Shown: positions 1-45,902 of the stretch, in pieces
Layout: each line of letters starts with the position of its first letter
How positions within the stretch are numbered: the first letter of the stretch is position 1
From: Lachnospiraceae bacterium
Lineage (GTDB): Bacteria; Bacillota; Clostridia; Lachnospirales; Lachnospiraceae
DNA: 45,902 nucleotides
Reading direction: 5' to 3'
Assembly (NCBI GenBank): GCA_017511045.1
Contig: JAFWLM010000018.1
Coordinates: 1-45,902 of the forward strand
Notes under the pieces: generated by a model
What the model was told of the DNA's origin: nothing
Databases searched by the model: none
The model's input: the letters and a program-made list of their open reading frames with translations, nothing else
Program-made: the position numbers and the translations under genes

Positions 1-865
1 GAATAATGTTCAGATAGGTAATGACTGCAGCCGCGATCAGGGATCCGTTGATCGATCCCATTCCACCTAAGACGACCATAACGAGGATCTCGATGGAATA
101 GTTGTAGGAGAATGTCTCCTGACGGATCGTTCCGATCGTCTCTCCGTAAAGAACACCTGCGACACCTGCAAAGAATGCCGCAACAATAAAGATCAGTAAT
201 TTATAGAAAGTGACATTAATGCCCATGGCCTTTGCTGCGATCTCATTATCACGGATCGCAATGACAGCACGGCCGTGCTTACTGTTGATCAGGTTCTGAC
301 AGAAGAACAGAACGATCAAAAGCACAACAAAGGACAAAATGAACAGGGTGTTTCCATTGTACAGCTTGGTGCTCATACCCATCGCGCCGCCGAACAGTTT
401 CAGGTTTTTGAAAATGTTACGTACAATCTCTCCGAACGCCAATGTCGCGATCGCAAGATAGTCGCCTTTCAGCCTCAAGGCAGGCAGACCGATGATAAAA
501 CCGAAGATCGCGGCAACGATTCCGGCAATGAGCATGGAAATAATGACCACGACCAGTTCCGGCATTGCCGTGTTTTCATGCATGAGGTTTGCAGCAAAGC
601 ATCCAAGGTATGCTCCGACACACATGAAAGCCGCATGTCCAAGTGACAATTCGCCTAAGAATCCGACGACCAGGTTTAAGGAGACCGCAAGGATCATACT
701 GAAGGCGATACGGGAAAGTGCGCTCAAGTCACCACGCTTTAAACCGATCGTCTCATTTAATATAATGAAGATGATCAGTGCGAGGATGATGATCGCATAG
801 TTGATATAGTTTTTCCATTTGCCATTCTGGAAGATGTTTTTGTTTTTTGTCGTCATCTCTGCCAT
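1..865 (-). CDS. livM: Branched-chain amino-acid ABC transporter permease LivM (3' end beyond window)
   Basis: Inner-membrane permease subunit of a HAAT-family importer for leucine, isoleucine and valine or similar amino acids. I translated it from the minus strand: ATG at 865-863, then MAEMTTKNKN and a first hydrophobic helix, with no stop before the window edge (about 288 codons seen). The stretches SLGHAAFMCVGAY and LRLKGDYLAIATLAFGEI are typical LivM, as is GGMGSINGS near the end of the visible part. It begins one base after the livH stop (TGATATG), so the two permeases are translationally linked. The ATPase genes livG and livF are expected just beyond position 1. The family is certain; the substrate is inferred from the family. 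Confidence 0.93.
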   Translation of the reverse strand, partial: MAEMTTKNKNIFQNGKWKNYINYAIIILALIIFIILNETIGLKRGDLSALSRIAFSMILAVSLNLVVGFLGELSLGHAAFMCVGAYLGCFAANLMHENTAMPELVVVIISMLIAGIVAAIFGFIIGLPALRLKGDYLAIATLAFGEIVRNIFKNLKLFGGAMGMSTKLYNGNTLFILSFVVLLIVLFFCQNLINSKHGRAVIAIRDNEIAAKAMGINVTFYKLLIFIVAAFFAGVAGVLYGETIGTIRQETFSYNYSIEILVMVVLGGMGSINGSLIAAAVITYLNII

Positions 866-866
866 A

Positions 867-1757
867 TCACACCTTGACCCTTCTCTTCTTTCCAAGAAGA
901 CCGATCGGTCTTACAAGAAGGATGACGATCAGCAAAGCAAATTCGATAGCGGTTGTATAGCTTGCAACGCCTTCGATACTGTTGCAGACGACTTCAACAA
1001 CACCAAGGAGAATTCCTCCAACCATAGCTCCAGGGATCGATCCGATTCCTCCGATGACTGCAGCAGCAAATGCCTTGATACCCGGCATTGCTCCAAGCGT
1101 CGGACTGATCGAAGTCGTCGGCAGATAGAACAGAGCTGCAAAGGTTGCAAGTCCGGAACCGATCGCAAAGGTAATGGATACGATCTTATTGACATTGATA
1201 CCCATCATCTGTGCTGCTCCTTTGTCTTCAGAAACAGCAAGCATCGCACGGCCGGTTCGTGTCTTTTTTACAAACAGGGTCAGGCCGACCATGATGATCG
1301 CGCCGCAGATCAGGGTAACAACACTGCTCCATTTGATCGTGAGCGAACCCGCATGGATGTTGCCAAAGCGGTCAAGGATCGAAATCGTTCTCTGGTCCGC
1401 TCCCCAGATGAGCTGTGCAACACCTTGTAGCAGATAACTGACACCGATTGCTGTAATCAGCGCCGCTAAAGGCGATGCGCCACGCAACGGTTTGTAGGCC
1501 ACCTTCTCAATCACCATTCCGAGTACAGTGCAGACAACCACTGCAACGACAAATGAGATCAATGCCCCAAGCCAGATCGGAAGCGAGCCTGTCGTCCAGG
1601 TTAATGTGCACATCGTGTAGATCATATATGCACCTACCATGATGACATCACCATGAGCGAAGTTCAGCATCTTGGCGATACCATAGACCATGGTATAACC
1701 CAATGCGATCAGTGCATATATGGCGCCTAAGCTAAGGCCGTCAATTGCAATAACCAT
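867..1757 (-). CDS. livH: Branched-chain amino-acid ABC transporter permease LivH
   Basis: Second membrane permease of the Liv-type importer, 296 aa, the usual length. The N-terminus (VIAIDGLSLGAIYALIALGY) and the following NFAHGDVIMVGAYMIY stretch are the LivH signature; the C-terminal half has GIKAFAAAVIGGIGSIPGAMVGG, the loop that contacts the ATPase. It lies downstream of the substrate-binding protein, with a 171-bp gap holding a stem-loop, and directly upstream of livM. It pairs with LivM to form the transmembrane channel. The call is secure; the transported amino acid cannot be read from the sequence. Confidence 0.95.
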   Translation of the reverse strand: MVIAIDGLSLGAIYALIALGYTMVYGIAKMLNFAHGDVIMVGAYMIYTMCTLTWTTGSLPIWLGALISFVVAVVVCTVLGMVIEKVAYKPLRGASPLAALITAIGVSYLLQGVAQLIWGADQRTISILDRFGNIHAGSLTIKWSSVVTLICGAIIMVGLTLFVKKTRTGRAMLAVSEDKGAAQMMGINVNKIVSITFAIGSGLATFAALFYLPTTSISPTLGAMPGIKAFAAAVIGGIGSIPGAMVGGILLGVVEVVCNSIEGVASYTTAIEFALLIVILLVRPIGLLGKKRRVKV

Positions 1758-1865
1758 GTTTCTCTCCTCACGTAATACTATGTGTGTTTTGGTTTCATAA
1801 AATCAGCAAATCTGTAATAACGATGAACTGCCGTTCATGATCATTACAGACAGACCGATATGGCG

Positions 1866-1890
1866 GCCGGGATCCGGAAAAGATCCCGGC
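1866..1890 (-). promoter_or_regulatory. Intercistronic stem-loop between substrate-binding gene and livH
   Basis: A perfect 9-bp inverted repeat (GCCGGGATC / GATCCCGGC) with a 7-nt loop lies between the substrate-binding protein gene and livH. On the transcribed minus strand no U-tract follows it, so it is less likely a full terminator than an mRNA-stabilising or partial-attenuation hairpin. Such elements are common after binding-protein genes, which are expressed more highly than the permeases. Confidence 0.55.
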
Positions 1891-1928
1891 ACACCGTTTG
1901 TTAGTAAACTCAGCTTGTTCCTTAGGAA

Positions 1929-3104
1929 CTAGTTGATTTCTTTGATGATCGGTACTTTGGTGCAGGCACCGGTTGCATCCCAGGTCATGGAACCTGTAAC
2001 TCCTTCATAGGAGAAGGACGGATCGGTGATCGTAGATGTTGCAAGCTCACCAACAGTTGCAATATCTAACTCAGCCGGAACACCAGCTTTTTCGAAGATT
2101 GCAGCAATAACATAGATTGCATCATATCCGTCTGCTGCGAACTGATCCGGAGTTGCACCATATTTTGCTTCATATGCTTCTACAAAGCTCTTAACATTGT
2201 CATCTGAAGCCTCAGCATCGAACGGAGTGATCTGGCTGATCGGGTTCTTGACGTTTTCATCAAGGATCGGAGCCAGGCCGTCAAAGCCGTCGCATCCGAA
2301 AAGAACGATGTTGTCTAATTCTTTTGCTGCACATGCTCTTGCAACAAGGCTGGCTTCTGTGTAGTAGAACGGGCAGAAGATAACTTCGCAGTCTTTCAGA
2401 GCTTCAACCTGGGAGGAGAAGTCTTTCTTGTTATCTGCATCGAATGTACGAACTTCATACTCAACGCCTTTTGCCTTCATTGCTTCATCAAATGCTGCAA
2501 AGATACCATTGGAATACGGATCAGAAGTATCATAGATGCATCCGATCTTTGTGAATTTGCCTGTGAGCTCGTCAGCTGCAAGAGTTCCCTGGTCCGGGTC
2601 GCCGAAGCATACACGGAAAGCAGTGTCGCCGGTTGCAACAACATCAGCGCTGGATGCAGACGGAGTGATGAAGAACAGTCCGTCCTGAGCTGCTTTCTGT
2701 CCGAATGCTACGCAGGATCCACTGGTAACGGAACCAATGGAGATCACCATTCCCTCATCATAGAGAAGGTCATATCCGGTAGAAGCATCAGCTGCTGCTG
2801 CCTTATCGTCTTTCATAGAGAACTTCAGAGTATATCCGCCAACGCCGCCTGCTGCATTGATCTCATCAACTGCAAGCTGAGCGCCCTGCTGAACAGAAAT
2901 ACCATAAGAAGAAGCATCTCCTGTTAACGGGCCGGTTGCGCCGATAACGATCTCGCCGCCTGCCGGAGCTGCACTTCCACTGCCTGCCGGAGCTGCGCCG
3001 CCGCCATTATCGGAGCCGCCGCAAGCTGTCAGAGCGAGCATTGCAAAGGCCAGGACTGCTGCCAGAGCCATTGTCAATACTTTAGTGAGTTTTGATTTTT
3101 TCAT
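1929..3104 (-). CDS. ABC transporter substrate-binding lipoprotein, Leu/Ile/Val family
   Basis: Extracellular binding protein (391 aa) that captures the amino acid and delivers it to LivHM. The N-terminus is a lipoprotein signal: Lys-rich start, hydrophobic core, lipobox LTAC at about residues 25-28, then a Gly/Ser/Ala-rich linker to about residue 50. The mature domain begins EIVIGATGPLTGDASSYG, the periplasmic-binding-protein type 1 (LivJ) fold, and contains the typical QGAQLAVDEINAAGGVGGY and the C-terminal FAADGYDAIYVIA. It is the first gene of the livJ-H-M(-G-F) transport unit. The ligand is inferred as branched-chain or a related amino acid. Confidence 0.93.
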   Translation of the reverse strand: MKKSKLTKVLTMALAAVLAFAMLALTACGGSDNGGGAAPAGSGSAAPAGGEIVIGATGPLTGDASSYGISVQQGAQLAVDEINAAGGVGGYTLKFSMKDDKAAAADASTGYDLLYDEGMVISIGSVTSGSCVAFGQKAAQDGLFFITPSASSADVVATGDTAFRVCFGDPDQGTLAADELTGKFTKIGCIYDTSDPYSNGIFAAFDEAMKAKGVEYEVRTFDADNKKDFSSQVEALKDCEVIFCPFYYTEASLVARACAAKELDNIVLFGCDGFDGLAPILDENVKNPISQITPFDAEASDDNVKSFVEAYEAKYGATPDQFAADGYDAIYVIAAIFEKAGVPAELDIATVGELATSTITDPSFSYEGVTGSMTWDATGACTKVPIIKEIN

Positions 3105-3183
3105 GATTTTCCCTTTCTTTTGTTCGTGCCCCTTTCCCCTTTACCGGGTTAGGTATGCACATACTGCCTATATCGGTCTTTTT

Positions 3184-3205
3184 AAAAATGTGCCATGTTG
3201 TGGCA
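3184..3205 (-). terminator. Probable short intrinsic terminator after tRNA-Arg
   Basis: On the minus strand TGCCA-CAACA-TGGCA forms a 5-bp hairpin followed by CATTTTT, three bases after the tRNA 3' end. The stem is short, so termination may be partial and may let transcription run into the downstream transporter genes. Confidence 0.45.
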
Positions 3206-3207
3206 AA

Positions 3208-3279
3208 CACCCCCTGCAGGAATCGAACCTGCAACTAGCCCTTAGGAGGGGCTTGTTATATCCATTTAACTAAGGAGGC
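3208..3279 (-). tRNA. tRNA-Arg (anticodon CCT)
   Basis: A 72-nt cloverleaf on the minus strand. Acceptor GCCTCCT pairs with AGGGGGT (a G1-U72 wobble and a U-G pair included), the D stem is GTTA/TAAC, the anticodon stem is AGCCC/GGGCT with loop CTCCTAA (anticodon CCT, reading AGG), and the T stem-loop is GCAGG-TTCGATT-CCTGC. The discriminator base is G and CCA is not encoded, as is common in Clostridia. It lies 30 bp after serS in the same direction and may be co-transcribed with it. Confidence 0.95.
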
Positions 3280-3309
3280 AAACTTTGCTTTCACAAAGAG
3301 CAACTAACA

Positions 3310-4596
3310 CTATTTATTTGGTACAAGAACTGCTTTGCCTCCCATGTACGGCCTGAGTACTTCAGGAATCGTTACGCTGCCGTCTTTCTGCAGATGGTTT
3401 TCCAGGAAGGCGATCAGCATTCTCGGAGGAGCAACAACTGTATTGTTGAGAGTGTGGGCAAGATATCTTCCTTCTTTTCCCTTCACTCTGATCTTAAGAC
3501 GTCTTGCCTGCGCATCTCCTAAGTTGGAGCAGCTTCCTACTTCGAAATATTTTTTCTGGCGCGGCGACCATGCTTCCACGTCACAGGATTTTACCTTCAG
3601 ATCTGCCAGGTCGCCTGAGCAGCACTCGAGCGTTCTGACCGGAATTTCCATGGAGCGGAACAGGTCTACCGTATTCTGCCATAATTTGTCATACCAGATC
3701 TTGCTCTCTTCCGGCTTGCAGACAACGATCATTTCCTGCTTTTCGAACTGATGGATGCGGTATACGCCTCTTTCTTCCAGTCCGTGAGCGCCTTTTTCCT
3801 TCCGGAAGCACGGGGAATAGCTGGTCATGGTGATCGGCAGCTGTTCTTCATCAACAATCTGATCAATAAACTTGCCGATCATGGAGTGCTCGCTCGTGCC
3901 AATGAGATACAAGTCTTCTCCCTCGATCTTATACATCATGGCGTCCATCTCTGCAAAGCTCATAACGCCAGTAACGACATTGCTGCGGATCATGAACGGC
4001 GGAACGCAGTATGTGAATCCGCGGTCGATCATAAAATCTCTTGCATATGCGATAACAGCACTATGGAGTCTGGCGATATCTCCCATCAGATAGTAGAATC
4101 CGTTGCCTGCCACCCGGTGAGCGGAATCCAGATCGATGCCGTTAAAGCTCTCCATGATATCTGTATGGTACGGGATCTCATAATCCGGAACGATTGGTTC
4201 GCCGAATTTTTCTATTTCAACATTTTCACTGTCATCTTTGCCGATCGGAACAGACGGGTCGATCATCTGCGGGATGATCATCATTTTTTCTCTGAGCTCT
4301 TCTTCCACTTCTCTCTCGCGGGCGGAAAGCTCGTCAATCCTCGCATTGTCTCTGGCGACTTCGGCTTTCACCTTTTCCGCCTCTTCCTTAAGGCCCTGCC
4401 CCATAAGCTTTCCGATCTCCTTGGAAATCTTGTTCTTATTGGCTCTGAGTGCCTCAACTTCTCCCTTGATGTCACGGTTTTCTCTGTCCAGCGAGATCAC
4501 TTCGTCAACTAACGGGAGCTTCGCGTCCTGAAATTTCTTTCTGATATTTTCTTTTACCGCTTCTGCATTCTCACGAACAAATTTGATATCCAGCAT
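3310..4596 (-). CDS. serS: Seryl-tRNA synthetase
   Basis: Class II aminoacyl-tRNA synthetase that charges tRNA-Ser (and tRNA-Sec), 428 aa, the normal size. The N-terminal ~110 residues form the antiparallel coiled-coil arm that binds the tRNA long extra arm. Class II motif 2 (CFRKEKGAHGLEERGVYRIH) and motif 3 (NNTVVAPPRMLIAFLENH) are present, as is the serine-pocket stretch LIGTSEHSMIG. Start ATG 4596 is 2 bp after the parB stop, so it is in the parAB operon and not behind its own leader; accordingly no T-box leader is seen. Placement of serS after parAB near the origin is frequent in Clostridia. Confidence 0.97.
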   Translation of the reverse strand: MLDIKFVRENAEAVKENIRKKFQDAKLPLVDEVISLDRENRDIKGEVEALRANKNKISKEIGKLMGQGLKEEAEKVKAEVARDNARIDELSAREREVEEELREKMMIIPQMIDPSVPIGKDDSENVEIEKFGEPIVPDYEIPYHTDIMESFNGIDLDSAHRVAGNGFYYLMGDIARLHSAVIAYARDFMIDRGFTYCVPPFMIRSNVVTGVMSFAEMDAMMYKIEGEDLYLIGTSEHSMIGKFIDQIVDEEQLPITMTSYSPCFRKEKGAHGLEERGVYRIHQFEKQEMIVVCKPEESKIWYDKLWQNTVDLFRSMEIPVRTLECCSGDLADLKVKSCDVEAWSPRQKKYFEVGSCSNLGDAQARRLKIRVKGKEGRYLAHTLNNTVVAPPRMLIAFLENHLQKDGSVTIPEVLRPYMGGKAVLVPNK

Positions 4597-4598
4597 TC

Positions 4599-5480
4599 TT
4601 ATTTCGCTCCCTTGTTAATGATTCCGTATAATCTGTCTAATTCATCTTCTGAGTAGTAATTGATCTCGATCTTTCCTTTGTTTTTATCTTTGCGGCTGAT
4701 CCTGACTTTTGTCCCAAGACAGTCGGAAAGTTTCTTCTCCAGATCCCGATATACAAAATCCAGAGAATCTGCTTCCTTGCCCTTTGCCGTCTTATCCTTT
4801 TTCGGCTCGTTCATTTTTTTAACGAGGTCTTCTGTCTGACGGACGCTTAAGGATTTTTCGATGATCTCATTTGCTGCCTTCAGCTGATCTTTCTTTGATT
4901 CCAGTCCCAGAAGCGCTCTGGCATGCCCTGCGCTTAACGCCCCCGAGATCAGCATCTTCTGCACTTCATCATGCAGCTTTAACAGTCTCATTTTGTTTGC
5001 GATCTCTGTCCGGCTCTTGGAGACTCTCTCGGAAAGCTCTTCCTGCGTCAGCTTATATTCATCGATCAGGCGTTTATAGCTTTTTGCCTCTTCGATCGGG
5101 TTCAGGTCTTCTCTCTGGATATTTTCGATCAATGAGATTTCCGCGATCTCTTTATCCGTATACTCTTTTACTACGACCGGAACTTCGCGGATGCCTGCTT
5201 TTTTGGCTGCTCTCCATCTTCTCTCTCCTGCAATGATCTGATAATAATCATCTTTTTTGCAGACGATGATCGGCTGAATGATGCCGTACTGCTTGATGGA
5301 CTGCGCCAGTTCTTCGATCGCCTCTTCATCAAACTTTTTTCGCGGCTGGTCCTTATTCGGTTCCAGCTGGGACGTTTTGAGGAGCAGCGCTTCCTTTTTT
5401 TCTTCTTTTGTTTCAGCTCCCGGGATCAGAAGATCAAGTCCTTTTCCCAGTCCGCCTTTCATTGTTTTTTTCTTTGCCAT
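4599..5480 (-). CDS. parB: Chromosome-partitioning protein ParB (Spo0J), CTPase clamp
   Basis: Centromere-binding protein that loads at parS, slides as a CTP-gated clamp and recruits SMC. It has 293 aa, the normal length. It opens with GGLGKGLDLLI, the conserved ParA-stimulating N-terminal motif. The ParB/Srx domain (about residues 30-125) carries the CTP-binding motifs GERRWRAAKKAG and ENIQREDLNPIEEA; a helix-turn-helix follows (about 140-165, LSERVSKSRTEIANKMRLL), then a lysine-rich linker and C-terminal dimerisation domain. Its binding sites, two perfect parS sequences, lie about 2.2-3.5 kb away inside rsmG. It is 108 bp after parA and 2 bp before serS. Confidence 0.97.
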   Translation of the reverse strand: MAKKKTMKGGLGKGLDLLIPGAETKEEKKEALLLKTSQLEPNKDQPRKKFDEEAIEELAQSIKQYGIIQPIIVCKKDDYYQIIAGERRWRAAKKAGIREVPVVVKEYTDKEIAEISLIENIQREDLNPIEEAKSYKRLIDEYKLTQEELSERVSKSRTEIANKMRLLKLHDEVQKMLISGALSAGHARALLGLESKKDQLKAANEIIEKSLSVRQTEDLVKKMNEPKKDKTAKGKEADSLDFVYRDLEKKLSDCLGTKVRISRKDKNKGKIEINYYSEDELDRLYGIINKGAK

Positions 5481-5588
5481 CCCTTACCTTCTCTTTCGAG
5501 TTTCTTCCTTTTATATATAGGGTCTGTACAGAGAGTTTTTATCCGGATCTTTTTCTTTTATACATAAAACGTATAAGTGTCCTCTTCT

Positions 5589-6362
5589 CTATTTCTGCCT
5601 TTCATTATGGGCAATGACTTCCATTGCTAAAAGCCGGTAACTGTTTGCGCCGGTGGAATGCGTTGCATATGCTGTAATCGGCATTCCGTAACTTGGCGCT
5701 TCCGCAAGACGGATATTACGCGGAATGATGGTCTCGTAAATATTCTCCTGCAGCGTCCCTTTCACGTTTTCTACCACCTGCATGGAAAGTTTTGTTCTTG
5801 CATCATACATCGTAAAGACAACGCCTTCCATTTCCAATGCCGGATTCAGCTTTTTCTTAACAAGATTGATCGTATGGATCAGCTGGGACAAACCTTCCAG
5901 TGCATAATACTCGCACTGGATCGGAACCAGCACACTGTCAGCAGCTGTCAGCGCATTGACGGTAAGCATGTTCAGCGATGGCGGACAGTCAATGAGAATA
6001 TAATCAAAGCGGTCTTTGACCTCATCAAAGATCTCCTGCAGATAATACTCTCTGTCTTCCTGGTCGATCAGATCGATCTCTGCTCCGGACAGATTGATAT
6101 TTGCCGGAAGCACATACAGATTGTCATATTCTGTTTTGATCAGGCACTGTTCAAAGGTAGCGGATCCGGTAAAAAGCTCATAAACCGTCGGCTCTACACT
6201 TCGCTTGTCGACTCCGACACCACTGGTAGCATTTCCCTGCGGATCCAGGTCTACAAGCAGCACCTTCCTGCCTTCTTCGGCAAGTGCGGCAGAAAGATTC
6301 ACCGTAGTCGTTGTTTTTCCGACCCCGCCTTTCTGGTTTGCCACCGCAATGATTCTGCCCAT
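5589..6362 (-). CDS. parA: Chromosome-partitioning ATPase ParA (Soj)
   Basis: Deviant Walker-A ATPase that works with ParB in origin segregation and, in Bacillus, controls DnaA. It has 257 aa, typical for Soj. The N-terminus MGRIIAVANQKGGVGKTTTT has the signature lysine of the deviant Walker A; VLLVDLDPQGNATSG is the A' motif and YILIDCPPSLNMLTVNAL the Walker B region. A promoter with TATAAT lies 50 bp upstream. It is divergent from the hydrolase-like gene at 6542 and heads the parA-parB-serS unit. Confidence 0.97.
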   Translation of the reverse strand: MGRIIAVANQKGGVGKTTTTVNLSAALAEEGRKVLLVDLDPQGNATSGVGVDKRSVEPTVYELFTGSATFEQCLIKTEYDNLYVLPANINLSGAEIDLIDQEDREYYLQEIFDEVKDRFDYILIDCPPSLNMLTVNALTAADSVLVPIQCEYYALEGLSQLIHTINLVKKKLNPALEMEGVVFTMYDARTKLSMQVVENVKGTLQENIYETIIPRNIRLAEAPSYGMPITAYATHSTGANSYRLLAMEVIAHNERQK

Positions 6363-6411
6363 AAAAATATCTCCTACTGTCCCACGTTAATGTATTTTGA
6401 TAATAAAGTGG

Positions 6412-6441
6412 ATTATATCATAGAAAAAATCCTTATTACAA
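6412..6441 (-). promoter_or_regulatory. Predicted sigma-A promoter of parA
   Basis: Minus strand: -35 TTGTAA (6441-6436), 18-nt spacer, -10 TATAAT (6417-6412), about 50 bp before the parA start. The consensus -10 and spacing support it; no transcript evidence is available. Confidence 0.6.
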
Positions 6442-6478
6442 GACCTTTTCACGTATTCTCTGCTCTTTCAGCCTCTCA

Positions 6479-6507
6479 TTGATTATTTGGACTTCATATA
6501 CTATAAT
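6479..6507 (+). promoter_or_regulatory. Predicted sigma-A promoter of the hydrolase-like gene
   Basis: -35 TTGATT (6479-6484), 17-nt spacer, perfect -10 TATAAT (6502-6507), 34 bp before the ATG at 6542. A well-formed promoter suggests the gene is transcribed even though its product looks incomplete. Confidence 0.65.
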
Positions 6508-6541
6508 AAAATCCTCAGGAACCCAGAAAGGCTGACCAGAC

Positions 6542-7312
6542 ATGAAGGCTTTTAAAGCAATCTTAAAGATCGTTACATATATTGCCGGCGCACTGGCTTT
6601 TATTGCCGGTGTCAACTGGCTGTTTTCTTTTTTAGAGGAACGTGCACACCGCAAAATGCCGGAAGGCGGAAAATATTACGATTGGAAGCACGGAAAGGTG
6701 TTTTACCACAAACGCGGGCACGGCACTCCTTTGATCCTGCTTCATGGATTTGATCCACAGATGTCCGGAAAGGATCTGGATTCCCTGTCCGGTCATTTAG
6801 CTTCCAGCCATACCGTTTACCGGATCGACCTTCCGGGCTTCGGACTTTCTGAAAAACCGTGGATCAACTATACAAACTTCCTGTATGTGCTTCTGATCCA
6901 GAATTTTATTAAGGATGTGACCGGAAATATCACAGATATTATTGCCTGCGGAGGTTCCGGTCTTTGTGCGCTTCAGGCGTACCGGAACGATCCGGACCAT
7001 ATCGGCAAGATCGTTTTAGTCGATCCTTGCTACAGCGAAGATATCAAAGTTCCGAAATGGCTTGCCCCGAAGCTGAAATCTCTGATCGATCTTCCTGTCA
7101 TAGGGACTTTTATTTACAACATCTACAGCCTGAAAGGAGCTGCGCCTTTTGATAAAGAAGGCCGTCACGTGTTTACGAGCCGTCTGGCAGGATATCTTAC
7201 AAGTGACCTTTCCGGCCACAAGAACCTGATCGGCTCCAATGTAGCTGTATTAAAAAAAGAAGGTGCGGACGGATCCTTCACCTTCGGAGATGTTAAAACT
7301 TCTTTGATTTAG
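6542..7312 (+). CDS. Alpha/beta-hydrolase-like membrane-anchored protein, apparently C-terminally short
   Basis: 256 aa with an N-terminal membrane segment (about residues 8-30) followed by an alpha/beta-hydrolase fold. Visible fold motifs are PLILLHGFDP (oxyanion-hole HGF), YRIDLPGFGLSEKP, and a nucleophile-elbow region IIACGGSGLCA whose GGSGL does not fit the usual G-x-S-x-G. The protein stops at DVKTSL soon after the cap region, where family members normally continue with a beta strand, the acid residue and the catalytic His; I see neither. It may be a decayed or non-catalytic homologue. It is the only plus-strand gene in the left arm, has its own promoter, and its terminator lies inside rsmG. 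Substrate unknown. Confidence 0.7.
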   Translation: MKAFKAILKIVTYIAGALAFIAGVNWLFSFLEERAHRKMPEGGKYYDWKHGKVFYHKRGHGTPLILLHGFDPQMSGKDLDSLSGHLASSHTVYRIDLPGFGLSEKPWINYTNFLYVLLIQNFIKDVTGNITDIIACGGSGLCALQAYRNDPDHIGKIVLVDPCYSEDIKVPKWLAPKLKSLIDLPVIGTFIYNIYSLKGAAPFDKEGRHVFTSRLAGYLTSDLSGHKNLIGSNVAVLKKEGADGSFTFGDVKTSLI

Positions 7313-7366
7313 TATTTGATGATTCTTCCTTACAAAATCATTGAGTAAGCAATATGTATTGGGGTA

Positions 7367-8146
7367 TTACTTAATTGGTGATTTTGATGGTTTTCCCGGG
7401 CGGCGCGGATATTTATCCGGCGCCGCTTTTATTTTTCTGATAATTACAAGGCTGCGCGCTGCATCTGTGCCAAAAAGGACGGATTCCTCAATATCTACGA
7501 TCTTTCCGCCCAATAATTCAATTGCCTTTTCCGCTTCTTCAACCTCCTCTTTATATTCTCCGGATTTGTAGAGAATGCAGTATCCGCCGACCCTTACCAG
7601 CGGGAGACAGTATTCTGCCAGGACCGCTGTATTCGCGACCGCCCGTGTAACACAGAAATCAAATGTTTCACGTGAAACATTTCCGGGCTTTGCAATTTCT
7701 TCGACGCGTCCTGCAAGTGCCTCAATTCCCTCAAGACCCATGGCATTGATTGCTTCGTTTACAAATGAGATCCTTTTTGCAAGTGAATCCAGCAGTAAAA
7801 AGTTTGCTTTTGGGAATACGATTTTCAAAGGAAGTCCCGGGAAACCGGCGCCGGTGCCGACATCGACTAATGAAAAGCCGGCATCTTCGTATCTCATGTA
7901 TCCAGGACGCTCAAACAGCATCCTTGACCACAGCTCATTAAGCAGCGGGGCAGCAGAAAGAGAATCAACAAAATGTTTAATTTCGATTTCTTCCGGATCT
8001 GTGATCGCGGTCAGGTTCAGAACCTTATTTTTTTCAATCAAAAGAGAGCAGAGGGTCTGAAATTGATTCATTTCCTCATCGCCAAGCGTTATTTGGTTGT
8101 TTTTGGCAAATTCTGCCAGTGTTTCAAATTGTTTCACGTGAAACAT
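7367..8146 (-). CDS. rsmG: 16S rRNA (guanine-N7)-methyltransferase RsmG (GidB)
   Basis: S-adenosylmethionine-dependent enzyme that methylates G527 (E. coli numbering) of 16S rRNA. It has 259 aa, slightly longer than the ~240 aa norm because of a basic tail. The SAM-binding motif VDVGTGAGFPGLPLKIVFP is clear. The gene overlaps the mnmG stop by one base (TAATG). Its first codons (MFHVKQ) are encoded by a parS site, and a second parS encodes the internal NVSRETF, so centromere and protein constraints coincide. Loss of RsmG gives low-level streptomycin resistance in several bacteria. Confidence 0.96.
   Translation of the reverse strand: MFHVKQFETLAEFAKNNQITLGDEEMNQFQTLCSLLIEKNKVLNLTAITDPEEIEIKHFVDSLSAAPLLNELWSRMLFERPGYMRYEDAGFSLVDVGTGAGFPGLPLKIVFPKANFLLLDSLAKRISFVNEAINAMGLEGIEALAGRVEEIAKPGNVSRETFDFCVTRAVANTAVLAEYCLPLVRVGGYCILYKSGEYKEEVEEAEKAIELLGGKIVDIEESVLFGTDAARSLVIIRKIKAAPDKYPRRPGKPSKSPIK
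7400..7436 (+). terminator. Intrinsic terminator for the hydrolase transcript, inside rsmG
   Basis: GCGGCGCGGAT (7400-7410), loop ATTT, ATCCGGCGCCGC (7415-7426; one bulged base), then TTTTATTTTT. This is a strong plus-strand terminator lying within the last codons of the opposing rsmG, so the hydrolase mRNA overlaps the 3' end of the rsmG mRNA. Confidence 0.75.
7661..7682. promoter_or_regulatory. parS centromere site (internal to rsmG)
   Basis: Perfect 16-bp parS TGTTTCACGTGAAACA at 7664-7679, extended by three matching bases on each side to a 22-bp perfect palindrome. It matches the Bacillus Spo0J/ParB consensus exactly. It encodes NVSRETF in RsmG. Confidence 0.95.
8130..8145. promoter_or_regulatory. 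parS centromere site at the rsmG start codon
   Basis: Second perfect copy of TGTTTCACGTGAAACA, 466 bp from the first (start to start). Its edge includes two bases of the rsmG start codon at 8146-8144. Together with parAB 2-4 kb away this defines the segregation centromere of this chromosome, about 6.5 kb from oriC. Confidence 0.95.
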
Positions 8147-10023
8147 TATTTCCCTTCTTTTGATAAGTAGATCAGCAATACGGCAATATCTGCCGGTGTA
8201 ACTCCTGAGATCCTGGAAGCCTGTCCGATCGAATGCGGCTTAAACTGATCCAGTTTCTGGCCGGCTTCCAGTCGGAGTCCGCTGATCTTCTGATATTCGA
8301 TCTTTTCAGAGAGTTTTCGGCCCTCGATCCTGCGGAAATTTTCGACCTGCTTCTGCTGACGGGAGATATATCCTTCATATTTGATCTCTATATTGATCTG
8401 ATCAATAATATCTTTCGGCAGATCTTTATATTCCGGATCCAGCTCTTTTACCTTTTCATAATCAAGTTCCGGCCTTCTGATCAGTTCGTCCAGCGTTACC
8501 CCTGTGTTCAGCGGCGAACTTCCGTACTGTACCACAATGTTTTGCGTATTTTTATTCGCACCGATCGGGATCGTCTTGATTCTTGCGACCTCTTCCTCGA
8601 TGATCTGTTTCTTTTTCTTTACCGCCTCATATCGCTCATCACTTACAAGGCCGATCTCGTGTCCGATCTCCGTCAGTCTCAGATCCGCATTATCCTGGCG
8701 GAGCAGCAGACGGTATTCTGCACGGGAGGTCATCATTCGGTACGGTTCCATATTTTCCTTGGTAACAAGGTCGTCGATCAGGACTCCGATGTATGCCTGA
8801 CTACGGTCAAGGATCACCGGCTCCTGTCCGCGGATCTTGCGAACAGCATTGACACCGGCCATCAGTCCCTGAACTGCAGCTTCCTCATAGCCGGAGCTAC
8901 CGTTGATCTGTCCGGCTGCATAGAGTCCTTCAATTTTCTTAAACTCAAGAGAAGCCTTGATATCATTGGCATTAATGCAGTCATATTCGATCGCGTACGC
9001 ATTTCTGACGATTTTTACGTTTTCAAGACCGATCATCGTCTTATACATCGCAAACTGAACATCCTCCGGAAGAGAAGAGCTCATTCCGGAAAGATACATC
9101 TCGTTTGTATAATTTCCTTCCGGCTCCACAAAGATCTGGTGGCGCTTCTTTTCAGGGAACTTTACGACCTTATCTTCAATGGAAGGGCAGTAGCGGGGGC
9201 CTGTTCCTTCGATCTCTCCGGAAAAGAGAGGAGAGCGGTCAATATTCTTTCGAATGATCTCATGTGTTTCTTCTGTCGTATAGGTCAGCCAGCAGGAGAC
9301 CTGCTCCTTCTGGATCGTCTCCGGATCCGTCGAGAAAGAGAAGGGTACGATCGGAACATCGCCCTTTTGTTCTTTCATCTTGGAAAAGTCCAGACTGCGC
9401 TTATCGACTCTGGCCGGGGTTCCTGTCTTAAACCTTCTGAGAGGGATCCCGTTTTCTTTCAGGGAATCACTTAAATGGTTTGCCGCCTGAAGTCCGTTCG
9501 GACCTGTCGGATTGCTGACCTCGCCGTAAATACATCTTGCCTTCAGATAGGTTCCGGTCGCTAAAATAACCGCCTTGGCTTTATATACAGATTTTGAATA
9601 AGTCTTAACGCCTTCGATCTTTCCGTTGTTTACGATTAATTCCGCGACCTCTCCTTGACGGACTGTCAAATTTTCTGTGTTTTCCATTGTCTGCCGCATG
9701 GCTTTGGAATATTCCTGCTTATCTGCCTGCGCCCTGAGAGAATGGACCGCCGGACCTTTAGAGGTATTCAGCATCTTTGACTGGATAAATGTTTTATCAA
9801 TATTTTTACCCATCTCTCCGCCAAGTGCGTCCAGCTCCCTGACCAGATGCCCTTTGGAACTTCCCCCGATATTCGGATTGCAGGGCATCAAAGCAATGCT
9901 GTCAATGCTGACAGTAAAAACAATGGTCTTCATTCCGAGTCTTGCCGCAGCAAGTGCTGCCTCACATCCGGCATGGCCTGCGCCAACAACGACTACGTCA
10001 TATTCTTCTGTAACAACTGGCAT
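8146..10023 (-). CDS. mnmG: tRNA uridine-34 carboxymethylaminomethyl synthesis enzyme MnmG (GidA)
   Basis: FAD-dependent subunit that with MnmE installs cmnm5 on the wobble uridine of tRNAs. It has 625 aa, full length. The N-terminus carries the FAD-binding motif [38 protein letters not shown], the second GidA signature, follows at about residues 48-65. The C-terminal helical domain ([21 protein letters not shown]), which recruits MnmE and tRNA, is intact. It sits between mnmE (15 bp upstream) and rsmG (1-base overlap), the standard order. Confidence 0.98.
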
Positions 10024-10038
10024 GTTTTTCTCTTCCTT

Positions 10039-11418
10039 TTATTTACCCATGCAGAATTTTGAAAAGATCTCATCTGCAAGGTCGTCTTCTATCGCTTCGC
10101 CGATCACGCTGCCGAGCGAAGTATAGGCATCCATCATATCGATCGTCAGGAAATCCTCGCTCATTCCGGCATCAATGCTGTCGATCGCCCTTGACAAACT
10201 GTCTTTTGCTGCTTCAAGTGCTGCCTTCTGGCGAATATTGGTGATATAGACCTGGTCATTGAAATTGATCTCTTTTTTATAAAACATCTCTCTGACGGTC
10301 TTCGTAAAAAGATCAAGTCCCTGGTTCTGCGTAATGGAGGTCTCAATGACCGGCATACCTTCCAGCTCCTTCATCAAATTATCCAGCTCCGCCTCTTTAA
10401 CAAGGTCCTGTTTGTTGAGCAATACGATCGTCTTTTTTCCTTTTATGATATCCAGGATCTCATAATCATTACTGTCCAATTTTTTGGACACATCTACAAC
10501 GAATACAATAAGATCCGCTTCTTTTGCATATTCTCTTGCTTTATCAACACCGATCCGTTCGATCACATCCTCCGTATCGCGAATGCCGGCGGTATCGATA
10601 ATGTTTAATGTTACATCGTTCAGCCGGATGCTTTCTTCGATCGCATCCCGGGTCGTTCCTGCAATATCAGTTACGATCGCGCGTTCCTGTCCCATCAGAG
10701 CATTGAGCAGAGAAGACTTTCCGACATTCGGTTTTCCGAGAATGACTGTCTTAACACCTTCTTTAATGATTCGCCCGTCATCTGCACTGTCTAACAAGGT
10801 TTGGATCACTTTTTGTCTGTCTATAAGGATCGGCCGGAGTTCTTCGCCATATCCTTCCATTTCAATATGCTCCGGATCATCAAGGGCTGCCTCGATATAG
10901 GCGATCTGCTCTAAAAGGATCGCGCGTTCTTCTCTGATCTTTTCAGACACGCTTCCCTTGAGCTGAGTCAAAGCACTTTTTAAAGCAAAATCATTTTCGG
11001 CGTTGATCACATCGATAACCGCTTCCGCCTGACTAAGATCGATCCTTCCATTTACAAACGCCCGCTTTGTAAACTCTCCGGGTTCTGCCGGGCGCGCTCC
11101 GTTTCGGATCACCAACTCCAGGGTTTTCTGAAGCACATACATTCCGCCATGGCAGTCGATCTCTACCGTGTTTTCACGGGTATAGGTATGCGGCGCCTTC
11201 ATGATCAGGACAAGCACTTCATCTATGATCTGGTCACCATCAACGATCGTGCCGTAATGAATCGTATGGCTTGACACTTCGTCAATGTTCTTGTTCTTAT
11301 ACGGTCTGAATATTTTTTTAATGATCGCAAAGGCATCGTCGCCGCTGATCCGGACAATTCCGATTCCGGAATTATTCATAGCCGTTGCGATCGCCGCAAT
11401 CGTCTCCGTTTTATTCAT
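10039..11418 (-). CDS. mnmE: tRNA modification GTPase MnmE (TrmE)
   Basis: GTPase partner of MnmG in wobble-uridine modification, 459 aa. The N-terminal tetrahydrofolate-binding domain begins ETIAAIATAMNNSGIGIVRI. The inserted G domain shows G1 GKPNVGKSSLLNALMG, G3 DTAGIRDTED and G4 NKQD. The C-terminal motif is CMGK, fitting the conserved C(I/L/V/M)GK whose Cys is required for modification. The gene is separated from the upstream jag by a 323-bp gap holding an imperfect inverted repeat. Confidence 0.98.
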   Translation of the reverse strand: MNKTETIAAIATAMNNSGIGIVRISGDDAFAIIKKIFRPYKNKNIDEVSSHTIHYGTIVDGDQIIDEVLVLIMKAPHTYTRENTVEIDCHGGMYVLQKTLELVIRNGARPAEPGEFTKRAFVNGRIDLSQAEAVIDVINAENDFALKSALTQLKGSVSEKIREERAILLEQIAYIEAALDDPEHIEMEGYGEELRPILIDRQKVIQTLLDSADDGRIIKEGVKTVILGKPNVGKSSLLNALMGQERAIVTDIAGTTRDAIEESIRLNDVTLNIIDTAGIRDTEDVIERIGVDKAREYAKEADLIVFVVDVSKKLDSNDYEILDIIKGKKTIVLLNKQDLVKEAELDNLMKELEGMPVIETSITQNQGLDLFTKTVREMFYKKEINFNDQVYITNIRQKAALEAAKDSLSRAIDSIDAGMSEDFLTIDMMDAYTSLGSVIGEAIEDDLADEIFSKFCMGK

Positions 11419-11435
11419 CTTTCCAAACTGCTTTC

Positions 11436-11704
11436 TTAATTAATTTATTTCTATGGTTTTGCAACATGTCATTTACTTAACGCTCGCACGTCTGTTCTTC
11501 TATGGTTTTGTTCGGGATTTTACTGCGGCCGGAGCACGTTCGGAATTTTCTTTATGAAAATTCCTCTCTTACTCCTAAGCCTTTTCCGGCCTTGAAGGCC
11601 GAAAGCCGTACCTTGAAAATCCCTCTCAAAATCCAAGAAGAAAAACGACGCGCTCGCTAAGTCGTAAACGACATATTGCAAACCCATACGAATATATTAA
11701 TTAA
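11436..11704. repeat. MITE-like imperfect inverted repeat between mnmE and jag
   Basis: The gap between mnmE and jag holds two long complementary arms, about 11436-11521 and 11616-11704. Both arms, read inward, begin TTAATTAAT, share TATGG-TTTGCAA-ATGTC-TTTAC with scattered mismatches, and end in GGGATTTT. The 94-bp centre has two more hairpins: GGAATTTTC/GAAAATTCC at 11542-11564 and CGGCC/GGCCG at 11587-11601. No protein is encoded. The architecture is that of a miniature inverted-repeat transposable element or a long-hairpin RNA. No second copy was noticed in this window. Confidence 0.65.
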
Positions 11705-11707
11705 ACC

Positions 11708-11734
11708 AAGCGCCCCGCACATGGCGAGGCGCTT
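11708..11734 (-). terminator. Probable intrinsic terminator after jag
   Basis: AAGCGCC...GGCGCTT (11708-11714 / 11728-11734) with inner CGC/GCG pairs forms a GC-rich hairpin 7 bp after the jag stop. On the minus strand only a weak T-run follows (TTGGTTTAATT), so read-through toward mnmE is possible. Confidence 0.6.
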
Positions 11735-11741
11735 TCATTAA

Positions 11742-12365
11742 CTATCGTTTATAGAACACAACCACTCTCCGGTTCGGCTCCTCGCCCTCACTCTTCGTTG
11801 TGACATTTTTATCAGCCTGAAGATAGGAGTGGATGACTCTTCTTTCATACGGATTCATCGGCTCAAGTACGACTTTCCGTCTGGTCTTCTTAACTTTAGA
11901 AGCAACATTCTTTGCAAGATTTTCCAGAGTCTTCTGTCTTCTCTCGCGGAATTCCTTCGTATCCAGTTTTACTCTGTAATAATCCTCGGAATTCTTATTC
12001 ACAACAATGCTGATCAGATACTGCATTGCGTCAAGGTTTGCACCGCGCTTTCCGATCAGATCACCGGTATCCTCGCCGTTCAGATTGATATTGATCACTT
12101 TTTCTTCTTCGTCAATTGCAATCTCGGCCTCTGCCGGCATTTCCATTTTTTCAAGCATTTCCGAAATAAACGCGTTTACCGTATCCGCAAGTGTGTCTTT
12201 GCATCTTGCCTTGATCACTGCATTTTTGGAAAACAGACCCAAAAGTCCGCTGCTTCCTTCTTCAACAACTTCATATTCTATCTTATCAATGGTAGTACCA
12301 AATGCGACCTGTGCTTCAGTGATCGCATCATCAACGGTCTTACCTGAAAATTCCTTATACTCCAT
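11742..12365 (-). CDS. jag: RNA-binding protein Jag/KhpB (Jag-N, KH, R3H)
   Basis: 207-aa single-strand nucleic-acid-binding protein associated with cell-envelope and division control in Gram-positive bacteria. The Jag-N domain covers about residues 1-52 (FSGKTVDDAITEAQ, ending GLLGLFSKNAVIKA). A KH domain follows with the GDLIGKRGANLDAMQYLI loop (about 125-143), then an R3H domain with the conserved MNPYERRVIHSYLQ helix (about 170-183). It lies 14 bp after yidC, the conserved arrangement. Confidence 0.95.
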   Translation of the reverse strand: MEYKEFSGKTVDDAITEAQVAFGTTIDKIEYEVVEEGSSGLLGLFSKNAVIKARCKDTLADTVNAFISEMLEKMEMPAEAEIAIDEEEKVININLNGEDTGDLIGKRGANLDAMQYLISIVVNKNSEDYYRVKLDTKEFRERRQKTLENLAKNVASKVKKTRRKVVLEPMNPYERRVIHSYLQADKNVTTKSEGEEPNRRVVVFYKR

Positions 12366-12379
12366 ATTTGCCTCCTGAT

Positions 12380-13699
12380 CTACTTCTTGTATTTTTTCCG
12401 CTGAGTCTTTCCGCTTGTTTCCGGAACTTCACCATGTTCTTCGTTATACTGCTGTACCAAGCCTGCTTTTGCAGCTAACGAATTTGCCGGAGGAGTAGCT
12501 TTCTTTGTATTCGTATCCGAAACATTTATGTTTGCTCTGGCAGCAATGGAGTTCGGATTGCTGTTGGCCGGAGCCTGCTCGATATTTTTTGTATTCGTGT
12601 TTGCTGCCTGGTAGAGAGTAGAGGCACTGACACCTTTCTTTTCTCTCTTTTTCTTTGCTTTCTCTTCGGCTTTTTCCAGATTCTTCTTTACAAACTCGTC
12701 CATATCGATCTTGCGGTAGTGACGGTTAATGAAGATCTGCAGAACGACCTGGAACAGGGAACTAGCTGCCCAGTAAAGACCAATGCCTGCGTTGAATGTG
12801 AAACAGAAGAACACGGAGATCAGAGGCATAACGTAACTCATGGAGTTCATCGTTGCTGCTGTCGTATCTCCTGCTGAATTGGCTCCCTTCGCCTGGGTCA
12901 GTTTCATGGAAAGCCACTGGGATGCACCTGCGATCAGCGGAATCAATACCGCAATAATGCCGATGCCGCCTGCAAGCATTAAATTCCACGGAGTCTGGCT
13001 TAAGTCAAATCCAAGGAAGGAGTTAACAGAGACCATCTGATTATGTGCTTCGGTGATCGCTGTCGCATCTGCTCCGCTGAACATACCGGTCAGCGCTGTC
13101 CATCCTTTTATAGGAAGAGAGTAGAGCGTCGTCATCTGTGTCGATGTGGCTACCTCACTGTTACCAAGCCCTGAGGCAATACTTGAAAAATCCAGACCGC
13201 TTTTATTTAAAATGTTAACGATCTTCTCCAGCGGCTGAGCTAGTGCGTCGATAAAAATCGGCAGCTGCCGGATCGCACCGTAAAGAGCGATGATGACAGG
13301 CATCTGGATGAAAGTCTGAAGGCATCCTCCCATCTGGGAAACGCCGTACTTAGCATAGACCGCTTTGGTCTCTTCCTGCATTGCCTGCATAGAGTAATTA
13401 TCTCTTCTGCCTTCATATTTTTTCTGGATCGCTTTGATTTCCGGCTGCATGATAGATGTCAGCTTGGAAAACTTCTGCTGCTTGATCGTTAAAGGCAGAA
13501 GAATGAATTTGACAACGAGCGTAAACAAAATAATAACAAGACCGATGTTTGCGATACCGATCGTGTCTAAGAAATTATAAATCTGCTCGATTGCCCAACT
13601 GAATGCGATAACGATCTGCTTAATTACAGGCCAGTCATAACAGCCCGCGCCGCCTGAAGAGCCTGCGCAGCCGCCTGCTGCCAATAGAAAATTAAACAC
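12380..13699 (-). CDS. yidC: Membrane protein insertase YidC/Oxa1
   Basis: Inserts and folds membrane proteins, alone or with SecYEG. I chose the GTG at 13699 (439 aa), because AAGGAGGAA lies 8-9 nt upstream and longer versions would run into yidD. The conserved core begins IGLVIILFTLVVKF-like helix then LPLTIKQQKFSKL, the cytoplasmic loop QPEIKAIQKKY, and GGCLQTFIQMPVIIALYGAIR. The tail (about residues 340-439) is Lys/Asn/Ala-rich and could bind ribosomes. No cleavable lipoprotein signal is evident; the N-terminus has a short Gly/Cys-rich segment. Confidence 0.95.
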   Translation of the reverse strand: MFNFLLAAGGCAGSSGGAGCYDWPVIKQIVIAFSWAIEQIYNFLDTIGIANIGLVIILFTLVVKFILLPLTIKQQKFSKLTSIMQPEIKAIQKKYEGRRDNYSMQAMQEETKAVYAKYGVSQMGGCLQTFIQMPVIIALYGAIRQLPIFIDALAQPLEKIVNILNKSGLDFSSIASGLGNSEVATSTQMTTLYSLPIKGWTALTGMFSGADATAITEAHNQMVSVNSFLGFDLSQTPWNLMLAGGIGIIAVLIPLIAGASQWLSMKLTQAKGANSAGDTTAATMNSMSYVMPLISVFFCFTFNAGIGLYWAASSLFQVVLQIFINRHYRKIDMDEFVKKNLEKAEEKAKKKREKKGVSASTLYQAANTNTKNIEQAPANSNPNSIAARANINVSDTNTKKATPPANSLAAKAGLVQQYNEEHGEVPETSGKTQRKKYKK

Positions 13700-13713
13700 T
13701 GATAGATTCCTCC

Positions 13714-13929
13714 TTAAGGTACCGGGTCGTAACCACCCTTGGAGAACGGATTGCATCTTAAGATTCGCCAGATTGCAAGGCCGAGTCCTTTAAGCGGACC
13801 ATACTTCTCGATTGCCTCGATGGCATACTGAGAACAGGTAGGGTAATATTTACAATGTGAATATCTTTTTAACCCGGAAAGATATTTCCTATAAAACCTG
13901 ATTAACGCAATTAGAACTTTTTTAATCAT
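13714..13929 (-). CDS. yidD: Membrane protein insertion efficiency factor YidD
   Basis: Small (71 aa) membrane-associated accessory factor of YidC. The start ATG at 13929 overlaps the rnpA stop (ATGA). The family signature is complete: [12 protein letters not shown], then [19 protein letters not shown] with its conserved cysteines, [24 protein letters not shown]. The stop is 14 bp before the yidC start codon. Confidence 0.95.
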
Positions 13930-14261
13930 TGTTTTATGAGTTTGTGGAGCCTGCATAAATGGAGCAGGGCATCTTCCACTTCGGGTTGCTTTGTTCCGGC
14001 AATCGCAGGTCTGGCAACGACCACTAATCTGCAATTTTCCGGAAGACGGTCTTTCACCGCCACATAACTTTCTCTGATCAGACGGACTGTCCTGTGCCGA
14101 ACGACGCTGTTTCCGATTTTTTTGCTGGCGGAAATACCTAATTTCTTTCCGCCTTCCTTTTCCAGTACATAAAGTACCAGTAATTTGTTGGCTTTAGACG
14201 TCCCCTTCTCATAAACTTCTTTAAATTCGGAAGTATTTTTTAAACTGTCAATATTACGCAT
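13926..14261 (-). CDS. rnpA: Ribonuclease P protein component
   Basis: Protein subunit of RNase P, which trims tRNA 5' leaders; 111 aa, typical. It has the N-terminal [17 protein letters not shown] and the RNR-type motif region [20 protein letters not shown] (the usual KRNRIKR-like segment here reads [10 protein letters not shown]). It follows rpmH after a hairpin and overlaps yidD by 4 bp. Confidence 0.95.
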
Positions 14262-14291
14262 TTAAAAATCCTCCCTGAACATGAAAGAAGA

Positions 14292-14319
14292 AAGACCACC
14301 TTTCTTTTGAGGTGGTCTT
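14292..14319 (-). terminator. Attenuator-like hairpin overlapping the rpmH stop codon
   Basis: Minus strand AAGACCACC - 10-nt loop - GGTGGTCTT followed by the pyrimidine run TCTTCTTTC. The 9-bp perfect stem begins inside the rpmH stop codon. It could partially terminate, lowering rnpA expression relative to the abundant ribosomal protein. Confidence 0.6.
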
Positions 14320-14455
14320 AAGCTGATAATACTTTTCTTCCTTTAGCTCTCCGTGCAGCTAATACTTTTCTTCCGCCCGGGGTGCTCATTCTTGCTCTAA
14401 AACCATGAACTTTTGCTCTTGATCTTTTTTTCGGCTGAAATGTCATTTTACTCAT
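14318..14455 (-). CDS. rpmH: Ribosomal protein L34
   Basis: Large-subunit protein bL34, 45 aa. I chose ATG 14455 because AAGGAGGTGG lies about 9 nt upstream; a start three codons later would give the commonest 42-residue form. The sequence [20 protein letters not shown] and tail [11 protein letters not shown] are diagnostic. It is the first gene of the left replichore with a consensus promoter 45 bp upstream. Confidence 0.97.
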
Positions 14456-14499
14456 GAGACTTCCACCTCCTTTTCTACTGTTGGAAAAACAGCAAAACA

Positions 14500-14528
14500 A
14501 TTATATTCGAACTCTCTGTCCCCGTCAA
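14500..14528 (-). promoter_or_regulatory. Consensus sigma-A promoter of rpmH operon
   Basis: Minus strand -35 TTGACG (14528-14523), 17-nt spacer, -10 TATAAT (14505-14500), 45 bp before rpmH. It is nearly perfect, as expected for a ribosomal protein gene, and lies next to the DnaA-box cluster. Confidence 0.85.
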
Positions 14529-14546
14529 GCCCTGATTTTACTGTAT

Positions 14547-14757
14547 TTATCCACTTTTCAGGCTTTCAATGTGCTTTTTTCCCTATGTTTTTTCACAATG
14601 ATTTCTTCTTTTCTGTGAATTACTATCTGATAACATCCGAAATACTCCGAAATATCTGTAAAAATACGGCATTTCCTGTGTTAAAATATTTATCCACAAT
14701 CTGTTGATAAGTTGTTAAAAACTTTTTTATAGAAAGTTATCCACAATTTTATCCACA
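14547..14757. other. oriC, upstream DnaA-box cluster
   Basis: The rpmH-dnaA gap holds TTATCCACT (14547-14555), TTATCCACA (14690-14698), TTATCAACA on the opposite strand (14702-14710), TTATCCACA (14737-14745) and TTATCCACA (14749-14757). Three are perfect consensus and the last four are packed in 70 bp. This is the upstream half of the replication origin and overlaps possible autoregulation of dnaA. Confidence 0.92.
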
Positions 14758-14800
14758 GCTTTTTCACCACCTTTTGTGGACTGTTTTACACAGGATTTTA

Positions 14801-14829
14801 TTGAATTCTTTCCTTATATATAATATAAT
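14801..14829 (+). promoter_or_regulatory. Predicted promoter of dnaA
   Basis: -35 TTGAAT (14801-14806), 17-nt spacer, -10 TATAAT (14824-14829) in an AT-rich stretch, 61 bp before the dnaA ATG. It lies just downstream of the DnaA-box cluster. Confidence 0.7.
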
Positions 14830-14890
14830 ATCTACGAACATTTTAAGCGGCGATTCAAACCGCTTTATTTCTTGTAAGTGGAGAGTTTTT

Positions 14891-16255
14891 ATGTTAGAGA
14901 CCATAAAAGAACAATGGCCTGCCATTTTAGAACATTTAAAGCAGGAACATGATATTTCAGATGTATCCTTTAAAACCTGGCTGCTTCCTCTGGAAGTTGT
15001 TTCTGTAGAGAACAATACCATAATTATTGTTGTACCGGAAGAGTCAATTGGTCTGCAATACATAAAAAAGAAATATTATCTCCCTTTAAAAGTTTGTGTA
15101 GAAGAAGTAGTAGGTGAAGCTTTTGAGATCGAGTTTGTTCTTCCCGACCAGCTGAAAGAAAAAATCAAAATGTCTGCCTTAAATGACAGCAAGGATCAGA
15201 TGGATATTTATGAAAAAGCAGGTCTGAATCCGAAATATACCTTTTCTTCCTTCGTCGTAGGTGAAAATAACAATCTCGCACATGCTGCAGCTTTAGCAGT
15301 TGCAGAATCTCCGGCTGAAATCTACAACCCTCTCTATATCTATGGCGGTGTAGGTCTCGGAAAAACACATCTGATGCAGGCAATCGCACATTTCATTCTG
15401 CAGAGGAATCCGGAAATGAAGGTCTTATACATTACAAGCGAGACCTTTACAAACGAGATCATCGATGCGATCCGTTCAAGCAGCGATAATCCGATGGCAA
15501 ATACCCTCTTCAGGGAAAAATACAGAAATGTGGATGTCCTCTTAATTGATGATATTCAGTTCATCAGCGGAAAAGCCAGCACGCAGCAGGAGTTTTTCCA
15601 TACATTCAATGCTCTGTATGAAAATAAAAAACAGATCATCATATCTTCAGATAAACCTCCAAAGGAGATCGATAACTTAGAAGAGCGACTTTGCTCCCGT
15701 TTCTTATGGGGACTTCCGGTCGATATCCAGTCTCCAAACTATGAGACCAGAGTGGCAATCTTAAAGAAAAAGATTGAACTGGAGAATGCTCCTGAGATTC
15801 CTGCCGATGTAATTGATTATATCGCGGAAAATGTCAGTTCAAATATCAGAGAATTGGAAGGTGCTTTAACCAAGATCATTGCATATTCCAAACTGACATC
15901 CTCACCGATCACGCTTTCTTTCGCAGAAAGTGTCCTGCAGGATCTGATCATCGAAGCACAAAAAGAGATCACTCCGGATATGATCATTAAAATCGTTGCT
16001 GAACATTTTAATGTTTCCGTTTCCGATATCATTTCAAAAAAGAAAAGCCAGGATATCGTCTATCCAAGGCAGCTGATCATGTACCTTTGCCGGACTTTAA
16101 CAGATGTGGCTCTTTCTTTGATAGGAAAGAAACTCGGAAACAGAGATCATACTACGATCATTCACGGATATGAAAAAATACAAAGAGAAATCGAAGAAAA
16201 TGACAAGATAAGGAATGACGTAGAAATTCTTAAGAAAAAAATTATTCCTTCCTGA
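14891..16255 (+). CDS. dnaA: Chromosomal replication initiator DnaA
   Basis: AAA+ ATPase that binds DnaA boxes and melts oriC; 454 aa from ATG 14891 (MLETIKEQWPAIL), the start that matches the family; a weak GGAG lies 8 nt before it. Domain I is about residues 1-80, followed by a linker. Domain III has Walker A GGVGLGKTHLMQAIAH and Walker B VLLIDDIQF. Domain IV ends with the DNA-binding signature GNRDHTTIIHGYEKI. DnaA-box clusters flank the gene on both sides. Confidence 0.98.
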   Translation: MLETIKEQWPAILEHLKQEHDISDVSFKTWLLPLEVVSVENNTIIIVVPEESIGLQYIKKKYYLPLKVCVEEVVGEAFEIEFVLPDQLKEKIKMSALNDSKDQMDIYEKAGLNPKYTFSSFVVGENNNLAHAAALAVAESPAEIYNPLYIYGGVGLGKTHLMQAIAHFILQRNPEMKVLYITSETFTNEIIDAIRSSSDNPMANTLFREKYRNVDVLLIDDIQFISGKASTQQEFFHTFNALYENKKQIIISSDKPPKEIDNLEERLCSRFLWGLPVDIQSPNYETRVAILKKKIELENAPEIPADVIDYIAENVSSNIRELEGALTKIIAYSKLTSSPITLSFAESVLQDLIIEAQKEITPDMIIKIVAEHFNVSVSDIISKKKSQDIVYPRQLIMYLCRTLTDVALSLIGKKLGNRDHTTIIHGYEKIQREIEENDKIRNDVEILKKKIIPS

Positions 16256-16264
16256 TTCCACGTC

Positions 16265-16388
16265 TTATTCACATTTAAGCTTTCCTGTTGTTACTTTTCT
16301 GTTGATAAAACGTGAAAGAATAAAAGAAAATTTTTACAAAAAAACATATCAACAAATTCTTCCAAAACTGTAAACGATGTTATTCACA
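16265..16388. other. oriC, downstream DnaA-box cluster (dnaA-dnaN gap)
   Basis: TTATTCACA (16265-16273), TTATCAACA on the opposite strand (16300-16308), ATATCAACA (16346-16354, one mismatch) and TTATTCACA (16380-16388). An A/T-only run at 16460-16481 lies between these boxes and dnaN and is a candidate unwinding element. A 7-bp inverted repeat ATAAGAC/GTCTTAT (16447-16463) overlaps the TATAAT at 16461-16466. Confidence 0.82.
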
Positions 16389-16513
16389 GGAAGAAAGGCT
16401 GAAATATCAGTCAATAACGGTCATTTTCACATATTAACAGCGACTAATAAGACGACGTCTTATAATTATATATATATTTATCAAGCGATAGCTTTGAAAG
16501 GAGAATTACACAC

Positions 16514-17614
16514 ATGAAAATCACCTGTTCCAAAAATGATCTTTTGAACGGAATAAATATTGCACTTCGTGCAGTTCCGGGAAAAACAACGCTTCCTATT
16601 TTGGAATCTTTTCTGATTGACGCAAGTGGAGATATCCGCATTATTACGAATGACAATGATATGGGAATTGAAACCTGTGTTGATGGTAAAATTGAGAGTC
16701 CCGGAAAGATTGCAATCAATGCAAGAATTTTCAGTGAGATTGTAAGAAAGCTTCCTGATAATCAGGTTACGCTTGATACCAGTTCTAATTATAAGATGAA
16801 AGTGACCTGCGAAGATTCCGAGTTTGTCTTAAATGGAAATAATCCAAATGAGTTTCCGGAGCTTCCGCAGACCAATACGGAAAATAAGATTTCGATTTCC
16901 CAGTTTACATTAAAAGAGCTGATCCGTCAGACGATCTTCTCAATTGCTCAGAATGATGCAAATGCCATCATGAGAGGTGAATTATTTGAAATCGACGGAA
17001 AGATGATCAAAGTCATTTCCTTAGACAGCCACCGGATTTCTATCAGAAAAGAAGAGTTGGCATTTGAATATGAACCTTGCAAAGTGATCGTTCCTGGAAA
17101 AACTTTGAATGAAATCAGCAGAATCTTAGGTTCTGAAAAAGAAGATATCGTAGATATTACTTTTGATAAGAAGTTTATCAAATTTGCGTTTGGAAATACG
17201 GTAGTAGTATCCCGACTGATCGAGGGAGAATACTTCAACGTAGAGCAGATGATTTCTTCTGATTATGAAACTTCTGTAAAAGTTAACCGCAGCGATTTCT
17301 TTAACAGTATCGACAGAGCTTTTACTCTTACAAGAGAAGGGGAGAAAAAACCGGTCATTTTAGATATTCAGGACGGAGAGATGAATATTGATATTTCTTC
17401 TTCTGTCGGATCTATGAACAGCCACCTTTATATCAATAAAGAGGGTAAGGATCTTGTGATCGGCTTCAACCCGAGATTTTTCATTGAAGCATTGAAAGTG
17501 ATTGATGATGAGGAGATTTCAATCTACTTTGTAAATTCCAACGCACCATGCTTTATCAAGAGTAAAGAAGGAGAATATATTTACATCATTCTTCCGGTAA
17601 ATATCAACAGATAA
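16514..17614 (+). CDS. dnaN: DNA polymerase III beta subunit (sliding clamp)
   Basis: Ring-shaped processivity clamp, 366 aa, three repeats of the clamp fold. The N-terminus MKITCSKNDLLNGINIALRAVPGKTTLPILES and the internal SHRISIRKEEL are typical; the C-terminus ends with the conserved IYIILPVNINR. AAAGGAG lies about 10 nt before ATG 16514. It follows dnaA after the downstream DnaA-box region and is followed after 1 bp by the S4-domain gene. Confidence 0.97.
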   Translation: MKITCSKNDLLNGINIALRAVPGKTTLPILESFLIDASGDIRIITNDNDMGIETCVDGKIESPGKIAINARIFSEIVRKLPDNQVTLDTSSNYKMKVTCEDSEFVLNGNNPNEFPELPQTNTENKISISQFTLKELIRQTIFSIAQNDANAIMRGELFEIDGKMIKVISLDSHRISIRKEELAFEYEPCKVIVPGKTLNEISRILGSEKEDIVDITFDKKFIKFAFGNTVVVSRLIEGEYFNVEQMISSDYETSVKVNRSDFFNSIDRAFTLTREGEKKPVILDIQDGEMNIDISSSVGSMNSHLYINKEGKDLVIGFNPRFFIEALKVIDDEEISIYFVNSNAPCFIKSKEGEYIYIILPVNINR

Positions 17615-17615
17615 G

Positions 17616-17825
17616 ATGGAAAAGATTTTCTTAAGAGAAGAATATATAAAACTCGGACAGGCACTGAAGGCAGCCGGTCTTGTTGGCAGCGGAGTAGATG
17701 CAAAAATGGTGATTGCTGATGGCCTGGTGACAGTGAATGGTGAGGTGGAATACCAGAGAGGAAAAAAATTAAGAAACGGAGACCGCGTAGAATATAACGG
17801 AGAGACGATTCTTATATGCGAATAA
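17616..17825 (+). CDS. S4-domain RNA-binding protein (YaaA/RlbA type)
   Basis: 69-aa S4-domain protein always found between dnaN and recF in Firmicutes. The S4 motif is clear: IKLGQALKAAGLVGSGVDAK, then VTVNGEVEYQRGKKLRNGD. In Bacillus the homologue YaaA/RlbA is implicated in ribosome assembly. It starts 1 bp after dnaN and its end overlaps recF by 10 bp, showing translational coupling. Confidence 0.93.
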   Translation: MEKIFLREEYIKLGQALKAAGLVGSGVDAKMVIADGLVTVNGEVEYQRGKKLRNGDRVEYNGETILICE

Positions 17826-18910
17826 ATACGCTGGAACTGAAAAATTACAGAAATTATGAATCGCTTTCTATCTCGTTTGATCCGGGAGTCAATATTATCT
17901 ACGGGGAAAATGCGCAGGGAAAGACAAATATCTTAGAAAGCATTTATATGTGCGGACTGGGAAAGAGCCATCGGCGGAGCAAAGAAAATGAGATCATTCG
18001 CCTTGGATGTAAAGAAGCGCATATTAAAGGAGAATTTTCTGAAGATGGTTTTTCTGAACGAATCGATATCCATTTAAAAAAATCCGGAGGAAAAGGAATT
18101 GCAGTAAACCGGATTCCGATCAAAAGAATCAGTGAACTGTATGGAAAGGTCAGCGTTGTGATCTTTTCTCCGGAAGATCTGGAACTGATCAAGAGAGGAC
18201 CATCCCATCGCAGAAATTTTATTAATCAAGAATTATGTCAGATTGATCCGATCTATGTCGAGGATCTGATCAATTATTCCAAAATATTAAAACAACGGCA
18301 TGAGCTGTTAAAAAAACTGGATAGTGCTGCAGAAAAGAAAGAGGAATTACTGGAAACCTTAGACATTTGGGATCTGCAGCTGGTTCAATTTGGGGCAAAA
18401 ATCATCGGCCGGCGGAGAAAGTTCATAGAAGAGATCAACGAATGTATCTTTGATATCCACTATGATCTGACCGAAGGAAAAGAAAAACTGAAGCTGGTCT
18501 ATGATCCATCTGTTACAGAAGAGGAGTTTTATGAAGAACTCTTAAGGAACAGGGAACGGGATAAGATTTATAAAAATACGTCGGTTGGCCCCCACCGGGA
18601 TGATCTGCTTTTTTATGAACAGGAAAAGGACCTTAAAATCTTCGGAAGTCAGGGGCAACAGCGAACCTGTGTGCTTTCCTTAAAGCTCGCAGAGATCAGG
18701 ATGATCGAAGAAGCAAAAAGAGAAAAGCCGATCCTGCTTTTGGATGATGTTCTTTCCGAACTCGACAGGAACCGGCAGGAAAAACTCCTGAAAGGAATGG
18801 GTGACACACAAACGATCATCACCTGTACCGGAATGGATGAATTTATTGAAAACGAAATAGGTACTGCAAAGAAGTTTTATATCAAAGAAGCGACAGTTAC
18901 AGAAAGATAA
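17816..18910 (+). CDS. recF: DNA replication and repair protein RecF
   Basis: SMC-like ATPase that loads RecA at gaps with RecO and RecR, 364 aa. Walker A is GENAQGKTNILESIYMCGLG; the ABC signature region is FGSQGQQRTCVLSLKLAE and Walker B is PILLLDDVLSELD, the three RecF hallmarks. It overlaps the S4 gene and precedes gyrB by 12 bp. Confidence 0.97.
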   Translation: MRINTLELKNYRNYESLSISFDPGVNIIYGENAQGKTNILESIYMCGLGKSHRRSKENEIIRLGCKEAHIKGEFSEDGFSERIDIHLKKSGGKGIAVNRIPIKRISELYGKVSVVIFSPEDLELIKRGPSHRRNFINQELCQIDPIYVEDLINYSKILKQRHELLKKLDSAAEKKEELLETLDIWDLQLVQFGAKIIGRRRKFIEEINECIFDIHYDLTEGKEKLKLVYDPSVTEEEFYEELLRNRERDKIYKNTSVGPHRDDLLFYEQEKDLKIFGSQGQQRTCVLSLKLAEIRMIEEAKREKPILLLDDVLSELDRNRQEKLLKGMGDTQTIITCTGMDEFIENEIGTAKKFYIKEATVTER

Positions 18911-18922
18911 GAAGGATAAAGA

Positions 18923-20869
18923 ATGGCAGAAAACAAAGATTTAAGAGACACAGAAGTAACAGAAGAATACGGTGCGGATAATATCCAGGTACTGGAAGGA
19001 CTCGAAGCAGTCAGAAAACGTCCGGGAATGTATATCGGAAGTATTTCTTCGAGAGGACTTCATCATCTGGTATATGAGATCGTAGATAATGCGGTTGATG
19101 AGGCGCTTGCCGGATATTGCACAGAGATCACTGTTACGATCAATCCGGACGATTCCATTACCGTTGTGGATAACGGACGCGGTATTCCGACGGGAATCAA
19201 CCATAAAGAAGGCGTTTCCGCAGTAGAACTGGTATTTACAAAACTTCATGCCGGCGGAAAATTCGGCGGCGGAGGATATAAGGTATCCGGCGGACTGCAT
19301 GGTGTTGGCGCATCTGTTGTTAACGCGCTGTCCGAATATCTTGACGTTACGATCTACAGAGAAGGAAAGATCCATCACCAGGAGTATTCCAGGGGACATG
19401 CGAAACATGAGCTTGAAATCCTGGGTGAGTGCCCATTGGAAAGAACAGGTTCAACGATCACCTTCCTTCCGGACCGCGAGATCTTTGAAGAGACCGTCTA
19501 TGATTTCGGAGTTCTTCAGAGACGGCTGCGCGAAATGGCTTTTCTTACCAAAGGACTGAAGATCAACCTGGTTGATACCCGTGAAGGCAAAGAACAGGAA
19601 AAGACCTTCCATTATGAAGGCGGAATCAAGGAATTCGTAGCCTATATCAACCGGACCTCTTCTCCTTTATATGATGACATCCTTTATTTTGAGGGAAATA
19701 AGAACAGTGTTGCCGTGGAAGTGGCAATGCAGCATAACGATGGTTATAACGAAGGCATCTATACTTTCGTAAATAATATCAATACACCGGAAGGCGGAAC
19801 GCATCTTGAAGGATTAAAGAGAGCGCTGACCCGTGTGTTCAATGACTATGCAAGAAACAATAAGATCTTAAAAGAAAAAGAATCCAATCTTTCCGGCGAG
19901 GATATCCGTGAAGGCTTAAGTGCGATCGTTTCTGTTAAGGTCGAAGACCCGCAGTTTGAAGGACAGACAAAACAGAAACTCGGAAACAGCGAAGCAAGAG
20001 CTGCCGTGGAATCCATCGTCAGTGAACAGCTGACCTATTATCTCGAGCAGAATCCGCAGGTCGCAAAGACGATCTGTGAAAAATCACTCCTTGCACAGCG
20101 CGCAAGAGACGCGGCAAGAAAAGCAAGAGAAGCAACCAGAAAGAGCCCGCTTGCAGGCGGCGGTCTTCCGGGAAAACTGGCAGACTGTTCGGATAAGAAT
20201 CCGGAAAACTGTGAGATCTTTATTGTTGAGGGAGATTCTGCAGGAGGAAGCGCAAAGAAAGCAAGGATCCGAAAAACACAGGCGATCCTGCCTCTCCGCG
20301 GAAAGATCCTGAATGTCGAGAAGGCAAGACTGGACCGTATCTTAGGAAATGCGGAGATCCGGACAATGATCACTGCATTCGGAACCGGTATCCACGAGGA
20401 CTTTGATATTTCCAAGCTGAGATATCACAAGATCATCATCATGACGGATGCCGATGTCGACGGTGCCCATATTGCGACGCTCCTTCTGACATTCTTCTAC
20501 CGCTTTATGCCGGAGCTGATCAAAGAAGGACATGTGTATCTTGCAAAACCGCCGCTGTATCAGGTGACCAGAAATAAAAAACAGTATTATGCATACAGCG
20601 ATGCAGAGCTGAACCAGATTTTAGAAGAGATCGGCAGAGATAACCAGAATAAGATCCAGCGTTACAAAGGTCTTGGAGAAATGGATGCAAGCCAGCTCTG
20701 GGAGACGACCATGGATCCGGAAACAAGGATACTCTCAAAAGTTGTGATTGATGATGAGAATCCGCAGGATCTGGATGTCACCTTTACAACGCTGATGGGT
20801 GATGAGGTCGAGCCAAGAAGAGAATTTATTGAAACAAATGCAAAATATGCAACGAACATAGACATTTAA
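18923..20869 (+). CDS. gyrB: DNA gyrase subunit B
   Basis: ATPase subunit of gyrase, 648 aa, the normal Gram-positive size without the enterobacterial insert. The GHKL ATPase has [15 protein letters not shown] and GRGIPTG; the transducer follows. The Toprim domain has [13 protein letters not shown] and the metal-binding [17 protein letters not shown]. The C-terminus ends [17 protein letters not shown], typical GyrB. gyrA follows after 12 bp. Confidence 0.98.
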
Positions 20870-20881
20870 AAGGGGAACTGA

Positions 20882-23404
20882 ATGGACGAACATATCTTTG
20901 ACAAAATAGAAGAAGTCGATCTGAAACAGACCATGGAGAACTCCTACATCGATTACGCGATGAGCGTTATCGCATCCAGAGCTCTTCCGGATGTTAGGGA
21001 TGGTTTGAAACCGGTACAGCGCCGCGTGCTGTATTCCATGATCGAGTTAAATAATGGTCCGGACAAGCCGCACAGAAAATGTGCCCGTATCGTCGGTGAT
21101 ACCATGGGTAAGTACCACCCGCACGGAGACTCCTCCATTTATGGAGCTTTGGTCAACATGGCACAGGAGTGGTCAACCAGATATCCGCTGGTAGACGGAC
21201 ATGGAAACTTCGGATCGGAAGACGGTGACGGAGCAGCCGCAATGCGATATACAGAAGCAAGGCTTTCGAAGATCGCAATGGAGATGCTTGCCGATATCAA
21301 TAAAAATACCGTAGACTTTGTTCCGAACTTTGATGAAACGGAAAAAGAGCCGGTCGTTCTTCCGGCCAGATATCCAAATCTTTTAGCAAACGGAACCACC
21401 GGTATTGCCGTTGGTATGGCGACGAATATTCCTCCGCATAACCTTACGGAGCTGGTCGATGCAGTCGTAAAGATCATTGATGACAAGATCGCAGATGCGG
21501 AAACGACGATCGAAGATGTGATGAAGATCGTAAAGGGTCCTGATTTTCCGACCGGGGCAACGATCTTAGGCCGCAGAGGAATCGAGGACGCATACCGTAC
21601 CGGCCGCGGAAAGATCAAGATCCGTGCCGTATCGGAAATCGAGCCAATGGAAGGCGGAAAGAACCGGATCGTCATTACCGAACTTCCGTACCTTGTAAAT
21701 AAAGCAAAGCTGGTTGAAAAGATCGGCGATCTTCATAAAGATAAAAAGATCGATGGTATCACGGACCTTCGTGACGAAACCGACCAGACCGGACCCCGGG
21801 TGGTCATCGAACTCAGAAAAGATGTCAATCCGAACGTCATCTTAAATCAGCTTTATAAACATACCCAGCTTCAGGACAGCTTTGGCGTGATCATGCTGGC
21901 CCTGGTCAACAACGAGCCGAAGATTTTTAATCTTCTGGAGATGCTTTCCTATTATCTGAAACATCAGGAAGATGTCGTTACCAGAAGAACCAAATATGAT
22001 CTGAACAAAGCGGAAGAACGCGCGCATATCTTAGAAGGTCTGCTGATCGCACTCGATAATATCGATGAAGTCATCCGCATCGTCCGCGGAAGCCGTACTA
22101 CGCAGGATGCCAAGAATGCATTATGTGAACGTTTCGGCTTAGATGATGTTCAGGCTCAGGCGATCGTTGACATGAGGATCCGTGCCCTGACAGGTCTCGA
22201 AAGAGAAAAACTGGAAGAAGAGCATGCGGAACTCTTAGAAAAGATCAAATATTACAAAGCCATCTTAGGTGATGAGAAAAAACTGCTCGGCGTGATCAAA
22301 GAAGAGATCATCATCATGAAAGAAAAATATGGCGATGAAAGAAAAACTTCGATCGGCATCGATGATGGAGAGCTTGAAGACGAGGATCTCATTCCGGATG
22401 ACAGCACTGTGATCACGATGACGCGTCTTGGTTACATCAAGAGAATGGATATCGACAACTTCAAGGAGCAGAACCGCGGAGGCAAGGGCATCAAGGGAAT
22501 GCAGACGCTCGACGAGGATGTGATCGACCGGATGTTCATTACAACGGCACATCACAGAATGCTGTTCTTTACCAATACCGGACGAGTTTATCTCCTGAAA
22601 GCATATCAGATTCCGGAAGCTTCCCGTACAGCGAGAGGAACGGCAATCGTCAATCTTCTTCAGCTGCAGCCGGGAGAGCGGATCGCAACTGCGATGGTCA
22701 TTGAGCAGTTCGATGGAGCTGAGAACCTGCTGATGGCAACCAAAAAGGGTCTGATCAAGAAGACCCCGCTCAAAGATTATTCAAATATCAGGCAGACCGG
22801 AATCATCGCCATCAGTTTGAGAGAAGATGACGAACTGATCGATGTTGATATGACGGATGGAAAACGTGAGATCATTCTGATCACCAAAGGCGGAAAGAGT
22901 ATCCGGTTCAATGAAGAAGAAGTTCGTGCAACCGGAAGATCTTCCATGGGCGTTACCGGCATGAAGCTTTCTGCAGGAGATGAGGTCATCACGCTTGCTT
23001 TAGATGTCCAGGGAGACGATATCCTCTTTGCGACAGAAAACGGCATGGGCAAGAGAACGAAGTTTGAAGAGTTCAAAGCGCAGCACCGCGGCGGTATGGG
23101 CGTGCTTTGCTATAAGGTGACAGAGCGTACCGGACAGCTTGTTGCTGCAAGTGCTGTTAATGACGGCGATCAGATCATGCTGATCACGAATGGAGGTATT
23201 GTTATGAGGACCTCTGTTGACAGCGTTTCCGTGATCGGAAGAAATACGCAGGGTGTTAAGATCATCAGTATTGATAAGGACAGTGAGGTAAAACTGGCTG
23301 GAATGGCAAGGCTGTCTGCGGAATTCCTGGAAGAGGAAGAAGCGGAAGAGACAATCGAGCCAGAAACGGCTGAAGGAGACCCTGATGTTTCAGATCGTAT
23401 CTGA
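20882..23404 (+). CDS. gyrA: DNA gyrase subunit A
   Basis: DNA-cleaving subunit of gyrase, 840 aa. Catalytic Tyr123 is in [12 protein letters not shown]. The GyrA-box is QNRGGKG (consensus QRRGGKG), followed by six beta-pinwheel blades, so this is GyrA and not ParC. In the quinolone-determining region [13 protein letters not shown], Ser84 matches E. coli Ser83 but the position of Asp87 is Gly88; this may be the natural state in the lineage. The acidic tail ends [19 protein letters not shown]. Its last 20 bp overlap degV. Confidence 0.98.
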
Positions 23405-24272
23405 CGGGAGCTGTGATCTGTCTCCGGAACAACTTAAGACTGCAGGAATCGTTACAGTTCCTTTCTATGTTACATTGGACGGAAAGACCTTTCGAAAAGA
23501 AGCAGAGGAACTATCGGTCAGGGAGTTTTATGAATATTGTATTTCCCATCCGGAATGTGCTCCGAAAACATCTATGCCCTCGGCAGAAGATTATGTCCGG
23601 GCGTTTCGGCCTATCCTCGAACAGGGAAAGGATATCCTTTGTTACTGTATCACAAAACAATTCTCCGGTTCTGTTAACAGTGCGCTTGCCGCAAAAGCAT
23701 CTCTTCAGGAAGCGTATCCGGACCGAAGGATCCAGATCGTGGATTCCACTTTGGTCACCGGCCTTCAGGGGGCCCTTCTGCTTGAGCTTTCAAAATATGC
23801 GAAAAGCGGTCATTCGCTTCAGGAAACGTATGAACGGGGAGAAGAAATCAAAAAAAACGCTGTTCTCTATTTTACGATCGAAGATCTTTCTTACCTTGCA
23901 AGAGGCGGAAGGATTGGGAAACTGACAGATAAGGCGGTCCGGAGCTTTAACCTCCACCCGCTGATCTGTTTTAAAGAGAGCGGACTCCATCTGATCGGAG
24001 TCAGCATCGGCAGACAGAATTCTTTTGATAAATTAACAGAAATCGTAAAGAAACTCCTTCAGAAACAGAACCTCGATCTGGACCACTATACATTCGGGTT
24101 CGGCTGGGGACTGGATAGAGAAGAAGCGGAACCGTGTTTTCTCCAGATCCGAAACGTCTTTCGGGAACGGTTTGGAACCGTTCCGGATTTTATTCCGATT
24201 CAGGTTGGCGCTACGATCGGTGTTCATACCGGGCCGAAACCGGTCGGATTCGGCTTCATAGAAAAAGCCTGA
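23385..24272 (+). CDS. DegV family fatty-acid-binding protein
   Basis: 295-aa DegV protein; the family (FakB) presents fatty acids to the kinase FakA for phosphorylation and phospholipid synthesis. The opening [13 protein letters not shown] and the [14 protein letters not shown] segment with Thr/Ser lining the carboxylate pocket are visible, as is [11 protein letters not shown] and the C-terminal [19 protein letters not shown]. It starts inside the gyrA 3' end (ATG 23385, AAGGAG 8 nt upstream), so it belongs to the gyrase operon. No fakA is in the window. Confidence 0.93.
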
Positions 24273-24296
24273 AGGAAGGAGCGATTCCTACGGAGA

Positions 24297-24575
24297 TGTT
24301 GGATAATTCCGGAAAAAAAACTTAACCGGATCAAAGGATACGCGATACCGATCGTGTCGGTCTTTATCCTTCCCTACATCTGGTCATATGCCTATTGGGC
24401 GATGGGACCGATGGTAGTTTCCAAATGTAAAAAAGAGCATTTTGCCGACTTCATGGCTGCGATCCTTGTAGCCTGTGTAGCGGGTACACTTGTTCTCGCA
24501 TTTTTCCCTACTTATATGGACAGGGTTGCCGAGCGCCTTTTTGCCAAAGGGAAGATCAAAAGAGCAGGAAAGTAA
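24297..24575 (+). pseudogene. Frameshifted, truncated PAP2-like membrane phosphatase remnant
   Basis: An ATG at 24297 preceded by GGAG opens MLDNSGKK and hits a stop right after an A8 run (24313-24320). Removing one A would join it to a 3' frame reading LNRIKGYAIPIVSVFILPYIW and on to the stop at 24575, 92 codons in all. The joined protein has two membrane helices and the FFPTYMDR turn, resembling the N-terminal third of PAP2/Aur1-type phosphatases. The catalytic part (K-x6-RP, SGH, R-x5-H) is absent. It lies 24 bp after degV. An independent GTG start at 24354 is also possible. PAP2 assignment is moderate; it could instead be an unrelated small membrane protein. Confidence 0.5.
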
Positions 24576-24624
24576 GAGCGTATGGCGAATGCCACAGGAC
24601 TTCGGCAATAATAAGATGTTTTAA

Positions 24625-24657
24625 GGGCTGCTGCGATATATGTTTTCGCAGCAGCCC
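24625..24657. terminator. Bidirectional terminator after the gyrase operon
   Basis: GGGCTGCTGCG (24625-24635) pairs perfectly with CGCAGCAGCCC (24647-24657) over an 11-nt loop. TGTTATTTATT follows on plus and TTAAAACAT on minus, so it can serve both gyrB-gyrA-degV and the convergent surface-protein gene. Confidence 0.8.
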
Positions 24658-24682
24658 TGTTATTTATTGCAGTGCAATTTAT

Positions 24683-26848
24683 TTATTCAGATGTTTCGTC
24701 CGTTTCTTTTTCTGTTTCCGTTTCTATTTCTTTTTCTTTTCTTTTCCGTTTTACAAGAACGATGATTATGATAGCAGCGGCAATTACTACGACAGGAATT
24801 GCGATCCAGAGAGCCAGAAGATTATTCGTTCCGTTCTCCGGAGCTGCCGGGACAGATTCTGCTTCCGGAGCAGCGTCGCCTCTTCCATCAATCGTGAGAG
24901 CTGCATCATATGCGTAGTCTTCCGCGTCACCGCCGCTCCAGGATCCGATGCATCCTTCAGGAGCTTCTGCGCCGTCGCCGCCAGGACCGCCGGGACCGCC
25001 AGGGCCACCAGGACCGCCAGGCATTCCGCCTTCTTCACCGCCTTCTGCCGCCGGAGCCTCAACAACTTCAGCAACTGTTTCAAATGCTGCGCTCTCAAGG
25101 TTTTCTGCTGTCAGAACTGTTCCGGCAGCATATTTCTTTGTGCCGACTGTAAGGCTGGAACCGGTACCGACAACGACCTGTCCGTTTCCGGAAATACTGA
25201 GCGTGTCGATCAGAGAAGTTGACGTGACGTTCCATGTTCCGCCGTCTACAGTGATGTTAATGTCATTAGCGCCATTGTCATTGATCAGGTTGCCAACATG
25301 ACCCTGATCAAAGTACTCGGAAATCGTATATTCGGTATTCTGATATCCGAGGATCGCATTCTTAGCTTCCTCATTTTCAGCAGCTAAGGAATTCATTGTA
25401 CCTTTGACAAATGCAGAGCCGTCATATGTTACATGAACTGCGGATGTAGATGCAGCCGCTCCGTTCAAAGTAGCGCCTTCCCCAAGAGTAATATTCAGCG
25501 GGGAACCTTTCAGCGGACCCTGGTCAGAATTATCTGATCCGGATGCGTTATAGATATTTCCATTATATTCTCCATTTGTAAATGTGAAGGTCTGAGCTGC
25601 CGTATCCTGCTGTGCCTGTTCTGTTCTGAAACCGGCTTTCTCCGTATGAGTTGCTGCAAAAACAGGACCGGAATAGCCTTCAACGCCCATATCCGGAGCA
25701 GGGTTTGTTGCGTCATCGTTGTCAATGACCTGAATCAGAACACCGCCGTTGTTAATTGTAGCACCGTCAACAGTAACAGTAGCCGCCTCATTGGAAGATC
25801 CGGTTTTCAACAGGAAAGTAGCAAATTCAGAATTGACTTCTGTTCCCTGCTGAATATCCAGGGCATTGTCTCCCTGATGGAACATGAATCCGAAAGTATC
25901 GGAATTGATGACAGAATTTTTTGTGTCTGTTGCAGTATACGTTTTTGTAGATCCGTCCGCCTGAGCAACGTCATAGGACTGGTCTTTCGTAATACTCTTA
26001 TATGTAGCGCTGCCTCCGGTGAAGATGTTTGCATAGGTTCCGACATTCAGGGTTGAACCTGCGAAGGTCTCAACGGCGTTTCCGATAACGTAGGTTCCAT
26101 AACCGCTTCCGTAGTTTGTTGTATACGGATTATCCTTTGTTACGATCTGTCCTCCTTCTTCCTGAATTGCGATCTTGGACTCGTCTGTGTTGTTCAGTGT
26201 CAGAGAGGTGTTATAAGCGTTAAGATACATATTAGAACCTGAATCTGTGGACAGTACCGCCCATGCCCCTGAAGAAGTCTCAGAATCATAGATGTTAAAT
26301 GTTGAGTTATCGCCTTCAAGGTTTGTGCAGCGGGAGGTTCCCATAATGCCGAGGATCCACGGAGGAGCGACCATAACATTCTGAGCCGCCGTGTTCAGAT
26401 AACCTTGGTAAATTGTTCCGCCATTGGATTGCATTTTGGAATTCTGAACGGTCACCTTTGATCCCGTGTCGTTAAAGATCGGCATTGTTGCAACACCGGT
26501 AGTCTCGATCGTAGAGCTGTCGATCAGAACATCTGAGTTTCCGAAAACAGCAACTGCGGCACCTTTTCCTGAAAAGTCACAGGTATCGGTTCCGTCTGCG
26601 TTCGTATTCAGTTTGATCGTGGTGTCTTTGATGGTGTAATCTTTGTCGATAATAAGAAACCCATTGTGGCCGCTTGCACTGTCGTCGATCACAACTCCAT
26701 CTGCACCGTTCTCATCATAAGTGCCGGCAGAGATCCGTTCGGTTTTTGCGTCCGCTCCGGAAGCAAAGGTCGTAAAACTAACCAATCCGCCGGACATACC
26801 GATTGCAACGGCAACCGCCATCGCACCAGCTAGAATGCGCTTTTTCAT
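24683..26848 (-). CDS. Beta-helix-like surface protein with Gly-Pro-Gly tract and C-terminal membrane anchor
   Basis: 721-aa exported protein. The signal peptide is residues 1-30 (cut near TTFASG). Residues about 35-600 are Asn/Thr/Gly/Asp-rich with repeated short beta-strand pieces such as VTVQNSKMQSNGG, STLNVGTYANI, VTVDGATINNGG and ITVDGGTWNVTS, the look of a right-handed beta-helix adhesin or passenger. A collagen-like tract of GGP triplets lies at about 609-628. A C-terminal helix (about 678-700, LLALWIAIPVVVIAAAIIII) is followed by KRKRKEK and an acidic Glu/Thr tail; there is no LPXTG motif, so it is membrane-anchored, not sortase-anchored. RBS AAAGGAGG precedes the ATG. Ligand unknown. 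Confidence 0.8.
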   Translation of the reverse strand: MKKRILAGAMAVAVAIGMSGGLVSFTTFASGADAKTERISAGTYDENGADGVVIDDSASGHNGFLIIDKDYTIKDTTIKLNTNADGTDTCDFSGKGAAVAVFGNSDVLIDSSTIETTGVATMPIFNDTGSKVTVQNSKMQSNGGTIYQGYLNTAAQNVMVAPPWILGIMGTSRCTNLEGDNSTFNIYDSETSSGAWAVLSTDSGSNMYLNAYNTSLTLNNTDESKIAIQEEGGQIVTKDNPYTTNYGSGYGTYVIGNAVETFAGSTLNVGTYANIFTGGSATYKSITKDQSYDVAQADGSTKTYTATDTKNSVINSDTFGFMFHQGDNALDIQQGTEVNSEFATFLLKTGSSNEAATVTVDGATINNGGVLIQVIDNDDATNPAPDMGVEGYSGPVFAATHTEKAGFRTEQAQQDTAAQTFTFTNGEYNGNIYNASGSDNSDQGPLKGSPLNITLGEGATLNGAAASTSAVHVTYDGSAFVKGTMNSLAAENEEAKNAILGYQNTEYTISEYFDQGHVGNLINDNGANDINITVDGGTWNVTSTSLIDTLSISGNGQVVVGTGSSLTVGTKKYAAGTVLTAENLESAAFETVAEVVEAPAAEGGEEGGMPGGPGGPGGPGGPGGDGAEAPEGCIGSWSGGDAEDYAYDAALTIDGRGDAAPEAESVPAAPENGTNNLLALWIAIPVVVIAAAIIIIVLVKRKRKEKEIETETEKETDETSE

Positions 26849-27011
26849 TTACTATTATCCTCCTTTTCTCAGCAGGTCTTCCCGCCTGGTCTTTTGTGAC
26901 AACAGTTTATTAGAAGAAAAGAAGGATGACTATCATTTTTAAACTTGTAGCCTTACAATTCCTGTCTGAAAAGAGCCTTTCCGAAACAGATGGACCTGGC
27001 CGGGCGGTGAC

Positions 27012-27040
27012 TTGAATTTGTTGCGGATGCTGTGTATGAT
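27012..27040 (+). promoter_or_regulatory. Predicted promoter of the DUF4190-like gene
   Basis: -35 TTGAAT (27012-27017), 17-nt spacer, -10 TATGAT (27035-27040). AAAGGAG follows at 27056-27062 before ATG 27073. Confidence 0.65.
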
Positions 27041-27072
27041 AAACAGAACATAATGAAAGGAGACGTGAAAAT

Positions 27073-27336
27073 ATGGAACAAAATCGTAATCTTCCAACCC
27101 CTGGAAGCATTCTGGCATTTGGAATCATTGGTCTTGCAACCTGCGGAACAGGAATCATCGGTTTGATTTTTTCTATTATTGCTATTTCCAAAGCAGGAAA
27201 GTTCAGACAGGGCACTACAGAAAGATCCGGACAGGTCAATACAGGAAGAGCACTTGGAATCGTAGGATTGATTCTCAGTATCCTGATGATTATCCTCTGG
27301 ATCATTTTGATCATTGTTGGCGCTTTTAACCAATAA
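27073..27336 (+). CDS. Small DUF4190-like two-helix membrane protein
   Basis: 87 aa, two hydrophobic helices (about 12-38 and 60-84) joined by a charged loop with KAGKFRQGTTERSG. The layout PGSILAFGIIGLATCGTGIIGLIFSIIAISKAGK, then GRALGIVGLILSI, fits the DUF4190 class of small Gram-positive membrane proteins of unknown function. It has its own promoter and a strong terminator, so it is monocistronic. Confidence 0.75.
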   Translation: MEQNRNLPTPGSILAFGIIGLATCGTGIIGLIFSIIAISKAGKFRQGTTERSGQVNTGRALGIVGLILSILMIILWIILIIVGAFNQ

Positions 27337-27360
27337 GATCTAATTTCAATATTCAAAGTG

Positions 27361-27390
27361 AAACCGGGCGGGAAACCGCCCGGTTTTTAC
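27361..27390. terminator. Strong bidirectional terminator
   Basis: AAACCGGGCGG (27361-27371), loop GAAA, CCGCCCGGTTT (27376-27386), then TTT. It ends the DUF4190-like transcript on plus and, read on minus, gives AAACCGGGCGG...CCGCCCGGTTT for the convergent cupin gene. Confidence 0.88.
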
Positions 27391-27425
27391 CTGTCACAAT
27401 ATTTGCGCTCAAGCACAAGAGCTGC

Positions 27426-27917
27426 TTATACCGTAATCGTCCCTTCGCTTTCATCCGTCGGGGTGTAAGTATATTCCGGATTCATAGAAATAGAAAAATG
27501 CAGGATCGGCCGATCCAGACTGATAATGGACAGCGGCAGATGCTTCATGCCCGGCGGCATGAAGATGATAGAGCTTTTTGTCAGCCTGTGCATTTCCCCG
27601 TTGATGCCGACCTCGATCACACCACCAAGATCATACGGATCTTCCGGATTGGAACCGATGAAGCCGATCAGTTCCGCGTAATCGTGACTGTGTTCATCAT
27701 GTTTATAAAGCGGCCTCATATCCGGTGCCGAGTGATACCAGGTCATATTCATTTGGAATGCTCCCGGAACAACCTTGCTGTCGATCCAAAGAAGACGGTT
27801 TCCCCATTGCTTGTAGATCTCAGCAAACTCCGGACTGACGGCAGGGGCATGCAGTGTCTGAACGACATATTTCCCGTATTCCCCTTCATCATTCATGACA
27901 TAGTTTTTGCCTTCCAT
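27426..27917 (-). CDS. Cupin-fold protein of unknown function
   Basis: 163 aa single-cupin protein. Cupin motif 1 appears as DEHSHDYAELIGFIG (H-x-H-x3-E) and motif 2 as IIFMPPGMKHLPLSI (P-x-G-x2-H), giving the 3-His/1-Glu metal site. The N-terminal part (GKYVVQTLHAPAV, then WIDSKVVPGAFQMNMTWYH) resembles other anaerobe proteins of no known reaction. It is alone between a terminator and its own promoter, whose spacer holds a LacI-type operator core. A sugar- or aromatic-metabolism role is possible but not shown. Confidence 0.75.
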   Translation of the reverse strand: MEGKNYVMNDEGEYGKYVVQTLHAPAVSPEFAEIYKQWGNRLLWIDSKVVPGAFQMNMTWYHSAPDMRPLYKHDEHSHDYAELIGFIGSNPEDPYDLGGVIEVGINGEMHRLTKSSIIFMPPGMKHLPLSIISLDRPILHFSISMNPEYTYTPTDESEGTITV

Positions 27918-27944
27918 AAAAAGCCTTCCTTTCTGTTTTTCTCA

Positions 27945-27972
27945 TTTATAATTTGAAAACGTTTCTTTGTAA
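27945..27972 (-). promoter_or_regulatory. Promoter of the cupin gene with LacI/CcpA-type operator
   Basis: Minus strand -35 TTACAA (27972-27967), 16-nt spacer, -10 TATAAA (27950-27945). The spacer includes GAAACGTTTTC, with the palindromic core AAACGTTT at 27957-27964, the form bound by LacI-family regulators or CcpA (cre-like). Repression by occlusion of the promoter is implied. Confidence 0.5.
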
Positions 27973-28210
27973 TCATAGTATAGGGCCCAAAAACATTGCC
28001 TGCAAGAGATTCCCGGATTCGTTTTTTAAATGACGTCATTACGAATTTGCCCGTCAGCATTTAGTAACACAGTGTCAATGTTTCCTGACGCATTCCCTTT
28101 TGTTCGTAAGTGGGAAATCCCATTTAGTGATCGTTAAACGGTAGTAAGGAGCGCATTTATATGTTATATTTACAGCAGGTTTCAAGTTTTCATTGAAAGG
28201 CAAAAGACAG
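27973..28210. other. Intergenic region upstream of the hybrid kinase with two palindromes
   Basis: No gene is seen. A perfect 12-bp palindrome AATGACGTCATT lies at 28029-28040 and an inverted repeat TGGGA-AA-TCCCA at about 28112-28123. Either could be an operator. No clear -35/-10 pair was found; TATGTTATATT near 28160 is a possible -10 region. Confidence 0.4.
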
Positions 28211-31060
28211 ATGAAAAAACGAATACACAGCAGAAGTAAAATAGCGCAAGGTTTGATCATGTTTTTCAGTGTCGTTTTTCTTATGATCTCTGCGGTTCCA
28301 TCTCTTTCTTATGCAGAGGAAGAAATCGAAACGGTGAAGGTCGGGTACTACGAAAACGAAGTATTTGAAGAAGGTGCGGCCGAGAACGCGATCAAGACAG
28401 GCTATGCTTATGAATATTACAGAAAGCTCTCCGAATATACAGGCTGGAAGTATGAGTATGTTTATGGAGAGTTTGGAGACCTGTATCAAATGTTGTTGGA
28501 CGGCGAGATCGATCTGCTTGCGGGACTTGCGTGGAAGGAAGAGCGTGCAGATCTTATCGGCTATCCGGACCTCCCGATGGGAAATGAGACCTATAGCCTT
28601 GTAAAGCATATTTCAGATGATGAGATCACCACAAATCCGGCGTCGTTCTCCGGAAAAACGATAGGTGTATTGGACAGCGCGATGGTAGATGTCCTGAATC
28701 GGTATCTGGATGAGCATGGGGTTCAGGCGATTGTTAAGGTCTATAATGATTATTCAGATCTTTACACTGCTTTTGATGCCAATGAGCTGGATATTCTCGC
28801 GGCAGAAGGCGATGGAACCTCTGACCGGGATGATGCGGAAGTGATCAGTCCTTTCGGAACCTCCGCCTATTTCCTTTGTGTGAGTAAAGTGCGTTCGGAT
28901 CTTCTGAGCGAACTGAATGAAGCGCAGGCAGCGCTTGCGGCGGAAGAGCCAAACTGGCAGATGTCTTTGAGAACAAAGTATTATCAGGGCAGCATTTCAG
29001 CAAGGGCGTTTTCCGAGGCGGAAAAAGATTGGATCAAAACACATGAAGAGCTGAGGATCGGATATCTGGAAAACTATCTTCCGTATAGCGCGACGGATGA
29101 AAACGGTCAGGTAACAGGCATTATTAAAGACATTATTCCTGAAATGCTGAAGGATCTGGGGCTTTCGGATCTTAAAGTCATTTACAGCGGATATGAAAGT
29201 TATGATGATATGATCGAAGATATGTCATCGGAAAAGATCGATGTTGCGTTTCCGGTCGGAGGCGGCCTGTACTATTCGGAGGAAAATGGTCTTTATCAGT
29301 CGATTCCGGTTGCTTCGGCTTCGACAGAACTGGTATATAAAGGAATCTATACGGAAGAGACGACCCGTAAGATCGCAGTCAATGAGAATAACCGGATGCA
29401 GTATTACTTTGTGCGGACCAATTTTCCGGATGCGGAGGTCGTGGCATATCCGTCAATTGACGACTGTCTGAAAGCGGTTCTTTCCGGAGAGGCCGGATGC
29501 ACAACCTTAAATGGCCTGCGGGCAAACGATATTCTGAAGAATTCAGAATATAAAGAACTGTTGATGCATCAGATGGCAAGAAATGATGACAGATGCTTTG
29601 GTGTTGAAATTGGCCAGGAAGGGCTGCTGAAACTTCTTAATCGCGGCATTAACATTATCGGAAGTGATTATGCCCAGAACATTTCCTTCCGTTATACAGG
29701 TGCGCTCTACTCCTATAGTCTGGCTGATATGATCAAAGATCATTTAGCCCTGTTCATGACCGTGCTTCTGCTGATCGTTGCAGTGATCATCTTCCTTCTT
29801 GCCCGCGACAGGATGAGAACAAAAAAGCAAAAGGAAGAACTGCAGACGGCACTTGCCTCCGCGGAACAGGCCAGCCGGGCAAAAACAGAATTCCTGAATA
29901 ATATGTCTCATGATATAAGGACGCCTATGAATGCGATCGTCGGATTTGCCGGCCTGGCTTCTACTCACATTGATGACCGGGAACAGGTAAAGGATTATCT
30001 TGGAAAGATCAATGTTTCCAGCCAGCATCTGCTTTCGCTTATCAATGATGTGCTGGATATGAGCAGGATTGAAAGCGGAAAGATGACACTGGAAGAAGCA
30101 GATGTTGATCTTCCGAAACTGATCTATGACCTGCAGACGATCATTCAGCCAAATATCGACGATAAACAGCTGGAGCTTTCTGTTGATATGAAGGATATCA
30201 GGCATAAAGAGATCGTAACGGATAAGCTTCGTTTGAATCAGGTGCTGTTAAATATTCTGTCTAATGCCATCAAGTTCACACCGGAAGGCGGAAAGATCAA
30301 TGTCCGGGTGACAGAAACGGAATCTTCAAAAGAAGGAACTGCAGACTTTGAGTTCAGAGTCCGGGATACCGGCATTGGTATGAGCAGGGAGTTTCAGGAA
30401 ACGCTCTTTGACGCCTTTACCCGTGAAAGGACCAGCACGGTCAGCGGTATTGAAGGGACCGGTCTGGGAATGGCAATCACCAAAAAAATTGTTGATATGA
30501 TGGGCGGCAGTATCGCTGTGGAATCGGAAGAAGGAAAGGGAAGCGAGTTTATCGTTAACCTGCCGTGCAGGATCAGCGATTCCGCAGAGACTGAGATGCC
30601 ATCTTCCGCTTTGAAGAGCAGTGAAACAGAAGAGGAAGGCAAAGAGCAGGGACAGCAGGTTCCGGAAAAATATGATTTTGGCGGGAAACGGGTTCTTCTG
30701 GCAGAAGACAATAAAATGAACCAGATGATCGCAGAAGCCATTTTGACAGAAGCAGGACTTTTGGTCGATATCGCGGACGATGGCACGATTGCCGTCGAAA
30801 AAATGGAAACGCAGCCTGCCGGATATTATGATATCGTTCTTATGGATATCCAGATGCCAAATATGGATGGCTATGAAGCAGCAGAGAGGATCCGCGCACT
30901 GGAAGATCCGAAAAAGGCCAATATCCCAATCGTTGCGCTGACTGCGAACGCGTTTGAGGAGGATCGGAAGAACGTACTTTCCTCCGGCATGAACGGACAT
31001 CTGCCAAAACCATATGATGTTCCTAAAATGATGGAAACGCTGAAGAAGATGATCAAGTGA
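28211..31060 (+). CDS. Hybrid sensor histidine kinase with tandem periplasmic solute-binding domains
   Basis: 949-aa membrane sensor. I start it at ATG 28211 (AAAGG 10 nt upstream); a TTG at 28193 is also possible. Signal segment about 1-35; two extracellular SBP_bac_3-like domains follow (about 40-255, ETVKVGYYENEVFEEG start; about 270-500, EELRIGYLENYLPYSA start). One membrane helix (about 511-530), HisKA with His567 in NNMSHDIRTPMNAIVGF, HATPase (DTGIGMS, GTGLGMAITKKI), then a C-terminal receiver with EDNKMNQ, phospho-acceptor Asp879 (LMDIQMPNMDGYEAA), and LPKPYD. It is BvgS-like but lacks an HPt domain. No separate response regulator is adjacent. Fbp follows after 31 bp. The ligand is likely an amino acid or small acid. 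Confidence 0.9.
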   Translation: MKKRIHSRSKIAQGLIMFFSVVFLMISAVPSLSYAEEEIETVKVGYYENEVFEEGAAENAIKTGYAYEYYRKLSEYTGWKYEYVYGEFGDLYQMLLDGEIDLLAGLAWKEERADLIGYPDLPMGNETYSLVKHISDDEITTNPASFSGKTIGVLDSAMVDVLNRYLDEHGVQAIVKVYNDYSDLYTAFDANELDILAAEGDGTSDRDDAEVISPFGTSAYFLCVSKVRSDLLSELNEAQAALAAEEPNWQMSLRTKYYQGSISARAFSEAEKDWIKTHEELRIGYLENYLPYSATDENGQVTGIIKDIIPEMLKDLGLSDLKVIYSGYESYDDMIEDMSSEKIDVAFPVGGGLYYSEENGLYQSIPVASASTELVYKGIYTEETTRKIAVNENNRMQYYFVRTNFPDAEVVAYPSIDDCLKAVLSGEAGCTTLNGLRANDILKNSEYKELLMHQMARNDDRCFGVEIGQEGLLKLLNRGINIIGSDYAQNISFRYTGALYSYSLADMIKDHLALFMTVLLLIVAVIIFLLARDRMRTKKQKEELQTALASAEQASRAKTEFLNNMSHDIRTPMNAIVGFAGLASTHIDDREQVKDYLGKINVSSQHLLSLINDVLDMSRIESGKMTLEEADVDLPKLIYDLQTIIQPNIDDKQLELSVDMKDIRHKEIVTDKLRLNQVLLNILSNAIKFTPEGGKINVRVTETESSKEGTADFEFRVRDTGIGMSREFQETLFDAFTRERTSTVSGIEGTGLGMAITKKIVDMMGGSIAVESEEGKGSEFIVNLPCRISDSAETEMPSSALKSSETEEEGKEQGQQVPEKYDFGGKRVLLAEDNKMNQMIAEAILTEAGLLVDIADDGTIAVEKMETQPAGYYDIVLMDIQMPNMDGYEAAERIRALEDPKKANIPIVALTANAFEEDRKNVLSSGMNGHLPKPYDVPKMMETLKKMIK

Positions 31061-31091
31061 CGAGGAGCTATATAAAAGGAAAGGAAGCATC

Positions 31092-33053
31092 ATGGATCAG
31101 AATAAACTGAAATATCTGAAACTCCTGGCTGCGCAGTATCCGAACATTGCGGAGACTGCGACAGAGATCGTAAATCTCAAGGCGATCATGAATCTGCCGA
31201 AGGGAACAGAGCATTTTATCACGGATCTTCACGGAGAGTATGAGCAGTTCCGGAATATTATGTGCAACGGATCCGGAGCAGTACAGCGCAAGATCGAGGA
31301 GGAATTCGGGATCACGATGGGGATCCCGGAAAAACGCAGCCTTGCGATGCTGATCTACTATCCGGAGATCAAGCTTCCGCAGATGGAGAAAAAAGCACGC
31401 GAAGACGGAGAGCTTGACGACTGGAGAAGGGTGACGATCCTGCGTCTGACAAGAGTCTGCAAAGTTGCTTCTTCCAAATATACAAGGTCGAAGGTCCGCA
31501 AAGCACTTCCCGAAGGCTTTGCCTATATTATTGAGGAACTGATGAGCGGACATCCCGAGATCGAAAACCAGGCGGATTATTATAATGAGATCATTGATGC
31601 CGTTATTGAAACAGGGATCGCAAGAGAGCTGATCGTTGCCTTTTGTCATCTGATCCGCCGTTTTATTATCGAACATCTTCATGTGATCGGAGACATCTAT
31701 GACAGAGGACCTTATCCACACCGGATCATGGATGATCTGATGGCTTATCATTCCGTAGACATTCAGTGGGGAAATCACGATATCCTCTGGATGGGCGCGG
31801 CAGCAGGATCTCCGCTTTGTATCTGCAATATCCTCAGAATTTCCGCGCGCTATGCCAACCTTGCCATTTTAGAGGAAGCATACGGGATCAACCTGATCCC
31901 GCTGATGCGCTTTGCTATGGAAACCTACAAAAATCCCTGCGATGAGATCTTTTCCGTGACAGATAATGATAATCTGTATGATAAAGCAGATGCAGGGATC
32001 GATTCCAAAATGCAGAAGGCGATTGCGATGATACAGTTCAAACTGGAGGGACAGATCGTAAGGCGCCATCCGGAATGGGATATGGAAGACCGCGCGCTTT
32101 TAGATAAGATCGATTACGAAAAAGGCACGATCCTTATTGACGGCTGTGAGTATGAAATGAGGGATATGGATCTGCCGACTGTGGATCCGAATGATCCTTA
32201 TGCGCTGACGGCGGAAGAAAAGGCGCTGATCAATCATCTAAAAGAAAGTTTCCTGCATAGCGGCCGCCTGCAAAAACACATCGGTTTCCTGTACCGGAAG
32301 GGCAATCTTTATAAAGTGTTTAACGGCAATCTTCTTTATCATGGCTGCGTGCCGCTGAATGAAGACGGTTCGTTCAGAGAAGTTGAGATCTACGGAGAAA
32401 AATATAGCGGCAAAGCGCTGTATGATGTTTTAGAGCTTTATGCCCGCAAAGGATTTTACAGCGATGAGCCGGAAGAAAAAGAGAAAGGGCTGGATCTTCT
32501 CTGGTATATCTGGCAGGGAAAATATTCCCCGGTTTTTGGAAAAGATAAAATGACGACTTTTGAGCGCTACTTTATCGAGGATAAGAAAACGCACAAAGAA
32601 CCGAAAAATCCGTATTATACGCTATACGAGAATGAAGAAACCGTGGACAGGATCTTCCGCGAATTCGGTCTGGAAGGAGGAGAGCCGCACATTATCAACG
32701 GACATGTTCCGGTCATCGTTAAGAAAGGCGAGTCGCCGATCAAATGCGGCGGAAAGCTGCTTGTGATCGATGGCGGTTTTTCGAAGGCATATCAGGCACA
32801 GACCGGAAATGCAGGATATACGCTGATCTATAATTCCTACGGACTGGTCCTTGCGGCGCATCCGCCGTTTGAGACGATGGAAAAAGCCGTTTTAGATGAG
32901 ATCAGCATTGACTCGGAGATCGTAATGCAGCACAGCCTCGGAACAAGGAAAAAAGTGGCAGATACTGATACAGGGACAGAGCTGAAAGCACGTGTTGCAG
33001 ATCTTGAGGCATTGCTGAAAGCATACAGAAGCGGACTTCTGACAGAAAAATAG
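31092..33053 (+). CDS. fbp: Fructose-1,6-bisphosphatase, class III
   Basis: Gluconeogenic enzyme that hydrolyses fructose-1,6-bisphosphate to fructose-6-phosphate; 653 aa, the usual class III (Firmicutes) length. Metallophosphatase motifs are visible: DLHGEYEQF (about 43-52), GDIYDRGPYPHRIMD (about 201-215) and WGNHDILWMGAAAGS (about 223-237). The C-terminal part has INGHVPVIVKKGESPIKCGG. It follows the hybrid kinase gene by 31 bp with AAAGGAAAGGAAG and may be co-transcribed. The terminator ends 3 bp before the convergent MATE stop. Confidence 0.96.
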   Translation: MDQNKLKYLKLLAAQYPNIAETATEIVNLKAIMNLPKGTEHFITDLHGEYEQFRNIMCNGSGAVQRKIEEEFGITMGIPEKRSLAMLIYYPEIKLPQMEKKAREDGELDDWRRVTILRLTRVCKVASSKYTRSKVRKALPEGFAYIIEELMSGHPEIENQADYYNEIIDAVIETGIARELIVAFCHLIRRFIIEHLHVIGDIYDRGPYPHRIMDDLMAYHSVDIQWGNHDILWMGAAAGSPLCICNILRISARYANLAILEEAYGINLIPLMRFAMETYKNPCDEIFSVTDNDNLYDKADAGIDSKMQKAIAMIQFKLEGQIVRRHPEWDMEDRALLDKIDYEKGTILIDGCEYEMRDMDLPTVDPNDPYALTAEEKALINHLKESFLHSGRLQKHIGFLYRKGNLYKVFNGNLLYHGCVPLNEDGSFREVEIYGEKYSGKALYDVLELYARKGFYSDEPEEKEKGLDLLWYIWQGKYSPVFGKDKMTTFERYFIEDKKTHKEPKNPYYTLYENEETVDRIFREFGLEGGEPHIINGHVPVIVKKGESPIKCGGKLLVIDGGFSKAYQAQTGNAGYTLIYNSYGLVLAAHPPFETMEKAVLDEISIDSEIVMQHSLGTRKKVADTDTGTELKARVADLEALLKAYRSGLLTEK

Positions 33054-33081
33054 CCGGCTTACTTAAGAGGATAAAACAGAA

Positions 33082-33109
33082 AAACACCCGCCGATTTTGG
33101 CGGGTGTTT
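33082..33109. terminator. Bidirectional terminator between fbp and the MATE gene
   Basis: AAACACCCGCC (33082-33092), loop GATTTT, GGCGGGTGTTT (33099-33109), then GTTT. The 11-bp perfect stem has A runs upstream and T runs downstream, fitting termination on both strands. Confidence 0.9.
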
Positions 33110-33111
33110 GT

Positions 33112-34464
33112 TTATTGCAGATATTTCAGACCCTTTTTCATCCAGGTTCCCCGGAAGTACCGGATGTTAAAAAAGACGCCCCGGATGATCCAGTCGACGA
33201 TCGTATGTGCGCACCAGACACCGATCACGCCCAGTCCGAAAACACTTCCCAGAAGGTAGGCGCCGCCGACTCTTCCGATCCACATGGACAACATACTGAT
33301 GATCATCGTGTAGGTCGCATCTCCGGTGCTTTTCAGGAAGTTCGGGGTCATGAAGGCCGGAACCCAGAGCAGGATCGTGTTGATCCCGTGCATCATCTGA
33401 ACCTTAAAAGCAAGTGCGCTGGCATCCGGTGAAACATTATAAATAGAAAGAATAAAGGGCAGGAGCACCAGATTGAGAGTGACCCAAACGGCAGTCATCA
33501 CATAGGTCCAGATCACAAGCTTTTTATAATAATACTTTGCCTGGGGATAATTCTGCGCGCCGACGCACTGACTGACAACTGTTGTCATGGCGAGGTTTAC
33601 AGCCATTCCCGGGATAACGTTTAAATTTGCCAGAGTTCCGCCGATTGCGTTCGCGGTGATGCTGGCTGTTCCCATTGTCGAGATATAACTGAAGAGGACG
33701 ATCTTTCCAAGCTGGAACATACCGTTTTCGATCCCGCCGGGAAGTCCGATTGAGACGATGTTTTTCAGGATCCATTTGTTGTAACGGAAAGAACGGAGAC
33801 TGCAGAGATTCAAACTGTATTTCTTTTTAAAGAGAAGACCGATGATCAGGAATGCCGCCACCCAGCGGGAGACTAAGGTCGGGATCGCAACACCTTCCAC
33901 TCCAAAACCAAAGCCGAAGATCAAAAGGGCATTTCCTGCAACATTGATCACATTCATGATGCTCGATACGATCAGTGTTATATTTGTTTTTTCCATGGAT
34001 CGGAAGGCAGCAGCTCCGCCGTTATAGATTGCTACGGCGGGGATCGAAGCCATTACGATCGTGTAGTATGAGGTTGTTGCTGACATAACGTCAGTATCGA
34101 TCTTGCCGAAGAGCGTTGTTACGATCGGATCGCGGAAAATATAAAGAAGGCCTGTCACAGTCATGGAAAGGACCAGCAGCAGTAACAGAAGATGCCGGCA
34201 GGCGGAATTTGCGTTTTTGTTATCTGCTTTTCCGATATACATCCCGCAGACAGCAGCACCGCCGGCAGCCATGGCCGAGAAGATATAGATCATCAGGACA
34301 CTGATCGAATCGACCAGAGATACGCCGGAGACAGCAGCATCCCCGACCTGTGCGACCATGATGGAATCTGCAAGACCGACAGCAAGCGAAAAGATCTGCT
34401 CTAAAAGCAGAGGCCAAATCAGCCAGATCAGTTGTTTATTTGAAAAACTGATGTCTTTTACCAT
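33112..34464 (-). CDS. MATE-family multidrug/Na+ (or H+) efflux transporter
   Basis: 450-aa, 12-helix membrane exporter of the MATE/NorM-DinF superfamily. The opening KQLIWLIWPLLLEQIFSLAVGLADSIMVAQVGDAAVSGVS is the MatE domain start, and the second half repeats the fold (GLPGGIENGMFQLGKIVLFSYI). Typical substrates are cationic drugs or metabolites. It is monocistronic; the aminopeptidase gene ends 114 bp upstream in the same direction with a hairpin between. Confidence 0.93.
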   Translation of the reverse strand: MVKDISFSNKQLIWLIWPLLLEQIFSLAVGLADSIMVAQVGDAAVSGVSLVDSISVLMIYIFSAMAAGGAAVCGMYIGKADNKNANSACRHLLLLLLVLSMTVTGLLYIFRDPIVTTLFGKIDTDVMSATTSYYTIVMASIPAVAIYNGGAAAFRSMEKTNITLIVSSIMNVINVAGNALLIFGFGFGVEGVAIPTLVSRWVAAFLIIGLLFKKKYSLNLCSLRSFRYNKWILKNIVSIGLPGGIENGMFQLGKIVLFSYISTMGTASITANAIGGTLANLNVIPGMAVNLAMTTVVSQCVGAQNYPQAKYYYKKLVIWTYVMTAVWVTLNLVLLPFILSIYNVSPDASALAFKVQMMHGINTILLWVPAFMTPNFLKSTGDATYTMIISMLSMWIGRVGGAYLLGSVFGLGVIGVWCAHTIVDWIIRGVFFNIRYFRGTWMKKGLKYLQ

Positions 34465-34551
34465 TGTTGCCCTTCTTTTATATGATTTATCGGAACAGGT
34501 TTTTATAATATATCATTGTAGCATATAGAAAAAGAAAAACGCTTAAGAAAT

Positions 34552-34575
34552 AAGCGACTGCAGAAGCAGCCGCTT
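34552..34575 (-). terminator. Probable terminator after the aminopeptidase gene
   Basis: Minus strand AAGCGGCTGC-TTCT-GCAGTCGCTT (one mismatch) just 3 bp after the aminopeptidase stop, followed by ATTTCTTAAGCGTTTTTC. The U-run is not immediate, so its strength is uncertain. Confidence 0.55.
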
Positions 34576-34578
34576 TTG

Positions 34579-35922
34579 TTATTTCAATGAATAGCCGGAA
34601 TCGGGGTCTTTATAAATCAGAGTCCGGTAAAAGGCCTCCATTGCCTTGATCATATAATAAGTATCTTTGATCCCGGATGTTTCATAAGGTCCGTGCATTG
34701 CAAGCTGCGGACAGCCGATGTCCACAGATGGAATGGAGACATGGGCGGAAGAGATGTTGCCAAGGGTGGAACCGCCCGGATTGTCGGAATGGTTCGTGAA
34801 TTCCTGTGTCGGAATCTCCGCCCTCCTGCAGATGGAACGGAATATCGCCGCGGAGACGGCATCGCTTGTATATTTCTGTGCCGCGCTGTGTTTGATCACG
34901 ACTCCGCCATTAAGAACAGGCCGGTTTACAGGATCTGCTTTTTCGGGATGGTTTGGATGAATTGCATGCCCGTTATCTGCAGAGATCATAAAGCTGCGGG
35001 AAAGGAGAACTTTCCGGTCTTCCGGAGACAGCTCAAGGCTGAAGGCAATGCGTTCTAAGACATCAGACAAGAAGGTGGAGTCTGCACCCTGCTTCGTGCG
35101 GCTTCCGACTTCTTCGTTATCAAAGATGCAGCAGATCGTAAGCGGTTTTGCATCCGGAGATATCTGATTTGACTCATTTTTTGCAGAAGCCGTCAGGGCC
35201 TTCACAGAAGCGAAGACATTCTGCAGGTCATCCAGCTTCTGGCAGGAGAAATATTCCTCCCCCGCCCCCCAGAAGGACGGTGCGCTGCGGTCATATAAAA
35301 ACAAGTCAGAGCCAAGGATCTGATCCGGGGAAACGGCGGCAGCATAAGCCATGACCTCCTGAAAGGAAGCGGCGGAAGAACCGTCACTGAACAGCGGCAG
35401 CATATCCGTCTGCACCTTGTAAGAAGCTTCTTCGTTTACTTTCCGGTTCATATGAATTGCAAGGCTCGGAATCATAGCAACGGCACGTTTCGTATCAACG
35501 AGCTGCGTTTTCAGCGTCCCGTTTTCTTCGATGACCAGTCTTCCGGCAATACCCAGCGGACGATCAAACCACGGCGCAAAGAGAGGCGAGCCGTATTTTT
35601 CCACATTCAGTTTGATATAGCCGCCGTCCTGGGGGATCTCCGGATTTTCCTTGATCTTAAAAGAAGGGGAATCGCAGTGGGAGGCAATGATCTGATAGTT
35701 ATAGATCTCACCTGCCGGAAGGGAAAAGGCGATCAGCGAGGAATCGTTCCGCGTAACATAATAAGAGGTTCCGGCAGAAAGATCCCAATGAGTATCTTCC
35801 CTCAGTTGTTTAAATCCTGCCGCCTCCAGCAGCTGTTCAACATTGTTGATAACATGATAGCAGCTCGGAGAGCGGGAGATAAAAGCACAAAGTTCCGTCG
35901 TAATCTGTCTGTAATCATCCAT
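34579..35922 (-). CDS. M18 family aminopeptidase (aspartyl aminopeptidase type)
   Basis: 447-aa cytoplasmic dinuclear-zinc exopeptidase that removes N-terminal residues, chiefly acidic ones, from peptides. Metal and catalytic motifs: IASHCDSPSFKIKENPE (His-x-Asp), CCIFDNEEVGSRTKQGADS (Glu-Glu), SADNGHAIHPNHPEKAD, and VDIGCPQLAMHGPYETSG near the C-terminus (final His ligand). Most of the M18 fold is present at normal length. It works in peptide turnover; no operon partner. Confidence 0.94.
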   Translation of the reverse strand: MDDYRQITTELCAFISRSPSCYHVINNVEQLLEAAGFKQLREDTHWDLSAGTSYYVTRNDSSLIAFSLPAGEIYNYQIIASHCDSPSFKIKENPEIPQDGGYIKLNVEKYGSPLFAPWFDRPLGIAGRLVIEENGTLKTQLVDTKRAVAMIPSLAIHMNRKVNEEASYKVQTDMLPLFSDGSSAASFQEVMAYAAAVSPDQILGSDLFLYDRSAPSFWGAGEEYFSCQKLDDLQNVFASVKALTASAKNESNQISPDAKPLTICCIFDNEEVGSRTKQGADSTFLSDVLERIAFSLELSPEDRKVLLSRSFMISADNGHAIHPNHPEKADPVNRPVLNGGVVIKHSAAQKYTSDAVSAAIFRSICRRAEIPTQEFTNHSDNPGGSTLGNISSAHVSIPSVDIGCPQLAMHGPYETSGIKDTYYMIKAMEAFYRTLIYKDPDSGYSLK

Positions 35923-36080
35923 TTTGCAGTCTTCCTTTTTACGTCATTGTCCGAAGTATAGCATATTTGCATCCTGTTTTCATACCATATTGCCGGAACA
36001 CCAATGGAAGGCCTCGATCTTTTGGAGAATAGAACAGTTATTTCTTAAACGCAGTCCTGTATAGTTAGCAAAAGAAGAAA

Positions 36081-36097
36081 ATGGCAGTTTCTGCCAT
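36081..36097. promoter_or_regulatory. Inverted repeat just before the SDR gene
   Basis: ATGGCAG-TTT-CTGCCAT, a perfect 7-bp inverted repeat with a 3-nt loop, ends 13 bp before the SDR start codon. It could be an operator or an mRNA hairpin near the ribosome binding site (GAAGGAGAG at 36099-36107). A weak -10 TATAGT lies at 36060-36065. Confidence 0.45.
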
Positions 36098-36110
36098 AGA
36101 AGGAGAGAAT

Positions 36111-36887
36111 ATGAGATTCAGCGGAAAAACGATAATTATTACAGGAGCAGCAGGAACGATCGGGAAAGCCGTTGCCAATGCCTTTTATCAGGAAGGAGCA
36201 AATCTTGCACTGGTTGATTGCAACAAGGAAGCCTTGGAACGAGTATGCAGAGAAGAAGGCTGGAATGAGAGAACTCTGCTGCTTCCTTCTGATGTTACGG
36301 ATGAAAAACAGGTGGAAGAGTATGTTGCGAAAACGGTAGAGCGGTTCGGTGCGGTTGATGCGTTCTTCAATAACGCCGGAATCACCGGGAACCGGAAAAC
36401 GATCGCGGAATTTGATATTGAACATTTTCGGAAACTCATGGATATCAATGTTACAGGCATAGCCCTGGGGTTAAAATATGTCCTTCAACAAATGTACAGG
36501 CAGGGCAGCGGATCAGTGATCAACACGTCCTCGCAGAAAGGAAAAGTCTTTGCAAAGGGCAGTGCCGATTACGCAGCGTCGAAAAGTGCAGTGATCACCC
36601 TTACAAAAATCGCGGCGATGGAATCGGCAGAAAAGAATGTCCGGGTCAACTGTATCATGCCGGGAATCGTCCATTCAAAAATGCTGGTCGATGTTAAGCG
36701 AAAAGGAAATCCCGACCTTTCCGTTGAGGAGATTGGCCGGTCGTTTGGGGATTCGATCCCAATCGGAAGGTGGTGTGAACCGGAAGAGCTTGCAAAGGCT
36801 GTTATGTTCCTGGCTTCAGACGATGCTTCATATATTACCGGAGCGGAGCTCCATATCGATGGCGGAATGACAGCAAATAGTTTATAA
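36111..36887 (+). CDS. Short-chain dehydrogenase/reductase (SDR), classical type
   Basis: 258-aa NAD(P)-dependent oxidoreductase. Start ATG 36111 (MRFSGKTIIITG) is preferred over an in-frame ATG 30 bp upstream because GAAGGAGAG is 3-11 nt before it. The cofactor motif TGAAGTIG, the NNAG motif, and the catalytic set Ser (NTSSQ), Tyr-x3-Lys (DYAASKSAV) are intact; the C-terminal SYITGAELHIDGGMTA is typical. It lies directly upstream of the sulfoquinovose operon but is separated by a terminator, so it is its own unit. SDR enzymes oxidise sulfoquinovose in the sulfo-ED pathway; a role in sugar-sulfonate metabolism here is only a hypothesis. Confidence 0.88.
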   Translation: MRFSGKTIIITGAAGTIGKAVANAFYQEGANLALVDCNKEALERVCREEGWNERTLLLPSDVTDEKQVEEYVAKTVERFGAVDAFFNNAGITGNRKTIAEFDIEHFRKLMDINVTGIALGLKYVLQQMYRQGSGSVINTSSQKGKVFAKGSADYAASKSAVITLTKIAAMESAEKNVRVNCIMPGIVHSKMLVDVKRKGNPDLSVEEIGRSFGDSIPIGRWCEPEELAKAVMFLASDDASYITGAELHIDGGMTANSL

Positions 36888-36899
36888 TAGGAAAAAAAT

Positions 36900-36930
36900 A
36901 AAAGGCGCCCTTGTTACGGCGTCCTTTTTA
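36900..36930 (+). terminator. Intrinsic terminator after the SDR gene
   Basis: AAAAGGCGCC (36900-36909), 8-nt loop, GGCGTCCTTTT (36918-36928; one bulged T), then TTA. It ends the SDR transcript 13 bp after its stop and overlaps the next promoter. Confidence 0.78.
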
Positions 36931-36939
36931 TGGTACAGT
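36911..36939 (+). promoter_or_regulatory. Predicted promoter of the sft operon, embedded in the SDR terminator
   Basis: -35 TTGTTA (36911-36916) lies in the loop of the upstream terminator; 17-nt spacer; -10 TACAGT (36934-36939). Two palindromes TTAATTAA (36944-36951 and 36957-36964) flank the RBS AAAGGA and precede ATG 36969; they are candidate operators or an mRNA structure. Both hexamers match consensus at 4/6. Confidence 0.5.
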
Positions 36940-36968
36940 GCAATTAATTAAAAGGATTAATTAATGTT

Positions 36969-38933
36969 ATGCTGGAAAGACTAAAAGACATCAAAATATC
37001 GATCGCGATCGGCGAGAACCAGTTTTCGATGAAACGGGGAAGTTTCCGCTACCGGCAGAAGATCTGGCTGCAGGCGGAGCTAAAACGCCGGAATCTCGTT
37101 CAGACAATCGATGGCTTTGATCTGGAACTGGATAAAGACAGCAGGCCGTATACCTTTTCTGTCAGAGAACAGGATGGACTTGTCCGCGCGGAATTGATCC
37201 AGCCGGAGACGCATAAAAAATACAACCGTTTCTCGATCACCTTTCCGGTGGAAAAAGATCTGCATTTCTATGGCTGTGGCGAGCTCCATTCCCACTTTGA
37301 TCTTCGCGGGGAAAAGATCAGGATCTTCGTTGCAGAGCATCAGAACACCAATCGGATCGGAAGAAAGCTCCTGCGCGCAGGTCTTTTGATGAAGAGGGAC
37401 GATAAAGTCCGTCCGCTGGATGAATACGAATCCTACTATGTACAGCCGACATTTACGACCAGCGGAAAATGGTTTTTCCATGCAGAAACGAAAGGTTTTA
37501 GTGAATTCGACTTTTCTGTTCCGGGGCAGGTAACATTCCATACACAGGAACCGCCTGTTTTCTGGCTTGGAAAAGCAGAGACCTATCCGGAACTATCTGA
37601 AAAACTGACTTCTTTGCTTGGAAGGCAGGCCGAACTTCCGGATTGGATCTATGACGGTGCGATCCTTGCGGTACAGGAAGGCTGTGAGGTGATCGACCGG
37701 AAAATAAAAGCGGCAGAAAAAGCAGGGGCGAAGGTCTGCGGTATCTGGTCTCAGGACTGGTGTGGCTGCAGAAGGACTGGCTTCGGCTATCAGGTCATGT
37801 GGAACTGGCAGTGGGACAGAGAACTCTATGTGGATCTGGATGAAAAGATCCGTGCCTGGAAGGAGAAGGGCATTCGTTTTCTGGGATATATCAACCCATT
37901 CCTGGCAATTGAGCAGAATCTGTATAAATACGCGACGGAACAGGGATACTGCGTAAAAGATAAAAACGGAGAAGACTATCTTGTTACGATCACGACCTTC
38001 CCGGCGGCAATGATCGATCTGACCAATCCGGATGCATGGGACTGGTACAAGGCGATCATCAAAGACAATATGATCGGCCTCGGCATGGGCGGATGGATGG
38101 CTGACTTCGGGGAATATCTCCCGACAGACTGCGTGCTTTCTTCCGGAGAAGATCCGGAAAAGCTTCATAACCAGTGGCCTGCGATGTGGGCAAGACTGAA
38201 CCGGGAAGCGATTGAAGAGAGCGGAAAGCAGGGAGAGGTTTTCTTCTTTACCCGTGCGGGATATACGGAAACACCAAAGTATTCCCCAATGATGTGGACA
38301 GGAGACCAGCACGTGGACTGGTCTGTGGATGACGGGCTCCCGTCTGTGATCCCCGCAACTCTTTCGCTTGCCATGAGTGGTTTCGGTATTACTCATTCTG
38401 ATGTTGGCGGCTATACCACGGTCTCCAGAATGACCCGAAGCAAAGAACTGCTTTTAAGATGGGAAGAGATGAATGCCTTTTCTCCGCTCTTCAGATTCCA
38501 TGAAGGAAACCAGCCTTCAAGAAATGTCCAGTTTGACGCAGATGAGGAGCTTCTGCAGCAGCTGGCAAAGTTCAGCAGCATTCATGCGGCACTGAAGCCG
38601 TATCTTAAAACTCTGGAAAAAGAAAATACAGAAAAAGGGACGCCTGTCATGCGGCCGCTGTTCTATCACTATGAAGAGGCAGCAGCTTATACAGATAAAA
38701 CGGAATATCTCCTGGGGAGGGATATCCTTGTCGCGCCGGTCTTAAAAAATGAGGCAGTCTCCAGAGAGGTATGGCTGCCGGATGATCACTGGGTGCATCT
38801 TTTTACAAAAGAAGAATATGAAGGCGGTACACACACGGTTTCCGCACCGGTCGGAACGCCGCCTGTTTTTATAAGGAAAGAAAGTCCGGCTTTTGAAAGC
38901 ATGATGAATATCATCAATGGGGAGACAGTCTGA
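36969..38933 (+). CDS. sftG: Family GH31 sulfoquinovosidase (YihQ/SftG-like)
   Basis: Retaining alpha-glycosidase expected to release sulfoquinovose from sulfoquinovosyl glycerol or related glycosides; 654 aa. Stretches such as LLGRQAELPDWIYDG, NWQWDRELYVDL, MADFGEYLPTD and GDQHVDWSVDDGL closely match E. coli YihQ as I remember it. Nucleophile Asp379 (MADFGEY) and acid/base Asp446 (WTGDQHVDW) are present. Of the YihQ sulfonate-pocket residues, the Gln pair (Gln236, Gln262), Trp278 and Tyr482 appear kept, but the Arg (E. coli Arg301) is Gln275 (GYQVMW). It is the first gene of the operon, whose other genes fit the sulfo-TAL pathway, so SQ glycosidase is the best call. A related alpha-glucosidase is the alternative. 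Confidence 0.85.
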   Translation: MLERLKDIKISIAIGENQFSMKRGSFRYRQKIWLQAELKRRNLVQTIDGFDLELDKDSRPYTFSVREQDGLVRAELIQPETHKKYNRFSITFPVEKDLHFYGCGELHSHFDLRGEKIRIFVAEHQNTNRIGRKLLRAGLLMKRDDKVRPLDEYESYYVQPTFTTSGKWFFHAETKGFSEFDFSVPGQVTFHTQEPPVFWLGKAETYPELSEKLTSLLGRQAELPDWIYDGAILAVQEGCEVIDRKIKAAEKAGAKVCGIWSQDWCGCRRTGFGYQVMWNWQWDRELYVDLDEKIRAWKEKGIRFLGYINPFLAIEQNLYKYATEQGYCVKDKNGEDYLVTITTFPAAMIDLTNPDAWDWYKAIIKDNMIGLGMGGWMADFGEYLPTDCVLSSGEDPEKLHNQWPAMWARLNREAIEESGKQGEVFFFTRAGYTETPKYSPMMWTGDQHVDWSVDDGLPSVIPATLSLAMSGFGITHSDVGGYTTVSRMTRSKELLLRWEEMNAFSPLFRFHEGNQPSRNVQFDADEELLQQLAKFSSIHAALKPYLKTLEKENTEKGTPVMRPLFYHYEEAAAYTDKTEYLLGRDILVAPVLKNEAVSREVWLPDDHWVHLFTKEEYEGGTHTVSAPVGTPPVFIRKESPAFESMMNIINGETV

Positions 38934-38966
38934 CGCATCAGACGCAAAAAAGAGGAGGTTTTACAC

Positions 38967-40457
38967 ATGAAAGATCAAGCACAGCGAGAGAAAAGCTTCT
39001 GGTCAAAAGTCAGTTATGGTTTTGCTGACATCTATGGAGGCGGAGCCTTTGTCATCATCAGTACCTTTTATACGGTATTTCTGACAAAAGCCCTCGGAAT
39101 GCCACCTGCGATGGCAGGCACGATCCCTTTGATCGGAAAGATCTGGGATGCGGTTACTGACCCTGTTATGGGTAATATCTGTGACCGGACAAGATCCAAA
39201 TTCGGAGCGAAGCGTTTTTATATGATGATCGGAAGTATCATCAGCGCCATCACCTTCATCCTGATGTGGGTCAATATCGGTGCCGGAAGTTCACCGACAG
39301 TCAAATACATTTTCTATATGCTGATGTACATGCTGTTTTCTACCGGCTTTACCATTGTTATGGTTCCGTATAACGGACTGCTTCCTGATATGGTCGATGA
39401 TTATACGGTAAGAAGTAAATTCTCCGGTGTCCGCATGGTCTTTTCCACCTTTGGCGCGATCCTTGCCGGACTGATCCCGACCCTTCTGATCAAGGAGAAT
39501 ACAAAACCGGGTCCTTACCTTACAGTCGCGCTGATCTTTGGCGTGATCTTCCTGGTCACGATCCTTCTGACTTTCTTCGGAACATGGGAAAAGCAGAAAG
39601 AGCCGGTCAAAGTGGGATTCGGCGAAAGCTTTGTACAGTCCTTAACAGTTTATAAGAGCAGAAGCTTCCGCCTGTTTATCGGTATCTTCCTCTTTGGTCA
39701 GGGTGCCGCCGACTTTGTAACAGGCCTTGCTGTTTACTATGTGGATGATGTGCTGAATGCGTATGGCGGAGGACGCTTCACATATCTTATGGCAGTCATC
39801 TTAGTTTCCCAGTTTGTAGGAACGATCGTCTTTACACCGCTTATGGCAAAGACATCCAAGAAGTTCCCTCTGCTGCTCGGCTTCCCGCTTCGTATCGTGG
39901 CGACAGTCGCGCTGCTGTTCTTCTCCCATGAGGGTGCAAGTTTTATGATCATTCTGGTCCTTTCCTTCATTATCGGACTGGGAATGGCAGGCTCTTCCAC
40001 AACGATCTATGCGATCCTTGCGGATATGGCGGATGTTGACAGGCTGATCACTTCCCTGAGCCGTCCGGGTATCGTATCTGCGATGGCAACCTTTGTTCGT
40101 AAGATCGCGACCGGTATCTCAACCGCGATCATCGGCCTCTTACTTTCGATGGTCGGATACAGCGAGACGCTGGCAAATGCGGGACAGAGACAGGCTGCTT
40201 CGACGCAGCACGGCATTGCCCTGATCTATATCATCGCACCGATCGTGCTCTGTATTATTGCAATTCTCTTTACTGTCTGGTTCCCGATGAAGAAGAAGGA
40301 ATTTGAGATCGTAAAGAAAGAGATCGCAAGGCGTCTGGGTGAAGAAGACTCTGCAGTAAGCGAAGAAGAGAAGAAAGTCTGCGAAAAGATCACCGGATTT
40401 AAATTTGAAAAACTGTGGAATCCGGATAACGCACTTTCCTTTAAATCAACAAAATAA
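38967..40457 (+). CDS. sftA: GPH-family MFS sugar (sulfoquinovose) importer
   Basis: 496-aa, 12-helix cation symporter of the glycoside-pentoside-hexuronide family. The signature loop is DPVMGNICDRTRSKFGAKR (about residues 53-71), repeated near VDRLITSLSRPG later. AGAGGAGG lies before ATG 38967. Homologous GPH carriers (E. coli YihO type) import sulfoquinovose or its glycosides, so the position between the glycosidase and the transaldolase supports that role; the substrate is inferred from context. Confidence 0.85.
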   Translation: MKDQAQREKSFWSKVSYGFADIYGGGAFVIISTFYTVFLTKALGMPPAMAGTIPLIGKIWDAVTDPVMGNICDRTRSKFGAKRFYMMIGSIISAITFILMWVNIGAGSSPTVKYIFYMLMYMLFSTGFTIVMVPYNGLLPDMVDDYTVRSKFSGVRMVFSTFGAILAGLIPTLLIKENTKPGPYLTVALIFGVIFLVTILLTFFGTWEKQKEPVKVGFGESFVQSLTVYKSRSFRLFIGIFLFGQGAADFVTGLAVYYVDDVLNAYGGGRFTYLMAVILVSQFVGTIVFTPLMAKTSKKFPLLLGFPLRIVATVALLFFSHEGASFMIILVLSFIIGLGMAGSSTTIYAILADMADVDRLITSLSRPGIVSAMATFVRKIATGISTAIIGLLLSMVGYSETLANAGQRQAASTQHGIALIYIIAPIVLCIIAILFTVWFPMKKKEFEIVKKEIARRLGEEDSAVSEEEKKVCEKITGFKFEKLWNPDNALSFKSTK

Positions 40458-40530
40458 TGAGCTGCACAGGGCGGTCATTATAAACTGCCGGGAAAGCATG
40501 CTCATAAACCATACATTTTAGGAGGATGAG

Positions 40531-41217
40531 ATGAAATATTTTTTAGACAGCGCAAAATTAGATGAGATCGAAGAAGCCTATCACAGTTTCGGGATCGATG
40601 GAGTGACCACAAATCCCCGTCACATCATGGATTCCGGAAAGCCGTTCCTTACAGCGGTCACGGATATTGCGGAGTGGATCAAAAAAGAAGGGCTGGAAGG
40701 TTATGAGAAGTTTCCGGTTTCTGTTGAGATCGATCCTTATCTGGAAGATACAGACGAAATGGTGGAGGCAGCAAGAAAGATTTCTGCGATCTCTGAAAAC
40801 TTTGTAATAAAGATCCCCTGCATTCCGGCCGGGATCGCGGCAGCAAAAAGACTGGAAGCAGAAGGGATCCGAACGAATGTAACATTGGTATTCTCCGCAG
40901 CGCAGGCAATCCTTCCTGCAAAGAACGGCTCCCTCTTCGTTTCTCCGTTCATTGGATGGAAAGAAGCAAACGGCGAAGACTGCAGACAGTACATTCAGGA
41001 TATCGTAACGATCTATAAGAACTATGGTTTTTATGGAAAAACGCAGATCATCTGCGCAGCAGTCCGGACAGCAAAACAGTTTGTGGACTGTGCAGTAGCA
41101 GGAGCGGATATTGTTACCGCCGGCCTTGCAGTTTACAAAGATTCCATGGTTCATCCATATACCCGTCAGGGAATGGATACGTTCAGAGCCGCATGGGATA
41201 AAACAGTAAAATCATAA
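40531..41217 (+). CDS. sftT: Class I transaldolase, probable 6-deoxy-6-sulfofructose transaldolase (SftT)
   Basis: 228-aa (TalC/FSA-size) transaldolase. The opening MKYFLDSAKLDEIEEAY and VTTNPRHIMDSG, Schiff-base Lys94 in NFVIKIPCIPAG, and TNVTLVFSAAQA are family marks. In the sulfo-TAL pathway SftT transfers the glycerone part of 6-deoxy-6-sulfofructose to glyceraldehyde-3-phosphate, giving fructose-6-phosphate and 3-sulfolactaldehyde. Motif TNPRH replaces the usual TNPSL and could help bind the sulfonate. TAGGAGG precedes ATG 40531. The stop codon lies in a 16-bp inverted repeat. The family is sure; the specific reaction is inferred from neighbours. Confidence 0.85.
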   Translation: MKYFLDSAKLDEIEEAYHSFGIDGVTTNPRHIMDSGKPFLTAVTDIAEWIKKEGLEGYEKFPVSVEIDPYLEDTDEMVEAARKISAISENFVIKIPCIPAGIAAAKRLEAEGIRTNVTLVFSAAQAILPAKNGSLFVSPFIGWKEANGEDCRQYIQDIVTIYKNYGFYGKTQIICAAVRTAKQFVDCAVAGADIVTAGLAVYKDSMVHPYTRQGMDTFRAAWDKTVKS

Positions 41218-41236
41218 TAAATGATTTTACTGTTTT
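41200..41236 (+). promoter_or_regulatory. 16-bp perfect inverted repeat across the sftT stop codon
   Basis: AAAACAGTAAAATCAT (41200-41215), loop AATAA, ATGATTTTACTGTTTT (41221-41236). All 16 pairs match. The stop TAA (41215-41217) lies at the top of the stem. It may act as an attenuator or a 3'-exonuclease barrier that gives sftT more mRNA than the genes below. Confidence 0.75.
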
Positions 41237-41246
41237 AAAGAAAAAG

Positions 41247-41313
41247 GCGCAGAAAATTACAGAAGAAGTTGCTGCGCAACAGTAATTTTCGCGCAGTACA
41301 GCAAAGCTGTACT
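41247..41313 (+). promoter_or_regulatory. Two further tandem stem-loops in the sftT-sftF gap
   Basis: Hairpin 1: GCGC(A)GAAAATTAC (41247-41260) with GTAATTTTCGCGC (41282-41294), enclosing an inner GTTGC/GCAAC. Hairpin 2: AGTACAGC-AAA-GCTGTACT (41295-41313). Neither is followed by a U-run, so mRNA stability, processing or protein binding is more likely than termination. sftF begins 35 bp later with AGGAGAAAAG. Confidence 0.7.
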
Positions 41314-41348
41314 TATTACTACAAATAAACAGGAGAAAAGCGACAATA

Positions 41349-42206
41349 ATGAAAATTGGTTTTGTCGGACTCGGCATTATGGGCGAGTCCATGTGTGAGA
41401 ATATCATTAAAAAACACGATGACGAAGTCTATGTGTTTGATGTAGTAAAAGAAAAAAGGGATAAGCTGGCTGCTCTCGGCGGGATTCCGTGTGAGAGCTC
41501 AAAAGAGGTGGCAGAAAAAGCGGATGTGTTTATCAGCATGGTGCCGAAGTCAGAGCATTCCCGCGCAGTATATGAAGAGGTCCTCCCGGTCCTTTGTGAA
41601 GGAAAGACCTGCATTGATATGAGCACGATCGATCCGGGCGTTTCCGTTGAACTTTCGGAAATGGTAAAAAAGACAGGAGCGGAGTTTATCGATGCACCGG
41701 TCGTAAAAAGCAAACCGGCGGCAATCGCAGGAAAACTCGGGATCTACGTCGGAGGATCAGAAAAAGCATATGAGGAAATGCGGCCGATCCTTCTTTATAT
41801 GGGCGAGAACGTTATGCGGCTTGGCGATAACGGAAAAGGGCTTGTCATGAAGATCTGCCATAATGCGCTTGTTTCCCAGATCCAGAACGGTGTGAACGAG
41901 ACATCGACTCTTGCAAAACTGAACGGGATCGATATCTTAACTTTCGCCGAGGCGATCTCCTATGGCGGCGCCGGAAACTGGTATCTGGATTCTAAAAAAG
42001 ATGTGCTTTCGAAAGAAGATTATACAACAGCGTTCTCCATTGAAAATGAGCATAAAGATGTGCATATCTGTTTGAATCTGGCAAAGGAATGTGGATTATC
42101 CATGCCAGGCGAAGAAAATGCAGTGAGAGTATACGATAAGGCAATGGAGATGGGAATCGGGAAAGAAGATTTCTGTGCAACGATCAAGGTGGTCCGCGGT
42201 GAGTAA
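41349..42206 (+). CDS. sftF: Beta-hydroxyacid dehydrogenase family, probable 3-sulfolactaldehyde reductase
   Basis: 285-aa NAD(P)H-dependent enzyme expected to reduce 3-sulfolactaldehyde to 2,3-dihydroxypropane-1-sulfonate (DHPS). The Rossmann motif is GFVGLGIMGESM (GxGxMG); catalytic Lys168 is in VMKICHNALV with Asn172. The substrate loop, usually DAPVSGG, is DAPVVKSKPAAIAG, so the carboxylate-binding SGG is replaced by V-K-S; the sulfolactaldehyde reductase YihU also departs from SGG here. AGGAG precedes ATG 41349. Its end overlaps the DUF4867 gene by 8 bp. A generic 3-hydroxyisobutyrate-type enzyme is the alternative. Confidence 0.82.
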   Translation: MKIGFVGLGIMGESMCENIIKKHDDEVYVFDVVKEKRDKLAALGGIPCESSKEVAEKADVFISMVPKSEHSRAVYEEVLPVLCEGKTCIDMSTIDPGVSVELSEMVKKTGAEFIDAPVVKSKPAAIAGKLGIYVGGSEKAYEEMRPILLYMGENVMRLGDNGKGLVMKICHNALVSQIQNGVNETSTLAKLNGIDILTFAEAISYGGAGNWYLDSKKDVLSKEDYTTAFSIENEHKDVHICLNLAKECGLSMPGEENAVRVYDKAMEMGIGKEDFCATIKVVRGE

Positions 42207-42897
42207 GCTGAAAGAATTAAATGAAAAAAATCATTTTCAGATCCACAGTGTCGAAGATGAACGTTTTCAAAAATACGGACGTATCCTGAGATTCTTTCCT
42301 GCAGAGGATCTGGCACGCCGCGCGGAAGAATATACAACGATCCCGGAGAAGGGCAATACCTATGTTGCCTCATTACCGGAACTGGAAGAAGCTGACGGTG
42401 TGTCAAAAATCAGAGACGTCATTTACGGAGGCTTTCCGATCCAGGTGGGTTACTGCAACGGCAGGAATTCCACGATTAATGGATTTGAATACCATAAGAC
42501 CAGCGAGATCAATCTTGCGCTGACGGACTATTGTCTGGCGCTTGGACACCGGTTTGATATCTCCCCTGAGTTGACTTATCCGGCGGAAAAGGCAGAGTTT
42601 TTCTATGTCCCGAAAGGGACGGTCTTTGAAATGTACGGAACGACCCTGCATTTATCTCCGCTTAAGACAAGGGATGAAGGCTTTAAAAATATCGTGATCC
42701 TGCCGCGGGGAACCAACACGCCGCTTTCCGAAGAGGAAAAAGAAGAGGCAAGGCGCGCACATGCAAAGGGGCATTTAGAATCCTGTCTTCTGCTGCAAAA
42801 GAGTAAATGGGTCATTTCCCATCCGGAGAGAGAGCCACTGATAAAACAGGGTGCACATCCCGGGGTCATCGGAGATAATATTGAGCTGAAGTACTGA
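42199..42897 (+). CDS. sftX: DUF4867 protein (SftX-like), function unknown
   Basis: 232 aa from GTG 42199 (SKLKELNEKNHFQIHSVEDERF), chosen because AAGGTGG lies 5 nt upstream and the start overlaps sftF by 8 bp. Cupin-like features: FEYHKTSEINLALTDYCLALGHRFD at about residues 94-118, then EFFYVPKGTVFEMYGTTLHLSP with a His and acidic residues that could bind metal. DUF4867 genes recur in sulfo-TAL clusters but I know no proven role; mutarotase, isomerase or accessory metal enzyme are guesses. Confidence 0.78.
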   Translation: MSKLKELNEKNHFQIHSVEDERFQKYGRILRFFPAEDLARRAEEYTTIPEKGNTYVASLPELEEADGVSKIRDVIYGGFPIQVGYCNGRNSTINGFEYHKTSEINLALTDYCLALGHRFDISPELTYPAEKAEFFYVPKGTVFEMYGTTLHLSPLKTRDEGFKNIVILPRGTNTPLSEEEKEEARRAHAKGHLESCLLLQKSKWVISHPEREPLIKQGAHPGVIGDNIELKY

Positions 42898-42899
42898 CC

Positions 42900-43628
42900 A
42901 TGGAATATGTACTGTTTTATCTGACAATTTTACTGACCCATATCATTCAGGGGATCACGGGATTTGCAGGAACTTTACTCGCAATGCCGTTTTCGCTTCG
43001 TCTGGTGGGAGTGGACGTTGCAGTCCCCGTCTTAAACGGACTGGGGATCGCAAGCGGTTTATATATTTTTCTCGGGAACCGGAAACATGTTGTCTGGAGG
43101 GAAGTCGGAATCGTTCTGGCAGTTATGATCCCTTTCATGCTGGGCGGCGTTTTTCTGCGTAATCTTCTGAAAGGAAATACAAGGACCCTGTTTATAGTTC
43201 TGGGTATCATTGTTCTTCTATTGGCGGTGAAGGGGATCTATGATCTGTTCTTCGCCAAACAGGAAAGACCTCTGCCGACCGCTGTCCGATACGGAGCCTT
43301 GGTACTTGCCGGAATCGTACATGGAATGTTCGTCTGTGGTGGTCCGCTTTTGATCATCTATATCGCAGACCGGCTTCCAAAGAAAGAAGCGTTCCGCGCA
43401 ACCCTTTCTACGATCTGGGCTGTCCTGGACACGATCCTTCTGGTAACACAGTTGATTTCCGGAGAGTGGAGCCTTCCGCTTCTTAAGACCCAGCTGATCG
43501 CGCTTCCGGTCCTGATCCTTGCTATGATCATCGGAAGTCTTTTATATAAGAAGATGAGCCAGAGGCTTTTTATGATCATTACTTACATTTTACTATTGAT
43601 ATCGGGAATTTCTTTATTTTTCAAATAG
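42900..43628 (+). CDS. sftE: TauE/SafE-family sulfonate exporter
   Basis: 242-aa membrane protein with about eight helices. The opening THIIQGITGFAGTLLAMPFSL and repeat GIVHGMFVCGGPLLIIYI are the TauE/SafE signature (paired helical repeat). The family exports sulfite, sulfoacetate and other organosulfonates, so here it most likely exports DHPS or sulfolactate. It starts 2 bp after the DUF4867 stop. Confidence 0.85.
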   Translation: MEYVLFYLTILLTHIIQGITGFAGTLLAMPFSLRLVGVDVAVPVLNGLGIASGLYIFLGNRKHVVWREVGIVLAVMIPFMLGGVFLRNLLKGNTRTLFIVLGIIVLLLAVKGIYDLFFAKQERPLPTAVRYGALVLAGIVHGMFVCGGPLLIIYIADRLPKKEAFRATLSTIWAVLDTILLVTQLISGEWSLPLLKTQLIALPVLILAMIIGSLLYKKMSQRLFMIITYILLLISGISLFFK

Positions 43629-43666
43629 AAAGATATCAGATATAATTACAAAGAGGTTAACAATCT

Positions 43667-45010
43667 ATGAAACAGTTTCAAATCGCATATGTACCGATCG
43701 GAGTTCCGACATTTCATTTGGAAAGTGCGCAGAAAGAATTCGGGAAATCAATTGACCTTTTAAAGGGACTTTGTGATAATACGCAAAAGCCGAAAGAAAT
43801 GCTTCTTTCGATCGATAAACTGAACGAATATCTGGATACGCTAGATCCGGAACTGATCATACTGCAGAATATCACTTTCGCAAATGCAGCCTACAGTCAG
43901 GAGGTGCTGCATCGTTTTCCGGATGTTCCGATCCTGCTCTGGGCGTTAAGGGAACCGGTGATCGATGGAGGAAGACTGCGTCTTAATTCTCTGACCGGTG
44001 CATATTCTGCGGGAAATACGATCCGTCAGTTCCGGAAAGAGCCGCTGGACTTTGTTTTCGGATCCCCGGAAGAAGCGGAAGTGGTTCAGAAGATCAAAGC
44101 TGTGATCAAAGCGGCAGAGCTGAAGTTTTCTCTTAAGTCTTTGAAACTTGCAGCCATCGGACATACGCCGCAGGGATTCGGATTCGGCCGTGCGCTGGAT
44201 TCGGAAATGCTGAAAACGTTTGGTGTTCGTTTAGAATCGATCGAAGCAAGAGAGTTGATCGAGAAAGCAAAAGCGTATACGGATGCGGAGTGTGAAGAGT
44301 TCTTGAAGGACGCAGAGGAAAGAACTGTCGGCCTGAGCCAGACTCCGGAGCAGAACCGGAAAGATTTTGCAAGACTTTATAAAGCTTATGCAGAGTACGT
44401 CAGGGAAAACGGGATCGGAGCGGTTGCTTCCCGCTGCTGGCCGGACTTTTTCACTTCTTTCGGAACACCGGTCTGCACCGTGCTCGGAATCCTGAATGAT
44501 CTGGGAGTTGCTGCAAGCTGCGAAGCAGATACCTATGGAGCGCTTTCTATGTACATGGGAATGCAGCTGACAGGTCTTCCGGCATTCTTCGGAGATCCGG
44601 TTTCCTTAGATGAAAAGGAGAATGCGATCACCTTCTGGCATTGCGGAATGGCTGCCTGCTCACTTGCCAGAGAAGATACCGGCGCGGTGATCGGGGAACA
44701 CTGCAACCGCCATATCGGACCGACACTGGAATTCGGCTGCAGGAAAGCAGAACATGTTACGATCTTCCGGGTCGGAAAAGCGCCGGACGGGACTTTCAGA
44801 TTCTTCATTGCCGGTGGCGAGGCGTTAGATAAAGAAAAACAGTTTTTCGGAACTTCAATGTCTGTTAAAACAGATACAGATGCGAAAACGATTGTACAGA
44901 AAACAGTAGAGGCCGGATGGGAGCCGCATTTCGCAGTCATTTACGGAGATGCTGCGGACAGCCTGGAATACCTCGGCCATATGCTGAATATAGAAGTATA
45001 TAGATTTTAA
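43667..45010 (+). CDS. sftI: Fucose/arabinose-isomerase-fold sugar isomerase, probable sulfoquinovose isomerase (SftI)
   Basis: 447-aa aldose-ketose isomerase-like protein. Candidate metal ligands are Glu286 (ASCEADTYGALSMY), Asp310 (FFGDPVSLDE), His325 (FWHCGMA) and His421 (PHFAVIYGD), in the order seen in L-fucose isomerase (Glu, Asp, His). In the pathway it would turn sulfoquinovose into 6-deoxy-6-sulfofructose. The family is likely; the substrate is inferred from the operon. Confidence 0.8.
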   Translation: MKQFQIAYVPIGVPTFHLESAQKEFGKSIDLLKGLCDNTQKPKEMLLSIDKLNEYLDTLDPELIILQNITFANAAYSQEVLHRFPDVPILLWALREPVIDGGRLRLNSLTGAYSAGNTIRQFRKEPLDFVFGSPEEAEVVQKIKAVIKAAELKFSLKSLKLAAIGHTPQGFGFGRALDSEMLKTFGVRLESIEARELIEKAKAYTDAECEEFLKDAEERTVGLSQTPEQNRKDFARLYKAYAEYVRENGIGAVASRCWPDFFTSFGTPVCTVLGILNDLGVAASCEADTYGALSMYMGMQLTGLPAFFGDPVSLDEKENAITFWHCGMAACSLAREDTGAVIGEHCNRHIGPTLEFGCRKAEHVTIFRVGKAPDGTFRFFIAGGEALDKEKQFFGTSMSVKTDTDAKTIVQKTVEAGWEPHFAVIYGDAADSLEYLGHMLNIEVYRF

Positions 45011-45030
45011 TACAGGATAAGGGGGTTCTC

Positions 45031-45902
45031 TTGCAGAAGACCGGAATGAATATGGAGCGGGTGCGTCAGCAGAACCGTGCTCTGATTTTAAATTATATTA
45101 ATGATCATGGCCCTTCTTCAAGAAAAGACATCGCGTATGCAACAGGCCTGACCCAGGCGAGCGTTACCCAGATCACGACCGCATTGATACGGGAAGGGAT
45201 CTTACGGGAAGGCGAGATCGTAAAAGAAAGCGAGAAAGCTGTCGGAAGACGGAAGGTTCTGCTGCATATCGATGCGGAGGCCTTTCTTGTGCTGGCAGTG
45301 AACGCGGAGCCGGATTTTACGACAGTTGCCGTCTGTGATCTTATGGGTTCCGTTGTTGCGGATCGGGATGGAAACCAGCTTCTGCACCAGTTTATGACCC
45401 AGAAAGATCTTCCCCCAAAAGAATTTCTTCTTCACATTGCGGAGATCTGCAGCGAGTTGATGGAGCAGATCCCTGATACGATCAAAGGACATGTTGAGTG
45501 TATCTCCTATGCGACGACCGGTATTGTAGACCGTGAAGAAGGAATCTCCCGCCAGGCGTATGGCATCTGGAATGAAGAAGTTCCGGTCAGGAAGGTCCTG
45601 GAAGCAGAGCTTAAGCTCCCGGTACTGCTTGAGAACAATGTTGACGCTTTCGCAATTGCAGAACTGTATTTCGGAAGCGGACGGATCCATCATGATCTGC
45701 TTGTGCTCAAATGGGGCCCGGGTGTTGGCAGTTCCGTCATCATCGATGGCCAGGTTTATCATGGCCGCCACGGAAAGACTGCGGAAATGGGTCACATTAT
45801 TGTGAATCCGAAGGGGAAACTCTGTGTCTGCGGAAGAAGGGGATGTCTGGAAACCCTCGTTTCTGAAAAAGAACTGAAAAAAATCGAGAAGACAAGTGAT
45901 AA
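45031..45902 (+). CDS. ROK-family transcriptional regulator (3' end beyond window)
   Basis: At least 290 aa, incomplete. A TTG at 45031 is chosen because GGGGG is 5 nt upstream; ATG 45046 is an alternative. A winged helix-turn-helix is at about residues 10-65 (NRALILNYINDHGPSSRKDIAYATGLTQASVTQ), followed by the ROK domain with the zinc motif CVCGRRGCLETL and the sugar-binding EMGHI. It lies 20 bp after the isomerase gene and probably represses the sft operon, with sulfoquinovose or a derivative as inducer; candidate operators are the TTAATTAA repeats at 36944-36964. Confidence 0.85.
   Translation, partial: MQKTGMNMERVRQQNRALILNYINDHGPSSRKDIAYATGLTQASVTQITTALIREGILREGEIVKESEKAVGRRKVLLHIDAEAFLVLAVNAEPDFTTVAVCDLMGSVVADRDGNQLLHQFMTQKDLPPKEFLLHIAEICSELMEQIPDTIKGHVECISYATTGIVDREEGISRQAYGIWNEEVPVRKVLEAELKLPVLLENNVDAFAIAELYFGSGRIHHDLLVLKWGPGVGSSVIIDGQVYHGRHGKTAEMGHIIVNPKGKLCVCGRRGCLETLVSEKELKKIEKTSD

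Follow-up and report, generated by a model that had tools for sequence, protein, structure and literature searches.

The window analyzed here, a stretch of 45,902 nucleotides from a Lachnospiraceae bacterium, ends in a run of eight genes that is likely to be a sulfoquinovose (SQ)-inducible sulfo-transaldolase operon, with a GH31 enzyme that is predicted to be a sulfoquinovosidase variant and a ROK-family regulator that would repress at a palindrome directly upstream of the run. The pathway type itself (sulfo-TAL/SFT) is already known. As judged from its sequence, the GH31 enzyme belongs to a common, uncharacterized branch in which the presumed sulfonate-binding residue is missing. SQ is the sulfur-bearing sugar of plant membranes and among the largest organic sulfur pools, and the gene for the glycosidase YihQ serves as a marker for counting SQ degraders.

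Results

The eight open reading frames lie on the plus strand in a single run (36969-45902), and the ORF list together with Pfam and NCBIfam scans confirmed the families and the order that a sequence-only reading had assigned to them. The run starts with the gene for the GH31 enzyme (36969-38933, 654 aa), which belongs to the sulfoquinovosidase group, has a Gln at the position of YihQ residue 301 and is proposed to release SQ from glycosides. It is followed by genes for a GPH (MFS_2) permease (38967-40457; Pfam/NCBIfam, 24% identity with YihO), the proposed importer of SQ or an SQ glycoside, a predicted 6-deoxy-6-sulfofructose (SF) transaldolase (40531-41217, 228 aa; TAL_FSA family, SftT/SqvA type), a beta-HAD reductase (41349-42206; 31% identity with YihU), proposed to act on 3-sulfolactaldehyde, and a DUF4867 cupin (SftX; 42175 or 42199 to 42897). 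The remaining genes encode a TauE-family transporter (42900-43628; Pfam PF01925), proposed to export DHPS, a protein of the fucose-isomerase fold (Fucose_iso_C/SftI-like; 43667-45010), proposed to be the SQ isomerase, and the ROK-family regulator (45031-45902; Pfam PF00480), whose 3' end is lost at the contig end. Intergenic gaps are 2-131 bp, and the only overlap, between the reductase and DUF4867 genes, is 32 or 8 bp depending on the choice of the DUF4867 start. At least three of the four core genes (transaldolase, reductase, DUF4867, isomerase) were found together in 69 of the loci examined, some of them overlapping, which argues against a chance run.

The operon had been described as complete-looking and as lying about 22 kb from oriC. 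The distance is a fair estimate, with dnaA (14774-16255) followed by dnaN, a RecF/SMC-type gene, gyrB and gyrA in an origin region of 14.8-23.4 kb, and the GH31 gene starting about 22 kb from the dnaA start, the presumed origin. The description as complete needs a qualification for the last gene. The window is the entire source contig (C123) of a MAG of 2.04 Mb in 151 contigs (80.85% complete), and the ROK gene runs off its end at 45902, so that it cannot be completed from this assembly. In the nearest relative, an uncultured Clostridia MAG (locus L032), the same nine genes, counting an upstream SDR gene, are present at 85-97% identity, and the same M18 peptidase adjoins the cluster as in the window. 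The ROK gene is complete there (L032:10281-11396, 371 aa), and the next genes encode a Na/Pi cotransporter and an M20 peptidase. As these genes are unrelated, the operon probably ends with the ROK gene, and only the regulator is cut in the window; completeness in this sense rests on synteny with one relative.

The SDR gene (36081-36887) was considered as the first gene of the operon and set aside, because among 94 loci it adjoins GH31 only in L032 and in the window itself (L001). A terminator-like hairpin between the SDR and GH31 genes (36904-36923, plus strand), found in a hairpin scan and located in a stretch kept in L032, argues weakly in the same direction, since the nine terminator-like hairpins of the scan are no excess over chance (shuffled mean 10.1). 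A possible weak promoter (TTGTTA-17-TACAGT, 36911-36939, plus strand) was picked out by eye with 8 of 12 consensus matches; it falls below the threshold of the promoter scan and is absent from the scan output. It overlaps the hairpin, and the two readings compete.

The gene content had been interpreted as that of a sulfo-TAL pathway, and this interpretation is supported, as the transaldolase has a sulfonate enzyme as its nearest solved relative and the sole NCBIfam match of the isomerase is SftI. The assignment is based on matches of the transaldolase and the DUF4867 protein to solved sulfo-TAL proteins, in both cases from Bacillus megaterium. The best solved match of the transaldolase was BmSF-TAL (8bc3, 7.6e-81), compared with 6.3e-45 for the best ordinary transaldolase. 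The window protein and BmSF-TAL have the segments TTNPRHIM and GWKE in common, where the ordinary transaldolases 1vpx and 6ys0 have TTNPTLI and GRMDD or GRLDD. GWKE was present in 67 of 68 cluster transaldolases (the remaining row has a gap), and the first segment read P[RKN]HI in 66 of the 68 (two gaps). By these sequence features, the window protein is predicted to be an SF transaldolase. The DUF4867 protein matched Pfam PF16161 (8.7e-68) and solved B. megaterium SqvB (9gyy, 2.2e-59), a DUF4867 protein with a 2His-2Glu site (PMC11968277), and thus the operon has the SftX protein of sulfo-TAL operons.

Comparison with characterized enzymes, which had been suggested as a check, gave a less uniform result for the other two core enzymes. 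Both remained below curated cut-offs: the reductase scored 149.5 bits with the NCBIfam sulfolactaldehyde 3-reductase model (NF012005, cut-off 348), and the isomerase scored 409 bits with the SftI model (NF048012, cut-off 700). A search of solved proteins returned no relative of the isomerase. The reductase has a Lys at the place of YihU R123, a residue to which we presume a role in the enzyme; the Lys is found in 68 of 70 rows, and the other two have gaps. We abandoned the notion of a separate substrate signalled by the isomerase, because eight loci with isomerases of about 30% identity (L120-L127) lack the other core genes, and because the close isomerase clade spans both types of GH31 described below. 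Since GPH, ROK, beta-HAD and transaldolase are common families, an ordinary sugar operon might merely resemble a sulfo-TAL operon. We consider this very unlikely, because matches to BmSF-TAL, to sulfo-TAL DUF4867 and to the SftI model occur together in one operon.

No aldehyde dehydrogenase was found among the window operon genes. Together with the presence of the reductase, this makes DHPS the expected end product, an expectation drawn from the sulfo-TAL literature (PMC8397734, PMC11659671). In rumen microcosms, though with other taxa, SQ was reportedly converted to isethionate, with DHPS undetected (PMC13219744). DHPS would be the product of the window operon, and might feed sulfite reducers. 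Genes for the further conversion of DHPS are known (HpfG/HpfD; PMC11489063).

The GH31 enzyme had been called sulfoquinovosidase-like. This is correct in that its best solved match is YihQ (5aed, 1.4e-189) and in that it passes NCBIfam NF007746 (PRK10426; 790 bits, cut-off 553), but the enzyme is not a standard one. At the positions of E. coli YihQ Q262, Q288, R301, W304, D405, D472 and Y508, it has Q, Q, Q, W, D, D and Y. The catalytic Asp pair D405/D472 (window D379/D446) is thus kept, as are W304 and Y508 (window W278 and Y482), whereas R301, E369 and R541 are replaced by Gln (window Q275), Thr and Gln, respectively. The YihQ numbering was checked on K-12 DNA for residues 288, 301, 304, 369, 405, 472 and 508. 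We take R301, W304 and Y508 to be the residues that hold the sulfonate. The segment with residues 301-304 and Y508 is present in the window enzyme and absent, in one comparison, from the xylosidase YicI; presence of the 301-304 segment places the window enzyme inside the sulfoquinovosidase group.

An alignment of 97 homologues (96 different) that were longer than 560 residues or came from solved chains, with shorter pieces left out, had Gln at position 301 in 57 rows and Arg in 40, among them all four solved enzymes. Position 369 was T, V or A in all 57 rows with Gln301, and E in 38 of the 40 rows with Arg301 (D in one, A in one, L135). In a tree built with columns 301 and 369 masked, the four solved enzymes fell into an all-Arg group of 36 rows (98% SH-aLRT), and the window enzyme fell into an all-Gln group of 40 rows (99% SH-aLRT). 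The Gln/Arg label changes three times on this tree, and two of the changes are forced by well-supported branches. A small mixed clade on the Arg side contains L128 and L136/L140, which have Gln and in which residue 369 is changed in step. In our interpretation, positions 301 and 369 have undergone a coupled exchange between Arg-Glu and Gln-Thr, in either direction, which suggests that the two residues may touch. A tree rooted with YicI was rejected for its very long outgroup branch (9.32), and the ancestral residue at 301 was therefore not assigned. The GH31 types also differ in stretches 118-133, 340-347 and 515. A search for position differences identified basic residues gained in the Gln type (window R118, H124, R129, K133 and H448), with no indication of placement in the pocket.

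A perfect 9-bp inverted repeat, ATTAATTAA-AAGGA-TTAATTAAT, occupies 36943-36965, separated by 3 bp from the GH31 start codon; it is a candidate ROK operator. It is the only match in the window at up to 3 mismatches (shuffled mean 0.04) and the only exact site in the window's genome, and it is kept in L032 with one spacer base changed. The motif TTRATTAA-N5-TTAATYAA was then scanned with up to one mismatch in 108 loci including the window (1.86 Mb), which had been selected because they contain the isomerase, GH31 or neighbours. As part of this set had served to define the motif, the scan is not independent. It gave 68 distinct sites, 35 of them exact, in 51 loci, compared with 0-2 in ten first-order Markov simulations. 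All but four of the sites (64/68) were at cluster genes or at genes for DASS transporters. Between -200 and +330 bp of gene starts, the counts were 25 for GH31, 22 for TAL, 6 for DASS, 5 for SftI, 4 for DUF4867 and 2 for GPH. The motif was mostly at TAL in Arg-type clusters and at GH31 in Gln-type clusters: a site at the start was found for 25 of 56 long Gln-type GH31 copies (31 had none) and for 0 of 33 Arg-type copies.

Entire genomes were checked for 20 organisms picked from earlier lists. Exact sites were found in 9 of 10 genomes with a cluster and in 0 of 10 without; of the 17 exact sites, 13 were in or near clusters and 4 outside. One-mismatch sites occurred in three of the ten cluster-less genomes (four in G009, one each in G005 and G053), and a backwards-pattern control was equally common in certain genomes (5 against 6 in G252, 5 against 3 in G066), so that little weight can be given to one-mismatch sites that lie outside clusters. 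The palindrome is a candidate operator serving clusters of both GH31 types, and its neighbourhood suggests that the ROK protein would be the one to bind it.

All four of the exact sites that lie outside clusters (in G034, G139, G066 and G252) were located upstream of the same gene, which encodes a DASS-family anion transporter (L193:6051-7472) with 77-85% identity between genomes. A fifth genome (G351) also has the DASS gene behind an exact site. In the 69 loci with at least three core genes (some overlapping), TauE was present in 39, DASS in 12, both in none and neither in 18, an exclusion with a Fisher p of 1e-5 when kinship is ignored. The DASS gene was detected in 7 of 20 genomes searched, and in none of the six searched genomes with a TauE cluster (G000, G304, G383, G372, G293, G136). 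We propose from these patterns that the DASS transporter may be an alternative DHPS exporter. A rule of TauE or DASS is incomplete, in view of the 18 loci with neither and of G109 and G215, which show neither. The window cluster carries TauE.

A genome survey for GH31 (E up to 1e-80) found the enzyme in 26 of 394 Lachnospiraceae genomes, in 7 of 391 genomes sampled at class level and in 7 of 398 sampled at phylum level; the draws overlap, and the window's own genome is counted in each of the three. The 29 Lachnospiraceae copies comprised 17 of Gln type and 12 of Arg type. By hand count, 13 of the 17 Gln-type copies were in a stretch with at least two core genes; of the other four, those in G234, G075 and G291 had no core gene nearby and that in G238 had one. 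The contig of G164 has a Gln-type GH31 with permease, iron-ADH, transketolase and transaldolase genes, an Arg-type GH31 and SftI. In Pseudobutyrivibrio ruminis DSM 9787 and Butyrivibrio sp. MB2005 (L072, L076), a Gln-type GH31 is accompanied by all four core genes. One Gln-type copy (L165) also has Phe at 508. The sole other genome of the window's genus in the survey lists (G219) had neither GH31 nor the isomerase. In a set of loci assembled largely through isomerase similarity, a close GPH permease (50% or more) was found in 20 of the 55 of Gln type and in 1 of the 33 of Arg type.

On the SftI, TAL and reductase trees, the GH31 type changed 7 times each (shuffled means 20.3, 17.1 and 15.7), indicating that each type tends to cluster on these trees, but that several exchanges of type have taken place over related downstream enzymes. 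This bears on the question whether the whole operon serves a different 6-sulfonated sugar, with the same chemistry. The score of the isomerase well under the SftI cut-off and the changed GH31 pocket would fit such a role, but transaldolase, reductase and isomerase are not split by GH31 type, and the transaldolase has the BmSF-TAL segments. We therefore regard a sugar other than SQ as unlikely.

A more serious contender, although we do not favour it, is that the pathway is sulfo-TAL while the substrate of the Gln-type GH31 is some other alpha-glycoside (a glucoside with an uncharged substituent at position 6, or SQ joined to a different aglycone), SQ-glycerol not being the natural food. R301 is replaced, stretches 118-133, 340-347 and 515 are changed together, both types coexist in three genomes (G066, G164, G291), as would be expected if their functions differed, and the Gln-type copy of G075 has no core gene nearby. 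On the other hand, nearly all Gln copies retain W304 and Y508, most Gln copies are in sulfo clusters, and the GH31 gene leads the window operon under a motif common to Arg-type clusters. On balance, cleavage of SQ glycosides by the Gln-type enzymes appears probable from sequence comparison.

Discussion

The favoured reading is that of an SQ-inducible sulfo-TAL operon with a variant sulfoquinovosidase. We infer the following roles. The GPH permease would import SQ or one of its glycosides, for example SQ-glycerol, and GH31 would free SQ from the glycoside with a sulfonate pocket that, as judged by alignment, has Gln and Thr in place of the Arg and Glu of known enzymes. The isomerase would convert SQ to SF, on which, or on SQ, the DUF4867 protein may act. 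The transaldolase would transfer the C3 unit of SF to glyceraldehyde-3-phosphate, yielding fructose-6-phosphate and 3-sulfolactaldehyde, and the reductase would convert the latter to DHPS, regenerating NAD, for export by TauE. ROK would repress from the palindrome until a sugar ligand lifts repression. This reading is favoured by the matches of the transaldolase and the DUF4867 protein to solved sulfo-TAL proteins, the presence of both GH31 types over related downstream enzymes, the Lys of the reductase, the recurrence of the gene set in many loci, the grouping of GH31 with sulfoquinovosidases and its retention of the W304 segment and Y508, the location of most Gln copies in sulfo clusters, the motif at both cluster types and the G164 contig. 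Counted against it are the missing R301 and the differences in other active-site stretches, the isomerase and reductase scores, the truncated ROK gene, the 4 of 17 Gln copies with fewer than two core genes and the 31 of 56 Gln-type GH31 copies without a site.

Among known systems, the sulfo-TAL/SFT cluster of Eubacterium rectale, an anaerobic, DHPS-forming variant, is like the window in its kinds of genes (GH31, isomerase, transaldolase, reductase, DUF4867, exporter), gene order aside (PMC8397734, PMC11968277), but its SftG (6pnr) belongs to the all-Arg clade and has Arg at 301 where the window enzyme has Gln. B. megaterium, source of the best solved matches of the transaldolase and the DUF4867 protein, is aerobic and oxidizes sulfolactaldehyde, in contrast to the window operon with its reductase (PMC11489063). 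The bifurcated sulfo-TK/sulfo-TAL cluster of Faecalicatena has the same kinds of transaldolase and SQ isomerase (PMC11659671); the window run differs in having no transketolase, and a Gln-type locus of the bifurcated sort is L170, in G164. Natural clades of GH188 sulfoquinovosidases likewise vary at a sulfonate-site position and likewise occur in sulfoglycolytic clusters, but GH188 is unrelated to GH31 in family and mechanism, and the contact in question is a backbone amide, with the site intact in the authors' models (PMC11465081). Among the papers listed by searches of the open PMC literature, none reported an SQ operator or a Gln-type sulfoquinovosidase in its title or abstract opening.

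As 17 of the 29 Lachnospiraceae copies lack the Arg, either sulfonate recognition works without it, or the yihQ marker counts enzymes of other function. A 2021 gut survey screened GH31 by a motif of YihQ signature residues (PMC8397734), and could have missed the Gln class, depending on whether R301 was in the motif. The primers of a 2026 rumen survey are named 1201F/1526R (PMC13219744); provided that the numbers refer to nucleotides of yihQ, the amplicon would span about codons 401-509 and be blind to residue 301. We suggest, tentatively and with more doubt than conviction, that the Gln301/Thr369 enzymes form another class of SQ-pathway glycosidase beside the Arg class, with a function of its own. 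This class would be common in Clostridia of the rumen and other gut habitats, and would supply sulfoglycolysis from a natural sulfoquinovoside other than the SQ-glycerol of the Arg class. If true, this would explain genomes with both types, and screens by YihQ signature would miss the Gln class. The palindrome, for its part, offers a straightforward way to locate SQ genes that are unlinked, and has already led to the DASS candidate exporter.

A DASS-family transporter gene apart from the SQ cluster

The exact palindrome of the SQ (sulfoquinovose) clusters, a candidate operator for the ROK regulator, was found upstream of a gene for a DASS-family anion transporter in five genomes. Orthologous copies of this gene were identified at L193 (6051-7472), L194 (6036-7457), L195 (4312-5736), L196 (4550-5977), and L200, and at each of these loci the gene was unlinked to the SQ cluster. 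The transporter is a candidate alternative DHPS exporter where the cluster shows no TauE.

Genes upstream of the operon

A gene for an SDR-family dehydrogenase (36081-36887) lies immediately upstream of the operon. Among 94 loci compared, it adjoined GH31 only in the window and at L032. The gene is probably a separate unit, with a hairpin between it and the operon. A Firmicute-type fructose-1,6-bisphosphatase gene (31092-33053) lies a few kb upstream of the operon.

GH31 variants and loci with several GH31 genes

The YihQ-like GH31 of L130 (G697) retains Arg at YihQ position 301, but W304 is replaced by Tyr and Y508 by Phe; judged by these residues, it is a further sulfonate-site variant. Two Gln-type enzymes (Gln at position 301) are encoded 6 kb apart at L177 (G890), with ABC sugar-transporter genes in between, and both have Phe at YihQ position 508. 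The L170 (G164) cluster comprises genes for a permease, an iron-dependent alcohol dehydrogenase and a Gln-type GH31, together with split transketolase and transaldolase genes; beyond the cluster, this contig also carries an Arg-type GH31 and SftI. At L169 (G075), the neighbours of a Gln-type GH31 are a GPH permease and, in addition, an aldo/keto reductase, and a search of 20 kb for sulfo-TAL core genes found none. This locus may reveal the role of a stand-alone Gln-type GH31.
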